NCBI GenBank assembly: GCA_018266055.1
Contig: JAFDYT010000008.1
Span: 152,862-216,861, forward strand
Length of the DNA stretch: 64,000 nt
Reading direction: 5' to 3'
Source of the DNA: Bacteroidota bacterium
Lineage (GTDB): Bacteria; Bacteroidota; Bacteroidia; Cytophagales; Cyclobacteriaceae
Positions 1-64,000 of this stretch are shown piece by piece. The translations under genes and the position numbers were made by a program. The notes beneath the pieces are model-generated. The model made no database searches and had not been told where the DNA came from. It saw only the letters and a list, made by a program, of their open reading frames with translations. Every line of letters starts with the position of its first letter. Position 1 is the first letter of the stretch.

Positions 1-252
1 TTAATACACCTTTCCTCTGGAGAAAAACAATTGTTAATTATTCTTGGACAGGGCCTACTTCAGGAAAACAATAGTCACGTTTATATTGCTGATGAGCCAG
101 AATTATCTCTTCATGTTGAATGGCAAGAAAAATTGGTAAGTAGTCTTAAAAATGTTAACCCTAATTCACAAATAATATTTGCAACTCATTCGCCTGATAT
201 TGTTGGTAGATTTAGCGAGTCTGTAATTAAGGTGGAGGAGGCGATAAAATGA
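1..252 (+). CDS. ABC/AAA ATPase C-terminal fragment (AriA-like, PARIS system), cut by window start
   Basis: The reading frame is open from base 1, so the 5' part lies outside the window. The 83 visible residues carry an ABC signature (LSSGEKQ, residues 4-10), a Walker B strand ending in the DEPE acid pair (VYIADEPE), the downstream LSLH motif and the switch histidine in ATHSPD. This is the C-terminal nucleotide-binding lobe of an OLD/AAA_15/AAA_21-type ATPase. The stop overlaps the next start as ATGA, so the two genes are translationally coupled. The downstream gene is a DUF4435 protein, and ATPase plus DUF4435 is the composition of the anti-phage PARIS system (AriA+AriB), in which the ATPase senses phage anti-restriction proteins. 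Any SMC/OLD-like ATPase would show the same motifs, so the AriA assignment rests on the neighbour. Confidence 0.75.
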   Translation, partial: LIHLSSGEKQLLIILGQGLLQENNSHVYIADEPELSLHVEWQEKLVSSLKNVNPNSQIIFATHSPDIVGRFSESVIKVEEAIK

Positions 253-1139
253 GTGGATTTAGAAGAACAATTGGCGGCCTTAGTAATCAACATTTATTTT
301 TTAACGTTGATTTGATAGTGTTTGTAGAGGGTGGCAGCATGCAATTCAATAAAGAACAAGTTTATGCTGGCAGATATTCTGATGATACTGAGGACATAAT
401 TTTTTGGGATAATATTTTTAAAAAATTTAGGCCTGACCTGAAAATTAAATTTAAATCAATTGGCTCAAAAAAAACCATCAGTGATATAGTTTTGGATTTA
501 ATTGAAGGAGAATTAAAGACAGTTATGGTTGCTATGGATAGCGAGTTTGATGAATTGTTGAATAGAAAAACTGAGTACCCTGGTATTTTTTATACTTATG
601 GTTATAGCTGGGAAAATGATGTTTGGAATCAGGATGTTATAAAAGCTATTATTGAAGAGTTAACTGCTGTAAAAATTGAAAACCAGGACATTGAAAATAA
701 TTTTAATGATTTTTTAGATAAGATTAAAGTAGCTGTTTATGCTGATGCTTATTTATTCAAGGATAATTCTTCGTTTTTCAATAGAAAAAAAGGCCTAATG
801 TTTTGTGTTGATTGTGACCCTGTTGATTTACCTTTAGTTCAATCGATAAAGATTGACGATAAATTCAATGAAAAAGGAATTACAAAAAGAAAGGCAATGA
901 GGTATGGCAACAAAATGGGCATTAATACTTTACAATTTTGCTACGGACATTTGCTTGCAGATTATTGCTGTCTAGTGGTTCACCATTATTTAAAAAAGAG
1001 GCATTCATTGACGAATTTATCAAATGCAATAATATATAGAATGAGCATTAAAAAACATTTTGACCTCAGATTTGATGGTAGCAACTTGCATGCATATTAC
1101 TCAGATCAGTTTAAAAAAATTGGAACTAACCCCAACTAG
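249..1139 (+). CDS. DUF4435 Toprim-like effector (AriB-like, PARIS system)
   Basis: This 296-aa protein matches the layout of DUF4435 proteins. A hydrophobic strand runs into an invariant-looking Glu (LIVFVEGG, Glu27), and about 70 residues later comes an acidic strand end (VMVAMDSEFDE, Asp97/Glu99/Asp101), the Glu plus DxD-type arrangement of a Toprim nuclease. An aromatic/acidic block (YSWENDVWN) follows at 119-127. In the studied E. coli PARIS system AriB is released by AriA and acts as a Toprim tRNA nuclease; the equivalent Glu lies near residue 26, which fits Glu27 here. The gene overlaps the ATPase gene by 4 bp. Its stop codon sits at the left edge of an R1 repeat. Function in phage defence is inferred from family and context. 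Confidence 0.68.
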   Translation: MSGFRRTIGGLSNQHLFFNVDLIVFVEGGSMQFNKEQVYAGRYSDDTEDIIFWDNIFKKFRPDLKIKFKSIGSKKTISDIVLDLIEGELKTVMVAMDSEFDELLNRKTEYPGIFYTYGYSWENDVWNQDVIKAIIEELTAVKIENQDIENNFNDFLDKIKVAVYADAYLFKDNSSFFNRKKGLMFCVDCDPVDLPLVQSIKIDDKFNEKGITKRKAMRYGNKMGINTLQFCYGHLLADYCCLVVHHYLKKRHSLTNLSNAIIYRMSIKKHFDLRFDGSNLHAYYSDQFKKIGTNPN

Positions 1140-1293
1140 CGCAAGTCTTAAGCAAGTGCACGTGCATGAGCGTGACTTATGCCTTTATCACCACTCTTTA
1201 CATCCGTTGATTAAGCTGTTTCAAAATGGTACCTTGGCAAAGCGTAAAAGGTATATGCAATATTGCATTGAGCTGGATGTTATGTGCAAGTTT
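1136..1293. repeat. R1 dispersed repeat, copy A (near full length)
   Basis: This copy starts with CTAGCGCAAGTCTTAAGCAA and runs through the shared body GTTGATTAAGCTGTTTCAAA to a 3' end resembling GGATGTTRTG. The left ~50 bases hold an imperfect dyad (GCGCAAGTC against GACTTRTGC). It begins inside the stop codon of the DUF4435 gene and ends about 25 bp before the next gene. Other copies lie at 1845, 3496, 4207, 5021, 5902, 6304, 33532 and 33948. Confidence 0.85.
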
Positions 1294-1317
1294 GCCGACT
1301 ATTAGATAAAACAAAAT

Positions 1318-1833
1318 ATGAGACGACTGATTATCATTTGCTTCTCTCTTTCTTTATTTGCTTGCGGGCAACGAGAAAATAAATCGACTTCTAATTTAAA
1401 TGCAGAGCCAGACAGTGTTTCTCATATTCAATTTGATCCTGACGGATATTATTATTCCAAGGACACATTGAGATATAAACAATATGAATTAGGACGGAGC
1501 GCTTTAGATTTTTTTATCATTGACACAAAGTCAAAAGACAAATTTAAGAGACGCCCAAAGGACTCGGTTTTTATAGCGGTAAATTTTCGTGACACTATTA
1601 CTAACACGGAGATCAGAATTAAAACAACAGATTTTTTAATAACTAAGGACACATTAGCTCTTCAATTTCACGACAATCAAATAGGGAACATACTAGTTAT
1701 CGGGCATTTTACTGGTAACAAGGGACCGTATTATGATAATGTTGAAGTTTTTAAAACGATCGTCTTAAAAGCAAAATTAATTTTCAAGGACACTACTTTC
1801 GTGACAGACTTTACATGGTGGGAAGGGGATTAA
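1318..1833 (+). CDS. Small lipoprotein of unknown function
   Basis: The 171-aa product begins with a short basic segment, a hydrophobic stretch and a lipobox ending at Cys16 (SLFAC), so it should be a lipid-anchored envelope protein. The mature part is Asp/Lys-rich with beta-strand-like alternation and no domain I recognise. Its middle (SALDFFIIDTKSKDKF and the following VAVNFRD-type strands) suggests a small beta-rich fold. It lies between R1 copies A and B with no operon partner, and its AT-rich codon use matches the neighbouring island genes, not the downstream core genes. Function unknown. Confidence 0.75.
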   Translation: MRRLIIICFSLSLFACGQRENKSTSNLNAEPDSVSHIQFDPDGYYYSKDTLRYKQYELGRSALDFFIIDTKSKDKFKRRPKDSVFIAVNFRDTITNTEIRIKTTDFLITKDTLALQFHDNQIGNILVIGHFTGNKGPYYDNVEVFKTIVLKAKLIFKDTTFVTDFTWWEGD

Positions 1834-1844
1834 AAAAAGATACA

Positions 1845-1881
1845 CTAGCGCAAGTCCTAAGTAGGTGCGAAATTTACCAGC
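1845..1881. repeat. R1 dispersed repeat, copy B (left end only)
   Basis: Only the left end is present: CTAGCGCAAGTCCTAAGTAG followed by GTGCG. The copy then runs directly into the start of the next lipoprotein gene. It appears truncated relative to copies A, C, F and H. Confidence 0.6.
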
Positions 1882-2667
1882 ATGAAAAGAATATTTACCG
1901 TTGCAATTTTAATACTCGTTGTTTCGTGCAGACAAAGACAAAATGAAAAGCTAATTGCGGACTCTGTAACGACAGACAAGGCCACAACTTCAACTGTTAA
2001 ATTCCACGACAATTCAGTGGAGGTTAATGAATCGGACACAGTTTTAGTGGGGAACTATTCATTAGTTTTTCAACCTACTGACAGTATAGAAATGTCTGAC
2101 ATTTTTGAGGACTTGGCTTTACGCAAACAAATGACAGACTCAATTGGGAACTGGCATGAGAAAATTATTTTCTTAGAGAAATACTTGTTAGGAAAATATC
2201 CAAAGTTCTTTGATGCGGACAAAAAGACGTTGACATTATTTCTCGAAGATGGTAAAGAATTGAAGTTACCCAAATGGGACTCTGTAAACCAGGTGGGCTA
2301 TAATTTTGGTGCTTACTTGCCATCTATTGACTACTATTTGATTTATGTTCCATGGTATGAGGGAAGTGGTTTATTGTTAGTAAACAGACGCAATGGATTT
2401 AAAAAAGAAATAATTGGTGAACCCTATTTTTTAACAAAATCAAAAAGGATATTGACGATAAACTCAGATCTGTATGCAGGTTATACCGACAATGGAATTG
2501 AACTGCTTTCGATTTCTGGTGACACTATTAAATCTGAATTTAAACTCATAGTTAAGAATTGGGGACCGACAGGTGCACGCTGGCTAACAGAGAACAAAAT
2601 TGTTATTGAGAAAGAATATTTTGATCCAAAAATGGGTAAGAAATATTCGTTGGTCACTATTGAATAG
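1882..2667 (+). CDS. Lipoprotein of unknown function
   Basis: The 261-aa product starts with a lysine/arginine n-region, a hydrophobic core and a lipobox VVSC (Cys16), predicting export and lipid anchoring. After a low-complexity spacer the mature part contains a helical acidic segment (about 70-110) and then beta-rich blade-like stretches with YYLIYVPWYEGSGLLLV and a GYTDNGIELLSISGD segment, reminiscent of WD/beta-propeller or NHL-like blades but too few to call. It sits alone between R1 copy B and a hairpin at about 2680-2705. Function unknown. Confidence 0.75.
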   Translation: MKRIFTVAILILVVSCRQRQNEKLIADSVTTDKATTSTVKFHDNSVEVNESDTVLVGNYSLVFQPTDSIEMSDIFEDLALRKQMTDSIGNWHEKIIFLEKYLLGKYPKFFDADKKTLTLFLEDGKELKLPKWDSVNQVGYNFGAYLPSIDYYLIYVPWYEGSGLLLVNRRNGFKKEIIGEPYFLTKSKRILTINSDLYAGYTDNGIELLSISGDTIKSEFKLIVKNWGPTGARWLTENKIVIEKEYFDPKMGKKYSLVTIE

Positions 2668-2735
2668 TTCACCTTAGTCAAGTGTGCGAACATAAACGCA
2701 CACCAACTAACGGCAACCACAAAAAAAGATGAACC

Positions 2736-3434
2736 ATGAGATATAGAATTTTAATTGTTGGACTCCTAATGACTTTGTTTTCATGTGGAAGTATGCTGAC
2801 AGAGAATGAAAGCAAAGCAATTGACGAAGTGCTTGATTTCTTTGGTGGATTCTGCAAGTATTCAATTGGTGCATCGGCATCAACCGAGGATGGAAGTAAG
2901 AAATATTTTGAGCTGGAATTAAGCCAAAGTAAAGCGTTGGAAAAGTACAAAAACAGCAAAGAAATAGTTACCTCTAAGCTATGCTACATCTTTTTTAACA
3001 AACTGAGCGACGAGGAGAAGCAAAATTATACGCACATTCGGGGAACTCTACTTTATGATAATGGCGAAAAATTCAGCCATGATTATTCAATAAAGGAGTT
3101 GGAACTGGTGAAAAATAAAATACCTATTGTTGACAAGGTAGTGGCGTTAATTAAGAATAAAAACTTCAAGGAATTGAAGGGCATGTTAAACGACCAGTCA
3201 ACATTAAGATATGACAAGAATGAATTGCTGACCAATATTGAAAAACTGGATCCTGAATTTGGCAATGTCACGGAGTATCGTCTTTTCGGTTTTAGATTAT
3301 CTAATGCCGGTAACAACCAAGTACTGAAAATTTATGGAGTAGTACTGCGCGACAAGAGCAACCATGAATTAAGTATCTACCTTGATCCTAATGCAAAAAA
3401 TGATGAAATTCTTAAATTGGATTATCAACTTTAG
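2736..3434 (+). CDS. Lipoprotein of unknown function
   Basis: The 232-aa product has a type II signal peptide with lipobox LFSC (Cys17). The mature chain is Lys/Glu-rich. Its first half (about 25-125) carries an alpha/beta pattern with EFSHDYSIKELE-like strands. The second half (about 130-232) begins with a helical DKVVALIKNKNFKELKGML segment and ends with paired beta strands, so a two-domain periplasmic protein is likely. The upstream spacer contains a dyad with arms GTGTGCG and CGCACAC that resembles the left part of R1. No recognised family; function unknown. Confidence 0.72.
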   Translation: MRYRILIVGLLMTLFSCGSMLTENESKAIDEVLDFFGGFCKYSIGASASTEDGSKKYFELELSQSKALEKYKNSKEIVTSKLCYIFFNKLSDEEKQNYTHIRGTLLYDNGEKFSHDYSIKELELVKNKIPIVDKVVALIKNKNFKELKGMLNDQSTLRYDKNELLTNIEKLDPEFGNVTEYRLFGFRLSNAGNNQVLKIYGVVLRDKSNHELSIYLDPNAKNDEILKLDYQL

Positions 3435-3495
3435 CAACCTAACGCTATCGTTGGACGCCTAATAAACAATCTTTGCCCTTTGGTTTGTAACCGAG

Positions 3496-3650
3496 CTGGC
3501 GCAAGTCTTAGGCCAGTGCGTAAGGCATGAGCGTGACTTGTGCCTTTGTCACCATTCTTTAAGTCCTTTGATTAAGCTGTTTCAAAATACTAACTTGGTG
3601 AAGGCTATGGAGGTATGTGCAATAGGTGAATAGCGATGGAAGTTATTGAG
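3496..3650. repeat. R1 dispersed repeat, copy C
   Basis: This copy begins CTGGCGCAAGTCTTAGGCCA, contains GCATGAGCGTGACTTGTGCC and then TTTGATTAAGCTGTTTCAAA, and ends shortly before the next gene. It is essentially full length. It fills the 227-bp gap between two unrelated orphan genes, together with a short dyad-rich stretch (ACCTAACGC/GTTGGAC) at about 3440-3462. Confidence 0.82.
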
Positions 3651-3661
3651 CAATTATTTTT

Positions 3662-4126
3662 ATGAAGACTTCACGTACTAAACTTCGGTTATCATTAATT
3701 CTTGGATTGGTTATTCTGACATCTTTTACGTCTACTGAAAAATTAACAGGACAATTCAGATATTATAAATCAGACGGTCGACATGGACACTACGGACTAA
3801 TAAAAGTAAACGGTGACAACCTCAAAGTTATTCATTGGGCATCTAACTTCTTTTACCCGACAAAGCTTCAGATTAATGGACATATAAGTGCTGAACTTGA
3901 CTCAATTGTTTTTACCCCAAAGACTATCGAGTTCTATAGAAGGATAGACACAGGAAAAAAGACGAAATATAAAAAAATCAAATGCAGTTGTAATGACAAT
4001 GGACTCAGTAAGATTGACAAGGAAAATGAATGGTATATTATCAAATCATGTGACAAGAGAAAATATTATCTCCATGCGGACACATTAATTGAGGCAAATA
4101 CTAATTTTAAATATATACGAGACTGA
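3662..4126 (+). CDS. Secreted protein of unknown function
   Basis: The 154-aa product has a basic n-region and a hydrophobic core (LSLILGLVILTSFTS) predicting a Sec signal peptide, with cleavage probably near residue 25 and no lipobox Cys. The mature part is short, basic and beta-rich (GQFRYYKSDGRHGHYG, then LKVIHWASNFFYPTKLQING) with three cysteines (KCSCND and KSCDK), which could form a disulfide or bind metal. It is an isolated gene between R1 copies C and D. No family recognised; function unknown. Confidence 0.65.
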   Translation: MKTSRTKLRLSLILGLVILTSFTSTEKLTGQFRYYKSDGRHGHYGLIKVNGDNLKVIHWASNFFYPTKLQINGHISAELDSIVFTPKTIEFYRRIDTGKKTKYKKIKCSCNDNGLSKIDKENEWYIIKSCDKRKYYLHADTLIEANTNFKYIRD

Positions 4127-4206
4127 AATTCAGCGCCAGGCAAAATCATGAGATCAGTTTTCAAGACCTTCTGGACTATCACAATCATGGCCTAATTAAT
4201 TTCTCA

Positions 4207-4465
4207 CTAGTGCAGGTCTTATGCAAGTGCGCGAGCCATGAGCGTGACTGTGCCTTTGTCAGCCACTCTTTGGATGCTTACAAAAGCTGCATCGCAGCGT
4301 CATGTGTATAGCAACGAAAATAAAAACACAACCAGCTCCGAAGGAGCGGAATAACATGGCCAATACACTCAATTGTATTTTTATATCTTATTTGCCGTAA
4401 AAGGGTAAAGCTGATCAGCCATCGGTGCACGTCTTAGGCAAGTGCGCCAGGCATGTGTATGGCTT
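4207..4465. repeat. R1 copy D fused to REP-like hairpin module M1 and a short R1 remnant
   Basis: R1 left end (CTAGTGCAGGTCTTATGCAA) runs to the CTCTTT body and is then replaced at 4268 by a hairpin module. The module contains GCTGCATCGCAGC, CATGTGTATAGCAA, GCTCCGAAGGAGC and CTGATCAGCCATCGGTG. A second short R1 left end (CACGTCTTAGGCAAGTGCGC) follows at about 4428-4450. The 340-bp gene-free stretch 4127-4467 therefore consists almost entirely of repeats. The same R1-to-module junction recurs at 5965. Confidence 0.8.
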
Positions 4466-4467
4466 GC

Positions 4468-4950
4468 TTAATCTCGATCATCACAATCGAGTTGAGGATT
4501 TACAAGAGTGCGAAAGTCAGTAATCACCGTTGTTGCATTTTCCGAACTATATACTCTTCCTAAGAATGAATTAAAGTAATTATCGTTGTCATAGACCATT
4601 TTAACCTGAGCTGAACCTTTATTGTTCCTGTTTATAAAGACAACTATAATGACCTTAATTTTTTCATTACTACAGTTGGTGAAGTACCTGCCGCAGAAAT
4701 AGGGTCTGTCAATCGCATATTCATTTGAAAAATCTCTTTCCTGATTTGGATTATGGTGATTGTATTCTTCTAAGGCAGTTATAGCATATTTGCGTGTAAC
4801 ATCGTGGTCAAATTCAAATTCATTTCCTTCATCGGCTATTATTTTAGAATAGCTATTATCGAGGTTACTTGTCTCGGAATCACTTTTCTTTGAGCATCCG
4901 ATAATGAGTGTTAATATTAGGCTAATAAAAAATTTACTATTCGTTATCAT
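4468..4950 (-). CDS. Small lipoprotein of unknown function
   Basis: The 160-aa product carries a signal peptide with lipobox LIIGC (Cys19) followed by KKSDSE, typical of an outer-membrane-directed Bacteroidota lipoprotein. The mature domain is acidic and contains one strand-rich core (IKVIIVVFINRNNKGSAQVK) and two cysteines in YFCGRYFTNCS. It is on the opposite strand from its island neighbours, which fits independent single-gene units better than an operon. No family recognised. Confidence 0.7.
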   Translation of the reverse strand: MITNSKFFISLILTLIIGCSKKSDSETSNLDNSYSKIIADEGNEFEFDHDVTRKYAITALEEYNHHNPNQERDFSNEYAIDRPYFCGRYFTNCSNEKIKVIIVVFINRNNKGSAQVKMVYDNDNYFNSFLGRVYSSENATTVITDFRTLVNPQLDCDDRD

Positions 4951-5020
4951 ACTGGAAGTTTAAAGTAAAGATTGAAAACAAAACCTTGTGAAGCAAAGCC
5001 ATAAATATATATTACTCTAA

Positions 5021-5180
5021 CTAGCGCAAGTCTTAAGCAAGTTCACGATGCAAGCGAGTGACTTGTGCTTTGTCACCACTCTTTAAGTCCGTTGATTAAG
5101 CTGTTTCAAAATACTAACTTGGTGAAGGTAATAAAGGAGATTTGCAATAGGTGCAAGTCGCCAAACGTTGTGGCAAATTG
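5021..5180. repeat. R1 dispersed repeat, copy F (near full length)
   Basis: It begins CTAGCGCAAGTCTTAAGCAA, contains CCGTTGATTAAGCTGTTTCA and ends near CCAAACGTTGTGGCAA. It fills most of the 273-bp divergent gap between the minus-strand lipoprotein and the next plus-strand gene. Confidence 0.82.
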
Positions 5181-5223
5181 AGCCGGACAGTTTAGTTGAC
5201 TAAAATTTAATAGGCAAATAAGA

Positions 5224-5583
5224 TTGAAAGAACTAACCGACTTTTTGGGAAGAATTCCAGCGATTAAGAAACCCGTATCAAGTGGGACATTTGACAATGG
5301 ACTTTGGTGGACAAAGTTTTCGATCGACATAAACCACGAACTTGCATGGAGGGTTGTTCAGGAACTGGGGCACATTGTGAATTACCTTTCGATTGAAGAA
5401 CGACTACCGACAGTATTCTACCCGGTTTCTCCCCCATCTTATTTAAACGGTGGACCAGAGGAATTTTTGTCGTGGGTGATAGAATCAACAGATAAAGAAT
5501 TTGAACCCGTGACCTTGAAAGAATGGTTTGAAGCAAGACTACCTTCTGTTGACGATTTGGAAGGATGGAACCTGGATGAGTGA
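5224..5583 (+). CDS. Small cytoplasmic protein of unknown function (TTG start)
   Basis: The 119-aa acidic protein has no signal peptide or membrane segment. It shows a compact alpha/beta pattern rich in tryptophan (GLWWTKFSIDI, HELAWRVVQELGHIVNYLS, FLSWVIES, LKEWFEARLP) and ends in an acidic DDLEGWNLDE tail. The frame opens after a stop at 5197-5199 and the only standard-class start is TTG at 5224; there is no ATG. I recognise no function, but the clear helix/strand alternation suggests a real folded protein and not a chance frame. It sits alone between R1 copies F and G. Confidence 0.6.
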   Translation: MKELTDFLGRIPAIKKPVSSGTFDNGLWWTKFSIDINHELAWRVVQELGHIVNYLSIEERLPTVFYPVSPPSYLNGGPEEFLSWVIESTDKEFEPVTLKEWFEARLPSVDDLEGWNLDE

Positions 5584-5699
5584 AGTGCATCCACCTCGTT
5601 ATTGTTGGTCTCCGACTACAATCTTAAAACAAAACATTGGACAAACCAGGTCATGAAATTTAAATGGCCAATTCTTATCCTTGGACTGATCGAGGGTAA

Positions 5700-6366
5700 A
5701 ACTGATCAGCCATCGGTGGTATTGTTGAAATGATATGAAATTGATTTTACAATGGAATATAATTTTTGAGTGTTATTGATGCCGCTCCGATGGAGCTTGG
5801 TTTTTTCTCCTTTGTTTGCTATACACATGGTGCACCGCTGGTGCTTAAAAGGATGACAAATGAGCAAAAATAATTCTGACCATGCCGAAACATAACCATA
5901 TCTGGCGCAAGTCTTAGGCAAGTGTGTGAGCATGAGCGTGACGTGTGCCTTTGTCACCGCTCTTTGGATGCTTACAGAAGCTGCATCGCAGCGTCATGTG
6001 TATAGCAACGAAAATAAAAACACAACCAGCTCCGAAGGAGCGGAATAACATGGCCAATACACTCAATTGTATTTTCACGTCGTATTTGCCGTAAAAGGGT
6101 AAAGCTGATCAGCCATCGGTGGAATTGTTGAAACAATATGAAATTGATTTTACGATGAAACATATTTTTGAGTGTGATTGATGCCGCTCCGATGGAGCTT
6201 GGTTTTTTCTCCTTTGTTTGCTATACACATGGCGCACCGCTGGTGCTTAAAAGGATGACAAATGAGCAACAATAATTCTGACCATGCCGAAACATAACCA
6301 TATCTGGCGCAAGTCTTAGGCAAGTGTGTGAGCATGAGCGTGACGTGTGCCTTTGTCACCGCTCTT
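5700..6366. repeat. Composite repeat block: REP-like modules M2, M1', M2' with R1 copies G and H, tandemly duplicated at ~404 bp
   Basis: This gene-free block is made of repeats. A ~265-bp segment at 5700-5965 recurs at 6104-6366 with only scattered mismatches. Each copy contains CTGATCAGCCATCGGTGG, hairpin GCTCCGATGGAGC, the anchor TTGCTATACACATG, hairpin GCACCGCTGGTGC and then an R1 left end (CTGGCGCAAGTCTTAGGCAA at 5902 and 6304). Between them lies an M1 module (5965-6117) matching 4268-4422. All open frames inside are repeat artefacts. With 5584-5699 (no feature seen) and the R1 H tail, this accounts for the stretch 5584-6490. Confidence 0.85.
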
Positions 6367-6460
6367 TTAAGTCCGTTGATTAAGCTGTTTCAAAATACTA
6401 CCTTGGTGAGGGCAATGGAGGTATGTGCAATGGTGCATGTAGCCGGATGTTGTGGCGATG
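6304..6460. repeat. R1 dispersed repeat, copy H (near full length)
   Basis: This is the best full-length example: CTGGCGCAAGTCTTAGGCAA at the left, CCGTTGATTAAGCTGTTTCA in the body and GCCGGATGTTGTGGCGATG at the right end. It ends about 30 bp before the CPBP protease gene, whose in-frame upstream extension into the repeat (start at 6452) is probably not translated. Confidence 0.85.
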
Positions 6461-6490
6461 CTGCTTGGCATCTCAATTAATAAAAACTAC

Positions 6491-7333
6491 ATGAACAAGT
6501 CATTTTATAAATCTCAAGTTGCAAAGATTGTCTTTTTGTTTCTGAGTTTTGTGATGACTACTTTTATTCTTGGCGGTTTTATTTTGAATGGATTACTTCG
6601 AATTCCATCCCAAATAGCAAATGTTGTAGTTATTGTCGCCATCCTATTGATCACATGGAAAGCGTATAAAAAAGAAGGAAAAAATCTTTCGGAATTGGGG
6701 TTAAGCGTAAACGCCAGAAACATTGGCTTTGCCATTTTAGGGATGTTTATCGGCGGACTTTTTATCATTTCACTTGTTTATATAATTGCTTTTGTAAAAG
6801 GTTATCCAGTCGTTTTCAATTCAACTTTTAATGGTTGGTATGTAATCAGCGGACTTTGGTTGCTGCTTCCCACAGTAATACTTGAAGAATTAGCGTTCAG
6901 AGGAATTTGCTTTAAAAAAACCATTGAAATTTCAACTGTCGTAAATGCAAACTTAATTTTTACAACATTATTCATTTTATCTCATTGGATAAATTTGGGT
7001 GCATTTGGTAATCCCATGGCAATGACTATTCTATTGATTACGGGCTTAGGACATTTGCTTTATGCGACAGCTTTTTTAAAAGCTAAAACACTGTACTTCC
7101 CAATTGGAATTCATCTTGGAAACAATTGGGTTAATTTATTCGTTTTTTCAAACTTAGACATTAATGACCCAACAAAAGGACAGGTAAAACCGTCTTTGAT
7201 AAACGTAGTTGGTGATGGGAAACTACCTTTGTTTAATGGACAATTTATATTGGTAACAGCGATAACCGCACTGCTTTTCGTTTTTTTTATTCTGGCAATT
7301 GGTAAATGGACACCTAACAAGCAATTGACATGA
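6491..7333 (+). CDS. CPBP family intramembrane metalloprotease
   Basis: The protein has about eight membrane segments and the CPBP (Abi/CAAX) catalytic signature: EELAFRG, with the glutamate pair and Arg of motif 1, at about residues 137-143; a later SHW histidine in motif 2; and HLGNNW in motif 3. These are proposed glutamate/histidine-based intramembrane proteases used in prenyl-protein processing or in bacteriocin self-immunity. I chose the ATG at 6491 (MNKSFYKSQ) over 6452 because the longer version would begin inside repeat R1. It is flanked by R1 copy H and belongs to the AT-rich island. Substrate unknown; an immunity or toxin-processing role is only a guess. Confidence 0.85.
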   Translation: MNKSFYKSQVAKIVFLFLSFVMTTFILGGFILNGLLRIPSQIANVVVIVAILLITWKAYKKEGKNLSELGLSVNARNIGFAILGMFIGGLFIISLVYIIAFVKGYPVVFNSTFNGWYVISGLWLLLPTVILEELAFRGICFKKTIEISTVVNANLIFTTLFILSHWINLGAFGNPMAMTILLITGLGHLLYATAFLKAKTLYFPIGIHLGNNWVNLFVFSNLDINDPTKGQVKPSLINVVGDGKLPLFNGQFILVTAITALLFVFFILAIGKWTPNKQLT

Positions 7334-7548
7334 TAATAATGCACAACAGCTACCACAGGGCTTTTTGCAAGTTGGGCATGACGCGAACCTGCCCTTGGTC
7401 TGTGTGTTACCGATCAATAATTGAAACCTAGTTAGCGGTACGAACCACGAACCAGCAACAAAATCCAGTCCATAAGCATCCCGTTGGACGTATTTAGCGG
7501 TGCCAGTCGCCCGTTTTGCCTTATTTTTGCCTCACTAAAACTCCCGCC

Positions 7549-8664
7549 GTGTCTGTAGCCTTCTTCGATCAGTTGTTTCTTTTGCTTATCAATGGCGGCA
7601 TTGTGCTTGGGTTGTTTGTGGTGCTGCTTATTAATAATAAGGGCGCCAGGAAAACCAGGGCTAACTTCTTTCTTTCGGTGCTGCTCGTTGCATTTATTTT
7701 CAGCATTGTTCACCTGCGCTATGCCGGGCAGGTGATGGATCACTTCTCGCTCAGGTCATTTAATGCCGGTGACCCCACGTTTTTGTTGATCGCTCCTTTG
7801 CTATCGTTTTACATCGACGAGCTGACCGGCAGACGCGTGACGTTTTCGATCAGGTCGTTGCTTCACTTTGTGCCGTTTGCCTTCATCGTGGGGAGTTATT
7901 TCTCATTCAATTCCATGGAGGGAGAAAATTCGGTGATCGGGTTTATCCGTAGCCACCCGCGTGTACCCATTATTATTTTCTGGATCATGATGGTCGTTCA
8001 GTTTTCGTGGTATCAGGTGATGATTCAGCGGAAGTGGCAGGCGTATCAGCAACTGCTGCGTCAGGAAGTTTCGAATACGGAAAACGTTAACCTGTCGTGG
8101 GTGAAATTTTTTATGGCGGTGTTTTTGGTGATCAATGTGTTTTTTCTGGTGGCCTTGTTTACTGCCATTCACTTCGACTATAGTCAGTGGCTGTGGAAGG
8201 CGGCCGGCGTTATCTTTTCTTTGTCGGTGTTTGCGTTGGGATACAAAGGAATATTGCAGCGGGAGATTTTTTATACCGAAGCAAAGCGCGAAGAACTTCC
8301 GACGACGGCATCTCCCAAACCCGATGCGCAGCTAATCGACCAGCTGAAAAGTTTTATGACGGAGAAGAAACCCTTTCTTGATCCGGAACTGACGTTGAGC
8401 AGTCTGGCGAAGGAAGTGAGCATGAGTCGCACGCAACTGTCGCAAGTGATTAACGACGGGATGGGAGAGAATTTTTATGACTTTGTGAATAAATACAGAG
8501 TGGAAGAAGTGAAGCGGTTGATGACTGACCCGTCGGCGAAGAATTTTAATTTGCTGGGCATCGCGCTGGAAGCGGGATTCAAATCGAAGTCTACCTTTAA
8601 TTTGATTTTCAAACGCTTCACCGGGCTGACGCCCACTGAGTACAGGCGCAATATTTCATCCTGA
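7549..8664 (+). CDS. Membrane-anchored AraC family transcriptional regulator
   Basis: The N-terminal ~240 residues form seven or eight hydrophobic segments, and the C-terminal ~100 form an AraC/XylS DNA-binding domain with two helix-turn-helix units. The first is around LTLSSLAKEVSMSRTQLSQVIND; the second is around NLLGIALEAGFKSKSTFNLIFKRFTG, ending in LTPTEYRR, the classic AraC tail. Such 7TM-AraC fusions are common in Bacteroidota and are thought to couple a membrane signal to transcription. The start is uncertain: GTG at 7549 gives MSVAFFDQ, while TTG at 7516 adds 11 residues. It precedes a VOC gene by 18 bp on the same strand and may be co-transcribed with it. Ligand unknown. Confidence 0.88.
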   Translation: MSVAFFDQLFLLLINGGIVLGLFVVLLINNKGARKTRANFFLSVLLVAFIFSIVHLRYAGQVMDHFSLRSFNAGDPTFLLIAPLLSFYIDELTGRRVTFSIRSLLHFVPFAFIVGSYFSFNSMEGENSVIGFIRSHPRVPIIIFWIMMVVQFSWYQVMIQRKWQAYQQLLRQEVSNTENVNLSWVKFFMAVFLVINVFFLVALFTAIHFDYSQWLWKAAGVIFSLSVFALGYKGILQREIFYTEAKREELPTTASPKPDAQLIDQLKSFMTEKKPFLDPELTLSSLAKEVSMSRTQLSQVINDGMGENFYDFVNKYRVEEVKRLMTDPSAKNFNLLGIALEAGFKSKSTFNLIFKRFTGLTPTEYRRNISS

Positions 8665-8682
8665 AAATAAAACCAGAAGTGT

Positions 8683-9084
8683 ATGAGCCTCACGGATCAG
8701 AAGACTACATTTTTTGCCCCGCACCTGGCGTTGAAAAATGTACAAGCTGGAATGGATTTTTATGTCAAAGCGTTTGGCGCCATTGTGTTAAGGAGCTTTG
8801 ATAACTCCGACGGAAGTGTGCATGTGGCGGAAATGGAAATAGAGGGAGCGATGTTTCACCTTCACGAAGAGTCGCCGCACAATCAACAATTAAGTCCCGA
8901 GACGGTTGGCGCAACCACCAACCTGGTCGGAATCTTTACCAGCGATCCCGATAAACATTTCAATCGTGCCGTGGTTGCCGGCGGCAGCGTTTCCAGTGTC
9001 ATGCAGGATTACGAGTACGGGTATCGCCAGGGTGTGGTGACTGATCCGTTCGGCCATCAATGGCTGATTCAGAAAAAGATTTAG
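8683..9084 (+). CDS. VOC family (PhnB/glyoxalase-like) protein
   Basis: The 133-aa protein shows the paired beta-alpha-beta-beta-beta modules of the vicinal-oxygen-chelate fold. It opens with FFAPHLALKNVQAGMDFYVKAFGA and ends with VTDPFGHQWLIQKK, the typical DPFGxxW close of PhnB-like proteins. Candidate metal ligands are His in PHLAL and the acidic residues of VAEMEIEG. Family members include glyoxalase I, dioxygenases and antibiotic-binding proteins, so the substrate cannot be named. It lies between the AraC gene and the ABC exporter on the same strand. Confidence 0.85.
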   Translation: MSLTDQKTTFFAPHLALKNVQAGMDFYVKAFGAIVLRSFDNSDGSVHVAEMEIEGAMFHLHEESPHNQQLSPETVGATTNLVGIFTSDPDKHFNRAVVAGGSVSSVMQDYEYGYRQGVVTDPFGHQWLIQKKI

Positions 9085-9159
9085 AGAAACACGTCCAACA
9101 GGATTTGGGCGGACGATGGGCGAGGTGGTGTGCCATACTATTGTATCAAAAACAAAAGT

Positions 9160-9864
9160 ATGAACCACGAACAAAGCAAAAGTCAAATCCAGCTCACGCG
9201 CGTGAGCAAGTCCTTTCCACTAGCCTCAGGCGATTTTCACGCCTTAAAAAATGTAAGCCTTACTATTCCTTCCGGTAAGCTTGTGGCCATTACCGGAAAG
9301 TCAGGCAGCGGAAAATCTACGCTGCTAAACCTCATTGCCGGTATCGACAAACCCACCGAGGGAAGTGTGTCGATCAACGGAGTGCAGGTAGAAAAACTCC
9401 CGGAAAGCGCGTTGGCTACCTGGCGCGGAAAAAACATTGGCGTAGTGTTTCAATTCTTTCAACTGCTGCCCACACTCACCATTTTGGAGAACGTGATGTT
9501 GCCGATGGACTTCTGCAACAGTTATCCCAAAAAGGAAAGAAAGAGTCGTGCGCTAAGCTTGCTTGAAATGGTAGGCATCAAAGAGCAAGCCGACAAACTG
9601 CCCAGCGAACTGTCGGGCGGACAGCAACAGCGTGCGGCCATTGCACGAGCGCTGGCCAATGATCCGCCCATGATCATTGCGGACGAACCCACGGGCAACC
9701 TCGATTCACAAACGGCGTCGTCCATTTTTGACTTGTTTGCATCACTCACACGCGCAGGCAAAACTGTGATCATTGTGACGCACGAGCGCGATTTCAGCGA
9801 ATACTTCGGGCACGTGATCGCGATTGCCGATGGTGAAATTGTAAAAGAAGTGATTCACGCTTAA
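9160..9864 (+). CDS. ABC transporter ATP-binding protein (MacB/LolD type)
   Basis: Walker A GKSGSGKST, a Q-loop (VVFQFFQLLP), the signature LSGGQQQRAAIARAL, Walker B MIIADEPTGNLDS and the H-loop TVIIVTHE are all intact, giving a functional ATPase of the LolD/MacB/FtsE group. I start at ATG 9160 (MNHEQSKS); a start at 9130 would add ten residues of atypical sequence. The gene is followed after 9 bp by a large FtsX-domain permease, so the two form one exporter. Transporters of this group move lipoproteins, peptides or drugs, or perform mechanotransmission. The substrate is not evident. Confidence 0.92.
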   Translation: MNHEQSKSQIQLTRVSKSFPLASGDFHALKNVSLTIPSGKLVAITGKSGSGKSTLLNLIAGIDKPTEGSVSINGVQVEKLPESALATWRGKNIGVVFQFFQLLPTLTILENVMLPMDFCNSYPKKERKSRALSLLEMVGIKEQADKLPSELSGGQQQRAAIARALANDPPMIIADEPTGNLDSQTASSIFDLFASLTRAGKTVIIVTHERDFSEYFGHVIAIADGEIVKEVIHA

Positions 9865-9873
9865 TTGCAAAAA

Positions 9874-12273
9874 ATGAAAACAAGACATAATAAGATCTTC
9901 CGCGACCTCACGTCCGATTATTCTAAAAACCTGATGTTGGTGTTAGCCATCGCCATTGGGGTGTTTGGCATTGGTGCAATCCTTGGCGGCTACTCGGTGA
10001 CCAAACGCGAAATGACTGACAATTACCTTAGTACTCATCCTGCTTCGGCTACCATTGAAATGGAAGAAGATATTTCCCGCGGCATGGTGGATAGTGTAAA
10101 GGCAATGCCGGGCATAGCCGAAGCAGAACGTCATGCGACGGTGGTGGCGCGGATGAAGGTAGGAGAGAAGTGGTTTCCGCTGCTTTTGTTTGTGATCGAT
10201 GATTTTAAAACAAAGAAGACGAATACTCCCTTTTATATTTCCGGCGAGCGTGAACCTTCGCCAAGTGCGATGCTGGTAGAGCGAACGGCGTTGGTGGTGA
10301 TGAAAGCAAAGGAAGGTGACGAGCTTGAAATCAAAACTCCGCACGGGCATCCGCAAAAAGTAAAACTATCGGGCACGGTGCATGATCCGAGCCTCGCGCC
10401 AGCGTGGCAGGAGCAGTCGGGCTATGGTTACATCAGTCTTTCTACACTGCATGCGTTGGGCGAAACACAAGGATTTGATCAACTGCGAATTCGCGTCAGC
10501 GAGCAGCCGTTTTCAAAAGAGCACATTTTGGTGGAAGCGAAAGGAGTCGCGTCGCGAGTAACGCAAAAAGGATATCATGTGCACGAGATTCAGGTGCCGC
10601 CACCAGGCAAGCACCCGCATCAGGGACAGATGACGACAGTGATGTCGATCTTTATTACGTTTAGCTTTCTGATTCTAATCCTTGGGTCTATCCTTGTGTC
10701 CACCTCTATGGCTACGCTCATGGTAAAGCAAGTGAGGCAGATCGGCGTGATGAAGACCATCGGCGCAAACTCATGGCAGATTGGTGTGATGTATCTGATG
10801 ATGACGCTTGTGCTTTGTATACTGGCATTGCTGATTGCGATACCGCTGAGTCGGCTGGCTGCTTCGGTATTTTACCATCAGTTGGCAGTGCTGTTAAACC
10901 TGGAGATTCGGGATAACACCATTCCAAACTGGGTGCCACTTCTTCAGATAATTGGTGGCATTGTGATTCCACTGATAGCCGTTGCCTTTCCGGTGATTCG
11001 TGGCAGCCGTGTTTCGGTGCGCACAGCGCTTGACAATCACGGCGTGCTGGAAAAGCGAACAGCAACTAATTTCTGGGCGGTCAGGTTTTCCCGGATTTCA
11101 TTTTTGAGTGAGACCTTTCGACTGTCGATACGCAATGTGTTTCGTCAGCGGGCGCGCATGATGATGACACTGGGTTTGCTCGCGGCCGGTGGCGCTATGT
11201 TCATGACTGCTCTGAATGTGTCTGAAGCATGGGACAATAACCTGAAGCGCATTTATTCACAACGGTTGTACGATCTGGAAGTAAAACTTAATCAACCGCT
11301 GAAAGCGGATTCGTTGCTTAACAAAATAAGAAGAATACCAGGAGTGACTGTAGCCGAAGGATGGAGCCATTCGCCAACAGCCATTAGCAAAGGAGAAGCT
11401 ACTGAAGTAACTCAGACTTATCCTGACAAAGGCCACGGAAGTTTTACCATTCAGGCGATGCCACTGCCCACAAGGCTGTTAAGTCCTACGGTGAAAGAAG
11501 GTCGGTGGCTTGCCAACCCCGACGCGGCGGAAGTGGTACTCAATCAAAATGCAAGAGGAGGGTACAAACTTGGCGACCGTATTTCACTGGCGGTTTATGG
11601 CAAGCCTACCGCGTGGACCATTGTTGGGTTTACGGAAGACGTTGGCTCGCCAGCCATGGCGTACACATCGTACGATTATTTTTCGACTCTTACTCAAACA
11701 CAAGGTCAGGTTAGTATGCTTCGCATTGCGTATGCGGATCGCTCGCGACAAAATGCCGAACTTAAAAATCTGGAGATCGAAAATTTGCTGCAAGCGGAAC
11801 AGATTTCGGTAAGCGCCGCTATTCCTGTATGGTTATTGCAAAATGCGATTGCCGCGCACATGAAAGTGATGGTCAACTCGCTGATGGCCATGGCGGTGTT
11901 AATGGCATTGGTAGGAACACTCGGCCTGACGGCCACCATGAGCATGAACTTACTGGAACGCACGCGCGAAATAGGAGTGATGCGCGCGATTGGCGCAACG
12001 CCGGCTACAATTAGAAAACTGGTAGTATGGGAAGGACTGTTCACCGGCGGCCTTAGCATTTTCATTGCCATCGTCTTGGCGTTAGTACTTTCTACTTTTT
12101 TCGGACGGTTCATTGGCAACATGGCGTTTCGCACGCCGCTTACATTGACCGTGTCAGTAAGCGCCATGGCGATGTGGGTGGCGTTGATCATCATCGGATC
12201 GTATGCTGCCACGCTTTATCCGGCTAGAAGAGCAAATCAGATCACCACTCGTGAAGCGTTGTCGTATGAATAG
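9874..12273 (+). CDS. ABC transporter permease with two FtsX domains
   Basis: At ~799 aa this is a fused permease. It has an N-terminal TM helix (about 15-40), a periplasmic region, a first FtsX block of three helices with VRQIGVMKTIGANSWQIGVM, a short linker, and then a second TM plus periplasmic domain and a second FtsX block with LERTREIGVMRAIGATPATIRKLV. The two EIGVM/KxIGA coupling-helix motifs are diagnostic. It is the partner of the preceding ATPase and resembles the DevC/YbbP class of export or lipid/protein extraction permeases. ATG 9874 (MKTRHNK) is preferred over TTG 9865. Confidence 0.9.
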   Translation: MKTRHNKIFRDLTSDYSKNLMLVLAIAIGVFGIGAILGGYSVTKREMTDNYLSTHPASATIEMEEDISRGMVDSVKAMPGIAEAERHATVVARMKVGEKWFPLLLFVIDDFKTKKTNTPFYISGEREPSPSAMLVERTALVVMKAKEGDELEIKTPHGHPQKVKLSGTVHDPSLAPAWQEQSGYGYISLSTLHALGETQGFDQLRIRVSEQPFSKEHILVEAKGVASRVTQKGYHVHEIQVPPPGKHPHQGQMTTVMSIFITFSFLILILGSILVSTSMATLMVKQVRQIGVMKTIGANSWQIGVMYLMMTLVLCILALLIAIPLSRLAASVFYHQLAVLLNLEIRDNTIPNWVPLLQIIGGIVIPLIAVAFPVIRGSRVSVRTALDNHGVLEKRTATNFWAVRFSRISFLSETFRLSIRNVFRQRARMMMTLGLLAAGGAMFMTALNVSEAWDNNLKRIYSQRLYDLEVKLNQPLKADSLLNKIRRIPGVTVAEGWSHSPTAISKGEATEVTQTYPDKGHGSFTIQAMPLPTRLLSPTVKEGRWLANPDAAEVVLNQNARGGYKLGDRISLAVYGKPTAWTIVGFTEDVGSPAMAYTSYDYFSTLTQTQGQVSMLRIAYADRSRQNAELKNLEIENLLQAEQISVSAAIPVWLLQNAIAAHMKVMVNSLMAMAVLMALVGTLGLTATMSMNLLERTREIGVMRAIGATPATIRKLVVWEGLFTGGLSIFIAIVLALVLSTFFGRFIGNMAFRTPLTLTVSVSAMAMWVALIIIGSYAATLYPARRANQITTREALSYE

Positions 12274-12280
12274 AATGACC

Positions 12281-12700
12281 ATGAGAAAGATTCTCTTCCT
12301 AAGCTGCAGCGTGATGCTAACTATCATGGAAAGCAAAGCTCAGGGTGTACTGACGATTGAGGCAACAAATTTTAAGAATGAGAATGGAGTGGCCATCGTT
12401 CAGCTTTTCAGAGAAACGGATGATGTACCTAAGAAACCCTTTCGCCAGGCGACGGGGAAGATCTTCGCAGGCAAGGCCACAGTGGCGTTTGCAGATCTTC
12501 CTTACGGAGATTACGCGGCTATTCTTTTTCACGATGAAAACGCCAACGGTATTCTGGATCACCGGTTTGGAATTCCCAATGAGCCGATGGGTTTTTCCAA
12601 AGGTTGGTATCTATCCCTTTTTTCCGGTATGCCGACGTTCAAGAAACTCAGGTTTGAGTTTCGTGAAAATAAGCTGAGGTATGAAGTCGTGATCCGCTAA
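12281..12700 (+). CDS. DUF2141 secreted protein
   Basis: The product has a signal peptide (MRKILFLSCSVMLTIMESKAQG). A single beta-sandwich-like DUF2141 domain follows, with GVAIVQLF at its start, AFADLPYGDYAAILFHDENANGILD in the centre and GIPNEPMGFSKG near the end. The D-x-N-x-N-G-x-L-D loop looks like a calcium-binding dockerin-like loop and is conserved in this family. Possible starts are 12266, 12275 and 12281; the first overlaps the permease gene by 8 bp, implying coupling with the ABC exporter. Function is unknown for the family. Confidence 0.85.
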   Translation: MRKILFLSCSVMLTIMESKAQGVLTIEATNFKNENGVAIVQLFRETDDVPKKPFRQATGKIFAGKATVAFADLPYGDYAAILFHDENANGILDHRFGIPNEPMGFSKGWYLSLFSGMPTFKKLRFEFRENKLRYEVVIR

Positions 12701-12718
12701 CGCAGACAACAAAATCAG

Positions 12719-12755
12719 AGGCTTGGAATTTCTAACTTTGTAGAGTTCCAAGCCT
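12719..12755. promoter_or_regulatory. Inverted repeat enclosing a TAnnTTTG -7 box
   Basis: A 9-bp perfect dyad (GGCTTGGAA at 12720-12728 and TTCCAAGCC at 12746-12754, extended by A/T) encloses TAACTTTG at 12733-12740, an exact match to the Bacteroidota -7 consensus. The next start codon lies 6 bp downstream. It could be the terminator of the DUF2141 gene, an operator over the promoter of the following gene, or both. No clear TTTG -33 box is present. Confidence 0.45.
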
Positions 12756-12760
12756 TTGTC

Positions 12761-13138
12761 ATGAATAAAAAGATTCCGTTCGCTTTTGTATTGGAAGAAC
12801 TCGACCGGGTGCAGCCGTATGTGAGGCCGATGTTCGGGTGCTATGCTATTTATGTGAGAGAGAAGTTGATGTTGATTTTGCGCGACCGCGCCGATCATAC
12901 CGACGACAACGGAGTGTGGGTGGCGGCTTTGAAAGAACATCACCCAAGCCTGAAAAAAGATTTCCCCTGTCTCAGGTCCATCCGTTTATTTGAGTCGGCC
13001 GAGACCGTGTGGCAAAATATTCCAAAGGAAGAAGATGATTTTGAAGAGCTCGTGCTTAAAGTCTGCGGATTTATTGTGAAAGGCGATCCTCGTATTGGCA
13101 AGATACCAAAGCCCAAAAAAAAGAAGGCAAAGAAGTGA
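12761..13138 (+). CDS. Small TfoX-like protein of unknown function
   Basis: The 125-aa cytoplasmic protein has the RPMFGCYAIYVREKLMLILRD segment that resembles the N-terminal domain of TfoX/Sxy (MFGGxGxY...). It then has a helix-rich region and a Lys-rich tail (KPKKKKAKK) likely to be disordered or nucleic-acid-binding. TfoX-type competence regulation is not established for Bacteroidota, so I give no function. It has its own -7 box directly upstream and is convergent with the S41 peptidase gene, 8 bp apart. Confidence 0.65.
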   Translation: MNKKIPFAFVLEELDRVQPYVRPMFGCYAIYVREKLMLILRDRADHTDDNGVWVAALKEHHPSLKKDFPCLRSIRLFESAETVWQNIPKEEDDFEELVLKVCGFIVKGDPRIGKIPKPKKKKAKK

Positions 13139-13146
13139 ATAACGGC

Positions 13147-14580
13147 TTAGTTCGTGGCGATCATTTTCAAGGCAAACTCCATTACGGTATCTTTTTTATT
13201 CATCCAGTCGTCGAGCGAGATGGTGATGGGGTAATCCGGTACTGTTCCCCGGCCTTTGTTTTTGGCAGGATCAACGGCATTGGTGTATTTCTGCAATGGA
13301 ATAGTGACGCGAAGCCCTGCCTTTATCGTCGCCGTAGGTATTATTCCGCTCGTGTTTCCGATAAACCCACCGCCGCTTTCTTCGCCCACCACGATAGCTT
13401 TTTTGTTGTCAGCAAGGATCGCGATCAGGTCGCTGCACGACGACATGCACAGCCCGTTGGTGAGTAGTAAGGTTTTGCCATTGAAGTTGTTCTTCGCCGG
13501 GGATTGAAGTTTGTAATAATCAAACTCGTGGGTCATCCATATTTTTCGCCACCGATACGAACCGTCAACGTACCTTGGCTTTTTGTAGAAGAGTCGTTTC
13601 ATCCCTGTGATTTCTTTTGCAATGGATTCTGTCACTTCAATTTTCTGCCAATACCGGAAGGGTTTATCAAAAAAGTATTTGGCAAGGTAGGCAGCGTTGC
13701 CATCGGTGCCGCCGGTGTTGAAGCGCAAGTCAACGATCAGGTTTTTGATCTCGTTGCGCTTTAGGGTTTTAAAAGCCGACCGGATAAACTTCCTGAAGTC
13801 CTGATGATGTTGTTTTATTTCTGTTTTGGAAAACGTATGAATCGAAAGGATGGCTGCCTTATCTCTGATCATCAACTCAAGCGGCTTTTCATACGCCGCC
13901 TCTATTGATTTCCGTGAAGGAAATGTTTCCTTTGAAACCCCACTGACCGAAATTGTTTCTGTCGATACTGCATTTTTGACCGTCATTTTAAAATGCTCCG
14001 TTGCCTCAATTATTGTTTGATACCAGAAAGCAAAACGATGATTCAGAAGTAAGACCTTGCCGGTTTGGTTGTAGCCATCCATGGGAATGGAATTCATCAA
14101 CCTGCGGAGAATCTCTGCCACCGGCTTTCCGTTGATGGCAATTATTTCTGCTTTTAGAGGGACGGAGTGATTTGATGAATAATTTTTTGTGATATAAACG
14201 CTTCTCTTATCGTCAATATATACGTCAAAGGGAAGCAAGGTTTTTGTTTTATCAAGATAGTCGCTGTATTCTTTTGAAAGAGCAGCCCCGGTGTGGAGAC
14301 ATCTGATTTGCGCGTACAACAGTTTTAGCTTTCGATAGAAATCGAGCTCGGTTAATGAGTCCGTGAGGGTGGCAAGGGTGGAGTCAATCAGCAGATCAAA
14401 TCTTTCTTTTGTGGTGTACCGATAGAACCCCGGATGCTTTTCGGCAGTGCCGTGCATCACATTCTTAATCCATTTCCTGACACTGTCGGCGTGATACTTT
14501 CGGCCGGGGTTAAACGTGGTGTTTTGCGCGTGCAGGAAAGAAAAGGAAACAAGAGCAAGAGCGAAAAGTAAGCAACGCAT
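13147..14580 (-). CDS. S41 family (C-terminal processing-like) peptidase
   Basis: A signal peptide (MRCLLFALALVSFSFLHAQ, start at 14580, not 14634) precedes a tricorn/CTP-like protein. The S41 core shows NLIVDLRFNTGGTDG (substrate-binding strand with the oxyanion Gly pair), then LLTNGLCMSSCSDLIAIL with the nucleophile serine, and GEESGGGFIGNTSG after it. A PDZ-like segment lies around KAEIIAINGKPVAEILRRL. It is predicted to be a periplasmic or outer-membrane-facing serine protease without a lipobox. Residues 30-120 contain the N-terminal helical domain of the family. Substrate unknown; not in an operon. Confidence 0.88.
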   Translation of the reverse strand: MRCLLFALALVSFSFLHAQNTTFNPGRKYHADSVRKWIKNVMHGTAEKHPGFYRYTTKERFDLLIDSTLATLTDSLTELDFYRKLKLLYAQIRCLHTGAALSKEYSDYLDKTKTLLPFDVYIDDKRSVYITKNYSSNHSVPLKAEIIAINGKPVAEILRRLMNSIPMDGYNQTGKVLLLNHRFAFWYQTIIEATEHFKMTVKNAVSTETISVSGVSKETFPSRKSIEAAYEKPLELMIRDKAAILSIHTFSKTEIKQHHQDFRKFIRSAFKTLKRNEIKNLIVDLRFNTGGTDGNAAYLAKYFFDKPFRYWQKIEVTESIAKEITGMKRLFYKKPRYVDGSYRWRKIWMTHEFDYYKLQSPAKNNFNGKTLLLTNGLCMSSCSDLIAILADNKKAIVVGEESGGGFIGNTSGIIPTATIKAGLRVTIPLQKYTNAVDPAKNKGRGTVPDYPITISLDDWMNKKDTVMEFALKMIATN

Positions 14581-14704
14581 GAGGTGTTTTATAAACAGGA
14601 TGATTCCAGGGCAAGAATAGTTCAAATTCGTCAAAGCGCAGGCAATGCTTGATTAGACATCCCATTTTAAGGGTTTAAAATAAATAACATTCCCTTAGTT
14701 GTAT

Positions 14705-14753
14705 TACTAATATAATTAGTATTACTTCGCTGAATACTAAATAAATTAGCGAA
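14705..14753. promoter_or_regulatory. Two dyads directly upstream of an orphan gene (candidate operator)
   Basis: A perfect 17-bp palindrome, TACTAATATAATTAGTA (14705-14721), is followed by a second dyad TTCGCT...AGCGAA (14726-14753) ending at the start codon. A third ACTAA half-site lies between them. The region is very AT-rich. Such stacking is typical of an operator over a promoter, but no -33/-7 pair is clear. Confidence 0.4.
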
Positions 14754-15122
14754 ATGAAAACTGTTAAATCTGCCTTATTGGGGTCAAAAAGCCTGATTGA
14801 CACCAATGCTGACGTATTGCTGCTGCAACTCAAGGAAATCATTAAAGAACATCGCGCCCTCATCATTACCCGCATGCTTGGCGAGTTGCCTACCTATCTG
14901 GACTACAAATTTCACTACAAGGCTGACAAGGACACGCTTATGAAAATAAAGGAAAGTCTGTTGTCGCTCAAGAACCACGGGGTGGACTTAAAGTTCTACG
15001 AGAATGTAGTTCAGCAACTGATGAATCGCGCTCAGGTACATCTTACCAACGAGCCGTTTTACAACGAGATCGACGAGGTGCTTAAGGTATATACACTATC
15101 AGCAAGCCTACGTGTGATGTGA
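14754..15122 (+). CDS. Helical protein of unknown function
   Basis: The 122-aa, nearly all-helical cytoplasmic protein has heptad-like stretches (VLLLQLKEIIKEHRALIITRML, then KDTLMKIKESLLSLKNHGVDL). It has no signal peptide, no membrane segment and no recognised motif. The two upstream palindromes suggest tight or self regulation. It is convergent with the SET-domain gene, 10 bp apart. Could be a small regulator or sequestration protein; unproven. Confidence 0.6.
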   Translation: MKTVKSALLGSKSLIDTNADVLLLQLKEIIKEHRALIITRMLGELPTYLDYKFHYKADKDTLMKIKESLLSLKNHGVDLKFYENVVQQLMNRAQVHLTNEPFYNEIDEVLKVYTLSASLRVM

Positions 15123-15132
15123 TTCGGACTGG

Positions 15133-15555
15133 CTATTTCTTGCGGAGCTGATTCCGGATTTTTCGCTGCAGGGCCCAGAACTCCCGACCGTATCCCACGA
15201 AAAGCTCTTCACCTTTTTTAATATGGCGTGTTGCTTCGATAAAACATTTCTTTCCTTCGCTTACATATTCGCAGTTGTTGCTGAGTCCGGGCAGCTTTAC
15301 AAATCCGCGGGCGTCGTTGGCGTAGCGCCCAAAAGTTTTGATAGAAGGTTCCGCATCAATGACGGCGTTGCGCGTAATGTACATGAGGTACCCGTTATGG
15401 CCGTCGAGGTGCTTCACCTCTTTCCACTTTCGCAGCTTGCCCTTGTATTCTACAATACGCGTTCCTTTGGCGATTTCCTTTTTAGTAAAAAGACCTTTGC
15501 CGGCATTCGGCAGCGTTGATTTTTTGATGAATAGATGTTTCTCCAGTAAAGGCAT
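15133..15555 (-). CDS. SET domain protein (putative protein lysine methyltransferase)
   Basis: The ~140-aa protein is essentially a bare SET domain. N-SET shows GKGLFTKKEIAKGTRIVEYKG, the middle has GRYANDARG (the NH(S)/NDA-type AdoMet-binding segment), and the C-terminus has IKKGEELFVGYGREFW (the GEEL...Y catalytic tyrosine motif). Bacterial SET proteins methylate lysines of chromatin-like or ribosomal proteins, but no target is evident here. I use the ATG at 15555 (MPLLEKH), not 15591, since the extra 12 residues are not domain-like. Confidence 0.85.
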   Translation of the reverse strand: MPLLEKHLFIKKSTLPNAGKGLFTKKEIAKGTRIVEYKGKLRKWKEVKHLDGHNGYLMYITRNAVIDAEPSIKTFGRYANDARGFVKLPGLSNNCEYVSEGKKCFIEATRHIKKGEELFVGYGREFWALQRKIRNQLRKK

Positions 15556-15727
15556 ATGAAGTCCTGTATTGAATTGCAAAGCTAATCGCAATTGTGATTA
15601 AGGCTCATTCTTCGTCGATAAAGAAACTTCGGTTTGACGTTGTCGGATTCAGCTTAAAGATTGTCGCAATCATACTCCATGGGAAAACGAAACGTTCGCG
15701 TACCTTGTAGAGATAAAAATTCACCTC

Positions 15728-16324
15728 ATGCGAAAAATTGTAGTCGGATCATTTATCACCTTAGACGGCGTGATGCAAGCAGCTGGCGGACCGGAAGAGG
15801 GTTTTAATTATGGTGGATGGAGCGCCCCATACTACGACGAAACTCTTGATCAGATTGCGGAGAAACAAAAGCAACCTGCCCGAGACCTCCTTCTAGGTAG
15901 AAAGACTTTTGAGATCTTTGCCTCCTTCTTTCCTGACCACGAAGAGATATGGCCCGGTGTCAATAGCGTCACCAAATACGTGGTGAGCAGCACATTGAAA
16001 GAATCTGATCCGATCATGGCAAAGTGGAAGAATTCAGTGATTTTGAGAAGTGTAGACGATATCAGAAAAGTAAGGCAAACGCAGGGATCCGAAATTCAGG
16101 TACATGGCAGCGGCAAGCTCGTGCAGACTTTGCTTACCCACGATCTGGTAGATGAATTGTGGTTGCTGATTCACCCGATTACGCTTGGCACTGGCAGTAA
16201 GTTGTTTGATGGCGGTGCGATCCCCGCCGCTTTTAAATTAGCAGAGAGCACAGCCACACCCAGTGGTGTAATTGCAGCTCATTATCTTAGGGATGGTAGT
16301 ATAAAAACAGGCATGATGGGTTGA
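15728..16324 (+). CDS. Dihydrofolate reductase family (RibD C-terminal-like) protein
   Basis: The 198-aa protein has the DHFR/RibD_C Rossmann-like fold: start KIVVGSFITLDGVMQAAGG, then LLLGRKTFEIFASFFP, IQVHGSGKLVQTLL (NADPH phosphate-binding loop) and DELWLLIHPITLGTGSKLFDGG. It is a NADPH-dependent reductase family common in Bacteroidota and distinct from folA and ribD. The substrate is unknown. It has its own intergenic region and is followed by tRNA-Ser on the opposite strand. Confidence 0.88.
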   Translation: MRKIVVGSFITLDGVMQAAGGPEEGFNYGGWSAPYYDETLDQIAEKQKQPARDLLLGRKTFEIFASFFPDHEEIWPGVNSVTKYVVSSTLKESDPIMAKWKNSVILRSVDDIRKVRQTQGSEIQVHGSGKLVQTLLTHDLVDELWLLIHPITLGTGSKLFDGGAIPAAFKLAESTATPSGVIAAHYLRDGSIKTGMMG

Positions 16325-16347
16325 CCCATTCACCCTTAGAAACTTTG

Positions 16348-16434
16348 CGGAGAGGGAGGGATTCGAACCCTCGGTACGGTTGCCCGTACAACGGTTTTCG
16401 AGACCGTCCCATTCGGCCACTCTGGCACCTCTCC
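16348..16434 (-). tRNA. tRNA-Ser (anticodon CGA)
   Basis: Reverse complement gives a class II tRNA of 87 nt. The acceptor GGAGAGG pairs with CCTCTCC, with discriminator G. The anticodon stem ACGGT/ACCGT has loop CTCGAAA, so the anticodon is CGA and the codon read is UCG. A long variable arm (TTGTACGGGCAACCGTACC) and T-arm GGTTCGAATCC follow. CCA is not encoded (next bases are C, A, A). The long variable arm confirms serine. Confidence 0.97.
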
Positions 16435-16514
16435 GAAAAATACCCCAAATTAAGCTAACTTAGCCTAGCCAACTATCAATCCAATTACTATATTTTTACA
16501 CGAAATACCATGAA

Positions 16515-17024
16515 ATGAAAAATTGGAAAATTAGTTTCCTCGCGCTGATCGTTTTAGCTCTCGTTTTTTCTTGTACCAAAGAAACCACAACTCCTTCTGT
16601 CGCTGATACAAAAGGTGCGCTTTTGGCTGGAGCCAAGGGCGGAAGTAAGAGTTGGAAGTTACTCTCAGGCAGTGGCTCAAAAAATGGAGGATCGGCCCAA
16701 GCGCTGAGCTTTGATGTATGCTTCACCGACAACATATATACGTTTACCAATAATGCTGCACAAAGTTATCAGGCCACTGAAGGTGCGGCCAAGTGTGACA
16801 GTGCAGACTCAACCATTGTAGAGAGTGGAAGCTGGGCCTTTACCGGAGATGGTAAATCTCTTTTAGTGGACGGCACTTTCTTTACCCCTGCATCGTCGTT
16901 GTTCGCTGGTATTGGTGTACCTGTCACCATCGTGCAGTTAACCAGCACCAGTTTGCAGGTTTCATTTACACTGTCAAGTTCTTCTTCTTCCTATACCTAC
17001 AACTTAACTTTTGGAAGCATTTAA
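16515..17024 (+). CDS. Lipocalin-like lipoprotein
   Basis: The 169-aa product has a lipobox LVFSC (Cys20) and a Gly/Ser-rich linker. Its beta-barrel-like domain begins KSWKLLSGSG and has SFDVCFTDNIYTF, ESGSWAFTGDGKSLLVDG and VTIVQLTSTSLQVSF strands. The pattern W-K-L then D...N.Y.F...G.W is that of the lipocalin-like (DUF4923/lipocalin_5) lipoproteins of Bacteroidota. Two cysteines outside the lipobox could pair. The stop overlaps the following SGNH hydrolase frame by 14 bp, so both are probably one operon. Confidence 0.75.
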   Translation: MKNWKISFLALIVLALVFSCTKETTTPSVADTKGALLAGAKGGSKSWKLLSGSGSKNGGSAQALSFDVCFTDNIYTFTNNAAQSYQATEGAAKCDSADSTIVESGSWAFTGDGKSLLVDGTFFTPASSLFAGIGVPVTIVQLTSTSLQVSFTLSSSSSSYTYNLTFGSI

Positions 17025-17676
17025 AGTAGGATTACTGTTGGCGGGTTTGGCGTTGAGCAGCCCTACGCTATCGCAATCAAAATCTTCTATGAAATACCTC
17101 GCGTTGGGCGATTCTTATACCATTGGCGAAAGCGTAGCTGAATCCGAACGCTGGCCCAATCAACTCGCAGCATTGCTGGCCTCTAAGCAAAAGGTGGAAA
17201 TTAAAACATCGATCATCGCCACCACAGGCTGGCGTACAGACAACCTGGCCAACGCGGTGACGATCGCCAAATTAAAAAACGAGTACGATCTCGTGTCACT
17301 TCTGATCGGTGTGAATAATCAGTACCAGGGCAAATCAATAGAACAATACGAAATTGAATTTGAACAACTGCTGAAGACGGCCATTGCACTGGCAGGTGGT
17401 GCTAAGGAAAAAGTATTTGTTGTTTCAATTCCGGATTATGGATTTACCCCTTTCGGGGAAAAGAACAAGGATAAAATTTCTGCAGGCATCGACCAGTTCA
17501 ATAATGCAAACAAAAAAATCAGCGATAGCCTGGCGGTAAAATACATTTCCATCACCGACATTTCCCGTCAGGGCTTAATTGATCCCTCGTTAGTCGCTGC
17601 CGATGGACTTCATCCGTCGGGAAAGATGTATGCCTTGTGGGTAACACGAATAGCTGCGATGCTCAATACGAAATAA
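17011..17676 (+). CDS. SGNH/GDSL family hydrolase (secreted, TTG start)
   Basis: The SGNH blocks are present. Block I LALGDSYTIGE carries the nucleophile Ser, Gly of block II lies in TTGWRTD, block III is GVNNQYQG in place of GxND, and block V DGLHPSG carries the Asp-His pair. The protein is an esterase or acyl hydrolase acting outside the cytoplasm. An N-terminal segment FKVGLLLAGLALSSPTLSQS looks like a signal peptide, so I keep the TTG at 17011; the first ATG (17089) would delete it. It overlaps the preceding lipoprotein gene by 14 bp and converges with the PAP2 gene. Substrate unknown. Confidence 0.82.
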   Translation: MEAFKVGLLLAGLALSSPTLSQSKSSMKYLALGDSYTIGESVAESERWPNQLAALLASKQKVEIKTSIIATTGWRTDNLANAVTIAKLKNEYDLVSLLIGVNNQYQGKSIEQYEIEFEQLLKTAIALAGGAKEKVFVVSIPDYGFTPFGEKNKDKISAGIDQFNNANKKISDSLAVKYISITDISRQGLIDPSLVAADGLHPSGKMYALWVTRIAAMLNTK

Positions 17677-18244
17677 GCTGGGTTCTTCCGTAGCGCGAGA
17701 TCAGCCAGATTGAGCACCGGAATCCAATCCATCCGCTCAGCAACCCAACCATTGCTCCAACAAGAATGTCGCCGGGATAATGTACACCCAGGTAAATGCG
17801 TGTGTAACTCATTAACGCAGCCCAGAGAAACAGCCATACTATCTTTTTATAAAAAGGCTTGAGCATGAACCATACGAACAGCGCCGTACCAAACGTATTG
17901 GCAGCATGACTCGATGCAAACCCGAATAGCCCGCCCTTGTATCCATTCACCAAATGTACAAGCCCTATCAGGGAAGGTTCTTGCGAGGGTCTGAGTCGGG
18001 CGAAGAAGGGTTTCATGAGCGACGAAGTAATCTGATCGGCCAAAAGGATGGTAATCGCCGCACCAGCCAGCACATACCATCCGTCGGATTTATATTTTTT
18101 GAAAATTAAAAAGATCAGCAACAGATAGAGCGGAAGCCATACGACGGTTTGTGAAGCATAATACATAAACGAATCCACCATTGGGTGATGGAGTCCGTTC
18201 AAAAAAAGTAAAAGCCTGCGATCAAGCTCAAGTAGCGTATCCAT
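17663..18244 (-). CDS. PAP2 family phosphatase (membrane)
   Basis: Five to six TM helices and the three phosphatase motifs are visible: KPFFARLRP (motif C1), SSHAANT (C2) and SYTRIYLGVHYPGD (C3, with the catalytic His). It belongs to the BacA-independent lipid phosphatases such as undecaprenyl-pyrophosphate or phosphatidylglycerophosphate phosphatases; the specific lipid is not decided by sequence. The start at 18244 (MDTLLELDRR) is chosen because 18325 would lie inside the histidine-kinase gene. It is 1 bp downstream of that kinase and probably co-transcribed. Confidence 0.88.
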   Translation of the reverse strand: MDTLLELDRRLLLFLNGLHHPMVDSFMYYASQTVVWLPLYLLLIFLIFKKYKSDGWYVLAGAAITILLADQITSSLMKPFFARLRPSQEPSLIGLVHLVNGYKGGLFGFASSHAANTFGTALFVWFMLKPFYKKIVWLFLWAALMSYTRIYLGVHYPGDILVGAMVGLLSGWIGFRCSIWLISRYGRTQLISY

Positions 18245-18245
18245 G

Positions 18246-20105
18246 TTATTCGACGGGGTTTGGTGTTTGATCCAAAAAGCTATCCACCCATTCTTCGGCT
18301 TTCTTACGGTCGGTAAAGAACTCAATTTCTATACCGAGTTTTAGTACCGCTTCTTTAATCCTGTTTCTATAGTCTTCGTTGTGTTGGTCTAGCTGATACA
18401 CGTTGGCAATTTTGCGTAGCCCTTGTCTTACGGATTCAGGCAAAATCGTGGTGACCATCCACTGCTGATCTTCCGGTGCAATTTTACCTTGCTTACTGAG
18501 GTCGGATATCCAGAAAGGCGTGTGGTAAAGTTTTACCATCTCCAGGGATTTGGCGAATAGTTCGCGATATTCTGAACTGATCACTTGTTTTTTCCAGATC
18601 AACCCAGCACAATTGGTCCGTGCATTGTAAAAGATCGAACCATAATCACTTTCAAAAACGACTTGCCCTTCGATTTCGTCAGGTTCTTTAAAGGTGACTT
18701 TAAACGTGGTTCCCACATTAAGCTCGCTCGATACTTCCACGGTTCCTCCCAACGACTCGATCTGAAGCTTTACCAGATACAGCCCCAGGCCTTTTCCATC
18801 GGTGTGGGTGTGAAAGCGTTTGTACAAGCCAAAGATGTTGCGGTTGAACTGCTCCAGATTCATACCCAAACCGTTGTCGCTTACCGTGAGGACAATCATT
18901 CCTTGTCCTTGAATGGATTGAATTTTTAGATGAAGTGGGCGCTGAGGCGACCTGTATTTAATGGCATTACTGGCGAGGTTGTAGAGAATACTGGTCACAA
19001 TAGGTCGCACAGTGTACACAAAAGGAGCTTCCCTGAAATGCGACTCAATACGCATGTCAGGTTGGATAAAGGTCACCAACCCGCGCAGCACCATACTCCA
19101 TTCTTCCTGAAAGAAAACTTTTTCGCGTATGCGATAGATGTCGTTACGAATGTCAATGATTTTGCCCAAGTCGCGAATCACTTCATCAAACTCTTTAGCC
19201 GACCGCGATACCAGCTTTACTAATTCCAGCTGGCCACCTTTGAGTTCTGAAAGATCTTTTTCCATCAGGTTGGTGAGGCCCATCAGGCGGGCGAGCGGGC
19301 CGCGCAGATTGTGCGATATGGTATAGGAAAACTGCTGAAGCTCGTTATTGTATTTCACCAATTCCTTGTTCGACTGAAGGAGTTCTTTGTTTCGGGCAAG
19401 CAATTCCGACTGCAATCCCGACTGGATTTTTAACAGGGTTTGCTTTTGTTCTTCAATCAATCGGTTGGCGTTGAGCAGTTGCTCCTGATTGGCAATCAGT
19501 TCTTCCGATTGGGCCGTGATCTCATTATTCTGTTCGGCGATTTCCTTCTTTTGAAGTTCGAGTTTCAGGTTGGCGTTATGAAGGTAGCTGATCAGCACTT
19601 CGTTGTCTTGCATTGCTTTGTCGCTCAACCGTTTTTCAAACAGTAGGGATACCAGGATGAAGGCATAGGCGGCGATGGGGTAGAAGTTGGCTACGAAATA
19701 ATATCTTGGCTCACTGTTTACCAATTGAAAGTAGCCTACGCCAGCCAGGTTGAAGATCAAATCCAAAGCTACCAGTAAAACCCCGCTTACCAGTAGAGAT
19801 GAAATGAGCAATCGTCTCTCGGCAATCTGAATGACCAACAGCGGGATGACCATGGTACCAGTAAGGAAAAATCTCACGTCCAGGTAGTGCAGGATAGTCA
19901 ATTCATTAGGATAAAATACCTTGCTGAGTACTGAGATGGCCACTACATTTAGAGGAGGCATGGCACACACCAGCCAGCGGCTGGCTCCGGTAAACCTGTA
20001 ATAGTTCAAGACCAGCGGAATCAACGTGATGATAGAGGAGATAAGGATGAGTACAAGAAGCCACGGATAATTCCGGTATTCAAATACAAGGAGAAAGGAA
20101 ATCAC
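18246..20105 (-). CDS. Membrane sensor histidine kinase
   Basis: The N-terminal ~160 residues hold about six hydrophobic segments, followed by a coiled coil (~165-255). The HisKA box has the phospho-acceptor His265 (SHNLRGPLARLMG, the Bacteroidota variant of the H-box). HATPase_c motifs N (ILYNLASNAIKYR), G1 (DNGLGM) and G2 (GKGLGLYLVK) follow. The C-terminal ~130 residues form an extra domain with a SpoIIAA/STAS-like pattern ending AEEWVDSFLDQ. No receiver domain is visible here. The annotated GTG start may be too short: the frame is open for another ~55 codons upstream (to 20270) without ATG, GTG or TTG, so the true start may be a rare codon. Confidence 0.88.
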   Translation of the reverse strand: MISFLLVFEYRNYPWLLVLILISSIITLIPLVLNYYRFTGASRWLVCAMPPLNVVAISVLSKVFYPNELTILHYLDVRFFLTGTMVIPLLVIQIAERRLLISSLLVSGVLLVALDLIFNLAGVGYFQLVNSEPRYYFVANFYPIAAYAFILVSLLFEKRLSDKAMQDNEVLISYLHNANLKLELQKKEIAEQNNEITAQSEELIANQEQLLNANRLIEEQKQTLLKIQSGLQSELLARNKELLQSNKELVKYNNELQQFSYTISHNLRGPLARLMGLTNLMEKDLSELKGGQLELVKLVSRSAKEFDEVIRDLGKIIDIRNDIYRIREKVFFQEEWSMVLRGLVTFIQPDMRIESHFREAPFVYTVRPIVTSILYNLASNAIKYRSPQRPLHLKIQSIQGQGMIVLTVSDNGLGMNLEQFNRNIFGLYKRFHTHTDGKGLGLYLVKLQIESLGGTVEVSSELNVGTTFKVTFKEPDEIEGQVVFESDYGSIFYNARTNCAGLIWKKQVISSEYRELFAKSLEMVKLYHTPFWISDLSKQGKIAPEDQQWMVTTILPESVRQGLRKIANVYQLDQHNEDYRNRIKEAVLKLGIEIEFFTDRKKAEEWVDSFLDQTPNPVE

Positions 20106-20275
20106 CAGGTTGGCGATGGCAATTAGATTTGTAATGACTACATTTCTATTTTCCGTACTCGACTTTTCCGGTGAAGTACCTGTTTGTAGGATATGGAGAA
20201 AAAATGTTTTCAGAAATGAAGGGTCGGCTATTATATTTTTAGCGCAATTATCTTAAAATTAAGCAAAAATTGTCT

Positions 20276-21757
20276 ATGGAACGTTTTGATCTTGTAGTAA
20301 TTGGAGCCGGTCCGTCCGGTTATGCCGCTGCCATGCGGGCGATCGATTTTAAGAAAAAGACACTGCTGATCGAGAAATCAAAAGTAGGGGGAGCCGGGGT
20401 CACCAACGGTGCGCTCTCCTCCAAAACGTGGTGGGAACTGGCCCGCGAAGCCTCCGCTTTTCGCAAAAACCTGAAACGCTATAACATCAAAGCCCCTGAT
20501 ATCAATTATAAAGAGATACAGGCCGAAGTAAGAAAGGCGGTGCACGAACGTAAGGCTATGCTCGAAGAGCATATCGATATGCTGAAGAACTCTAACTATT
20601 CCGAATTGCTGCAACTAAAGACCGGCACGGCAACCCTGATCAGCAACAACGAAATCGAGATTGTACACGGCGCACACAAGGAAGTAGTGTGGGCAGATTA
20701 TATCATCCTGGCCACTGGTAGTCGCCCTCGTTACCTGCCTGAGCTTCCCATCGACGAACGCATCGTGATGACCAGCGAGGGGATTGAAAATATGGAAGAC
20801 TTTCCGGAGAGTATGGTCATCGTAGGGGCCGGGGTAATTGGTTGCGAGTATGCCACGATCTTTTCGGGATTCGGAAGAACAAAGGTTCACCTCATCGATA
20901 AAGGCGACCGTATCCTTCCTTTTGAAGATGAAGATGTGGTGAGCATCATCGAGCGGAATATGGAAAACAACGGCGTGCTCATCCATCGCAATTCCCGTCT
21001 GATCAGCATGAAGGAAGTGAACAACCGCGTGGAGTACGAATTGGAATATACCGACGGTAGCCAGGAAATTTTTAATGTAGAAAAAGCCCTGGTATCGGTG
21101 GGACGTGTGGCCAACCTCGAAGACTTATGGGGCGACCGCGTGGACATCTCTATGACCAAACGTGGTATTTTTAACAACGACACCCAGACCAACATCAGCA
21201 ACATCTATGCAGTGGGCGATCTTACCGCCGATATTTCACTGGTGAATGTCGGTGAACTCGAAGGCCGGTATGCGGTCGAAAAAATATTCGGTAAACCTAA
21301 CCGGAAATTGGTGTACGAAAACATCAGTACGATTATGTTCTTAAGCCCTGAAGTGGCCGGTGTGGGACTCAACGAGACGCAGGCGCGTGAGATGAAGATC
21401 GACTACAAAGTGGTGACGCAAGAATACAGCACGATACCGCGCGCCATTGCTAAACGCAACACGCAAGGATTTATCAAGCTGTTGGTGACCAACGACGACC
21501 AGATGAAAATTTTGGGAATGAAAGTGGTGGGAAACAATGCCAGCAGCGCCATCCAGGCAGTAGCCGTTTTGATTTCGATGGACAAAGGTATTGAAGAGCT
21601 GGCCGAGTGCGTGCATCCACACCCAAGCATCACCGAAGGTATTCAGGAGTGTGTGCGCATGCTGATGGGTAAGTCTTTATTCAAGCCCACCGCGCTGCGC
21701 GGCAGGCTGTCGTGCAGGCGCTGTGTGAACGGCGTGTACGAAGACATCGTTTTCTGA
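20276..21757 (+). CDS. Flavoprotein disulfide reductase-like oxidoreductase lacking both redox cysteines
   Basis: A two-dinucleotide-domain fold is clear: FAD motif VVIGAGPSGYAAAM, NAD(P) motif VIVGAGVIGCEYATIF, and the C-terminal dimer domain with HPHPSITE. In lipoamide dehydrogenase the active-site disulfide is GGxCxxxGCxPSK. Here the segment reads GGAGVTNGALSSK, so both cysteines are replaced (Gly41 and Ala46, counted from ATG 20276). It therefore cannot do lipoamide chemistry in the usual way and may act as a transhydrogenase or reductase. A C-terminal SCRRC pair lies near residue 480. TTG at 20270 is an alternative start. It is followed by a lipoprotein gene 21 bp away. Confidence 0.8.
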   Translation: MERFDLVVIGAGPSGYAAAMRAIDFKKKTLLIEKSKVGGAGVTNGALSSKTWWELAREASAFRKNLKRYNIKAPDINYKEIQAEVRKAVHERKAMLEEHIDMLKNSNYSELLQLKTGTATLISNNEIEIVHGAHKEVVWADYIILATGSRPRYLPELPIDERIVMTSEGIENMEDFPESMVIVGAGVIGCEYATIFSGFGRTKVHLIDKGDRILPFEDEDVVSIIERNMENNGVLIHRNSRLISMKEVNNRVEYELEYTDGSQEIFNVEKALVSVGRVANLEDLWGDRVDISMTKRGIFNNDTQTNISNIYAVGDLTADISLVNVGELEGRYAVEKIFGKPNRKLVYENISTIMFLSPEVAGVGLNETQAREMKIDYKVVTQEYSTIPRAIAKRNTQGFIKLLVTNDDQMKILGMKVVGNNASSAIQAVAVLISMDKGIEELAECVHPHPSITEGIQECVRMLMGKSLFKPTALRGRLSCRRCVNGVYEDIVF

Positions 21758-21778
21758 TTTTTTACGTTTACCGCCTTT

Positions 21779-22357
21779 ATGAAAACAAAGTTGCTCTTTC
21801 TTGGTATTGCGTCTGGTATCCTAAGTTCATGTTCGTTTGAAAACTATTATCGCGCAAGCTATCAGCGAGCAGTTCATCCTTACGAGCAAATCAACTTTGT
21901 GACGCTGGTAAAAAAATACATGGACAAAGAAGAGAAGCTCAAGCCCGGAACTATCGAGGGGATATACTCCGTGTCAAGCCTTGTGCTTAAGAAAAGCAAA
22001 GGGCTTTTTTCTTCCGAAGAACATGAGCGCACCGTTGATCAGAAAGATCATTACGCCAAGATTGCCATTTTAAAAGACAACCTGCACAACAACCGCGAAT
22101 ACATTGAAGTGCCTATCGACAAAGACTACCTCGCTTCTTACTCCGTGCGCGGAGAGTTTACTACATTGTCAGAAGGAAATATTCTGGTGCTGAAACATTT
22201 TGAGCCGAAGAATAAAGTGCTTACGTACGCCTTTACCTACGATGCTGAAAAAGATATTCTGGAAGGAGTCCGAACAGAAACAAGCGGCAACGTGACCTAT
22301 ACCTACAAACTCACTTTCGTAAAATTGTATCCTAAATTTGGAGAGGCACGCAATTGA
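21779..22357 (+). CDS. Lipoprotein of unknown function
   Basis: The 192-aa product has a lipobox LSSC (Cys18) after a short hydrophobic core. The mature part is rich in charged residues and shows a DUF-like repeat of TLVKKYMDKEEKLKPGTIEGIYSVSSL and strand-rich segments (LTYAFTYDAEKDIL, YTYKLTFVKLYP). It may be translationally coupled to the flavoprotein upstream. The stop at 22357 abuts the end of the convergent his operon at 22358 with no gap. No family recognised. Confidence 0.68.
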   Translation: MKTKLLFLGIASGILSSCSFENYYRASYQRAVHPYEQINFVTLVKKYMDKEEKLKPGTIEGIYSVSSLVLKKSKGLFSSEEHERTVDQKDHYAKIAILKDNLHNNREYIEVPIDKDYLASYSVRGEFTTLSEGNILVLKHFEPKNKVLTYAFTYDAEKDILEGVRTETSGNVTYTYKLTFVKLYPKFGEARN

Positions 22358-22954
22358 TTACTTGTGGCGCTGCTTTAAAATTTTAATCACATCATCCAAC
22401 TCAAAGCCTTTGGCGGTAAGCAGCACAAGGTAATGATACATCAGGTCGGCGGCTTCGTTCAAGAATAGATCTTTGTTGTTGTCTTTGGCTTCGATCACCA
22501 GCTCCACGGCCTCTTCGCCCACTTTCTGCGCTACCTTATTTATTCCGGCATCAAACAGCGTGTTCGTGTATGAACCGGGTTTCGGATTCTTCTTTCTCTC
22601 CTGAATAATTTTCTCTAAAAAATACACTCCGTTGCATTCATTCTTGAATCCAAAGCAACTGTCGGCGCCGGTGTGACAAACAGGACCTGCCGGTTTTACT
22701 TTGGCCAGCAGCGTGTCGTTGTCGCAGTCTTCACTAATGTCTACAAGAGTTAGAAAGTTACCCGACGTTTCGCCTTTGGTCCAGAGCCGCTTTTTAGATC
22801 GGCTGTAAAAAGTAATTCGTTTTTCTTTCAACGTTACAGCCAACGCTTCTTCGTTCATGTAACCAAGCATAAGCACTACGTTGGTCTGCGCGTCTTGCAC
22901 AATGCAGGGGATAAGCCCGCCCGCTTTGTTAAAATCTAGTTTGGATACCTCCAT
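22358..22954 (-). CDS. hisIE: Bifunctional phosphoribosyl-AMP cyclohydrolase / phosphoribosyl-ATP pyrophosphatase
   Basis: The HisI part (about 1-110) has PVCHTGADSCFG with zinc-site cysteines and RITFYSRSKKRLWTKGETSGN. The HisE part (about 115-198) is a MazG-like helical domain with VGEEAVELVIEAKD. It catalyses steps 2 and 3 of histidine biosynthesis. It is the last gene of the operon, 1 bp downstream of hisF. Confidence 0.95.
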   Translation of the reverse strand: MEVSKLDFNKAGGLIPCIVQDAQTNVVLMLGYMNEEALAVTLKEKRITFYSRSKKRLWTKGETSGNFLTLVDISEDCDNDTLLAKVKPAGPVCHTGADSCFGFKNECNGVYFLEKIIQERKKNPKPGSYTNTLFDAGINKVAQKVGEEAVELVIEAKDNNKDLFLNEAADLMYHYLVLLTAKGFELDDVIKILKQRHK

Positions 22955-22955
22955 G

Positions 22956-23711
22956 TTAATGCCTGATCGGTAAGTGGTGGTCGATTAATATTTTCTTTAG
23001 TTCCGGAATTTTTATTTCACCGAAGTGAAAAACACTGGCAGCCAGGGCCGCGTCTGCTTTTCCGAGCGTGAATGCTTCCACGAAGTGAAAAGGTAAGCCG
23101 GCACCACCTGACGCAATCACCGGTATTGTTAACAACTGATTTAACTTGGCCAGTGGATCAAGCGCAAATCCATTTTTAGTGCCGTCGTGATCCATGCTGG
23201 TAAAAAGGATTTCGCCGGCGCCGCGTTCCTGACCTTCTTTTGCCCAGCTGAATAATTTCTTATCGACGGGTTTGGTGCCACCATGCGTGTGTACTGTCCA
23301 TTGGTTGTCGACCTTACGGGCATCAATAGCCAGTACTACAAACTGCGAACCGAACTGTGCGCAAAGCTGATCGATCAGTTCAGGATTTCGCACGGCCGCT
23401 GAATTGATACTTACTTTGTCTGCACCGGCTTCGAGCAATGGAGCCACGTCTTCTACCGAGTTGATTCCGCCGCCTACGGTAAAGGGAATGTTGATTCGCT
23501 CGGCAATACGCTTCACTAAAGAAGCAAACGTCTTTCGCTTTTCATTCGTGGCAGAGATATCCAGAAACACCAGTTCATCGGCGCCCTGGTCGGCATACAC
23601 TGCGGCCAACTCCACCGGGTCGCCGGCGTCGCGCAGGTCAATAAAGTTCACACCTTTCACCGTGCGCCCGTCTTTAATATCAAGACAAGGGATGATTCGT
23701 TTGGTCAGCAT
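22956..23711 (-). CDS. hisF: Imidazole glycerol phosphate synthase cyclase subunit
   Basis: A (beta/alpha)8 barrel of 251 aa starting [23 protein letters not shown], with catalytic Asp in CLDIKDG and in LAIDARKV, and the phosphate-binding glycines VGGGI and ASGGAG. It forms the synthase complex with HisH and makes IGP and AICAR. It overlaps hisA by 1 bp. Confidence 0.97.
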
Positions 23712-24424
23712 TACAAGCCTTTCAGTTCACTGAGTTTGATCTTTCCTTCGTAGATGGCTTTGCCGATAATTACGCCGTACACGCCAATCTTCTTTAACTC
23801 GCGAAGGTCGTCGAGAGAGGAAATCCCACCGCTGGCGGTAATCTTCAGCGTAGGGAATCGGCTAAGAAAGTCTTTGTATAATTCAAAGTTGGGACCTTTC
23901 AACATGCCGTCTGATCCAATGTCGGTGCAGGTAAGGTACTCAAGGCCGTGGTCCATGAATTGTTTCGCCAGATCAAATACGCGGAAGTTGGCCGACTCAA
24001 GCCAGCCGTTGATCATTACGTTTTCGCCTTTCACGTCGGCACTTAGAATGAAATTCTCCGGGCCGTACTTTTTCATCCATCCTAAAAACTTCTCTGGTTG
24101 TTTGATGGCTAGACTACCGATGTTAATCTGGTTCACGCCCAGCTCCAACAGATCTTCTACTTCCTGTTCTTCCGCTACGCCGCCGCCAAAGTCAACCGTG
24201 AGGGCCGTTTTGCTTTGGATGTCTTCAATCACTTTCCAGTTGACTACCTTTCCTTTTTTGGCGCCGTTGAGATCCACCAGGTGAAGGTACTCCAGATCGG
24301 CTTGTTGAAATTCAAGGGCTACATGCACCGGGTTCTCATTGTAGACTTTCACTTTGCCGTAATCGCCTTGGGTGAGCCGAACGCATTTGCCATCAATAAT
24401 ATCTATCGCAGGGATAATCTTCAT
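23711..24424 (-). CDS. hisA: Phosphoribosylformimino-5-aminoimidazole carboxamide ribotide isomerase
   Basis: The 237-aa half-barrel-duplicated TIM barrel starts [22 protein letters not shown] (catalytic Asp in AIDI). It carries VDFGGGV and ITASGGI phosphate sites and [14 protein letters not shown] with the second catalytic Asp. It isomerises ProFAR to PRFAR for HisHF. It sits in the usual place between hisH and hisF. Confidence 0.97.
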
Positions 24425-24433
24425 GACGAAAAA

Positions 24434-25021
24434 TTAGGACTTATTCAGAAAGCTTTCTATGACTTTTACTCCTACCTGAGCTGACTTTTCAGGGTGAAAT
24501 TGCACGGCGTAAAAATTGTCCTTATTCATCGCAGAACTGAAGGGAAGGGTGTACTCGGTAATGGCCGACGTGTAGGGAGTAAGGGGCACATAAAAACTAT
24601 GCACGAAATATACGAATTGTTCATTGAGTTCCGCGCCAAGCCAGCCCTTTGTTGTAGTCATGGAATTCCACCCCATGTGTGGTACTTTATGATCGTTGTC
24701 AGGTTTAAACTGTTTCACTGTCTCTTCAAAAACGCCGAGACACGGTGTATTGTTTTCCTCCGAGTGTTTGCAGAGCAATTGCATGCCGAGGCAGATGCCC
24801 AATACAGGTTGTTTCAAACCCACAATGAGCTGGTCTAGCTTTCGTTCTTTCAGGTATTTCATGGTAGAACTAGCTTCGCCCACACCGGGAAAAATCACTT
24901 TATCCGCTGCGCGTATTTCTTCCGGTGAATCGGTGATAGAGAAATCCACTTGAAGTCGCTCCAGCGCAAACGCCACCGACCGGATATTCCCTGCATTGTA
25001 TTTGATGACAGCAATCTTCAT
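24434..25021 (-). CDS. hisH: Imidazole glycerol phosphate synthase glutaminase subunit
   Basis: The 195-aa class I glutaminase has nucleophile Cys in GICLGMQLL and His/Glu in VQFHPEKS, with the oxyanion loop in FPGVGEAS. It supplies ammonia to HisF. The 5' spacer (25022-25068) holds a short stuttering repeat of ACTTA/ATAACCTATA type. Confidence 0.96.
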   Translation of the reverse strand: MKIAVIKYNAGNIRSVAFALERLQVDFSITDSPEEIRAADKVIFPGVGEASSTMKYLKERKLDQLIVGLKQPVLGICLGMQLLCKHSEENNTPCLGVFEETVKQFKPDNDHKVPHMGWNSMTTTKGWLGAELNEQFVYFVHSFYVPLTPYTSAITEYTLPFSSAMNKDNFYAVQFHPEKSAQVGVKVIESFLNKS

Positions 25022-25068
25022 GATTTAGAGGTACTGATACTTAAAACTTACAACCTATAACTTATAAC

Positions 25069-26184
25069 CTATAGCGTCCCCTTAGTGCTTGGCAATTCAT
25101 TGCCCTCTTTCTTCACCGCCATTTTTATTGCTTTCGCGAACGCTTTAAAAATCGCTTCGATCTTATGATGCTCGTTGGTGCCTTCGGCTTTGATGTTGAG
25201 GTTGGCTTTAGATGCATCGCTGAACGACTTGAAGAAATGCAGAAACATTTCGGTAGGCATTTCACCTACTTTTTCTCTTTTAAATTCTGCTTCCCACACC
25301 AGCCACGGTCTTCCGCCGAAGTCAAGCGCCACTTGTGCCAGGCAGTCATCCATCGGTAAGCAAAAGCCATAGCGCTCGATGCCACGCTTGTCGCCAAGCG
25401 CTTTGATGAAGGCTTCGCCGAGTGTCAGCGCCGTGTCTTCAATGGTGTGATGTTCGTCGATGTGGAGGTCGCCTTTCACCTGAACGAGCAAATCAATTTG
25501 TCCGTGCCGCGCGATTTGTTCGAGCATGTGATCGAAGAAGCCTAGTCCGGTGTTGATTTCTGCTTTACCGCTGCCGTCGAGATTTACCGTGACGGAGATG
25601 TTTGTTTCTTTGGTAGTGCGTGTTACCTGAGCGATGCGTTTGGGCTTTACCGTTTCATAGATTTCTTTCCATGAATTGGTCATCAGCGCACAATACTCCT
25701 GCACCGATGCTTCGGCGAGTTTGTCGCTCATGTCTTTAGATGTAATCAGAATTCCTTTGGCGCCGAGGTTTTTCGCCAGGATAATGTCGGTAACGCGATC
25801 TCCGATGACGAATGAATTTTTCAGGTCGTACTGTTCAGAGAAATACTGCGTGAGCATACCCGTGCCTGGTTTGCGTGTGGGTTTGTTCTCGTGCGGCATC
25901 GAGCCGTCAATGTGGATGTTCGTGAATTTGATTCCTTCGCCTTCCAGTGCTTTGAGCACCTTGTTTTGCACGGCCATGAACGTATGCTCAGGAAAGCTTG
26001 CGGTGCCGAGGCCATCCTGATTGCTGACCATGACCAGTTCGTATTCGCCTTCGGCGGCAATTTTACTTAACCATGTGAATACGCCCGGGATAAACTCCAG
26101 GGCTTCGAGTGTGTCGATCTGCGGATTTTCAGGTGGCTCAACGATGATCGTACCGTCGCGGTCGATGAATAGTACTTTCTTCAT
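25069..26184 (-). CDS. hisB: Bifunctional histidinol-phosphatase / imidazoleglycerol-phosphate dehydratase
   Basis: The N-terminal HAD-type phosphatase has FIDRDGT (nucleophile Asp), VSNQDG and [15 protein letters not shown]. The C-terminal dehydratase (from ~185) has [45 protein letters not shown] and the closing [19 protein letters not shown] with its metal-binding His/Glu. It is the bifunctional form of 371 aa. It overlaps hisC by 4 bp (ATGA). Confidence 0.97.
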
Positions 26185-27209
26185 AGCGTTTGCAATTCAG
26201 TAATAAGGTGTTGATTTTCTTCGGGTGTGCCAACAGTGATGCGCAGACAATCTTGACAAAGGATCACATTGGAACGGTCGCGCACCACGACTCCCTTTTG
26301 AATGAGCGTTTGATAAACTTGCCGTGCATTCTTTATCCTCACCAAAACAAAGTTGGCTTCGGAGGGATAAATGTGTTCTACTTGCGGCAGGTTGTTTAAT
26401 TGAGTCGTCAGTATTTTTCGTTGGGCAAGGATTTCACTTACCTGTGCATTCTTTTGGTTGACCTCATTCAGTGCATTCAAGGCGACTGACTGCGACAGTG
26501 TGTTGATATTATACGGAGGTTTTATCTTATCAAGGATGGCGATGATCTCCGGCGACGCAAAGGCTAAGCCCACACGCAGGCCCGCAAGTCCCCATGCTTT
26601 GGAAAGCGTTTGCAACACCACCAGATTATTGTATTGACTGAGCAGTGGAACAAACCCCGGTTGCGACGAGAAGTCGATGTACGCTTCGTCTACAATGACG
26701 AGTCCGGGAAATACTTTAATTAGTTGAATTACTTTTTCAGGTGAAAGCAAATTGCCCGACGGGTTATTTGGTGTGCATAAAAAAAGCAACTTCGTCTTAT
26801 TCGTTACTAATTTCAGAATGGAATCCACATCCAAGTCAAAGTCATTCGTAAGGTTGACAGACCGGATGGCAACGTCGTTGATGTTGGCGCTTACAGAGTA
26901 CATTCCATAAGTAGGCTGCGGGATAATCACCTCGTCGCTTCCTGGCTCACAAAAGGCGCGAAACAATAAGTCGATGGCTTCGTCGCTTCCGTTGCCAATA
27001 AAAACCTGGTCAGTCTTTACCGATTTCAACGCGGCGATTTTCGCTTTCAGTTTTTTCTGGTGCGGATCGGGATAACGGTTGTACTCCGAAGGGTAGGGGT
27101 TTTCGTTGGCATCAAGAAACACCGACGCTTCTCCTTCAAATTCATCGCGAGCCGAAGAGTAAGGCTTTAACACCTTTATATTTTTTCTCACCAATTCAGA
27201 AATGTTCAT
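26181..27209 (-). CDS. hisC: Histidinol-phosphate aminotransferase
   Basis: A class II PLP aminotransferase: [40 protein letters not shown] (PLP-binding Asp) and [18 protein letters not shown] (Schiff-base Lys). The start is ATG 27209 ([12 protein letters not shown]); the longer frame to 27293 runs through a repeat-like spacer and into hisD. It converts imidazole acetol phosphate to histidinol phosphate. Confidence 0.95.
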
Positions 27210-27258
27210 AGCATCAAAAATCGTAAATCGTAAATCCTGAAATCTTAAATCCCTACTC
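27210..27258. repeat. Short-period degenerate repeat between hisC and hisD
   Basis: The spacer reads on the plus strand as ATCGTAAATCGTAAATCCTG followed by AAATCTTAAATCCC, an 8-bp-period degenerate repeat. Comparable but different stutters fill the hisH-hisB (25040-25075) and hisD-hisG (28541-28590) junctions. Confidence 0.65.
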
Positions 27259-28533
27259 TCATCCTCTTGTTCGTACACGCACTGCTTCGGCATGGGCTTT
27301 TAATTGTTCGGCTTCGGCCATGGTTTCAATGACAGGGCCCAGTTGCGCGATGCCTTCGCGGCTAATCTTTTGAAGCGTGATGTATTTCAAAAAACTTTCG
27401 AGCGACACACCGCCGTAGCTTTTAGCAAAACCATTGGTTGGTAACGTGTGGTTGGTGCCCGATGCATAATCTCCTGCTGACTCAGGAGAATAAGGGCCAA
27501 GGAATATCGATCCGGCATTGACAATTTGTTCGGCCAGCTGATCGCAATCTTCTGTGTTGATAATTAAATGTTCGGGCGCATAGTGATTGACAAAGTCGAT
27601 GGCGTGCGGGTTCTTCAAAATTACCGCGCGACTGTTTTGCAACGCTTCTTTGGCAATCTCTTTACGCGGAAGCTTTTCTAATTGTACTTCAATTTGAGAG
27701 GTCACTTTTTTCACTACCTCTTCGCTGGAGGTCACCAGCATCACCTGACTGTCGGCGCCATGTTCTGCTTGCGACAGCAAGTCGGCGGCGATGAACGAAG
27801 GGTTAGCCTTTTCATCGGCGAGCACCAATACTTCCGAAGGACCGGCCGGCATGTCGATGGCGGTGCCTTCCAGGTTTACCATCTGTTTTGCTTTGGTGAC
27901 GTACTGATTGCCGGGACCAAAGATCTTGTCGACGGCAGGAATGCTTTCAGTGCCGTAGGCCATGGCGGCAATGGCTTGTGCGCCTCCCACTTTAAATATC
28001 TTTTTGATGCCGACGAGGTTGGCAGCAAACAATATGGCGGAGTTTATCTTTCCTGTGGCGTCGGGTGGGGAGCAGAGTACTATTTCCACACAACCTGCGA
28101 TGCTTGCGGGAATGCCGAGCATTAATACCGTAGAGAACAACGGCGCTGATCCGCCAGGAATATAGATGCCTACCTTTTGAATAGGCACCGCTTTGCGCCA
28201 GCAGAAAACCCCCGGCGTAGTTTCGATCTTTTCGGTAGTTCGTTTTTGTGCGTGATGAAACTTGCCGATGTTAACCGCGGCAGCGCGAATGGCATCTTTA
28301 AGTTCAAAGGAGACTTCGCCGATGGCGTCTTGAACTTCTTTCTCACTCACCCGAAGGTCAGTCAGCTTTACTTTGTCGAACTGAAAGGTAATCTCGCGCA
28401 ACGCTTCGTCGCCGGAGGTTTTCACACGCGACAAGATATTCTTTACTGCGCCTTCCAGAAACTCAAGCTGCATCTGCGGCCGTTGGCAAAGCGCTGGCCA
28501 TGTACTCTTTTCAGGATTAATAATTGTCTTCAT
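27259..28533 (-). CDS. hisD: Histidinol dehydrogenase
   Basis: A 424-aa protein with GIYIPGGSAPLFSTVLMLGIPA, DKIFGPGNQYVTKAKQMV, MPAGPSEVLVLADE, AEHGADSQVML and NHYAPEHLI, all HisD signatures, including the zinc-site His and Gln. It catalyses the last two NAD-dependent oxidations. The ATG at 28533 is preferred over TTG one codon upstream. Confidence 0.97.
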   Translation of the reverse strand: MKTIINPEKSTWPALCQRPQMQLEFLEGAVKNILSRVKTSGDEALREITFQFDKVKLTDLRVSEKEVQDAIGEVSFELKDAIRAAAVNIGKFHHAQKRTTEKIETTPGVFCWRKAVPIQKVGIYIPGGSAPLFSTVLMLGIPASIAGCVEIVLCSPPDATGKINSAILFAANLVGIKKIFKVGGAQAIAAMAYGTESIPAVDKIFGPGNQYVTKAKQMVNLEGTAIDMPAGPSEVLVLADEKANPSFIAADLLSQAEHGADSQVMLVTSSEEVVKKVTSQIEVQLEKLPRKEIAKEALQNSRAVILKNPHAIDFVNHYAPEHLIINTEDCDQLAEQIVNAGSIFLGPYSPESAGDYASGTNHTLPTNGFAKSYGGVSLESFLKYITLQKISREGIAQLGPVIETMAEAEQLKAHAEAVRVRTRG

Positions 28534-28592
28534 CAAAATAGTCTTTAGTATATCCTACATCTTATGTCTAATGTCTTACGTCTAAAGTCTTC

Positions 28593-29453
28593 TCACACAA
28601 TCATCTTCTCAATTGGAATCACCAAAATTCCTTCGGCGCCAAATGATTTCAACAGATTGATCTTTTTCCAGAAATCATTTTCATCTACTACTGAGTGCAG
28701 CGACGACCATCCCGGCCGGCTCAGCGGCATGATGGTAGGGCTTTTCATTCCCGGAATAATCTGTGTGATCTTTTCGATGGCCTCGTTGGGGCAGTTCATC
28801 AGGATGTACTTGTTGTTCTTCGCGGTCTGCACCGTGCCGATGCGGAAGATGAGTTCGTCAAGGATATCTTTTTTGTCTTTGTCTAATTCAGGATTGGCGA
28901 TCAGCACTGCTTCCGACTTCATCACGACCTCTACTTCTTTGAGGCCGTTGCTTTGCAGCGTGCTTCCCGAACTTACAATGTCGCAGATGGCGTCGGCTAA
29001 ACCAATGCCCGGTGCGATTTCTACCGAGCCGCTGATTTCATGAATGCCGGCCGCGATGTTGTTCTTTGTTAAGAACGACTGCACAATGGCAGGGTAGGAG
29101 GTGGCGATGTTTTTCCCTTGCAGCCATGATGTGCCCGAATAGTTTTCAGAGCGCGGCACAGCGATCGACAGCCTGCACTTGGCGAAACCAAGACGCCGCA
29201 CAAGCTCATTGTTTTTTTGTTTTTCTACAAACACATTCTCGCCCACAATGCCGGCATCGGCTACTTTGTCTTCTACATATTGTGGAATATCGTCGTCGCG
29301 TAGGAAGAGCAACTCCACCGGGAAGTTTTCGGCCTGCGTTTTCAGCTGGTCTTTGCCATTGTTAAAATGCAGTCCGCTTTCTTTCAATAGCTTCAACGAG
29401 TCTTCCTGTAGTCTTCCTGATTTCTGAACGGCGATGCGGAGTAGTGTTTTCAT
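28593..29453 (-). CDS. hisG: ATP phosphoribosyltransferase (long form)
   Basis: A 286-aa HisG of the long type. The catalytic bilobal part has LRIAVQKSGRL, FLRDDDIPQYVEDKVADAGIVGENV and DIVSSGSTLQSNGL. A C-terminal ACT-like regulatory domain (about 215-286) ends in GILVIPIEKMIV. It is the feedback-inhibited first enzyme of the pathway. It is the first structural gene of the operon and lies 31 bp downstream of the attenuator terminator. Confidence 0.96.
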   Translation of the reverse strand: MKTLLRIAVQKSGRLQEDSLKLLKESGLHFNNGKDQLKTQAENFPVELLFLRDDDIPQYVEDKVADAGIVGENVFVEKQKNNELVRRLGFAKCRLSIAVPRSENYSGTSWLQGKNIATSYPAIVQSFLTKNNIAAGIHEISGSVEIAPGIGLADAICDIVSSGSTLQSNGLKEVEVVMKSEAVLIANPELDKDKKDILDELIFRIGTVQTAKNNKYILMNCPNEAIEKITQIIPGMKSPTIMPLSRPGWSSLHSVVDENDFWKKINLLKSFGAEGILVIPIEKMIV

Positions 29454-29483
29454 GTTCGTGTTATTTCAAAGTTAAGGGATAAC

Positions 29484-29517
29484 AAAAAAGGCTTACCGAG
29501 TGTGGCAAGCCTTTTTT
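29484..29517 (-). terminator. Rho-independent attenuator terminator upstream of hisG
   Basis: In the minus-strand transcript a 14-bp stem (AAAAAAGGCTTGCC against GGTAAGCCTTTTTT, one G-U) closes a 6-nt loop and ends in six U residues. It sits between a His-rich leader ORF and hisG. The 5' arm segment CTTGCC can alternatively pair with GGCAGG near the leader's end (29552-29557), giving a competing antiterminator. Confidence 0.88.
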
Positions 29518-29539
29518 GAGTTTTATCGTTATGGTAAAA

Positions 29540-29611
29540 TCAAAACAACAACCTGCCGACTATGCGGTGAGCATGGTGATGCAGATGGTGGATGTTTTGC
29601 GTTGTGTTCAT
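29540..29611 (-). CDS. hisL: His-rich leader peptide of the his operon attenuator
   Basis: A 23-residue ORF begins ATGAACACAACGCAA and contains IHHLHHHAH, with six histidines in an eight-residue span (residues 8-15). It ends with TGA at 29540. It is followed after 22 bp by the intrinsic terminator. This is the textbook arrangement for ribosome-mediated attenuation: stalling at His codons when charged tRNA-His is scarce would favour the antiterminator. I infer the mechanism from the sequence; the pairing of leader and terminator was found by eye. Confidence 0.88.
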   Translation of the reverse strand: MNTTQNIHHLHHHAHRIVGRLLF

Positions 29612-29781
29612 TATTAAGTGGGGCGAAGTAATTGAACATTTGGCATATTTCAAAATCATCGCCTTTCTTTTTGCCTTAAAATGGCTTCTTTTCCCGGCAC
29701 AATCGGTTGAGATAATCCAAATGGAACAATCTTTCAGCGGGTAGGTTATAGTAATCGTCGTCGCGCATGCTGTGAATCGAC

Positions 29782-29789
29782 TATCTTTG
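29782..29789 (+). promoter_or_regulatory. -7 box (TATCTTTG) of the TPR lipoprotein gene
   Basis: An exact TAnnTTTG match lies 17 bp before the start codon, in the right position for a short 5' UTR. A TTTG -33 box is not obvious at the expected spacing. Confidence 0.5.
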
Positions 29790-29806
29790 CCACTGAATTA
29801 TACCCC

Positions 29807-30838
29807 ATGAAGAAGTTATCCCACCTGCTGTTGTTGTTACTCCTCGTTACTGCCTGTGAAGACAAAGAAGCACTCGTTCAGAAATTTCTATTAAAAGGAA
29901 ACATCGCCTCTAAAGAGCGCAACTGGGAACAAGCCAATTACTACTATGCCGAAGCCATTCGCCTTGAGCCTTGCTTTGCCGATGCCTGGAATAACATCGG
30001 TACGGTGTATTTCAAGCAAAAGAACTTTGAGAAGGCTATGGAGAACTACGAGAAGGCTGTATCGTGCAGTCCCAAGTTCATCAACGCGATATTAAACAGA
30101 GCCAACACCGCCTACGAACTGAAACTGTATTACAAAGCCATTGAAGACCTGGAGAAAGCCATCACCATCAAACCCGATACCTCTATTACGTACTTTACCT
30201 TAGGACTTACCTACACCAAACTACGCGAGTTCAACAAAGCTTTGGTTAACTTCGACAAAGCCACACAACGCGCAGGCACCGACACTAAGCAGAAGATTGA
30301 ACTGGCGGTGAACCATGCCATCGTGCAGTATTACAGGAAAAGCTACGACACCGCGAAACTTGAATTGCAAGTTGTCGCTAAGGTGGACGACCACGAACCC
30401 AACATCTACAACACGCTGGCTTTGATTGAAACCGAACGGGGCAACTACAGCGAAGCGTTGAAGTATATCGCCCAAGCCATTCAACTCGATCCGAAGCAAT
30501 CGTATTATGTGAACAACCGCGGGTACATTTATTTACTGCAAGGAGAGCTGGCCAACGCCGAGGCCGACATCAACGAGAGCATTGCCAAAGACCCCGACAA
30601 TCCGTGGGCGTATCGCAACAAAGGAATCTTTTACCTGAAGAAGAAAGAATTTGAGCAAGCCGAGCGCATGCTTACCCAGGCAGAGAAGATGGATCCGTTT
30701 GTCGATAAGGTTTACTTTTATCTTGGCTCGGCGTATCTTGGCAATAGCAAAAAAGAGCTGGCCTGCGCTGCCTTCAGAAAATCAGAAGAGGTGAAGGAAG
30801 CGATGGTCACCAACGACCTGAAGCGCGTGTGTAAATGA
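29807..30838 (+). CDS. TPR repeat lipoprotein
   Basis: Signal peptide with lipobox VTAC (Cys17), then about eight tetratricopeptide repeats across the rest of the 343-aa chain (for example WEQANYYYAEAIRLEP, FEKAMENYEKAVSCSPKF, YSEALKYIAQAIQLDP, EFEQAERMLTQAEKMDP). It is an envelope protein scaffold for protein-protein contacts; partner unknown. Its stop overlaps the Nudix gene start (ATGA at 30835), so the two are coupled. Confidence 0.9.
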   Translation: MKKLSHLLLLLLLVTACEDKEALVQKFLLKGNIASKERNWEQANYYYAEAIRLEPCFADAWNNIGTVYFKQKNFEKAMENYEKAVSCSPKFINAILNRANTAYELKLYYKAIEDLEKAITIKPDTSITYFTLGLTYTKLREFNKALVNFDKATQRAGTDTKQKIELAVNHAIVQYYRKSYDTAKLELQVVAKVDDHEPNIYNTLALIETERGNYSEALKYIAQAIQLDPKQSYYVNNRGYIYLLQGELANAEADINESIAKDPDNPWAYRNKGIFYLKKKEFEQAERMLTQAEKMDPFVDKVYFYLGSAYLGNSKKELACAAFRKSEEVKEAMVTNDLKRVCK

Positions 30839-31467
30839 ACCTTACTGCATTAGCCAATCAACTTCGACAACGACTCACACAACCCTTACCGGGAAGTGCA
30901 GCACATGAGCCATTGCGTGCTGTACCTGTGGGTGCCGTGCGTCCTGACTTCACCCACACACTTCCTCCACGACCGGGAAGTGTGTTGATTGTATTGTATG
31001 AACACGAAGGCCGCATCCGGTTTCCGCTTACCAAACGTCATGATTATCTCGGTGCACACGGCGGACAAATCAGTTTGCCAGGAGGAAAAGCCGAGCCAGG
31101 CGAAGAGGCTGTGCAGACAGCCTTACGCGAAGGTCACGAAGAGATCGGCATCATTCCCAATGACCTTGAAGTGTTGGGCAGACTCAGCGACTTCTTTGTC
31201 ATTCCCAGCAACTTTATGATAGTGCCCGTAGTAGCAGTGGCCAAGGCGCGTCCGTTGTTTATTCCGCAAGAGCGGGAAGTAGAGAAAATCATTGAAGGCG
31301 ATCTTGACTTGCTCTTGCGCGACGACGCCGTGAACGTAGAAGAAATCCTGGCGGCAAAGAAATATCCTATGCGTGCACCCCACTTTAAGATAGAAGGCGA
31401 GATCGTATGGGGCGCCACCGCCATGATGCTCAATGAGCTCAGGGTGATTGTTAAGGAGCTAAAGTAG
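30835..31467 (+). CDS. CoA pyrophosphatase-type Nudix hydrolase
   Basis: The Nudix box GGKAEPGEEAVQTALREGHEEIGI fits GX5EX7REUXEEXGU except Gly for the first U. The preceding block HDYLGAHGGQISLPGG is the CoA/acyl-CoA pyrophosphatase (NudL/UPF0035) signature with the conserved loop before the box. It hydrolyses the pyrophosphate of CoA derivatives or related nucleotides. The protein is 210 aa, close to the family length. It is coupled to the TPR lipoprotein by 4-bp overlap, which is odd because one is secreted and one cytoplasmic. Confidence 0.9.
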   Translation: MNLTALANQLRQRLTQPLPGSAAHEPLRAVPVGAVRPDFTHTLPPRPGSVLIVLYEHEGRIRFPLTKRHDYLGAHGGQISLPGGKAEPGEEAVQTALREGHEEIGIIPNDLEVLGRLSDFFVIPSNFMIVPVVAVAKARPLFIPQEREVEKIIEGDLDLLLRDDAVNVEEILAAKKYPMRAPHFKIEGEIVWGATAMMLNELRVIVKELK

Positions 31468-31808
31468 TTATTCGTTATCTGTTATTAGTTGATCGCGGTA
31501 AGCCAAGCTATTTGTTAACTCTGACAATCTGCACTTCAGGTTTGAAACCAAACCGCCATTAACGAATAACGATTAACGGATAGCATCTAACCGAGACACG
31601 GGGATCGCGCAGCGCCCCATATTTATAGTATTACCTCATCCATGGCACGGCACTCCTTATATATAGGGAACACCAAGATTGACCTAAAACAACAAATGAA
31701 CGCCGTCGCCCTGTGCTTGTAAGATCCGCGATAACCCCTGAAAATCGGCGCATAGAATGATTCAGGTCATGCAGACCCGGAAAAATACCTCGCCAGTAGA
31801 GGAATACA
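31468..31808. other. Gene-free stretch before the tandem array
   Basis: No coding frame with support is present. The first part (31468-31590) contains a stuttering repeat (TTATTCGTTATCTGTTATTA) and an inverted relative (TAACGAATAACGATTAACGG). The rest is a GC-rich, non-repetitive sequence (CACGGGGATCGCGCAGCGCC onward) of unknown nature that could be a structured RNA. The last 21 bases resemble a decayed unit of the array that follows. Confidence 0.4.
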
Positions 31809-32501
31809 TCTCATGTGTACGATGTAGCCTTTCCCGTGTACAATGAAACCTTTCGCGTGTACAATGAAACGTTTCCCGTGTATGAGGAAACCTTTCGTGT
31901 GTATAACGAAACGTTTCATTTGTACAATGAAACGTTTCTTGTGTATGAGGAAACGTTTCTCGTGTATGATGAAATGTTTCCTGTGTATAATGAAATGTTT
32001 CGCGTGTATAATGTAACGTTTCGCGTGTATGATGTAACGTTTCCCGTGTATGATGAAACGTTTCCCGTGTACAATGAAACGTTTCCCGTGTGTAATGAAA
32101 CGTTTCACGTGTACAATGTAGTCTTTCACGTGTATGATGAGACGTCTTGCATGCACAACGAGACATCTTACGTGTACAATGAGACATCTTATGTGTAGGA
32201 CAAGACATCTTTCATGCACAACGAGACATCATTCATGTACAACGAGACGTCTTACGTGTACAACGAGACATCTTACGTGTAGGACAAGACATCTTGCATG
32301 TACAATAAGACATCTTATGTGTATGATGAGACATCTTGCGTGTACAATGAGATATCTTGCATGTAGGATGAGACGTCTTACGTGTACAACGAGACATCTT
32401 ACGTGTAGGACAAGACATCTTGCATGTACAATGAGATATCTTGCGTGTACAACAAGACATCTCACGTGTAGCGCGAGACATCTTACATGTACAATGAGAC
32501 C
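31809..32501. repeat. Array of 33 exactly phased 21-bp tandem repeats in two subfamilies
   Basis: Successive 21-bp units run without a single indel from 31809 to 32501 (33 x 21 = 693 bp). Units 2-14 follow TTTCCCGTGTACAATGAAACG, joined so that GAAACGTTTC palindromes form at each junction. Unit 15 is transitional (TTTC start but GAGACG end), and units 16-33 follow TCTTACGTGTACAACGAGACA. There are many substitutions but no length change. Because 21 is a multiple of three, several frames stay open for 100-150 codons on both strands, yet none crosses the whole array. It is neither a CRISPR (no spacers) nor a recognisable gene. No function known. Confidence 0.95.
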
Positions 32502-32792
32502 TTTTTGCCTTCAAATCGCCTATTTTGCGCGTTTTTCGACGATTTTAAGAGGTAGTGGATCAAATCTGGGTTGATCTGGGATTAGGTAAGAAGTACGAAA
32601 TAAGAGGGTAGAGGCCACGTTCAATCATTCAATCATTCCGTCATCCAATCATTGATTCCCCGCCGAATGCCAGGTGGCGTTGGAGAGAAGAGGATAAAGG
32701 GGTATTTTGGAGGGGGGAATAGAAGGGGGCTTATATCCATTAGGTACATGTAGCTTGATGTGGTATGCCACACCAATAAAAATTAGGTCAAA

Positions 32793-33512
32793 GTGAAAAT
32801 AATTATAACTATTTGTGCATTGTGCCTTTTCACACAAGGTTGTGGACAAGAAAAAAAGAATCAGGTAAACGTGATTACTATTGTCAACATAGGAAATAAT
32901 GATCGGATTGAATTGGGAAAACAACTAAGAATTATACTTGACAACTCCCCCAAACTTGTTGGACTAGATTTTTTTCTCGTTCCTGACAGTTTGGGCAAGG
33001 ACTCAATTCTCGTCAAAGAATTATCAAGGGCTACAAACACAGTGCAGGTAGTTGCATTACATGATTTTGATAGCGTTACAAAAACGTGGAAATACTTAGA
33101 AGTGTCTCATTCAAAATTTAAGGCTACAGCGTATGGTTATTCAAACATAGCGACGACAGATGATTCCGTACTTGTTCGGGGATTGCCATTAAAGCAATCC
33201 TACAAGAATTCATTCATACCTTCTTTCAGTTATGCAATCGCGCAAAAGTATTCAGGCGTAAAGGACAAATACAGAAATACCGATACCAAAGGAATTTCAT
33301 TTCCATTTTTACAATTCGAAAGAGGCTATTCGGTTATTACTAAAGAAGACTTAATGAAGGGTAATTTTGATAAAAGCAATATTGAGGGGAAAATAGTGCT
33401 CATGGGGTACATTGGATACGGTGACGATTATTATCTCGACCATGGACGACATTGGAAAGTGAACGGAGTTGCAATTCACGCGGCGATAATCAATGAAATT
33501 ATAGACCGCTGA
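32793..33512 (+). CDS. Stand-alone CHASE2-like lipoprotein
   Basis: After a GTG start and lipobox TQGC (Cys17), the 239-aa chain resembles a CHASE2 sensory domain. It has NVITIVNIGNNDRIELGKQL at the start, LVGLDFFLVPDS where CHASE2 has the 'vigiDi.f' strand, and closes with GKIVLMGYIGYGDD and VNGVAIHAAIINEII, the characteristic CHASE2 end. CHASE2 is normally the extracytoplasmic sensor of kinases or cyclases. Here no TM helix or output domain follows, so it may be a ligand-binding accessory. It lies in the second AT-rich stretch, bounded by an R1 left end downstream. Confidence 0.7.
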   Translation: MKIIITICALCLFTQGCGQEKKNQVNVITIVNIGNNDRIELGKQLRIILDNSPKLVGLDFFLVPDSLGKDSILVKELSRATNTVQVVALHDFDSVTKTWKYLEVSHSKFKATAYGYSNIATTDDSVLVRGLPLKQSYKNSFIPSFSYAIAQKYSGVKDKYRNTDTKGISFPFLQFERGYSVITKEDLMKGNFDKSNIEGKIVLMGYIGYGDDYYLDHGRHWKVNGVAIHAAIINEIIDR

Positions 33513-33531
33513 CAAATGGTGCGAAACTAAA

Positions 33532-33592
33532 CTAGCGCAAGTCTTAAGCAATTGCGCAAGGCATGAGCGTGACTTGTGCCGATGTTAGATAT
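33532..33592. repeat. R1 dispersed repeat, left end
   Basis: CTAGCGCAAGTCTTAAGCAA followed by GCATGAGCGTGACTTGTGCC, matching the left 60 bp of R1 copies in the first island. It begins 20 bp after the CHASE2-like gene and is cut by a CTATGTG repeat. Confidence 0.8.
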
Positions 33593-33748
33593 GTGGTTCA
33601 AAAAAGGCGAGGACTCAGTTTCTATTTGTTGAATAACTTTTACCACATAGGACATAGTGCACATAAGATTTTCACATAGACTATGGTTCCTATGTGCTGG
33701 CTTTTCCTATGTGTCTATGTGGTTCAAATAAAGGCGAGGACTAAGTTG
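33593..33748. repeat. CTATGTG palindromic repeat (one and a fraction units)
   Basis: It contains GGTTCAAAAAAGGCGAGGAC, then the nested palindrome CCACATAGGACATAG ... CTATGTGTCTATGTGG with an inner CACATAG/CTATGTG pair. The same ~125-bp unit is tandem at 46689-47098. Confidence 0.85.
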
Positions 33749-33754
33749 TTAGAT

Positions 33755-33930
33755 ATTCCACCCTTTAAGGGTCGCCTTCATCATCATAAAATTGCTATAC
33801 ACATTCGATCCTTTCAGGATCGCTTTCAGATGACGCTGGTGCAACCAACACCGATGCTGAAAGCATTGCATGTTTATAGCAAATGTTTTGGTTGGGAGCC
33901 ACGACCCCAAAGGGGTCGAATGGAAATGTA
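33755..33930. repeat. REP-like module pair M3
   Basis: Two copies of the TTGCTATACACAT anchor lie in inverted orientation (33796 and, as GCATGTTTATAGCAAA, 33868). Hairpins ACCCTTTAAGGGT, GATCCTTTCAGGATC and GACCCCAAAGGGGTC stand beside them. These are relatives of modules M1/M2 in the first island with different stem sequences. Together with R1 pieces this fills the gene-free stretch 33513-34033. Confidence 0.75.
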
Positions 33931-33947
33931 TTTCGCATCTTAACGCT

Positions 33948-34012
33948 TCGTTGATTAAGCTGTTTCAAAATAGTAACTTGGCAAATGAAATCGGTGCATA
34001 CAGCGAGATGTT
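33948..34012. repeat. R1 dispersed repeat, right end
   Basis: CGTTGATTAAGCTGTTTCAA through GAGATGTTGTGTTACAT matches the 3' half of R1. It ends 21 bp before the plug-like gene. With the left end at 33532 this looks like one R1 element opened by the intervening repeats. Confidence 0.8.
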
Positions 34013-34033
34013 GTGTTACATTACCATTGTACA

Positions 34034-34474
34034 ATGAGAATTCTGACATTACTAACTTTATTCTGTACTACCATCATTTCCTGGGGGCAATCTATACAGG
34101 CAAAAGACAACCGATTCTTAACGTACAACCAAAATATAAATTGGTTAACGGCTACAAAGTCACTCGACAAATCAGGACAATGGAATTCCATTAAAAAGAG
34201 ATTCTTTTCCAAAGAGAATCAGAACATTTCAACAGACTCAATTCAATATTCCCCATTGATTGTGATTAACGGAGTGCCTTTAAATAGTTCGAATCAATTG
34301 ACCGACAATGACACCAATGAGATGCTTAATGTTTTAAACGAAGACTCAATCAATGAGCTAATTATTCTTGACAAACCGACTGAATGGACTTTTTGTAAAC
34401 CCTTTTCAGGCGTCATTTTAATGATAGTGGACAAGAAAACGGATAAGAAATTATCCAAATTAAAACTTGGGTGA
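34034..34474 (+). CDS. Secreted stand-alone TonB-plug-like protein
   Basis: The ~146-aa product has a signal peptide (MRILTLLTLFCTTIISWGQ). A region resembling the end of a TonB receptor plug domain follows: SPLIVINGVPLNS (as PLxVxDGVPx), a helix with EMLNVLNEDSINELIILDKP (as pxDIesIxVLKD) and PFSGVILMIVDKK (as GvIlITTKk). No beta-barrel follows, so it cannot be a transporter on its own. Similar plug-only fragments may be decoys, accessory or remnant domains. R1 precedes it and a broken gene follows. Confidence 0.55.
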   Translation: MRILTLLTLFCTTIISWGQSIQAKDNRFLTYNQNINWLTATKSLDKSGQWNSIKKRFFSKENQNISTDSIQYSPLIVINGVPLNSSNQLTDNDTNEMLNVLNEDSINELIILDKPTEWTFCKPFSGVILMIVDKKTDKKLSKLKLG

Positions 34475-34501
34475 CGATACGGCAAACAACAAAGTGTTTA
34501 C

Positions 34502-35016
34502 ATGGGGCTAAACGAAAAGATAACTGAAAAATTTAGTGTTGTCACAGACCTTTCAGGGCAAAGTATTTTGAATTCAATTGAACTAGGAAAACAAAAACAA
34601 ACGTGGACTGACTTCTTGGACGTTGAAGCTATCGATTATAAAGAAATAACATAAAAGACAATCGAATTGAAATAACACGAAGCCCAGGACTATTTACGGC
34701 GTTTAGACCATCGGGTAAAATTACGATCGAAATCACCACGGAAACAGACTCTCGAACAACCTTGAGCTGTGAGGTACTTCCTTTCAATGGATTATTTCCA
34801 ATTTACTTCGGGCTGCTGATTACCTTTTTGATAGCATGGTCATTATTTGCTCTTTTATTTGTTTTGAACGTCGATGCTCTTTTGTTGATACTATTTGGTT
34901 GGACTGTGGTCGGACTGTCGACGTCTATAAGCTTTCGTTTTACAAAATGGCATCTTTATGACTATTCAAAAAAAGTGATAAGGATAATAACAGACAAGAA
35001 GAAAGCTATCCGCTAA
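34502..35016 (+). pseudogene. Frameshifted gene for a membrane protein of unknown function
   Basis: The first half (ATG 34502, MGLNEKITEKFSVVTD...) ends at TAA 34652. The second half continues in the next frame from about 34642, reading NIKDNRIEITRSPGLF and then two or three hydrophobic helices (ITFLIAWSLFALLFVL, ALLLILFGWTVVGLST) to TAA at 35016. Sequence quality and composition are continuous across the break, and joined they give one plausible ~170-residue protein with a soluble N-terminus and C-terminal membrane part. A one-base deletion near 34645 would explain it; a sequencing error or programmed shift is possible. Confidence 0.6.
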
Positions 35017-35120
35017 TCTTTGTTATTGTTGGTCTACGACCAATTCATTTCAGGTTTGAAAACCCGAATGTAGTCTTAAATTTGGGCTTGACAGATTGGA
35101 TAATTATTTGAATAAGAAAA

Positions 35121-35501
35121 ATGAAAACGAGAATCTTTGCAGGACTTATCATTTATTTGACATTCACCTCATGTTCTACTAAAAAGACGGATGCTTCTGA
35201 CCAAACTCCAGATATTATTAAAAAGATTGCTGAGTTGCCGGAATACAAAAGAGAAGAAAATAGAATCGACTCATTAAAGGCAAAAGGAATCAACGTAGAT
35301 ATTCAAATAGTGATCTATCCTGATGAAGTTCATCCAAATGACTCTTTATCTTTTGCGTACATCGAGGAGAATTTGGAATTTGATCAAGAACAGTTATATG
35401 AAATAAAATTTGAGAAGAGGACTCAGAAGATTATTTCCATCAATTTCTTGAAGACAAAAGCCCAACCACTTGGAGTTGAAAAAATAGAAAAAGTAAAATA
35501 A
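35121..35501 (+). CDS. Small lipoprotein of unknown function
   Basis: The 126-aa product has lipobox FTSC (Cys18). The mature chain begins with a helical charged segment and ends in beta strands (VDIQIVIYPDEVHPND, YEIKFEKRTQKIISINF). Charge-rich with no cysteine beyond the lipobox. No family recognised. It lies downstream of a spacer carrying GTTGGTCTACGACCAA, a dyad also present near 5607 in variant form. Confidence 0.68.
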   Translation: MKTRIFAGLIIYLTFTSCSTKKTDASDQTPDIIKKIAELPEYKREENRIDSLKAKGINVDIQIVIYPDEVHPNDSLSFAYIEENLEFDQEQLYEIKFEKRTQKIISINFLKTKAQPLGVEKIEKVK

Positions 35502-35557
35502 TAAAAGGGCGATCTAACTACCTACTAGCAGTTACAGTTATAGCGCATCTAGAAAGA

Positions 35558-36127
35558 ATGAAAAAGATCTTATTACTTATTGCTTTGTCTGCTGTGTTCT
35601 TCCATAGTGAAGCTCAGGTAGATAAGGTTCGGGCGGAGTTCTTCGATCAGATCATCGGTGAAGAGCAAGCTCAACATGCTAAGTACAAGGTTTGGTTTAA
35701 GGTAAGGGGCGACCGGGAGGCGTGGGACACTACAGGCGACGTGTACCTTCATTATTTCACGCACTGCGACACCACGGACAAAAGCGATTTGAGTCTTCGA
35801 AACCGGGAGACCCGAAAAAAGATAAGGACATTGGCACGCGCATTGACCGACCAGGATTATGCGGATATAAAAGCACAAATTATAAATCAGTATAAAGATG
35901 ATTTCTATCCCAAGCAATTGGTTCAAAAGAAACCTAAAGGAAAGATCAAGGAAGCGACAACCACCATGTATTCTCAGCCACTGATTGTTGCAGGCGGTAA
36001 CCTTATCTTTCTTATCGCAGAATCTCGCGGTCAAGGTTTTGGTGCAACCCGGTATACGTGTTATAAACGTGTCAATGGAAAGTGGATTGAATATTTAATA
36101 TTGTATCGAACTGGCTGGGCGTCGTGA
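35558..36127 (+). CDS. Secreted protein of unknown function
   Basis: The 189-aa product has a signal peptide (MKKILLLIALSAVFFHSEAQ). The mature domain is basic, starts with a helix (VRAEFFDQIIGEEQAQ) and has strands YKVWFKVRGDREAWDTTGDVYLHYF and a YSQPLIVAGGNLIFLIAESRGQGFGATRYTCYKR end. It resembles no family I can name. Its start and length are consistent with a single folded domain. It is followed by the rhomboid gene 77 bp away. Confidence 0.68.
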   Translation: MKKILLLIALSAVFFHSEAQVDKVRAEFFDQIIGEEQAQHAKYKVWFKVRGDREAWDTTGDVYLHYFTHCDTTDKSDLSLRNRETRKKIRTLARALTDQDYADIKAQIINQYKDDFYPKQLVQKKPKGKIKEATTTMYSQPLIVAGGNLIFLIAESRGQGFGATRYTCYKRVNGKWIEYLILYRTGWAS

Positions 36128-36203
36128 TGAATACTATTTCTACGTAAAGGCAAGGTAAAGAGTCTGCTTCCGGCATCTATATAAACCCCGAATTCTTCAA
36201 TTC

Positions 36204-37763
36204 ATGAAAGACAAATTAAAAATCATTTTCATCCCTACCGTCCTGTCCCTTCTCGCACTATCCATCGTGTACACGTTCTTGCACTGGATACTGTTTATAA
36301 AACTGAACCTGTTTGGGCTAAAGGAAATCGTGACAAACTTTGGAATACCCCTCGCATTGACGGGGTTAACTACACTGTTTATACTAAGGCCGAGGCTTAA
36401 AATCCTGGACGTGGAAACAGAGAAAGGAAGCTGGAGGGATTTTTATAGTTTCATCGTATGGGTGTCGCTGACGGTTCCTCTGATCATCGCGCAGGAATAC
36501 ATCGTCACAGCTTCGGGCCAATTGACAGAGTTGAACTCCGTGGCGGAGTTGTCGAAAAAGGAGCAGACCAAATTTTACTCCGTAAAGAACTATTACATCG
36601 ACAAAAAAAGAATTGGCATTCACTCGGCATTTGATACTTCCGGCAAGTACAACGAAAACTTTAACATGCACATCTATGTGGCGTTGCCCATCCGCGAGAG
36701 CGAGGCCGATACTTTGAAACCGGAATGCGGGGTGTGGCTGGGCATGGAATACAAAAAACAAATAAGCAATAGCCTTGACGACGCCGAAAAGGAAAAGCGA
36801 TACAATGAATTTGCACGACAAAGTCAGATAGAATTCGACACTGCCGACGTGTCCAAATTTACTTACCTGGACAGAATTGAAAACTCCGACAAAAAGGAAG
36901 GACTTACCGAAGCCGTCAAGGAAAGCAAACGCGGGCAAGGTGAGAATGTAATCCTGATTGCTGTGCATGAACCGTTTGAAGCAAGAAACGGTAAAAAGCT
37001 TGAGTGGGTAGCTGGCTCTTCGTTGATTGGTTTAACGGTTTGGTTGCTGATGTTATTAATCCCCAAAATGAATGAAGATGAGTTGAATCGGATCAAAGAA
37101 GGACAGCCAGACCGGGAGGCTCAGGAAGACATGAAAGATTTCATCGAGATGGTAAAGCCGAAAGAAGGATATTTTGTTACGCCCATTTTAGTGTACACCA
37201 ATCTTGCGATCTATATCCTGATGGTAGTTTCAGGACTTGGCTTTATTTCATTTAAAGGAGAAGACTTGTTACACTGGGGCGCTAACTATGGTCCGCTAAC
37301 CAAAGGTGGAGATTGGTGGCGACTGTTAACCAATACCTTTTTGCACGGCGGCTTTATCCATGTGCTGGCCAATATGTATGGACTTTTGTTTGTGGGCACC
37401 TTCCTCGAACCAATACTGGGTAAGACAAAACTATTGACCGCGTATTTGCTGTGTGGAATTCTTGCCAGCGTAGCCAGTATTTGGTGGTACGACGCGACGG
37501 TAAGTGTGGGCGCATCGGGAGCGATTTTCGGTCTCTACGGACTCTTTCTTGCTTTCATGCTCACGAAGGTATTTCCTAAAGAATTCAGCAATGCTTTTTT
37601 ATTCAGTACACTGGTGTTCATCGCTTACAATTTACTGATGGGGCTGGTGGGAGGCATCGACAATGCAGCGCATGTAGGAGGGCTGTTGAGTGGCTTTGTC
37701 GTGGGCATGATACTGCGCCCAACCATTAATAAGAAAGTGATCAGTGAGACGACACCAGAATGA
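36204..37763 (+). CDS. Rhomboid family serine protease with a large N-terminal extension
   Basis: The C-terminal ~190 residues form a six-TM rhomboid core. They include WWRLLTNTFLHGGFIHVLANMYGLLFVG (HxxxN motif), GASGAIFGLYG with the catalytic Ser and NAAHVGGLLSGF with the catalytic His. The first ~325 residues are unusual: three N-terminal TM helices (about 10-95), a ~165-residue soluble domain (about 100-265) and a fourth helix (about 268-290) before a linker. The soluble domain is probably periplasmic and may recognise substrate. Rhomboids cleave TM segments of envelope proteins. Substrate unknown. Confidence 0.88.
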   Translation: MKDKLKIIFIPTVLSLLALSIVYTFLHWILFIKLNLFGLKEIVTNFGIPLALTGLTTLFILRPRLKILDVETEKGSWRDFYSFIVWVSLTVPLIIAQEYIVTASGQLTELNSVAELSKKEQTKFYSVKNYYIDKKRIGIHSAFDTSGKYNENFNMHIYVALPIRESEADTLKPECGVWLGMEYKKQISNSLDDAEKEKRYNEFARQSQIEFDTADVSKFTYLDRIENSDKKEGLTEAVKESKRGQGENVILIAVHEPFEARNGKKLEWVAGSSLIGLTVWLLMLLIPKMNEDELNRIKEGQPDREAQEDMKDFIEMVKPKEGYFVTPILVYTNLAIYILMVVSGLGFISFKGEDLLHWGANYGPLTKGGDWWRLLTNTFLHGGFIHVLANMYGLLFVGTFLEPILGKTKLLTAYLLCGILASVASIWWYDATVSVGASGAIFGLYGLFLAFMLTKVFPKEFSNAFLFSTLVFIAYNLLMGLVGGIDNAAHVGGLLSGFVVGMILRPTINKKVISETTPE

Positions 37764-37790
37764 TCAATTGATATTGATGCAACCGATCTA

Positions 37791-37822
37791 TTTGTGACTG
37801 CCAACCAATGCAGTTATCTTAG
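37791..37822 (+). promoter_or_regulatory. Putative promoter of the DUF2200 gene
   Basis: TTTG (37791-37794) and TATCTTAG (37815-37822) are 20 bp apart, one mismatch from the Bacteroidota -33/-7 consensus TTTG and TAnnTTTG. The start codon is 27 bp downstream. Confidence 0.4.
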
Positions 37823-37849
37823 CTAATAAGAAAAGCACTAATTATTTCT

Positions 37850-38206
37850 ATGAAAACCCACGACGAAAAGATAGCGCAGATGACCTTTGCTTCGGTGTAT
37901 CCTCACTATGTGAATAAGGTGGAGAAGAAGGGGCGCACCAAAGCCGAGTTGCATCAGGTGATTGAATGGCTCACAGGGTTCGATGAAAAGAAACTCAACG
38001 AATTGATCGATCAGAAAGCAACCTTTGCTGCGTTCTTTGCCAAGGCGAAAGTTAATCAACATGCAAGTTTGATTACCGGTGTGATCTGTGGCTATCGCAT
38101 TGAAGAGATTGAAAACCCGCTTACCAGAAATGTACGGTATCTTGATAAACTTGTTGATGAGTTGGCCAAAGGAAAAGCGATCGGCAAGATCATGCGCACA
38201 TCATAA
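37850..38206 (+). CDS. DUF2200 domain protein
   Basis: The 118-aa cytoplasmic protein reads throughout as DUF2200: [27 protein letters not shown], then [59 protein letters not shown]. The fold is an all-helical, DNA-binding-like domain of unknown function found widely in bacteria. It has its own promoter and precedes the macrodomain gene by 43 bp. Confidence 0.9.
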
Positions 38207-38249
38207 CGCAATACCATTCAAGATTCACTATTGGAATTGAGCTATTCCT

Positions 38250-38798
38250 ATGCATCTCTCAACGTGGAAAGACAACATTGAAATCATACGGGGTGACATC
38301 ACCACGGTGAAGGCCGATGCAATTGTCAATGCAGCGAACACTTCTTTATTAGGAGGAGGTGGTGTTGACGGAGCAATTCATCGCGCCGGAGGAAATGCCA
38401 TACTGGAAGAGTGCAGGAAGATTGTGGCGCGGCAGGGCGGATGCAAGACAGTCGAGGCAGTGATCACAACGGCCGGCAAACTCAATGCACGTTACGTGAT
38501 TCATACCGTGGGCCCCGTGTGGAACGGCGGTAGCCTGAACGAAAAAGAAAAGCTCTCACGATGTTATCATAATTCACTTCAACTGGCGGTTGATCATGAT
38601 TGCAAATCCATTGCCTTTCCGTGCATCAGCACGGGAGTTTACCGTTTCCCTCCGGCCGAAGCTGCCAAAGTAGCGGTGGATGCGATTCACCAGTTCATGG
38701 TAAATCACTCCGAACTTGTTGCAATACTATTGGTTTGTTTTGACCAGGAGAACTTTGATTGTCTCCGACACGAACTTAGGCAAAAAGGAAATGAATAA
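38250..38798 (+). CDS. Macrodomain protein (O-acetyl-ADP-ribose deacetylase-like, YmdB type)
   Basis: The 182-aa bare macrodomain has all ligand-contact blocks: IIRGDITTVKADAIVNAANTSLLGGGGVDGAIHRAGG, ITTAGKLNARYVIHTVGPVW, and SIAFPCISTGVYRFP. It should bind ADP-ribose and remove acetyl or ADP-ribosyl groups; the exact substrate is not fixed. It is not in an operon with the tex gene, which has its own promoter downstream. Confidence 0.93.
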   Translation: MHLSTWKDNIEIIRGDITTVKADAIVNAANTSLLGGGGVDGAIHRAGGNAILEECRKIVARQGGCKTVEAVITTAGKLNARYVIHTVGPVWNGGSLNEKEKLSRCYHNSLQLAVDHDCKSIAFPCISTGVYRFPPAEAAKVAVDAIHQFMVNHSELVAILLVCFDQENFDCLRHELRQKGNE

Positions 38799-38925
38799 TG
38801 ATTTACGCCACCAGTTACGTCCATCCCCATGAAATTGAGATTGTTGTAGTTTTCACCTCAAGAATCATTTCAATTGTGTTGAATTTTTTGTTGATAAATA
38901 AATGTGGGAAATTTTCTTCTCGGTC

Positions 38926-38955
38926 TTTGAGTCTTCCTTTCTGATACTATTTTTG
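38926..38955 (+). promoter_or_regulatory. Putative promoter of tex
   Basis: TTTG at 38926-38929 and TATTTTTG at 38948-38955 are 18 bp apart. Both are exact matches to the Bacteroidota -33 and -7 (TAnnTTTG) elements. This is the best promoter in the window. The ATG at 38984 lies 28 bp downstream. Confidence 0.6.
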
Positions 38956-38983
38956 CCGCTCGCTTAATGTGATTGAGTACACC

Positions 38984-41245
38984 ATGGAAAAAAATAGTTT
39001 GCGCATCGGCGCTGAATTGAACCTGACACCACAACAGGTAGAAGTAGTGATTAATTTACTTGCCGAAGGAGCAACCATTCCCTTCATGGCGCGCTACCGC
39101 AAAGAGTTGACCGGCAGTCTTGATGAAGTGGCGCTCGCGGCCATTCGCGACCGGCATGAACAACTGACTGAACTCGACAACCGCAAAGAAGCGATTCTCA
39201 AGTCTATTGAAAAACAGGAAAGACTCACGCCGGAGTTGGCTAAGCTCATAGAGCAAGCCGAAACTATGGCTGAACTGGAAGATATTTATTTGCCGTACAA
39301 GCCCAAACGTAAAACACGCGCCAGCATGGCGAGAGAAAAAGGACTGGAGCCGTTGGCGCAATTGATTTTCGATCAGCAAAAGCTCGACCTTGACGGTACA
39401 GCGTCCACGTATGTGAATGCCGAGTTGGGTGTCAACACATCGCAGGAAGCGCTTGATGGCGCGCGCGATATCATCGCCGAATGGATCAGTGAAAACCAGG
39501 AGACACGCAAAAACATTCGTGAGATTTTCTGGCAAGATGGAATCATTCACGCTACGGTGATAAAATCGAAAGCCGAGAGCGATGAAGCACAGAAATTTAA
39601 AGATTACTTCGACTGGAAAGAGCCGATCAAAAAAACACCGTCGCACCGATTGCTTGCGATGCGCCGCGCCGAGAAGGAAGGGTTTATCCTGCTTGATATT
39701 TCACCCGACGAAGACCTGGCGATTCAGTCCTTAGAAAACCAATATGTAAAATCATCTTCGCCTTCGTCTGAGCAGGTAAAGCTGGCGGTGAAAGATTGCT
39801 ACAAACGTCTGCTGAAACCTACGCTGGAAAGTGAAGTGCGCGTAGAAACCAAACAACAGGCTGACGCCGAAGCCATCAAAGTGTTTGCCGCTAACCTTAA
39901 GAAATTATTGCTCGCTTCGCCGCTTGGACAAAAGCGCGTATTGGCTCTTGATCCAGGCTTTCGCAGTGGTATCAAAGTGGTGTGTCTCGGCGCACAAGGC
40001 GAATTGCAATTTGATACCGTGATCTATCCGCTGGAACCACAACGTGAAGTAGCGAAGGCGTCCACCATTATACTCGGCCTTTGCGATCGCTTTAAGATTG
40101 AAGCTGTTGCTATCGGCAATGGTACTGCCAGTCGCGAAACAGAAGCTTTTGTAAAGAAGATCGGGTTGCCAAAGGAAATCATCATTGTGATGGTCAACGA
40201 GAGTGGAGCGTCGGTGTATTCTGCCTCGGAAGTAGCCCGTGAAGAATTTCCGGATCATGATGTCACCGTACGAGGCGCTGTGTCTATCGGCCGACGCTTA
40301 ACGGATCCGCTTGCGGAGTTGGTAAAGATTGATCCTAAATCGATAGGTGTGGGGCAATACCAGCACGATGTAGATCAGACAAAACTGAAAGCCGGCCTTG
40401 ACGACGTGGTGATGAGTTGTGTAAACTCCGTAGGCGTTGAAGTAAACACCGCCAGTAAGGAGCTCCTCTCGTATGTGTCCGGCTTAGGTCCGCAATTGGC
40501 AAAAGGAATTGTAGAATACAGAAATCAAAACGGCCCATTTAAAAATAGAAAAGAATTGATCAAAGTGCCTCGTCTCGGCGACAAGGCGTTTGAACAATGT
40601 GCAGGGTTCCTTCGCATACGCGATTCGAAAAATCCGTTGGATGCAAGTGCTGTTCACCCCGAGCGGTATGAATTGGTGGAGCGCTTTGCCAGCGATCTCG
40701 GTTGCTCTGTACAAGACTTGATGACCAGTGCCGAACTACGAAAGAAACTGGATTTGAAAAAATACGTGAGCGATACGGTCGGGCTTCCTACACTCACCGA
40801 TATTCTTGCTGAGTTGGAAAAACCCGGCCGCGATCCGCGCGAGAAGTTTGAAGTGTTTTCCTTTGAAGAAGGCGTAAACGAAATCAAAGATTTGAAAGTG
40901 GGCATGGTGTTGCCTGGCATTGTCACCAACGTAACTAACTTCGGCGCGTTCGTGGATGTGGGCGTTCATCAGGATGGCCTGGTGCACATCAGTCATCTGT
41001 CAGACCGGTTTGTGAAAGATCCGAATCAGGTAGTAGCCGTGCAGCAGAAAGTGAAAGTAACAGTGGTAGAGGTAGACGTGCCGCGCAAACGCATCGCCTT
41101 GTCGATGAAGAGCGATCCGTTTGGCGGTGGACCCGCTTCAAAAGACAAGCAAGACTTTTCGCCACGCAATACACCAAGAACTCCTGTGAAAGAAGAAACG
41201 ATGGAGGACAAGCTGGCTCAGTTGAAGAATCGGTTTAAAAAGTAG
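38984..41245 (+). CDS. tex: Tex family RNA-binding transcription accessory protein
   Basis: The 753-aa protein has the Tex order: N-terminal helical region with ATIPFMARYRKELTG, a YqgF-like RNase H fold (LALDPGFRSGIKVVCLG), two HhH blocks (VNTASKELLSYVSGLGPQLAKGIVEYRNQNGPFKNRKEL), and a C-terminal S1 domain (GMVLPGIVTNVTNFGAFVDVGVHQDGLVHIS). It binds RNA polymerase/RNA and affects stress-dependent transcription. The ATG at 38984 (MEKNSLRIG) is preferred over GTG 38969. Confidence 0.95.
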   Translation: MEKNSLRIGAELNLTPQQVEVVINLLAEGATIPFMARYRKELTGSLDEVALAAIRDRHEQLTELDNRKEAILKSIEKQERLTPELAKLIEQAETMAELEDIYLPYKPKRKTRASMAREKGLEPLAQLIFDQQKLDLDGTASTYVNAELGVNTSQEALDGARDIIAEWISENQETRKNIREIFWQDGIIHATVIKSKAESDEAQKFKDYFDWKEPIKKTPSHRLLAMRRAEKEGFILLDISPDEDLAIQSLENQYVKSSSPSSEQVKLAVKDCYKRLLKPTLESEVRVETKQQADAEAIKVFAANLKKLLLASPLGQKRVLALDPGFRSGIKVVCLGAQGELQFDTVIYPLEPQREVAKASTIILGLCDRFKIEAVAIGNGTASRETEAFVKKIGLPKEIIIVMVNESGASVYSASEVAREEFPDHDVTVRGAVSIGRRLTDPLAELVKIDPKSIGVGQYQHDVDQTKLKAGLDDVVMSCVNSVGVEVNTASKELLSYVSGLGPQLAKGIVEYRNQNGPFKNRKELIKVPRLGDKAFEQCAGFLRIRDSKNPLDASAVHPERYELVERFASDLGCSVQDLMTSAELRKKLDLKKYVSDTVGLPTLTDILAELEKPGRDPREKFEVFSFEEGVNEIKDLKVGMVLPGIVTNVTNFGAFVDVGVHQDGLVHISHLSDRFVKDPNQVVAVQQKVKVTVVEVDVPRKRIALSMKSDPFGGGPASKDKQDFSPRNTPRTPVKEETMEDKLAQLKNRFKK

Positions 41246-41275
41246 TGCTTTGATCTAGCATGAATATTTATTGCC

Positions 41276-41623
41276 ATGAGTAACATTCCATTTAGCACCA
41301 TTGACTGGAGCACGGTTGAAAAGACAGCGCATGCTGGAGAGACGGGAACGGCTTACTGGCAAACACTTCAGTACGAAGGGTTGCGGATTCGACTGGTGGA
41401 ATATACGGCAGGCTACAAGGCCGATCATTGGTGCCATAAAGGACATATAGTGCATTGCCTTGAAGGAGAATTTGTGAGCGAAATGGAAAACGGAGAATCG
41501 TTCACGCTGCGCAAGGGAATGACATACGTAGTGTCTGACGACCTGAGTTCTCACCGGTCGGTGGCGAAAGAAGGAGTGAAGCTGTTGATTATCGATGGCG
41601 ATTTTTTAAAGCATAGGGAGTAG
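41276..41623 (+). CDS. DHCW-motif cupin-fold protein
   Basis: The 115-aa small cupin has ADHWCHKGHIVHCLEGEF, the DHCW-type motif in which His/Cys replace the usual cupin metal ligands, and ENGESFTLRKGMTYVVSDD as cupin motif 2. Function is unknown for the family; metal binding is likely. The gene is 30 bp after tex and may be co-transcribed. Confidence 0.88.
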   Translation: MSNIPFSTIDWSTVEKTAHAGETGTAYWQTLQYEGLRIRLVEYTAGYKADHWCHKGHIVHCLEGEFVSEMENGESFTLRKGMTYVVSDDLSSHRSVAKEGVKLLIIDGDFLKHRE

Positions 41624-41674
41624 CGGAACTATTCACTGAGGAAATCGTTTTGATCTTTTATTGTGAAGAACAAG

Positions 41675-42286
41675 ATGATGATCCGATTTTCTTTCTGTAG
41701 TCTATTGCTATTGGCGCACGTCGCGTGTGCGCAAAAGGCGTGGGAGTTAAAGAAAGAAAAGAACGGGATTTCGGTGTATAGTTTAAAGACCGACACGGGT
41801 GCGTTTAATGCGATTAAAGTAGAAGCGTTGCTCAAGGGAAAAGTGGACGACCTGGTATCGATTCTTTTGGATGTAGAACATCACCACGAGTGGGCGTATG
41901 GAACCCGCAAGGCTTCGACACTTAAAAAAGTATCGCCCCACGAAATTATCTTTTACAAAGAAATCAATTCACCAGGACCTGTGTCTGACCGTGACCTGGT
42001 AGTCAGGATGAAAGTTGTTCATCACCCTTCCACCAAACTGACCCGCGTAGAATCTGTCGCCTTGCCTAATTACATTCCTGCGAAGAAAGATTTTGTTCGT
42101 ATTCCTAAGTCGAATGAAGTATGGGAGATCAACGCCGTAGATTCTCACAGCATAAGAATAAACTACTATCTGGAAGTTGACCCTGGCGGCTCGTTGCCTC
42201 CTTTCCTGGTAAACCTGTTTGTAAGCAAAGGTCCGTACGAAACGTTTGAAAACCTTCGCGGGATATTGGAAGCCCGAAGTAAGTAG
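41675..42286 (+). CDS. START domain protein (secreted)
   Basis: A signal peptide with CAQKAW near its end precedes a ~170-residue START-like lipid/hydrophobic-ligand-binding domain: WELKKEKNGISVYSLKTDTGAFNAIKVEALLKG, FYKEINSPGPVSDRDLVVRMKV, and a C-terminal helix YETFENLRGILEAR. It is likely periplasmic. GTG 41663 would add four residues; I prefer ATG 41675. Ligand unknown. Confidence 0.85.
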   Translation: MMIRFSFCSLLLLAHVACAQKAWELKKEKNGISVYSLKTDTGAFNAIKVEALLKGKVDDLVSILLDVEHHHEWAYGTRKASTLKKVSPHEIIFYKEINSPGPVSDRDLVVRMKVVHHPSTKLTRVESVALPNYIPAKKDFVRIPKSNEVWEINAVDSHSIRINYYLEVDPGGSLPPFLVNLFVSKGPYETFENLRGILEARSK

Positions 42287-42333
42287 GAGAAGGGTAAAGG
42301 GAATTCGATTATATTTATAATCCTGACCGGATT

Positions 42334-43077
42334 ATGGATTATTTGCAACGAATCATCACCGCGTTTGAACTACACTCCGTCAAAGAAATAAATCTTTGTT
42401 TCGATCAGGGTGTGGATCCTAACCAACTGGTGAATGGTAGGCCGCTGATCCAGGAACTCATCACCATGTACACCCGTGGCCCTCAATTTAAAACATGCAT
42501 CAGGGCGTTTGTCGACCGCGGTGTATTCTTTGAAGATCAGGCGTTGCTCGCTGTGCTGCTTGATGATCCTGCCCGACTCGATGCTTTATTGAAAGAAAAC
42601 AAGGCTGCGATTTTAAAACGGTATTCGCTGCCGTGCACCTTTACTCCATTACATGAGGCCACGCTGTTGCATATTTGCGCGGAATACAATCACGTGGCTT
42701 GCGCTGATGTGTTGATAAAGCACGGAGCCAATTGCAATGAACCGGCCGGTGTGGATGAACACGGATTTGGAGGGCAAACACCGATATTTCATACAGTCAA
42801 TCAGGATGCGAACAAATCAATTGATATGCTGAAGTTTTTGCTTTTGCAAAACGCTGACCTCTCCCTTACAGTGAAAGGAATGGTTTGGGGCAAGGGTTTT
42901 CCATGGGAAACGTTTGTCCCGTCCGTCAATCCGATCAGCTATGCCATGATGGGACTGCTTCGTCAGTTTCAGCGCACTGAAAAACAGATTTATGAGGTAG
43001 TATCATTGCTTATGAAGGCGCGTTACGGGGTAGACTATCATCCGGGAAATATTCCGAATAAATATCTGGAGAGTTAG
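42334..43077 (+). CDS. Ankyrin repeat protein
   Basis: The 247-aa cytoplasmic protein has at least three ankyrin units: TFTPLHEATLLHICAEYNHVACADVLIKHGANCNEP, GQTPIFHTVNQDANKSIDMLKFLLLQNADLS and the less canonical LHSVKEINLCFDQGVDPNQLVNGRPL. Ankyrin proteins mediate protein contacts; partner not evident. It is followed after 2 bp by a membrane protein gene, so the two are probably coupled. Confidence 0.85.
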   Translation: MDYLQRIITAFELHSVKEINLCFDQGVDPNQLVNGRPLIQELITMYTRGPQFKTCIRAFVDRGVFFEDQALLAVLLDDPARLDALLKENKAAILKRYSLPCTFTPLHEATLLHICAEYNHVACADVLIKHGANCNEPAGVDEHGFGGQTPIFHTVNQDANKSIDMLKFLLLQNADLSLTVKGMVWGKGFPWETFVPSVNPISYAMMGLLRQFQRTEKQIYEVVSLLMKARYGVDYHPGNIPNKYLES

Positions 43078-43079
43078 TC

Positions 43080-43496
43080 ATGAGCAAATCACTGAAATTA
43101 TTCCTTTCGTTTGTCATCACCACCGTGGTAATGTGCGTGGTGAATTTCATCGCACAGATTGCATTGATTTTTATAGACGCCGTGAGCAGATGGGAGTCGT
43201 CTTCGGCCCTCACGGTTGTGCTGTGGATCGTGACCGGCGTGTTTGGCGCCGTCTTTACAGGACTGACGGCTACACTCTTTTTACCCGAAAAGGAAATCAC
43301 TTATCGGAATACGTACAATGTGGTTGCCGTAGTTTCTGTCATAGCCATTACAGCCGCCGTAGCCTTGATGCTGAATGGCGACTTTATCGAAGACGCTGAC
43401 GACTTCACCTTATTCTTCAGCAATGGAATTGTTTTTGTTTCTTACTTTATTGGCAGTGGTGGCTTTGCCCTGGTGGGCAGGAACTTAGATAAGTAA
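43080..43496 (+). CDS. Four-TM membrane protein of unknown function
   Basis: The 138-aa protein has four hydrophobic segments: FLSFVITTVVMCVVNFIAQI (~8-30), TVVLWIVTGVFGAVFTGLTA (~45-65), NVVAVVSVIAITAAVALML (~80-98) and NGIVFVSYFIGSGGFALVG (~113-133). No motif is visible. It is coupled to the ankyrin gene, which may be its soluble partner. Confidence 0.65.
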   Translation: MSKSLKLFLSFVITTVVMCVVNFIAQIALIFIDAVSRWESSSALTVVLWIVTGVFGAVFTGLTATLFLPEKEITYRNTYNVVAVVSVIAITAAVALMLNGDFIEDADDFTLFFSNGIVFVSYFIGSGGFALVGRNLDK

Positions 43497-43508
43497 GGAA
43501 ATTCCTTC

Positions 43509-43787
43509 TCACCGCTGCCTCTTGCCTGTGACGATGTATTCAATCATCCGGTTGAAGGTGTTCGTCTCCTGATAATGACCTAGAATTTCATTGAGCACAG
43601 GATTGATCACCGTATTTCCGAAATAAATAAAATCTCCGGTAAGGGTATAGTCGTGGCCGGTTCTTCGTTTGTGGCGTTCGGTTCTGAATTGGTCAAACCG
43701 CTCTTTCCATCGGTTGATGTTAAATCCAAAACGCTCATGAAGAAATTTCCAGACGCGATCGATATGGTGCTCCTCAAAAGTGTTCAC
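43509..43787 (-). CDS. Small protein of unknown function
   Basis: The 92-aa, charged, cytoplasmic protein (GTG start) has VWKFLHERFGFNINRWKERFDQFR followed by GHDYTLTGDFIYFGNTVINPVLNEILGHYQE. It has no motif or membrane segment I recognise. It is convergent with the membrane protein gene, and the EamA gene lies 65 bp upstream. Codon use looks coding on the minus strand, but start and function are uncertain. Confidence 0.45.
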   Translation of the reverse strand: MNTFEEHHIDRVWKFLHERFGFNINRWKERFDQFRTERHKRRTGHDYTLTGDFIYFGNTVINPVLNEILGHYQETNTFNRMIEYIVTGKRQR

Positions 43788-43852
43788 GGCTCAAATAAAA
43801 AAACCGATTTTTAGCAATCCAAGGAGAGGGGCATAAAATTATTGAGGGAAAC

Positions 43853-44743
43853 CTATTTTTCCTTTTTATTAAGGATATACACCGCACCGATGCCCAGCAG
43901 TCCACCCGCAATGGTGTGCACCTGAGGGATTTCTTCCAGAAAGATCCAGGAACCAAGTGCTGCCGAAAAGGGAACAAGAAAGATAAAGCTGCTGGCTTTG
44001 CTGGCTCCCAGGCGTGAGGTGGCGATAAAGTAAAATGTGGTGGCGAGTGAGGTAGTAATGGTGGCGCTGAAAAACAGATTGCCCCAAAACACAGGATCTG
44101 CTTTTGCGAGGGTAACCTGTGCGCCATGCCATCCGGCCACGATAAACATCAGCACTGCACTGATTCCATACAAATAGAAACTGAATGTTACCGGCGAGCC
44201 GTAACGGCCGGCGCGTGAGGTAAAAATGCTTAACACCGACCAACTAAATGCAGCCAGTAAGAAGTAGATATTTCCGGCACTAAAGACCTGACCGATATCC
44301 GTGATCAGTTTGAGGAGTACTACACCGGCGAGAAGTCCAAGTACCAACCCGATGGTTTCGTTACGCGTGGGAGCACGACGCGCCATGATCAGCATAATGC
44401 CATACGATACAATAGGATTCAGCACGGTGACCAACACACCACCGGCGCCGGCTTTTCCTGTGACTAAACCTTGAAAGAAAAGAAAGGTGTACACAGAAAT
44501 CAAGATGGAGGCGATTATCAAATCGCGTAACCCACTGCGCTTGATCAGGAACGACGTTTTAACAAATAACAGAATGAAAAAAAGCGACACAAACGTAACC
44601 ACAAACCTGAAAAGTGAAATGGTGAGCGCGTCGCCATAGCCGGCCATGATCTTCCCGGCTGTCCAACTGAATCCCCAGCAGGTCATACTTAGAATCATAG
44701 TGATCAGAAAGAATCGCTGGTTGTTTTCGCTGTGTTCAGTCAT
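43853..44743 (-). CDS. EamA/DMT family transporter
   Basis: The 296-aa protein has ten TM helices in two five-helix EamA repeats, with TMTCWGFSWTAGKIM at the start and GGVLVTVLNPIVSYGIMLIMARR and SSFIFLVPFSAALGSWIFLEEIP at the repeat cores. It is a drug/metabolite transporter superfamily exporter; substrate unknown. A clear TATCTTTG -7 box lies ~50 bp upstream. Confidence 0.92.
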   Translation of the reverse strand: MTEHSENNQRFFLITMILSMTCWGFSWTAGKIMAGYGDALTISLFRFVVTFVSLFFILLFVKTSFLIKRSGLRDLIIASILISVYTFLFFQGLVTGKAGAGGVLVTVLNPIVSYGIMLIMARRAPTRNETIGLVLGLLAGVVLLKLITDIGQVFSAGNIYFLLAAFSWSVLSIFTSRAGRYGSPVTFSFYLYGISAVLMFIVAGWHGAQVTLAKADPVFWGNLFFSATITTSLATTFYFIATSRLGASKASSFIFLVPFSAALGSWIFLEEIPQVHTIAGGLLGIGAVYILNKKEK

Positions 44744-44793
44744 GAAATGGTATTGCGCGTGAGAAGCGGTTGGTAATGGTGAAGTTTAGCGGG

Positions 44794-44801
44794 CAAAGAT
44801 A
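44794..44801 (-). promoter_or_regulatory. -7 box (TATCTTTG) upstream of the EamA gene
   Basis: On the minus strand an exact TAnnTTTG sits 50 bp before the start codon. No TTTG is present at the usual -33 spacing. Confidence 0.4.
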
Positions 44802-44930
44802 ATACCTAGACTATTGATCTTTCGATTAAAATGGACTACTGTGAACCAAATGACTGTCTTTTTGTTGACCAGTATAAAATAAAACCCGAACATTGCCGAC
44901 TATTCATCAAACTCTACTCTAAAACTCTTC

Positions 44931-46655
44931 ATGGCGAAAACTAAAGTGACTATCGGTCAGGTGTTTAAAACCATCATCTGGCCCCGCAGAAAGCTTCTTT
45001 TTATTGGACTCATTCTTATTGTAATCAGTCGTGCGGCTGGCCTGGTGCCACCGTGGGCAACCAAACCTTTCATGGATGATATCCTCGTCAAGCACGAGAT
45101 GGACAAACTTCCCATGCTGTTGATCGGGGTGACCATTGCGATATTAATTCAGGCTATCACTTCATTCTTACTTACCAAGATTCTTAGTGTGGAAGCACAA
45201 CATCTGATCTCGGTATTACGGTCGCGAGTGCAAAAACATCTGCTTCGCTTGCCGATTCGCTTTTTCGACAATCAGAAATCAGGAGCGTTGGTATCGCGTG
45301 TGATGAACGATGTGGAGGGCGTGCGTAATCTGGTAGGCACAGGATTGGTGCAGTTGATTGGCGGCATTCTTACTGCCGTGATCTCGATTGCCTTTCTCAT
45401 CAACATTAGTCCACTGATGACGCTCTTTGTTTTGCTTCCCATGTCCATCTTTGGTGTGATTACATTGAAAGCATTCTCGATCATACGACCTGTATTTCGC
45501 GAGCGTGGCAAAATTACCGCAGAAGTTACCGGTCGTCTTACGGAAACATTAAATGGAGTGCGTGTGATCAAAGGCTTTAATGCTGAAGCGCAGGAAATAA
45601 AAGTTTTTGAAGATGGCGTTGAAAAGCTTTTTCTCAACGTAAAGAAAAGTCTCACGTCAACAAGTTTTGTGACGAGCGCAGGCACTTTCCTCGTCGGCTT
45701 GGCTAGTGTGGGTATCATGGGATTGAGCGGATACTTTAAATTATCGGCAGGCGACTTTCTGCAATTCACCATGTTTATGGTGTTTATGATCGCGCCAATT
45801 GTGCAGATGAGCAACATCGGCAGTCAGCTTACGGAAGCCTTTGCCGGGTTGGATCGTACGGAAGAGCTGATGAACATGCCTGTAGAAGATGATAATACTG
45901 TACGTACGATAAAGATCGGAACCATCAAAGGTGACATTGTATTTGATAAAGTGTCCTTCGCTTACGAAGAGGGAAAGAACGTGCTGAATGAAGTGAGTTT
46001 TAATGCACCGGCGGGATCGGTCACAGCACTCGTAGGAACTTCAGGTTCTGGTAAAACGACAATCGCCGGACTGGCGGCTTCCTTCCTTAATCCAGCAAGT
46101 GGCACCATCACGGTGGATGGTGTTGACATGTCTAAAATATCGTTGGATAGTTACCGCAGTCAACTCGGCGTTGTGTTGCAAGATGATTTTCTGTTTGAAG
46201 GAACCATCCGAGAAAATATTTTATTCCCGCGTCCTAACGCTACCGAAGAGGAGTTGCAGAAGGCTGTGCAGGCCGCGTATGTGCACGAGTTTACTTCGCG
46301 CTTTGAACTTGGATTAGATACGGTGATCGGCGAGCGTGGCGTGAAGCTTTCCGGTGGGCAGCGTCAACGTATCGCGATTGCGCGCGCCATACTGGCCAAC
46401 CCTCGCGTATTGATTCTTGATGAAGCCACATCTAATCTTGATACCGAAAGTGAGAGCTTCATTCAGGAAAGTTTGAAAGGCTTGATGCAGGGGCGCACTA
46501 CGTTTGTGATTGCGCACCGCTTAAGCACCATTCGTCAGGCGGATCAGATATTGATTGTGGAGCACGGCCAGATTGCTGAGCGCGGCAAGCACGAAGAACT
46601 GATCGCCACCAAAGGAAGGTACTTTGAGTTGTACACCTATCAGGCGCGGATCTAG
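44931..46655 (+). CDS. MsbA-type ABC transporter (fused permease-ATPase)
   Basis: At 574 aa, with six TM helices and the coupling-helix region (LLRLPIRFFDNQKSGALVSRVMNDVEGVRNLVG) characteristic of type IV ABC exporters. The C-terminal ATPase has Walker A LVGTSGSGKTT, Q-loop VLQDDFLF, signature KLSGGQRQRIAIARA, Walker B RVLILDEATSNLD and H-loop FVIAHRLST. It belongs to the MsbA/multidrug exporter group; lipid A flippase or drug efflux cannot be decided from sequence. It stands alone and is followed by repeats. Confidence 0.93.
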   Translation: MAKTKVTIGQVFKTIIWPRRKLLFIGLILIVISRAAGLVPPWATKPFMDDILVKHEMDKLPMLLIGVTIAILIQAITSFLLTKILSVEAQHLISVLRSRVQKHLLRLPIRFFDNQKSGALVSRVMNDVEGVRNLVGTGLVQLIGGILTAVISIAFLINISPLMTLFVLLPMSIFGVITLKAFSIIRPVFRERGKITAEVTGRLTETLNGVRVIKGFNAEAQEIKVFEDGVEKLFLNVKKSLTSTSFVTSAGTFLVGLASVGIMGLSGYFKLSAGDFLQFTMFMVFMIAPIVQMSNIGSQLTEAFAGLDRTEELMNMPVEDDNTVRTIKIGTIKGDIVFDKVSFAYEEGKNVLNEVSFNAPAGSVTALVGTSGSGKTTIAGLAASFLNPASGTITVDGVDMSKISLDSYRSQLGVVLQDDFLFEGTIRENILFPRPNATEEELQKAVQAAYVHEFTSRFELGLDTVIGERGVKLSGGQRQRIAIARAILANPRVLILDEATSNLDTESESFIQESLKGLMQGRTTFVIAHRLSTIRQADQILIVEHGQIAERGKHEELIATKGRYFELYTYQARI

Positions 46656-46688
46656 ATCTTAAATAGACTGTATTGTGCACTTTTTTTC

Positions 46689-47098
46689 ACCACATAGGAC
46701 ATAGCGCACATAAGGTTTTCACATAGGGTGTGTTTTCAATGCAAGATGGTGCTATGTCTCCTATGTGTTGGCTCATCTATGTGTCTATGTGGTTAAAAAA
46801 GGCGAGGACTAGGTTTCTATTTGTTGAATGACTTTTACCACATAGGACATAGAGCGCATAAGATTTTCACATAGACTATGTTTCCTATGTGCTGGCTTTT
46901 CCTATGTGTCTATGTGGTTCAAAAAAGGCGAAGACTAAGTTTCTATTTTGTTGAATGACTTTTACCACATAGGACATAGCGCACATAAGATTTTCACATA
47001 GACTATGTTTCCTATGTGTTGGCTCATCTATGTGTCTATGTGGTTCAAAAGAGGCGAGGACTAGGTTTCTATTCGTTGAATGACTTTTACCACAGAGG
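46689..47098. repeat. CTATGTG palindromic repeats (about 3.3 tandem ~125-bp units)
   Basis: Each unit has ACCACATAGGACATAGCGCA, then TTTTCACATAGACTATGTTT, then CTATGTGTCTATGTGG, GGCGAGGACTAGGTTTCTAT and a variable TTGTTGAATGACTTTT. Outer (CCACATAG/CTATGTGG) and inner (CACATAG/CTATGTG) arms form nested dyads. The last unit is cut at ACCACAGAGGAGCC, which abuts the stop of the GxxExxY gene. A copy at 33593 is the same family. It fills the gene-free gap 46656-47101. Confidence 0.9.
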
Positions 47099-47101
47099 AG
47101 C

Positions 47102-47518
47102 CTAGACGTCGGGTAAAGCCGTGTACAAATGATTGACCAATGTTTTTTGGCCATACTTGAAAATATTGGTACAGTGAAAGTTAATCAAGAGCCCTTTTGG
47201 TTTTTCAAGCATCCTCATGTACGAGAGTAAGACCGCGTCGTGAATAGGCAGCAGACCTTCCTGCGCCTTCAACTCCACGCACAGAATATCTTCAATTAGT
47301 ACATCCAGTCTAAGTTCAGTTTCAAAGGTTAGCCCCTTATAACCCAGCGGAATCCAGATTTGTTTGTGATAGGCAAGACCTTGCAATTCTAGTTCTCTAA
47401 GAAAGCATTTTTCATAAACACTCTCCAACAACCCCGGCCCAAGTTGCTTATGGACTTCGATGGCGCAACCAATAGATGAGTACGTCAGATCATTGAGGTA
47501 TTTTTTTGTTGGTAGCAT
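47102..47518 (-). CDS. GxxExxY protein
   Basis: The protein shows the family motif GPGLLESVYE (GxxExxY). It then has a PD-(D/E)XK-like core: FETELRLDVLIEDILCVELKAQEGLL, with Asp, Glu and Lys in the expected D...ExK order. It ends KGLLINF and a C-terminal VNHL. I start at ATG 47518 (MLPTKKYLND), giving 138 aa, close to the family's ~125. The frame is open to 47599 but that part reads like spacer. The gene is directly joined to a CTATGTG repeat array, a neighbourhood I believe is common for this family. Nuclease activity is inferred only. Confidence 0.85.
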   Translation of the reverse strand: MLPTKKYLNDLTYSSIGCAIEVHKQLGPGLLESVYEKCFLRELELQGLAYHKQIWIPLGYKGLTFETELRLDVLIEDILCVELKAQEGLLPIHDAVLLSYMRMLEKPKGLLINFHCTNIFKYGQKTLVNHLYTALPDV

Positions 47519-47686
47519 AATGGATTTGTCGGAGTTCAAGCAGTCGACGAATTTACTTTTTGGTTTTTGAAAGTAAAAAGTAGGGTCACCAAATTTCATT
47601 TTGGAATGACTACTATCAATATTTTATGATAAGCGGACCGCTCGTTGAATCAAAAAATTCTTACTTTTAGTTATAACCTAAACCCC

Positions 47687-48991
47687 ATGAGAAATTTTTT
47701 GACCCTAACGTTTTTACTTCTATCGATTGCGGCCTTTTCGCAATCCGATAAGATCTATCAGACTATCAAAGCCAAGGCTGATGCCGAAGAATCCAAGGTG
47801 GTTGCCTGGCGCCGTGACATCCACGAACACCCTGAGTTGAGCAACCGCGAATTCCGCACAGCCGACCTCATTGCCAAACATCTTCAGTCGTTGGGCATCG
47901 AAACAAAAACCGGCGTGGCCAAGACTGGTGTAGTCGGAATCCTAAAAGGTGGTTTGCCAGGCCCTGTAATTGCACTTCGTGCCGACATGGATGCTCTTCC
48001 CGTGCTGGAGTCCAATAGCCTGCCTTATGCCTCTAAGGTGAAAGGAGAGTACAATGGTAAGGAAGTATCGGTGATGCACGCCTGTGGGCACGACACGCAC
48101 GTGGCCATTCTGATGGGCGTAGCCGAGGTGCTTTCTTCGATGAAGAAAGACATTAAAGGTACAGTGAAATTTATTTTCCAACCTGCGGAAGAAGGAGCAC
48201 CTGTAGGTGAAGAAGGTGGCGCAGAGCTGATGGTGAAAGAGGGTGTTCTCGAAAATCCAAAAGTAGATGTCATCTTCGGACTTCACATCGCAGCCGGAAC
48301 TGAAGTGGGAAAGCTCACCTACCGGCCCGGTGGTGCTATGGCTTCCGTGAATGGCTTGCGAATTACCGTGACCGGAAAACCGTCGCATGGTGCGATGCCG
48401 TGGCTGTCGGTAGATCCGATTTTAGTATCGGCACAAATTGTCACCAGCCTTCATACTATTGTGAGCCGGAATGTAGATGTGACGAAGAATGCAGCCGTAG
48501 TAACCATTGGTGCGATTAACGGCGGTAATCGGGGAAACATTATTTCTGAGAAAGTAGAAATGCTCGGTACCGTGCGCACGCTTAGTCCTGAAGATGAGAA
48601 GATGGTGATCCGTCGCATTAATGAAGTCGCAACCCATACTGCCGAGGCTGCCGGCGCTACTGCGGTAGTGGAATGCCCTTATGGAATCCGCTATCCGGTT
48701 ACATTCAACAACGAGCAACTGACAGAGAAAATGTTACCCACTTTAGTTAGATCGGCGGGTCAGGAAAATGTGAAACTAGTGCCTGCGATTACCGGCAGCG
48801 AGGATTTCTCTTTCTTCAGTGAAAAAGTGCCCGGCTTATTTTTCTCGTTGGGTGGAATGCCGAAAGGTCAGGATCCCGCTAAGGCAGGTCCGCACCATAC
48901 ACCTCAATTCATTATTGACGACAGTGGATTGAAACTAGGTATCGTTACGTTCTGTAACCTGGTGTTTGACTACAGCAATCATAAGAAATAA
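47687..48991 (+). CDS. M20-family amidohydrolase (secreted)
   Basis: A signal peptide (MRNFLTLTFLLLSIAAFSQ) precedes an M20D carboxypeptidase/aminoacylase: WRRDIHEHPELSNREFRT, ALRADMDALPV, HACGHDTHVAILMG (metal-binding His/Asp), QPAEEGAPVG with the catalytic Glu, and a final GSEDFSFFSEKVPG and HHTP. It hydrolyses N-acyl amino acids or indole-3-acetyl-type amides; substrate not determined. ATG 47687 is chosen over TTG 47645. It converges with the Ldh2 gene without a gap. Confidence 0.92.
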   Translation: MRNFLTLTFLLLSIAAFSQSDKIYQTIKAKADAEESKVVAWRRDIHEHPELSNREFRTADLIAKHLQSLGIETKTGVAKTGVVGILKGGLPGPVIALRADMDALPVLESNSLPYASKVKGEYNGKEVSVMHACGHDTHVAILMGVAEVLSSMKKDIKGTVKFIFQPAEEGAPVGEEGGAELMVKEGVLENPKVDVIFGLHIAAGTEVGKLTYRPGGAMASVNGLRITVTGKPSHGAMPWLSVDPILVSAQIVTSLHTIVSRNVDVTKNAAVVTIGAINGGNRGNIISEKVEMLGTVRTLSPEDEKMVIRRINEVATHTAEAAGATAVVECPYGIRYPVTFNNEQLTEKMLPTLVRSAGQENVKLVPAITGSEDFSFFSEKVPGLFFSLGGMPKGQDPAKAGPHHTPQFIIDDSGLKLGIVTFCNLVFDYSNHKK

Positions 48992-50080
48992 TTACACTTC
49001 AAAGGGGATTCCGGTTTGCTTCGAAATGTCGAGCAAATCATTGACGACAGCAGGCAAAAGCGGAATTCCTTCTTTTCTTCGAATCGCTTCCTCAGCGTGT
49101 TCTGGATCTCCGGGAATTAAGACACCGTTGGTTCCTTTAGCAGGCTTGGTATGGCGGAAAACCTCAATCCACTCATCAATTCTTTTCTTGAATTCATTCA
49201 CTTCCATGAAGCCATCGATTTCCATGGCGCCAAAAAAATGCCCGATACCTTTGCCCACACTGCAGCTGGGGATTTCCTGGCGAAGTGCAAAAGGAGGAGC
49301 AAACGGCCCCCAGTTGGCGCCACTTAACACTGACGTAAGTATATCAACCATCGCCGAGAGGGCATAACCTTTGTGGCCACCAAGTTCACGCTCTGAGCCG
49401 AGCGGCAGCAGCGCGCCACCGTTGATCATGTCGTTGGGGTCGGTGGTCATCTCTCCGTGCTGATTGATGATCCACCCTTTCGGAATGGCAGCGCCTTTGC
49501 GTTTGGCAATTTCGATCTTGCCATAAGCTGCAGCGCTGGTGGCCAGATCGATTACTACCGGCAGATTTTTTAATCCTGGAAAAGCAATTGAAATCGGGTT
49601 GGTGCCAAGCATCCGTTCTGCACCCCACAGCGGAGCGACAAGTTTTGTGGTGTTGGTCATCGACCAGCCAATCATGTCGCGCTCCAACGCTTTGAATGAA
49701 TAATACGAAGCGATGCCATAGTGATTGGTGTTACACACACTTACCCAACCTGATCCGTGTTGTGAAGCTTTGTCCATCGCGATTTCGTTGGCTTTCGGCC
49801 CGACCACAAGGCCGAGGCCATTGTCGCCGTCCACAGTACATACGCTTTTTCGTTCGCGTACAATTGTGATGTTTGGCTTGGGATTTATTTTTCCCAATGT
49901 AAGCATGTCGAAGTACGTATGAAGCCGCGCTACACCATGGGAGTCTATCCCGCGAAGGTCGGAGAGGCTGAGCACATCGGCGGCCTGCTCGGCATCTTTC
50001 AGGGGCACACCGAAATGTGTGAATACCTGAATCGAAAATTCAGTAAGGTATTTCGAAGAGAATCTTTTTAACTCGTTCAT
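48992..50080 (-). CDS. Ldh2-family malate/L-lactate dehydrogenase
   Basis: The 362-aa protein belongs to the NAD-dependent Ldh2/YlbC/MDH family with no Rossmann fold: LRGIDSHGVARLHTYF, NTNHYGIASYYS, MLGTNPISIAFPG, VVIDLATSAAAYGKIEIAKRKG and GHKGYALSAMVDILTSVLSGA. It ends the fucose cluster, with its start overlapping the mutarotase stop by 4 bp. Because that pathway yields L-lactate, oxidation of L-lactate to pyruvate is the simplest role; malate or ureidoglycolate activity is possible by family. Confidence 0.88.
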   Translation of the reverse strand: MNELKRFSSKYLTEFSIQVFTHFGVPLKDAEQAADVLSLSDLRGIDSHGVARLHTYFDMLTLGKINPKPNITIVRERKSVCTVDGDNGLGLVVGPKANEIAMDKASQHGSGWVSVCNTNHYGIASYYSFKALERDMIGWSMTNTTKLVAPLWGAERMLGTNPISIAFPGLKNLPVVIDLATSAAAYGKIEIAKRKGAAIPKGWIINQHGEMTTDPNDMINGGALLPLGSERELGGHKGYALSAMVDILTSVLSGANWGPFAPPFALRQEIPSCSVGKGIGHFFGAMEIDGFMEVNEFKKRIDEWIEVFRHTKPAKGTNGVLIPGDPEHAEEAIRRKEGIPLLPAVVNDLLDISKQTGIPFEV

Positions 50081-50406
50081 AATTCAAAAATCTTTTCCAT
50101 CAACACCCATTTTTCGCCGGGCCTGGCATGAGGCAAGGCTTGTTGATAATTCCACATGAGCTTTTCCCACTCCTGAACTTTTGCGTTAGCTAAATCGGCT
50201 TTCCCTTTTTTCTCAAACGAAAAAGAGTCGTCTGCTTCGACGAGCATCATCATCCGGTTACCTGTTCGAAATATTTCCAATTTCTGTATCCCGGATTCGC
50301 GAATGCTTTTGATAATCTCTGGCCACACGCGTTGATGATAGGCTTCGTATTCAGCGATCAGCGTTGCATCGTCTTTTAAATCGAGGGCAAGGCAAAATCG
50401 TTTCAT
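50077..50406 (-). CDS. Sugar mutarotase of the L-rhamnose/L-fucose mutarotase family
   Basis: The 109-aa ferredoxin-like small protein has the RhaM-type pattern: KRFCLALDLKDDATLIAEYEAYHQRVWPEIIKSIRESGIQKLEIFRTGNRMMMLVEAD and a closing W..MEKIFEL. It interconverts sugar anomers. Context (FucP, fucose dehydrogenase) makes L-fucose the likely substrate. It is 1 bp from fucP and overlaps the Ldh2 gene by 4 bp. Confidence 0.88.
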   Translation of the reverse strand: MKRFCLALDLKDDATLIAEYEAYHQRVWPEIIKSIRESGIQKLEIFRTGNRMMMLVEADDSFSFEKKGKADLANAKVQEWEKLMWNYQQALPHARPGEKWVLMEKIFEL

Positions 50407-50407
50407 G

Positions 50408-51655
50408 TTACTGAGGTTTGATCTTGTAGCCTTTCAATCCGAAGTAAGCGACGATCAGAAAACATACAAGTGGTACGGCGAAAGCCTGTTGTATGCCGAT
50501 GTGATCAGAAATGATTCCCATGACAGGCGGTACCAGTGCTCCACCTACAATTGCCATGATGATGAGCGATGCACCTAGTTTGGTCTGCTCGCCCAAGTCT
50601 TTTACACCTAATGCGAAAATCGTAGGAAACATAATCGACATAAAGAAATTAATGCCGAGCACAGAATATACCGCCAGGGTACCCTCACCAAAAATTCCGA
50701 CAGAGCACAAGGCTGAAGCGAGCAGTCCGTAAAGCGCAAGTAGCTTGTGGTCTTTAATGAAAGTCATAATCACGGTACCAACAAATCGCCCGGCTACAAA
50801 TAGAAATGTGCCAGTCAACATGAATGTTCCTGAAGCTACTTCATTGGATGTACCAGGCAAAAGCGTGGTTACATAGTTGATAGTGATGCCCCACACACCC
50901 GCCTGAGCACCCACATAAAACAATTGCGTGAGCACCGCGTTGCGCAGGTGAAGTTTCTTGAAGATGGCGGCATCGAATTTTAGTTTCGCTCCTTTGGATG
51001 GCTCAGGCATTTTTGTCAGGAAGAGGAGTAAGGCGATTACCAGTACGGCTGCGGCGATTAGCATGTAAGGAAGGATCACCGCATTGGCAGCTTGCTGCTT
51101 TTGATCGAGTGTGCTCAGGGTGCCTTCATTTCCAGCAAATATAAATTTACTGGCGAGCCAAGGGCCCACGATGAGGGCAAGTCCATTAAAGAATTGAGAG
51201 AAATTCAGGCGTTGCACCGATGATTCCGGTTTCCCTAAGATAGTGACATAAGGATTGGCCGCCGTTTCAAGAAAAGCGAGGCCGCTGGCAATGATATAAA
51301 GAGCAATCAGGAAATACCCGAAGGTGATGGTCTTGGCCGCCGGAATGAAAAGCAACGCGCCGCTGGCGTACAAGAGAAGGCCAAGAAGAATTCCTTTCTT
51401 GTAGGTGTAGCGTTCCATGAACAATCCCGCCGGGATGGCCAGCGTGAAGTAGCCAAAGTAGAAGGCACTTTCTACCAACAATGCCTGTGTTCGTTTGATT
51501 TCAAACACGGGCTGAAAGTGTGCGATGAGTGCTGAGTTTAGGATGTTGGCAAGTCCCCATAAAAAAAATAAGCTTGTGACCAGTACGAGTGGAACGACAT
51601 ACGATTTGGTCGTGTCGATTGCGGTGGGTTTAGTTTCTGTACTGATGAAGGCCAT
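50408..51655 (-). CDS. fucP: L-fucose:H+ symporter (FucP, MFS)
   Basis: The 415-aa protein has twelve TM helices and the FucP signature: LFFLWGLANILNSALIAHFQ near residues 30-50, AGLFMERYTYKKGILLG in loop 2-3, and ETAANPYVTILGKPESSVQRLNFSQFFNGLA in the middle. The Asp/Glu in the first helices needed for proton coupling in E. coli FucP are not obvious by eye. The fucose neighbours support the substrate. Confidence 0.93.
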   Translation of the reverse strand: MAFISTETKPTAIDTTKSYVVPLVLVTSLFFLWGLANILNSALIAHFQPVFEIKRTQALLVESAFYFGYFTLAIPAGLFMERYTYKKGILLGLLLYASGALLFIPAAKTITFGYFLIALYIIASGLAFLETAANPYVTILGKPESSVQRLNFSQFFNGLALIVGPWLASKFIFAGNEGTLSTLDQKQQAANAVILPYMLIAAAVLVIALLLFLTKMPEPSKGAKLKFDAAIFKKLHLRNAVLTQLFYVGAQAGVWGITINYVTTLLPGTSNEVASGTFMLTGTFLFVAGRFVGTVIMTFIKDHKLLALYGLLASALCSVGIFGEGTLAVYSVLGINFFMSIMFPTIFALGVKDLGEQTKLGASLIIMAIVGGALVPPVMGIISDHIGIQQAFAVPLVCFLIVAYFGLKGYKIKPQ

Positions 51656-51664
51656 TGAAGTTGG

Positions 51665-52447
51665 TTAAAGGATTGCGCGGTCAAGGTGGACATAACCTCC
51701 GTCGACATGAATAAGCTGCCCTGTAGTATGACTCGATTTTTCTGAAAGAAGAAACGCCGCCATGTTGGCGATCTCTTCACTGGTTGTCATACGCTTATCA
51801 AGCGGAATTTTGGAGGTGATGGATTTTAATTTCTCTTCAGGGTCAGGAAAAGTCTTAACCCAATTTTCGTAGAGCGGTGTATAACACTCAGCGACAATGA
51901 TTGCGTTCACGCGGATCCCGTAAGGCAATAATTCTACAGCCCATTCACGCGTCAGCGCATTTCTTCCGCCGTTAGCAGCTGCATATGCGGAAGTGTTTCC
52001 CTGACCTGTCTCGGCTGTTTTGGAGCCGATGTTTACGATTGCACCTTTTGTTTTTTTAAGATAGGGAAGAGCAAAATGCGCCATAAGATAATAGTGAACC
52101 AGATTTTTGTGCAGCGACTCCATGAAGCGGTTATAGTTCCCGTGCTCAAGCCCTACACCATCGTTCACTCCTGCGTTATTCACCAATCCTTCAATCTTCC
52201 CAAAATGATTGCCAATATGATTTATGGCTTTGCTGCATTCTTCCGGATTGGAGAGTTCGGCTACGACCTGAAATGTCCGGCCTCCCGAATTCTTTATTTT
52301 GTCCAGCGCTTGCAGGTTATCGTTTTCGTTTCTTCCGACAATGACCGGTATTGCTCCTTCTTTTGCCAGCGCCTCTGCAACGCCTAAGCCTATGCCTTTG
52401 GCGCCGCCGGTAACTACGATCACCTTATCGTTGAGCTGAAGATCCAT
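51665..52447 (-). CDS. L-fucose dehydrogenase (SDR family)
   Basis: A 260-aa classical SDR: VVTGGAKGIGLGVAEALA (Rossmann loop), NNAGV, NIGSKTAETGQGNTSAYAAANGGRNAL, where the usual Tyr-x-x-x-Lys reads YAAAN with Asn at the Lys position, and VDGGYVHLDRAIL at the end. The Lys replacement is notable. FUCDH-type enzymes oxidise L-fucose to L-fucono-1,5-lactone; sequence flanks (fuconolactonase, FucP) support that. Gap to fuconolactonase is 3 bp. Confidence 0.82.
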   Translation of the reverse strand: MDLQLNDKVIVVTGGAKGIGLGVAEALAKEGAIPVIVGRNENDNLQALDKIKNSGGRTFQVVAELSNPEECSKAINHIGNHFGKIEGLVNNAGVNDGVGLEHGNYNRFMESLHKNLVHYYLMAHFALPYLKKTKGAIVNIGSKTAETGQGNTSAYAAANGGRNALTREWAVELLPYGIRVNAIIVAECYTPLYENWVKTFPDPEEKLKSITSKIPLDKRMTTSEEIANMAAFLLSEKSSHTTGQLIHVDGGYVHLDRAIL

Positions 52448-52450
52448 GAA

Positions 52451-53275
52451 TTAAAGATTGTAAAAATCAATGGCATTACCACCCATGATCTTTTCTTTTT
52501 CTGAATCTGAAAATTTTGAAATAAACAGTTCGGTATTTTCCAATTGCCTTTTATAGCTCGCTGAGAGAAGGCACACAGGCCAGTCGGAACCATAAATCAA
52601 ACGGCCAGCGCCAAAGTGTTTCTGCACCTCGTCAAAGTACGGAGTGAAGTCTTCAACCTTCCATGCGTTCCACGCGGCTTCGGTGGTAAACCCAGAAAGC
52701 TTACACCAAACATTATCGAATGCCGCAAGATATTTCATGCCTTTTGACCAGTTGGATAAAGTCGCATTTTTTATGTCAGGCTTTGCCATATGATCGACCA
52801 CGAATTTTTGATTTGGAAATCGCTTGACAAATTCAATAACCTCTGGAAGCTGATGGTGGTAAATCAGGATGTCGTAGGTAAAGTTGTGTTTGGCAAGTTG
52901 ACCGATTCCTTCTAAAAATTCTGATGAGCCAAGAAAGCCTGCTGGCTCGCCTTGCACGATGTGTCTGAACCCTTTGATGAGTTTTTGATTTGAAAAATAG
53001 TCAAGACGATGAGCAACGGAATCGGCGCGTAAATCAACCCAACCGACAATTCCTTTTATGAGAGAATGCTGCGACGCCAACTCCAAGAGAAATTCAGTTT
53101 CCGTTTCCGATTGATCGGCTTGTACGGCGACACAGCCGTCGATTTTGTTTTCTTTTAAAACGGGAGCGAGGTGATCAGGAAGAAAATCGTTTTTCAACAC
53201 ACTCATGGAGTCATCAATCCACGCATCGCGCTGCGGATTGTATTTCCAAAAGTGCTGATGAGCGTCGATTTTCAA
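52451..53275 (-). CDS. L-fuconolactonase (amidohydrolase family)
   Basis: The 274-aa TIM-barrel metal-dependent hydrolase has IDAHQHFWKYNP at the N-terminus, GWVDLRA and VDHMAKPDIKN (metal-binding His and Asp), and YGSDWPVCLL at the end. This is the COG3618 pattern shared by L-fuconolactonase and 2-pyrone-4,6-dicarboxylate lactonase relatives. In this cluster it would open fuconolactone to L-fuconate. It follows the transglutaminase trio by 11 bp. Confidence 0.88.
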   Translation of the reverse strand: MKIDAHQHFWKYNPQRDAWIDDSMSVLKNDFLPDHLAPVLKENKIDGCVAVQADQSETETEFLLELASQHSLIKGIVGWVDLRADSVAHRLDYFSNQKLIKGFRHIVQGEPAGFLGSSEFLEGIGQLAKHNFTYDILIYHHQLPEVIEFVKRFPNQKFVVDHMAKPDIKNATLSNWSKGMKYLAAFDNVWCKLSGFTTEAAWNAWKVEDFTPYFDEVQKHFGAGRLIYGSDWPVCLLSASYKRQLENTELFISKFSDSEKEKIMGGNAIDFYNL

Positions 53276-53286
53276 ATCGTCGGGGT

Positions 53287-55221
53287 TTAATTCTTTTCCA
53301 GAACGAGCGTTACTTTATTAAAATCGGCAGAGGCATTGATCACCTTACGGAAGTCCTCGTAGCGTGACAGTGGGGCATACACCTCTTTATAGAATTCAGT
53401 TATCGTAATCACCACCGTATTATGATCTGTGGTATAGGTTGACTCGAAAAGAAAAGGAGTTTTGTCACCGTCCTTATAGTCCACATGCATTGCCAGACCT
53501 TTTGCATTTCCAACTTTATATTCTTTCGGGAATTCCACGGTGATCACACGGTCATATCCCCGGTTATTTGTGTTTTCGACCTGTGTCATGCGGTTATCAT
53601 CGCGGTACAATTCACTTTGCGGGCCGATAAGTTCTCCAACTTTGAAGAGTACTTTGTTACCTGCCTTTTCGATGAAGTGATTGGAGGTATAAGTGACGTC
53701 CACCTGAAACCTTGGTAATAAATCAACTACACTTGGCGTGGCAGACCACTTGACTATGTTGATGTCAGGAATTGAAGAATTGAAAAGTTCTTTGATGAAT
53801 TTGATCTTTTGTTCGTTGGTCATTAATTCATAATAAGTTGATAAATAGGCTGCATCTGCCCCCACAAAAACCCTCGATTGAGTAACTGTATTCACCTCCA
53901 ATTCACTATCAAATTTTACATTTATCGTTAGGTCGTCTTTGTCGAATGTATAGGGTAGTGCGGGGATTTCATGAATGGTGCCAATAGCTGATTTGAAGTT
54001 TCCGATTTTTATGGGTTCAATGAAAAGGCCACTGTTGGCCGTGAAGTGTGCCGGAATCAGCGGGTATCTCAACGCATTTTCATTGGGCGACAAGAATCCA
54101 TTGGTGGTTGGAAAAAACAACAAATAATCATCGAGGAATGACCATGAATCAAACGTTCCATCGAATTTGGCATGCTCCCGATTGCACGTCAGCACTACAT
54201 TGAAAGGGATCTCGAATTTTGAAAATAGAACAGAAAAGAGACTTGTTATTCCCTGCACCGACGCCTGCTTATATTTCAGGATTTCAGGTATTTCATGGTA
54301 GGTACCGGAAGATGTTTCAATCTTTATCGAATTTTTGATTTGGTCTTCAATATTTTTAATTCGTTTTACAGTGGGCCAATCTTTATTGTCATTGAGTGTC
54401 TTTGCGAATTTATCCATCAATTTGTCGGTAGCCTCGTCTACTTTTATCAATGTTTTGTAATAGGTTTTGGCCGCGTCTGCCCAGGTATTTAGTCGTGATG
54501 AAGTATTCGTATAATTGTAAGCTAACTTAAGCTCGATTCGTTTTCTGCTCGCGTCAAAATACGAGAATTTTTCTCTGGTAAGGCCAGGTACATTCTGAAA
54601 ACGCAACGAATAGTTTTTTCTTTTATTAGCTGTATCTAGCCTGGCTGTTGCTGTATCATTGTACGACTTGAATTCAAATGATAGTTTGTTAGGGCATGAA
54701 AGTGAAAGGGACGCATCTTTTATCGGCATCTCAAATTGGTAGTAGGCCGTTTCGTAGAATCTCCGGTTTACTTTCAGTGTATAAAAATATTCTACTTCGC
54801 TATCCGGTTCAATCCCTTCGATCGCAAATATCTTGAACGTATTGTCGGTGTCTTCGTCTTTTACTTCTTTGAGGTTATTTTGATCAAAGTACACTACCTT
54901 GCCTTCTTTGTTAATCGATCTTGCTTTTACAGTGACCACGGAAGCTACATTTCTGAGCGAAATATATATTCGATTGTGTCGCTGAATGGCCTCCGGGTTC
55001 ACCACCCTTGTTATGCGATGCTCCGTAAGATGTAAAATGAGTTCGCGACCTTCCCAGTTGTAATCGTATTCTCTATGGTATTTCAGAATGTATTCATTCA
55101 TTTCGGTCTCTTTTTCAGTCAACGGATACCGTTTTCTATCTTTTTGCCACTCATACCGGTTCTGGCCGAAAGAGTGTAATGAGCTAGCTATGAAAATGAG
55201 TGAGAATAGGATGGGCCTCAT
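53287..55221 (-). CDS. DUF3857 protein with degenerate transglutaminase domain
   Basis: The 644-aa secreted protein (signal peptide MRPILFSLIFIASSLHSFGQ) has a DUF3857-type beta domain (about 25-225) including YISLRNVASVVTVKARSINKEGKVVYFD. A transglutaminase-like middle follows, where the expected GDCKD cysteine block reads YKQASVQGITSLFSVLF: no cysteine, no GDCxD. A further beta domain lies at about 400-640. It should be non-catalytic. Its start overlaps the stop of the next upstream gene by 4 bp, and that gene encodes the intact version, suggesting an active/inactive pair. Confidence 0.8.
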   Translation of the reverse strand: MRPILFSLIFIASSLHSFGQNRYEWQKDRKRYPLTEKETEMNEYILKYHREYDYNWEGRELILHLTEHRITRVVNPEAIQRHNRIYISLRNVASVVTVKARSINKEGKVVYFDQNNLKEVKDEDTDNTFKIFAIEGIEPDSEVEYFYTLKVNRRFYETAYYQFEMPIKDASLSLSCPNKLSFEFKSYNDTATARLDTANKRKNYSLRFQNVPGLTREKFSYFDASRKRIELKLAYNYTNTSSRLNTWADAAKTYYKTLIKVDEATDKLMDKFAKTLNDNKDWPTVKRIKNIEDQIKNSIKIETSSGTYHEIPEILKYKQASVQGITSLFSVLFSKFEIPFNVVLTCNREHAKFDGTFDSWSFLDDYLLFFPTTNGFLSPNENALRYPLIPAHFTANSGLFIEPIKIGNFKSAIGTIHEIPALPYTFDKDDLTINVKFDSELEVNTVTQSRVFVGADAAYLSTYYELMTNEQKIKFIKELFNSSIPDINIVKWSATPSVVDLLPRFQVDVTYTSNHFIEKAGNKVLFKVGELIGPQSELYRDDNRMTQVENTNNRGYDRVITVEFPKEYKVGNAKGLAMHVDYKDGDKTPFLFESTYTTDHNTVVITITEFYKEVYAPLSRYEDFRKVINASADFNKVTLVLEKN

Positions 55222-57143
55222 TGTTTCGTTTTTTTAAGGATAATTGATTCTTTGTAAGCTTTGCTAAGTTTTTTGATCGCTTCATTCCACTCGGAAAATT
55301 GATCAGGGTTTAGCATGAGAGTATTTGTGTAAACGCGACTGTTCAATATTATATTTTCTCCCTTACGTGAATAGGTCATTGCAAAGCCAAGGGTATTTCC
55401 ATTATACTCAGCATTGGAAGGAAGATACTCCACGTCATAGTCCTTTGGAACAGAAAGAATATAAGTCTCCTCGTATCCGCCTTTGAAATCGAACTCGCGA
55501 GGCACTTTTCTTTCGGCCGGCATGTAGTAATTGTAGTACAACTTGTCAAGGTTTAGGTTTATATAAAGCTCGCTCCCGACTTCATTGAGGTAGTCATTGA
55601 TTTTGAAATTATAGTCGAGTGAGAGTGGGGCATCTTTTTCATTAAGTGAATGAACAGTGAAAGATTCGAGATAAAACTTATTATTCCCTTTACCCACCCA
55701 ATTCACTACGTTGTCTTTTTTTCTTTCTTCGACGGCCTTGTCGAGCGAGTAGCTAGCATTGATTTTTTGATACCCAGTAAAATACACTTTGCCTTTGCCG
55801 TTCAGTGATTTGTTTTCTATTGAGACCCAAACTGAATCTTGTTTTTTATTCTGGTTCCAGGCCATCTCGGGTACTTCGTGGATTTCATATCCAGAGTCTC
55901 CGTAGACAATCATGGCTTCTTTGCCCTGAATCATTGAACTTGGAAAATCCATACGGGTATAATTTCCGGTGGCATCGAGAAAATAATAGTTCTTTTGACT
56001 ATCGATGTAGGTAGCAATCATGTGGTTGTCAACCAAGGGTGTAGGTAGAGTGGAATACCGATAGGGAAGGTCGCGTGTTCCTATCCAGGTGTAATACGCT
56101 TTTATCCCGGCCACCCTCAACATGCCTACCATTATACTGGCCATATCTTTGCAGTCACCGTATCGTTTTTCAAGAATGTAGTTCGGCTTGTGCGGAATAA
56201 GGCCCCGCATGCCGTCTTCAAATGCGATGTATCGCACATTATCCTGCACCCAATAAAAAACTTTCTTGACGATGTCTTTCTCCTGATCGCCGGGCTTAAT
56301 TAATGAGTGTACAACGGACTCAAGTTCCGGGCTCGGCGGTTCGGCTAGATTTGAAATCGTGTGAAGATAGTCCTGATACAGATCGTCGACATTGCTAAGT
56401 ACATTTACTTTTCCCTTTTTTGATTGGAAGGATTTTACATAATAAACCACCTGTGGCACATAGTAATAGAATTTCGGGCTTTCTACTTCGTGTTGTGGTG
56501 CCTTGAGGTTTTCGGCTTGCCATTCATAATAGGTAAATCCTCCTTTGGTGTATTGGTTGAATTGTATTTTTTTTTCGACATCATTATAAACCGACCAGGC
56601 TATATCAATGCCTTTGGCTGCTTTAATAGTGAGCTTACTTTTGACCTGTGGCAGATAGCTGGAGAAATAGAACGCGGGCAGAAAACGCGCGTCTTTGTAC
56701 TTTTCATCGTAGCTCCAGATCGCCTGGTCGCCAGCCTTGCCCGCAGGGAATGACATGGGGTAGAAATAGGAATCATCAAAGAAAATGGACTGATCGTCTT
56801 CCTGCTTTTTGCTAGAGGGTTTCATTTTCAACGTTTTGTATTTACCGTTCTCCAGCAGCAGTGATTTGGCCTCCAAATTTTCAATTTGTTGAAAATAAGA
56901 TCCATACACACGCCAGCCAGAGGACTGAATGGCCTGGTCTTTTAGGAAGAGAACAGACTCATACACTGACGCAGAAGAAACTAGCGAATCATTGTTCACA
57001 GAAAGTGTAACGGATTTGTCTCGTTGAATATACACCCCGTTTTCTTCGGGATAAACTGCCTTCAGTTTTTCAAAGAGCTCTGTCGATTGTCCGTAGCTAA
57101 TAGCAGGGGCGAAGACTAAACAAAGTAATAATAGCCGCTTCAT
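55218..57143 (-). CDS. DUF3857-transglutaminase protein with intact catalytic triad
   Basis: A 641-aa secreted protein (signal peptide ...SYGQ). The N-terminal DUF3857 domain spans about 30-260. A transglutaminase-like domain follows with WVQDNVRYIAFEDGMRGLIPHKPN, YGDCKDMASIM (Cys), VDNHMIATYI (His) and FLDATG (Asp). A C-terminal DUF2569-like/beta domain ends the chain. Such proteins are widespread and may cross-link or hydrolyse amides in the envelope; substrate unknown. It abuts the MORN gene (57144) with no gap and overlaps the degenerate paralogue by 4 bp. Confidence 0.87.
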   Translation of the reverse strand: MKRLLLLCLVFAPAISYGQSTELFEKLKAVYPEENGVYIQRDKSVTLSVNNDSLVSSASVYESVLFLKDQAIQSSGWRVYGSYFQQIENLEAKSLLLENGKYKTLKMKPSSKKQEDDQSIFFDDSYFYPMSFPAGKAGDQAIWSYDEKYKDARFLPAFYFSSYLPQVKSKLTIKAAKGIDIAWSVYNDVEKKIQFNQYTKGGFTYYEWQAENLKAPQHEVESPKFYYYVPQVVYYVKSFQSKKGKVNVLSNVDDLYQDYLHTISNLAEPPSPELESVVHSLIKPGDQEKDIVKKVFYWVQDNVRYIAFEDGMRGLIPHKPNYILEKRYGDCKDMASIMVGMLRVAGIKAYYTWIGTRDLPYRYSTLPTPLVDNHMIATYIDSQKNYYFLDATGNYTRMDFPSSMIQGKEAMIVYGDSGYEIHEVPEMAWNQNKKQDSVWVSIENKSLNGKGKVYFTGYQKINASYSLDKAVEERKKDNVVNWVGKGNNKFYLESFTVHSLNEKDAPLSLDYNFKINDYLNEVGSELYINLNLDKLYYNYYMPAERKVPREFDFKGGYEETYILSVPKDYDVEYLPSNAEYNGNTLGFAMTYSRKGENIILNSRVYTNTLMLNPDQFSEWNEAIKKLSKAYKESIILKKTKQ

Positions 57144-60100
57144 CTATTCTGTTGCAACCGGGCAACCTCCTCTGAATTTTTGTGATCCAATTTTTTTTCC
57201 ATCCTTGAAAAATTCGGTAACACCGTTAAGGTTGCCGAGTACGTAAGGCTCTTTACGGATGATTCTTCCTTCCGGATCATAGTATTCCCACAAGCCATCG
57301 GGCAAATCGTCTTTATAGATCATCTTTTCCTTCACTTTGCCGGACTTATAATAAATAAAGCACTCGCCAATAGTTAAATCGTTTTTATAATTATACAGGG
57401 TCCAAAGGTTTCCATTTGGATGGAAAAATTTCCGGGTTTGATCATATAGGCCCTTTTTATAATTTTCCTCAATGGCTATCGAACCATTCGAAAAATAACA
57501 AATGATTTTCCCATTTCCTTTAAAAGGTATCCAGTCAGAGAGAATACCATCTTTGCCGGTGGCGCGATATGAGATCAAAGTACCGCCATTATACATCTTA
57601 ATCAGTACTGGCTTTTCATTGGTATCGTAATATATCGCTTCTCCGTGCTTCTCATTTTCTAAATAATTCACCCTGCTTGATACAAAGCCGTCCTCATCGT
57701 ATTGCGTCCACACACTATCGCGGCTGCCGTTTACATACCTTCCTTCAGATGATTTCTTTCCGTTGTCCTGAAACCATGTCCATTTTCCGGTTGCCTTATC
57801 TTCAAGGTAATGGCCAATTCCTTCAATGGTTCCATCTGGAAATGCGATGACGTATTCTCCTGTGCGGTAACCAGAATTAAAAACTGAACGCTTAAATGGC
57901 TTCCCGTTATTCAATGTCAATACAGTTTCGCCGTTCCATTCGCCACACCCAATGTTAGCGCTATAATAAGTTTGGTCGGTTTTGCTTTTTTGTAGAATGG
58001 AAGTAATCAATCCGTTACTTGTTTCCGTCGAATTTGGATTTTCGGCCTGATCATATCGGATATACTTTTTTATCTTGCCTTGTATGTTGTATTCGATTTT
58101 TGAAAAGAGTTTTTCATCCTCGCTGTAGTTTATGATATAGCCGGTGATTTGGTCGTTCAGGTAGTAAGCATCTGTTTCTATTTTTCCGTTCTGAAAATAA
58201 TCGAACCATTTTTGTTGACGCAATCCTTTCTGATACCAACCCCCCATTTTCAACGCTCCATTCGAGTGATAGGCAGTATAGTATCCATTCAGCTTGCCAT
58301 CAACATAATAACTTTTAATGCTGAGAGTTCCGTCTTCGTAATACTCCAAATACTCACCTTCAAGCAAACCCTTCTTATACTGACATGAGGTGTGTAGCTG
58401 ACCATTTCTATAAAAGAATTTCCAGGCGCCTTCCCGTAGCCCGTTTACATAGTTGTGCTCTGCTTTAGGCTCACCGGTTATGTATAACCCTTTTACGCTA
58501 AAGGTACCATCGGTGTTTTCCCCTTTTGAAAGGACCTTCCCGTCGCTATCAAAAAAAGTAGCTGAAGTGATTTTCTCCTTTGCGTAGTGATAAATACTAG
58601 ACGGTTTATTTTTATAGAAAAATGAGTTGTCGCCATCATATTCCCCGAGTTCATTCATTGTTCGAATTTCGTCTAGCTCACCCATTGTATTATAAATGCG
58701 CCACTCGCCAACGGTTATATTATTTTTGTAGATACCTTTTTCTTTTAGGCCACCGTTTTCATAATAAAAAAGCCATTCGCCCGTAGCTTTGCCTTTGTCG
58801 TATGATCCAGTACTCTTTACCACGCCATTGGAATAATACGAGGTGAATTTGCCTACTCGCTTTCCTTTATCGAATTGCATTTCACTTTCCACTTTTCCAT
58901 TGGCATGTCGGTTTATGAATTTGCCCTGAAGACTGTCGTTCTTGTATGTGAATTCAGACTGAAGTTTTCCGTCAAAGAAGAATGACTTACCGGCGCCCTC
59001 GTTTTTTCCTGCTTTATAAGTATGGACTTCGCTTAATTGACCACATCCATAGAACCATTTAAACTCGCCTTCAACTTTTTCATCCTTTAGTGTATAAGCA
59101 CGATTTAAGCGCCCCTCTTCATTCATTATTTTTATTTCACCAGTATCATAGTTTTCGATGCTTGTTACCACACCGCTGTTATTGTAGAAACGCCATGTTC
59201 CAATTTTTTTTCCGGCGTCATAACTTCCTTCAGCCTGCTTTACTCCAAAGTCACTGAAATAATACCATGGTCCTGTTTTTTTTCCGGCGGCATCCTTGGC
59301 ACCAATTGATTCGGTATTGCCATCTTCATAATAGGTAAAGTTGATGGGCTCACGATAGCCCCACTCCTGTGGAAGAACTCGCTTCAGCGTAATCTGCTTG
59401 ATCGATTTGTTGATTACATCGTAAAACTGTTTGATCTCTTTCTTGTGCTTGTCTTTCCAGGTATCAACAGTTTTTATTGGCGTAGAGGTAAGCAAATGAT
59501 AGACGAATGCTTCTTCTGAACCTTGATCCAATAAATCCTTGTAAATTTTTAGGTAGAAGTCGATCCAATGGTCTTTTGGTTCAAAGGATTTCTCTTTTAA
59601 TAATTCGAAAAATATTTGATACTGCTTTACGATTCCTACGTCGATGGGGATTTTGATTTTGTAGTCTTCTTCTGAAGAGATTTTAGCCCGGATGATCTCG
59701 TCCCATCGATCAAATGGGTTTTCAGACACAGGTATCGTATTTTCATCGCTCAGTTCGTTGTTTACAAAATGTTCGAGAATTACGAGCTGATTGTTGTTGG
59801 TGTTATTAAGTGCTACGTAAATCCCCATGGCCATCATTCCCTTTATTTTTTGGCCACGAAGCATCGACATAGTTCCCAAGTACAAATGCGCACCCGACGA
59901 ATACGGATTTTGTTCAAGGGTTTTGAAAAACTGCTTTTCAGCTTCTTCAAACTTTTTATCATCATACAACAGTACTCCGTATCGATATGTCAATCTGAAA
60001 TTGAGAGGAAACTCTTTAAGTCCAGCCTGAATGGTCGCGTACGCCTTCTCCATTTGTTCATCAGCCGCGTACGCCATGGCCTGATAATTAAATAGGGTAG

Positions 60101-60380
60101 ACCTGTACTTTGATGGAACCTCAAGACCTTTGCTGCAGATGGATATTACCTCCTTATATTTTTTTAACTCATAGTACGACTTTGAAAGCTCAGACAAAGA
60201 GTAAACATAGTTTGTGTCGCGGGGATCTATCTTCGACAACTCCTTAATTGCAAGCTCATACTTATTCGAGTCGTATAGATGTTTTGATTTTTCGATGGCA
60301 AGCCCTGAATTAACAAGAGAATCCGTTTGGGCCAATACGCCTACGGAGTAGAAAAGCAGGAGGATAGTCAGCCGATGCAT
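57144..60380 (-). CDS. Giant TPR/MORN repeat protein
   Basis: The 1078-aa secreted protein (signal peptide MHRLTILLLFYSVGVLA) has TPR-type helices at the N-terminus (about 25-180, for example YELAIKELSKIDP, FEEAEKQFFKTLEQNPYSSGAHLYLG). Roughly 25-30 MORN/YwqK-type repeats follow at about 340-1060, pattern YxxGxxxGxWxxYxxNGxxxxxxxY (for example KKTGPWYYFSDFGVKQAEGSYDAGKKIGTWRFY). MORN strings bind membranes or act as rigid scaffolds. It starts the three-gene block inside the fucose operon; role unknown. Confidence 0.88.
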   Translation of the reverse strand: MHRLTILLLFYSVGVLAQTDSLVNSGLAIEKSKHLYDSNKYELAIKELSKIDPRDTNYVYSLSELSKSYYELKKYKEVISICSKGLEVPSKYRSTLFNYQAMAYAADEQMEKAYATIQAGLKEFPLNFRLTYRYGVLLYDDKKFEEAEKQFFKTLEQNPYSSGAHLYLGTMSMLRGQKIKGMMAMGIYVALNNTNNNQLVILEHFVNNELSDENTIPVSENPFDRWDEIIRAKISSEEDYKIKIPIDVGIVKQYQIFFELLKEKSFEPKDHWIDFYLKIYKDLLDQGSEEAFVYHLLTSTPIKTVDTWKDKHKKEIKQFYDVINKSIKQITLKRVLPQEWGYREPINFTYYEDGNTESIGAKDAAGKKTGPWYYFSDFGVKQAEGSYDAGKKIGTWRFYNNSGVVTSIENYDTGEIKIMNEEGRLNRAYTLKDEKVEGEFKWFYGCGQLSEVHTYKAGKNEGAGKSFFFDGKLQSEFTYKNDSLQGKFINRHANGKVESEMQFDKGKRVGKFTSYYSNGVVKSTGSYDKGKATGEWLFYYENGGLKEKGIYKNNITVGEWRIYNTMGELDEIRTMNELGEYDGDNSFFYKNKPSSIYHYAKEKITSATFFDSDGKVLSKGENTDGTFSVKGLYITGEPKAEHNYVNGLREGAWKFFYRNGQLHTSCQYKKGLLEGEYLEYYEDGTLSIKSYYVDGKLNGYYTAYHSNGALKMGGWYQKGLRQQKWFDYFQNGKIETDAYYLNDQITGYIINYSEDEKLFSKIEYNIQGKIKKYIRYDQAENPNSTETSNGLITSILQKSKTDQTYYSANIGCGEWNGETVLTLNNGKPFKRSVFNSGYRTGEYVIAFPDGTIEGIGHYLEDKATGKWTWFQDNGKKSSEGRYVNGSRDSVWTQYDEDGFVSSRVNYLENEKHGEAIYYDTNEKPVLIKMYNGGTLISYRATGKDGILSDWIPFKGNGKIICYFSNGSIAIEENYKKGLYDQTRKFFHPNGNLWTLYNYKNDLTIGECFIYYKSGKVKEKMIYKDDLPDGLWEYYDPEGRIIRKEPYVLGNLNGVTEFFKDGKKIGSQKFRGGCPVATE

Positions 60381-60533
60381 AATTGATTTAGTGACAGGGT
60401 TTATATTTCTAATTGATAAAAATCGAGTCGTTTTTTTTTTTTTTCAAAGGATTGGACTAATTCTTCATTGGAATTTAAAGAAAAAAACAGACCGAGCAGT
60501 TTCTTTTTTTAAGTGCTGCAGTAACCTTCAAAT
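60381..60533. other. Spacer with a 14-bp T run inside the fucose cluster
   Basis: A 153-bp gap separates the fumarylacetoacetase-like gene from the MORN gene. It holds an uninterrupted 14-T run (60431-60444 on the plus strand; A run in the minus transcript) preceded on the minus strand by CCTTTG. It could hold a promoter for the MORN/transglutaminase block, but no -7 box is clear. Confidence 0.35.
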
Positions 60534-61376
60534 TTATTTCACCACCTGCCGCTGCTCGCCAAGGTTTTCGATTCCCAGCTCAACAACGTCGCCAGTTTTC
60601 AAATATATCGGCGGCTTCATGCTCATGCCCACACCGTGCGGCGTGCCGGTAGAGATCACGTCGCCGGGAAGCAGCGTCATAAACTGGCTGAGGTAGCTTA
60701 CCAGATGAGGCACTTCAAAGATCATGTCTTCTGTGTTGTTGTCTTGCATCATCACTCCATTCACTTTTAGCCACATGTGCAAGTTGTTGAAGTCGGCGAT
60801 TTCGTCTTTGGTAACGAGGTAAGGACCCATTGGCGCGAATGTGTCGCAGCCTTTTCCTTTGGCCCATTGACCATTTCGTTCCAATTGAAATTCGCGTTCG
60901 CTGTAATCGTTGTGCAAACAAAATCCGGCCACATAGTCCAGCGCATCTTTTTCTTCCACGTACGAAGCTTTCTTGCCTATTACCACGGCCAGTTCTACTT
61001 CCCAATCTGTCTTCACACTTTTTCGCGGAATGGTTAAGCCGTCGTTTGGTCCGGTTAGCGCTGTCGTCGATTTAAAGAAAAGGATAGGCTCGGTGGGTAA
61101 AGGCATTTTCGTTTCAAAGGCGTGTTGAGTGTAGTTCAAGCCGATACATATAATTTTTGACGGCCGCTGGAAAGGAACGCCTAGGCGGGTGCCGGCCGAT
61201 ATGCGCGGGAGCGTGCTCGCTTTTTCGTTTAACCACAAACTCAACCGATGCAATCCGTTGGTTTCAAAGAAGTGTTCGCCGTAGTCTTCGCCGAAGGCGG
61301 AAACATCTACGATTTCATCATTCAACAGCACACCTGGTTTTTCCTTACCGGGTTCGCCAAAGCGCAATAATTTCAT
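60534..61376 (-). CDS. Fumarylacetoacetate hydrolase family protein (2,4-diketo-3-deoxy-L-fuconate hydrolase-like)
   Basis: The 280-aa protein has the FAH core with metal site: IICIGLNYTQHAFETKMPLPTEPILFFKSTTAL, DWEVELAVVIGKKA, FCLHNDYSEREFQLERNGQWAKGKGCDTFAPMGPYLVT and LLPGDVISTGTPHGVGMSM. In the oxidative L-fucose route a FAH-fold enzyme splits 2,4-diketo-3-deoxy-L-fuconate into pyruvate and L-lactate. It lies between the KDF dehydrogenase and the MORN gene. Confidence 0.9.
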   Translation of the reverse strand: MKLLRFGEPGKEKPGVLLNDEIVDVSAFGEDYGEHFFETNGLHRLSLWLNEKASTLPRISAGTRLGVPFQRPSKIICIGLNYTQHAFETKMPLPTEPILFFKSTTALTGPNDGLTIPRKSVKTDWEVELAVVIGKKASYVEEKDALDYVAGFCLHNDYSEREFQLERNGQWAKGKGCDTFAPMGPYLVTKDEIADFNNLHMWLKVNGVMMQDNNTEDMIFEVPHLVSYLSQFMTLLPGDVISTGTPHGVGMSMKPPIYLKTGDVVELGIENLGEQRQVVK

Positions 61377-61394
61377 GCTGATAATTTTTAAGAG

Positions 61395-62174
61395 TTAATT
61401 GTTCAATTTAATAAAGCCGCCATCCAGCGGATAATCGCAGCCGGTGATGAACGACGCTTCATCCGAGCAAAGGTATAGCGCCAGATGAGCTACTTCCACA
61501 GGCTTAGCCATTCGTCCGATGGGTTGTGTGTGTGAAAGTTTTTCAAACATTTCGGCTTCGTTGCCCGGATAATTTTTCTTCAGGAATCCATCTACAAAAG
61601 GCGTATGTACCCGCGCCGGCGAAATGCAGTTGCATCGGATTCCTTCTTTGATATAATCTTTAGCAACCGACATGGTCATGGTGACTACGGCACCTTTGCT
61701 CATCGAATAAGCAAACCGATCGGGTATGCCAACGCTCGACGCGATGGAGGCAATGTTCAGTATTACGCCGCTCTTCTGTTTCACCATCGGCTTGATGACG
61801 GCATGCATACAGTTGTAAACTCCTTTTACATTCACCTGAAACACTCTGTCGAAATCCTCTTCGGCAGTCGAATCCAATTTACCGATGTGTGCAATGCCCG
61901 CGCAATTTATGAGCATATCAATCTTCCCGAATTTTTTGATGATCGATTGTACAACGGTAACTACTTCAGCTTGCACCGACACATTGCAGGCATATCCTTT
62001 GGCCAGCAGCCGTTGGTTGGCCAAGGACTGCGCTGTTTCTTTAGCAGCCTTTTGGTTTAACTCCAAAATGCAAACCTGCGCACCTTGTTCGGCAAAGACT
62101 TCGGCGATGGCTTTGCCAATGCCGCTTCCACCTCCGGTGATGACGGCCACTTTATTTTTTAGTTCGAAGAGCAT
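61395..62174 (-). CDS. 2-keto-3-deoxy-L-fuconate dehydrogenase-like SDR
   Basis: A 259-aa classical SDR with VITGGGSGIGKAIAEVFAEQGA, NCAG, NIASIASSVGIPDRFAYSMSKGAVV (intact Ser, Tyr-x-x-x-Lys) and CDYPLDGGFIKLNN. Its place between fuconate dehydratase and the FAH-fold hydrolase fits NAD-dependent oxidation of C4 of 2-keto-3-deoxy-L-fuconate. Family alone does not prove substrate. Confidence 0.87.
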   Translation of the reverse strand: MLFELKNKVAVITGGGSGIGKAIAEVFAEQGAQVCILELNQKAAKETAQSLANQRLLAKGYACNVSVQAEVVTVVQSIIKKFGKIDMLINCAGIAHIGKLDSTAEEDFDRVFQVNVKGVYNCMHAVIKPMVKQKSGVILNIASIASSVGIPDRFAYSMSKGAVVTMTMSVAKDYIKEGIRCNCISPARVHTPFVDGFLKKNYPGNEAEMFEKLSHTQPIGRMAKPVEVAHLALYLCSDEASFITGCDYPLDGGFIKLNN

Positions 62175-62177
62175 ACG

Positions 62178-63476
62178 TTATTGTTTCCAGATTTTTCCAT
62201 TCGGAAATTCATAGTCGATCAGCGTTTCTTTTTTCATCTCAATACTGTAGCCAGGGTTTACCGGCGGCATGTAGTGCCCACGGCGAATGACAACCGGCTC
62301 CAGAAAATGCTCGTGCAAATGGTCTACAAATTCTATCAGGCGGTTTTCCATGGTGCCGGTTACTGCAATGTAATCAAACATGGAGAGATGCTGAACATAT
62401 TCACATAAACCAACGCCACCCGCATGCGGACAAACCGGAATACCAAACTTGGCAGCCATCAGCAAGATGGCGAGGTTTTCGTTCACACCACCCACCCGGC
62501 AGCTGTCGATCTGACAAAAATCGAAAGCCTTTGCCTGCATAAATTGTTTGAACATCACGCGGTTTTGGCAATGCTCACCCGTGGCTACTTTGATGGGCGC
62601 GATAGCCTTGCCGATTGCTGCGTGGCCTAGCACATCATCGGGACTCGTCGGTTCTTCAATCCACATCGGGTTGAAGCGGGCCAGTTCTTTCATGTTGCGA
62701 ATGGCTGCAGGCACATCCCACTTCTGGTTTGCATCCATCATGAGAAATAAATCATCGCCGATCTCTTCACGAATAATTGTCGCGCGGCGAATGTCGTCTT
62801 GCAGGTTAGAGCCTACTTTCATTTTTACGTGGCGCCATCCTTCGGCTTTAGCCTCGCGGCAAAGCCTTCGGATTTTTTCGTCAGAGTAACCAAGCCATCC
62901 TGCCGACGTGGTGTAGCCGGGATAACCAGTGTTGAGCAATTGATTGATTCTTTCTTGTTTGGTTGATTCTAATTTGGAGAGGATGGCAACGGCTTCATCC
63001 GGAGTAATCGCGTCGGTGATGTACGTGAAGTCGATGCACGATACAAGTTGCTGCGGCGTCATCTCAGCCAGCAAGCGCCATACAGGTTTCTTCTCGGCCT
63101 TTGCGTAAAGATCCCACACGGCGTTGACCATCGCACCGGTTGCCAGGTGGATCACACCCTTTTCCGGACCAAGCCACCGCAACTGACTGTCGCTGGTAAT
63201 CATCTTCCAGAAGGCGCCCATGTTTGAAGTAAATGACTCCAGCGATTTTCCTTTGATCAGATACGAAAGCGCCTGAAGCGCCGTGGCTACAATTTCATTT
63301 CCTCTTCCTATGGTGAAGGTTAGGCCGTGGCCTTCAAGGCCCGGACGATTGGTTTTCAGGATTACGTACGCCGCCGAATAATCGGGATCGGTGTTCATCG
63401 CGTCAGATCCGTCGAGTGTTTTGCTTGTCGGAAAGCGTATGTCTTTAATTTCTATATCGGTAATAAGAATACTCAT
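62178..63476 (-). CDS. L-fuconate dehydratase (enolase superfamily)
   Basis: The 432-aa enolase-superfamily protein has an N-terminal capping domain (DIRFPTSKTLDGSDAMNTDPDYSAAYVILKT), then the barrel with KMKVGSNLQDDIRRA (catalytic Lys pair), MMDANQKWDVPAAI (first metal Asp), WIEEPTSPDD (Glu), TGEHCQNR (Glu) and CPHAGGVGLCEYVQHLSMFDYIA (His). This is the fuconate dehydratase pattern. It is the first gene of the minus-strand fucose operon and lies 91 bp from the divergent fucosidase gene. Confidence 0.93.
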   Translation of the reverse strand: MSILITDIEIKDIRFPTSKTLDGSDAMNTDPDYSAAYVILKTNRPGLEGHGLTFTIGRGNEIVATALQALSYLIKGKSLESFTSNMGAFWKMITSDSQLRWLGPEKGVIHLATGAMVNAVWDLYAKAEKKPVWRLLAEMTPQQLVSCIDFTYITDAITPDEAVAILSKLESTKQERINQLLNTGYPGYTTSAGWLGYSDEKIRRLCREAKAEGWRHVKMKVGSNLQDDIRRATIIREEIGDDLFLMMDANQKWDVPAAIRNMKELARFNPMWIEEPTSPDDVLGHAAIGKAIAPIKVATGEHCQNRVMFKQFMQAKAFDFCQIDSCRVGGVNENLAILLMAAKFGIPVCPHAGGVGLCEYVQHLSMFDYIAVTGTMENRLIEFVDHLHEHFLEPVVIRRGHYMPPVNPGYSIEMKKETLIDYEFPNGKIWKQ

Positions 63477-63567
63477 GCGGATTTTTTTTGATGCATCAAT
63501 TTTAAATGGAGCTGTGCTTACTTGTTAAGAAGAAAATATTGTACTTTAAATTTTACGATCCATACTT

Positions 63568-64000
63568 ATGAAAACCAGAATCGCCACGCTGATCTTGATT
63601 TCCCTTTGCGCATCAATATCGGCACAAAATAAAATTGATCCTAAAACCATCGACGCTAAAATGCAGTGGTTTGCCGATGCCAAGCTTGGAATTTTTATTC
63701 ACTGGGGGATTTATTCTGTCAATGGCATTGATGAAAGCTGGAGTTTTTACAACAAAAAGGTTTCATACCCGGAGTACATGAAGCAGTTGACCGGGTTTAC
63801 GGCAAAGAATTATAACCCGGAAGCGTGGGCTTCGCTGATCCGCCAAAGCGGAGCTCGCTATGCGGTAATTACTACCAAGCACCACGACGGTGTGGCGCTA
63901 TGGAACACCAAAGCCAGCGACCTCAACGTGGTGAAAATGACGCCAGCGAAAAAGGATTTGATCACGCCTTTTGTGAAAGCGCTACGCAACAACAACCTGA
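63568..64000 (+). CDS. Alpha-L-fucosidase (GH29), truncated by window end
   Basis: A signal peptide (MKTRIATLILISLCASISAQ) is followed by the GH29 N-terminal pattern WFADAKLGIFIHWGIYSVNG, WSFYNKKVSYPEY and GARYAVITTKHHDGVALWNTKAS, with the conserved HHDGF-like motif. The catalytic nucleophile Asp lies beyond the window. It would release L-fucose from glycans outside the cell or in the periplasm for the adjacent pathway. It is divergent from the fuconate dehydratase gene. Confidence 0.9.
   Translation, partial: MKTRIATLILISLCASISAQNKIDPKTIDAKMQWFADAKLGIFIHWGIYSVNGIDESWSFYNKKVSYPEYMKQLTGFTAKNYNPEAWASLIRQSGARYAVITTKHHDGVALWNTKASDLNVVKMTPAKKDLITPFVKALRNNNL

What the first reader, a model, noticed from the sequence alone, without database searches (positions are those of the whole stretch)
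31809..32501. 33 x 21-bp array with no indels and two subfamilies
The period is exactly 21 bp over 693 bp with heavy substitution but zero length change, unlike a decaying minisatellite. 21 bp equals two helical turns, so every unit faces the same side of DNA. Junctions in the first half form GAAACGTTTC palindromes and units carry TGTACA. The second half switches abruptly to a GAGACATCTTAC type near unit 15-16. Such phasing is expected of a protein-binding array (centromere-like, iteron-like, or nucleoid) or of a coding repeat. No neighbouring partner protein is evident.
Basis: partly seen in the sequence, partly recalled or inferred. Interest (0 to 1): 0.8.

Follow-up and report, generated by a model that had tools for sequence, protein, structure and literature searches.

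The report
Orphan 21-bp array from gene module
The repeat looks like a decaying, gene-less copy of a module found many times in this genome and in distant relatives, in which a tandem array with a steady 21-base rhythm but a different sequence at each place sits just before members of one gene family of unknown function.

Summary
In detail: 33 units of exactly 21 bp (31815-32507), no indels, two subfamilies (units 1-15, 16-33). It is not isolated. DNA before the array (31616-31812) is homologous to DNA before three other 21-bp arrays of the same genome, two of which precede paralogous genes for a ~205-aa protein with a fibronectin-III-like C-terminus. Of 14 full or near-full paralogues, 13 have a 20-22-bp-based array upstream; with homologues from genus and family 29 of 40 upstream and 1 of 40 downstream, against 0 of 29 upstream of NUDIX genes. 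Elsewhere in the phylum 5 of 8 by the same rule, one doubtful. Unit sequences mostly differ between modules; the period hardly does. In five modules a sigma54-like motif precedes the array. The window holds no such gene (best E 0.12), and its copy has stops in the frame that stays open in ten better copies, so I read it as an orphan. Open frames argue for translation in this genome, closed frames in 6 of 20 relatives' arrays against it as a rule; arrays are self-complementary beyond chance on both strands, so I favour a DNA-level leader array. Function is inferred. Seven literature searches showed no description.

The parts
31616..31814 (+). Leader region homologous to the leaders of three other arrays of this genome
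   Evidence: Pairwise blastn: 70.7% over 140 bp to C12, 62.4% over 197 bp to C19; the 61.3%/266 bp match to C2 runs 67 bp into the array; gapless over 123 nt from the ATG at 57.7-62.6% identity. Not listed by the genome-wide search with the C2 leader.
31696..31814 (+). Remnant of the leader reading frame: conserved ATG (MNAVALCL*...), three stops before the array
   Evidence: Translation and alignment of the ATG with C2, C12 and C19
31815..32129 (+). Array, subfamily A: units 1-15, consensus GTGTATAATGAAACGTTTCCC; 4 stops in the leader frame
32130..32507 (+). Array, subfamily B: units 16-33, consensus GTGTACAACGAGACATCTTAC; 200 bp of it match the C2 array at 82%; block duplications
32508..32792 (+). 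Right flank; only 38-52% aligned identity to the right flanks of C2/C12/C19; no Fn3-family gene follows
32793..33512 (+). Next gene, CHASE2-domain protein (lipoprotein-like start, my reading); not homologous to the module's gene
   Evidence: Pfam CHASE2 E 2.1e-14; no Fn3-family hit
30835..31467 (+). Upstream neighbour, NUDIX protein; its homologues in the genus served as control loci

Best explanation
The window array is an orphan, decaying copy of a dispersed module: promoter/leader block, then a 21-bp tandem array, then a gene for a ~205-aa protein with an Fn3-like C-terminus. SHOWN: the leader homology, the other arrays, the strong and one-sided association of 21-bp arrays with this gene family in several genera, unit sequences that mostly differ while the period stays, the order promoter-like motif, array, gene in five modules, and the absence of gene and of the open frame in the window copy. 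INFERRED: the array acts in cis, as nucleic acid, in the transcribed 5' region of the gene. Units of two helical turns carrying dyads give a regular, self-complementary segment (hairpin/cruciform-forming, or covered by a dimeric protein that reads shape or spacing rather than sequence) that sets expression of the gene downstream; the array turns over quickly by block duplication, so each module ends up with its own sequence. The orphan in the window presumably no longer does this.
For: Other arrays; shared leader; 16 paralogue matches and arrays upstream. One rule for all: upstream 13/14 own, 10/14 genus, 6/12 family = 29/40, downstream 1/40, NUDIX upstream 0/29; phylum 5/8 upstream, 0/8 downstream, L191 by a single 85-bp duplication. 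Sigma54-like TTGGCAY-N5-TTG in 8 of 14 own loci against 1 in 800,000 strand-bases sampled, before the array in five. L116/L117: 91% identity over the gene, arrays not aligned. Self-complementarity beyond column-permuted arrays: negative z in 23 of 29, Wilcoxon 1.4e-5, no strand difference, p 0.72. Periods of 20 and 41 bp in two modules fit helical turns, not codons.
Against: 11 of 40 homologues and 3 of 8 phylum loci have no such array. Arrays also occur without the gene: two long ones in 800 kb sampled, besides the window and C19. A stricter test of short inverted repeats was not significant (3 of 32 below 0.05, Fisher 0.15), and some arrays are related, so the folding p-values are optimistic. 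No A-tract phasing. In L122 and L125 the array lies upstream of the promoter-like motif, not in the leader. Six own loci lack the motif. The frame from the ATG is open in 10 of 10 better copies, which a pure DNA role does not require. No expression, binding or strain data.
Confidence: 0.5

Rival explanations
1. Coding repeat: the array is (or in the window was) a translated heptapeptide-repeat region of an ORF that precedes the Fn3-type gene; 21 bp = 7 codons and the frame forbids indels. The window copy is its pseudogene.
For: From the conserved ATG to the array end the frame has 0 stops in 9 of 9 modules (395-725 nt); the other two frames have 1-25 stops except one further open frame in L118. 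A tenth copy, L200, is open too, with one other open frame. Given the open sense frames per array I estimate about 4e-4 for the nine, ignoring kinship. pN/pS in that frame is the lowest of six in 5 of 9. C12/C19 and L118/L200 share in-frame C-termini.
Against: pN/pS in the ATG frame is 2.39 in L114 and 2.46 in L117. Leader and tail differences by codon position show no steady third-position excess (9/9/13, 10/12/9, 12/15/11; 4/5/5, 2/2/2; 8/5/8, 9/3/6) while the gene does (6/11/29). A fully open frame exists on the sense strand in 12 of 14 and 12 of 16 arrays and on the antisense in 11 of 14 and 10 of 16. L137, L144, L157, L164, L189 and L190, 6 of 20 relatives' arrays, are closed in all three sense frames, as are L122 and L125, whose 41- and 20-bp periods cannot keep a frame. 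I see no motif shared by the peptides. Pfam gives nothing credible; one antisense ORF of the window passes the V-SNARE_C cut-off (32.6 against 27.1 bits), which I take for a repeat artefact.
Confidence: 0.3
2. Selfish or neutral satellite: a locus type prone to 21-bp duplication, spread with or without the gene, no function; lack of indels reflects youth and homogenisation.
For: Block duplications; orphan copies without the gene; fast sequence turnover.
Against: The same period recurs upstream of homologues at 26-51% identity in several families, one-sided and absent upstream of the NUDIX controls; unrelated neutral satellites should not converge on 21 bp beside one gene family.
Confidence: 0.2
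3. Sequence-specific protein-binding array (centromere, iteron, nucleoid site) as first proposed.
For: Dyads in many units of the window array; fixed phasing.
Against: Unit sequences differ between modules of one genome, so one sequence-specific protein is unlikely to bind them all; no replication or partition gene among nine neighbours scanned; no plasmid or phage match of the array.
Confidence: 0.08

Closest known systems
Minisatellite / VNTR near genes (review PMC3899988, search listing and start of abstract only)
   Same: Tandem units of tens of bp, block duplication, homogenisation within an array
   Different: Period kept near 21 bp in several families of a phylum while the sequence is free; tied to one side of one gene family
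Coding heptapeptide repeats
   Same: 21-bp period, open frame from a conserved ATG in ten copies of this genome
   Different: Protein-level constraint not clearly seen; 6 of 20 relatives' arrays closed; 20- and 41-bp arrays exist
Iterons / parS-type centromeres (recalled)
   Same: Direct repeats of about 21 bp, dyads
   Different: No Rep or Par gene among the scanned neighbours; sequence not shared between arrays; multicopy in the assembly
CRISPR arrays (recalled)
   Same: Leader followed by an array
   Different: No spacers: units are contiguous and mutated
REP/BIME elements (recalled)
   Same: Dispersed, dyad-bearing, intergenic, with orphan copies
   Different: Long exact-period arrays, different sequence per locus; the linked protein is Fn3-like, not a RAYT transposase

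Membership tests
21-bp array / Fn3-gene module (defined here) | Tandem array of period 20-22 bp or a multiple | tested here: met
21-bp array / Fn3-gene module (defined here) | Leader homologous to other modules | tested here: met
   Pairwise to C2, C12, C19; not listed by the genome-wide search with the C2 leader
21-bp array / Fn3-gene module (defined here) | Fn3-type gene downstream | tested here: not met
   Best of 49 tblastn hits in the window E 0.12, far from the array: orphan, as C19 is
Coding heptapeptide repeat | One frame open through the array | tested here: not met
   No listed ORF spans it; 7 stops in the leader frame. Met in ten other copies
Coding heptapeptide repeat | Purifying selection on the protein | tested here: inconclusive
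   pN/pS lowest in the ATG frame in 5 of 9, very high in L114 and L117; no steady third-position excess in flanks
Iteron / plasmid origin | Adjacent replication gene | tested here: not met
   Nine neighbours by Pfam; no plasmid match
CRISPR | Identical repeats with unique spacers | tested here: not met
Neutral minisatellite | Period drift and indels with age | tested here: inconclusive
   None within the window array; no strain data available
Chromosomal centromere (parS/ParB) | ParB binding, origin-proximal position | not tested
   No parS search was made; binding is not testable here
Sigma54-dependent promoter (for the modules) | -24/-12 element before the array | tested here: inconclusive
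   Motif in 8 of 14 own loci, before the array in five; other modules, C19 among them, lack it; consensus recalled; rpoN not searched; the window leader was not scanned for it

The most novel reading that the evidence does not exclude
A class of cis elements in which period, not sequence, is the conserved information: a tandem array of two-turn, self-complementary units in the leader of one Fn3-type gene family, with a new sequence at nearly every locus while its 21-bp rhythm and position are kept across much of a phylum, i.e. a 'rhythm-coded' regulatory or translated leader.
Probability: 0.35. Interest if true: 0.85.

Novelty: categorically new. Interest (0 to 1): 0.72.

Why it matters
If the period is under selection while the sequence is free, this is a cis element that sequence-based searches can hardly see, present many times in one genome and linked to one gene family for which I found no function, in several families of a phylum. 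It offers a direct test of whether helical phasing, self-complementarity or mere translatability is what is selected, since some thirty natural variants with the same rhythm and different sequences are listed here. Some contigs of this assembly begin inside such arrays (L120, L121), and the arrays yield long repeat ORFs on either strand that an annotation could mistake for genes.

Tried and rejected
Coding test on the window array alone: no frame with low pN/pS in A, B and C2 alike. Genus search with the array DNA: 2 of 58 genomes, the own one and a 34-bp match at E 0.009 with no tandem repeat around it. Family pattern search: 1 of 295, the own genome. Order search with the profile: 5 of 390 at E 0.01; besides the own genome, three of the four others have short 20-22-bp repeats of other sequence, whose neighbours I did not examine. 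Of the own-genome profile's weak places, C17 showed no array on reading. Named genome collection by pattern: 11 stretches; five (L048, L049, L052, L054, L056) hold arrays of period 21 with other units, not pursued. Viral, plasmid and phage collections: nothing for the array or the protein. Rfam at gathering score: one tRNA in the window. RNA folding of the window array, z -9.5 and -11.7, was set aside because a tandem array can beat dinucleotide shuffles by repetition alone; column permutation replaced it. Short inverted repeats as a rule: not significant. A-tract phasing: rejected. Shared ORFs downstream of the modules: no blastp pair at E 1e-4 among ORFs of 80 aa or more in 13 loci. Literature: seven searches, listings and abstract starts only, no paper opened; I saw no description of such arrays. 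Structure prediction was not run: the homologues came from the genome search, which that tool's list of allowed sources does not name.

Rows dropped and limits: of 16 paralogue matches two fragments at contig ends (L126, L127) were left out; L123 is cut by a contig end. Own genes refetched and five genus loci reappearing were counted once. Some flanks are short (L119-L121 upstream, L123 downstream, L024). One search used a looser TRF setting; one search repeats it with the rule. fold only the first 252 or 189 nt of each array; one search leaves out eight arrays (L131, L134, L140, L141, L143, L144, L162, L163). WIN-A/WIN-B/L112, L113/C19, L118/L200 and L115/L201 are related. The L118/L200 comparison from the ATG (16/16/16) was out of register and is not used. 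The 40 sampled stretches were spread by hand, several at contig starts, not drawn at random.

Full report
1. The array. It is as described: 33 contiguous units of exactly 21 bp at 31815-32507, with substitutions but no length change, and a switch of consensus at unit 15/16. The second half contains block duplications (63-bp row; units 22-23 recur as 28-29). It lies in the 1.3-kb gap between a NUDIX gene and a CHASE2-domain gene, both on +. No listed ORF crosses the whole of it, and within-array substitution ratios give no frame that behaves as coding in both halves and in the second genomic array.

2. More arrays in the same genome. Searching the window's own assembly with the array DNA found a second array on contig C2, 82% identical to part of the B half, running in 21-bp phase across a masked stretch. 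A sequence profile of 63-bp windows gave the two known arrays and, at E 0.14 and 8, places on C12 and C19. Both proved to be 21-bp arrays with different units; a place on C17 at E 0.31 did not. The DNA beside the C2 array recurs beside the C12 and C19 arrays (E 2.8e-33 and 4.7e-23). The DNA beside the window array is homologous too by direct comparison: 70.7% over 140 bp to C12 and 62.4% over 197 bp to C19, both outside the array. The genome-wide search with the C2 leader did not list it, so the window copy is the most diverged of the four.

3. The gene. On C2 and C12 the array is followed by paralogous genes of about 205 codons; on C19 and in the window it is not. tblastn found 16 matches in the genome, two of them fragments at contig ends. 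Of the 14 others, 13 have an array upstream with period 20-22 bp or a multiple; the fourteenth, L124, has only 2-copy traces. Consensus units differ (for example AGATCATCATCTCTGTGTCGA, TGCATCACGTGCTACTGCAAC, TATATCGATACCCGTAACGAT), though some arrays still align to each other, L120/L121 and L118/L120 among them. Two arrays have period 41 (20+21) and 20. The protein is Fn3-like at the C-terminus: weak Pfam matches to fn3-type domains in up to 5 of 13 members, PDB matches to gp130 at E 4e-5, weak PHROG tail-protein matches in 3-5 of 13. The N-terminal half has no assignment.

4. Relatives. The gene is patchy: 7 of 56 genomes of the genus, 6 of 295 of the family in 3 of 84 genera, 8 of 395 of the phylum in 7 of 170 genera, own genome included each time. 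With one rule (TRF score 50, at least 55 bp, period 20-22 or near a multiple) arrays are found upstream in 13/14 own, 10/14 genus and 6/12 family loci, 29 of 40 in all, and downstream in 1 of 40; NUDIX control loci give 0 of 29 upstream and 1 of 29 downstream. The same rule gives 5 of 8 upstream and 0 of 8 downstream in phylum loci; L191 passes only by a single 85-bp duplication, and L194 and L195 match in the Fn3 part alone. These proteins are 26-51% identical to the query set. In 800 kb sampled from the own genome, arrays above the length floor occur at one known module (L197), at two long gene-less arrays on C3 that align to modules L118 and L115, and, short, at C20:535-656, C17:106-178, C3:181985-182058 and C10:69270-69340. 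So nearly every gene copy in this genome has an array, but arrays also occur alone.

5. Layout. L115-L118 and L122-L125 share a block with TTGGCAY-N5-TTG, which resembles the sigma54 -24/-12 element (consensus recalled); an upstream inverted repeat is clear in some of them, as in L118. The motif occurs once in both strands of 400 kb sampled. In five modules the order is motif, array, gene; in L122 and L125 the array lies before the motif; L124 has the motif and no array. L112-L114 share a different leader and, like L119-L121 and C19, lack the motif. rpoN was not searched.

6. Is it translated? From the ATG conserved after the promoter block or leader, the frame runs open to the array end in 9 of 9 modules and in the orphan L200. 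Given how many of the three sense frames are open in each array (one in six modules, two in three), the nine-fold agreement has a chance of about 4e-4; the modules are partly related, so this is approximate. Against translation as the reason for the period: flanking parts of these frames show no steady third-position excess while the gene does; pN/pS in the ATG frame is lowest in 5 of 9 but 2.39 in L114 and 2.46 in L117; a fully open frame is found on the antisense strand almost as often, 21 of 30 against 24 of 30 arrays; 6 of 20 relatives' arrays are closed in every sense frame; and periods of 20 and 41 occur. The window copy has three stops in the leader and four in the A half of this frame.

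7. What the units share. Against arrays with permuted columns, real arrays fold better on either strand (negative z in 23 of 29, Wilcoxon 1.4e-5; Fisher 2e-8 and 1e-7), with no strand difference (p 0.72); an earlier run on 26 arrays gave Fisher 1e-7 and 7e-6. A stricter search for short inverted repeats in the consensus units was not significant (3 of 32 below 0.05, Fisher 0.15). Strand symmetry points to DNA-level dyads or to hairpin-mediated array growth rather than to one selected RNA strand. Phased A-tracts are not a general feature.

8. Reading. I conclude that the window array is an orphan, decaying copy of a dispersed promoter-array-gene module (about 0.85 for this identity), and that the array most likely works in cis at the nucleic-acid level in the leader of its gene (about 0.4 for this mechanism). 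Translation of the array in this genome is the main rival and the two are not exclusive. I call the module categorically new because I could file it under no system I know and seven searches of open papers showed none; that is a limited search. The taxon is not named by the tools; from gene content I take it to be Bacteroidota, which is recall and not a result.

Noticed in passing
window 46752-47099: A second, longer tandem repeat in the window: 2.8 copies of a 127-bp unit, 90% matches.
   Followed up: no
L077 1490-1553 and L094 about 1546-1612 (genome G413, another family of the order): Two copies of a long palindromic element built from AAAATGAGACGTCTTATTG-like pieces, close in wording to subfamily B units but arranged as an inverted repeat.
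   Followed up: partly
L079 1440-1680 (genome G652): Several copies of ACGTCTTTTTTGTAGCAG at irregular spacing, with a distant extra copy: a dispersed repeat of another make.
   Followed up: no
L048 4641-4717 and L054 1-200 (Prevotellaceae MAG): 21-bp arrays of one unit at the ends of two contigs of the same MAG, which suggests an assembly broken inside an array.
   Followed up: no
L049 6695-6929 (Spirochaetaceae MAG): 11 units of 21 bp with TGTCTTTTGTAAAAGAC-type dyads, in another phylum by its label; neighbouring genes not examined.
   Followed up: no
L169 535-1925 (G000 C20 start): A short 21/42-bp array just before an ORF that looks like an IS256-type transposase (family name recalled, not tested).
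   Followed up: no
L116 1318-2233 and L117 1341-2255: Two paralogous modules with 91% identity over the gene and 82% in the leader but arrays that do not align: array sequence seems to turn over faster than its flanks.
   Followed up: partly
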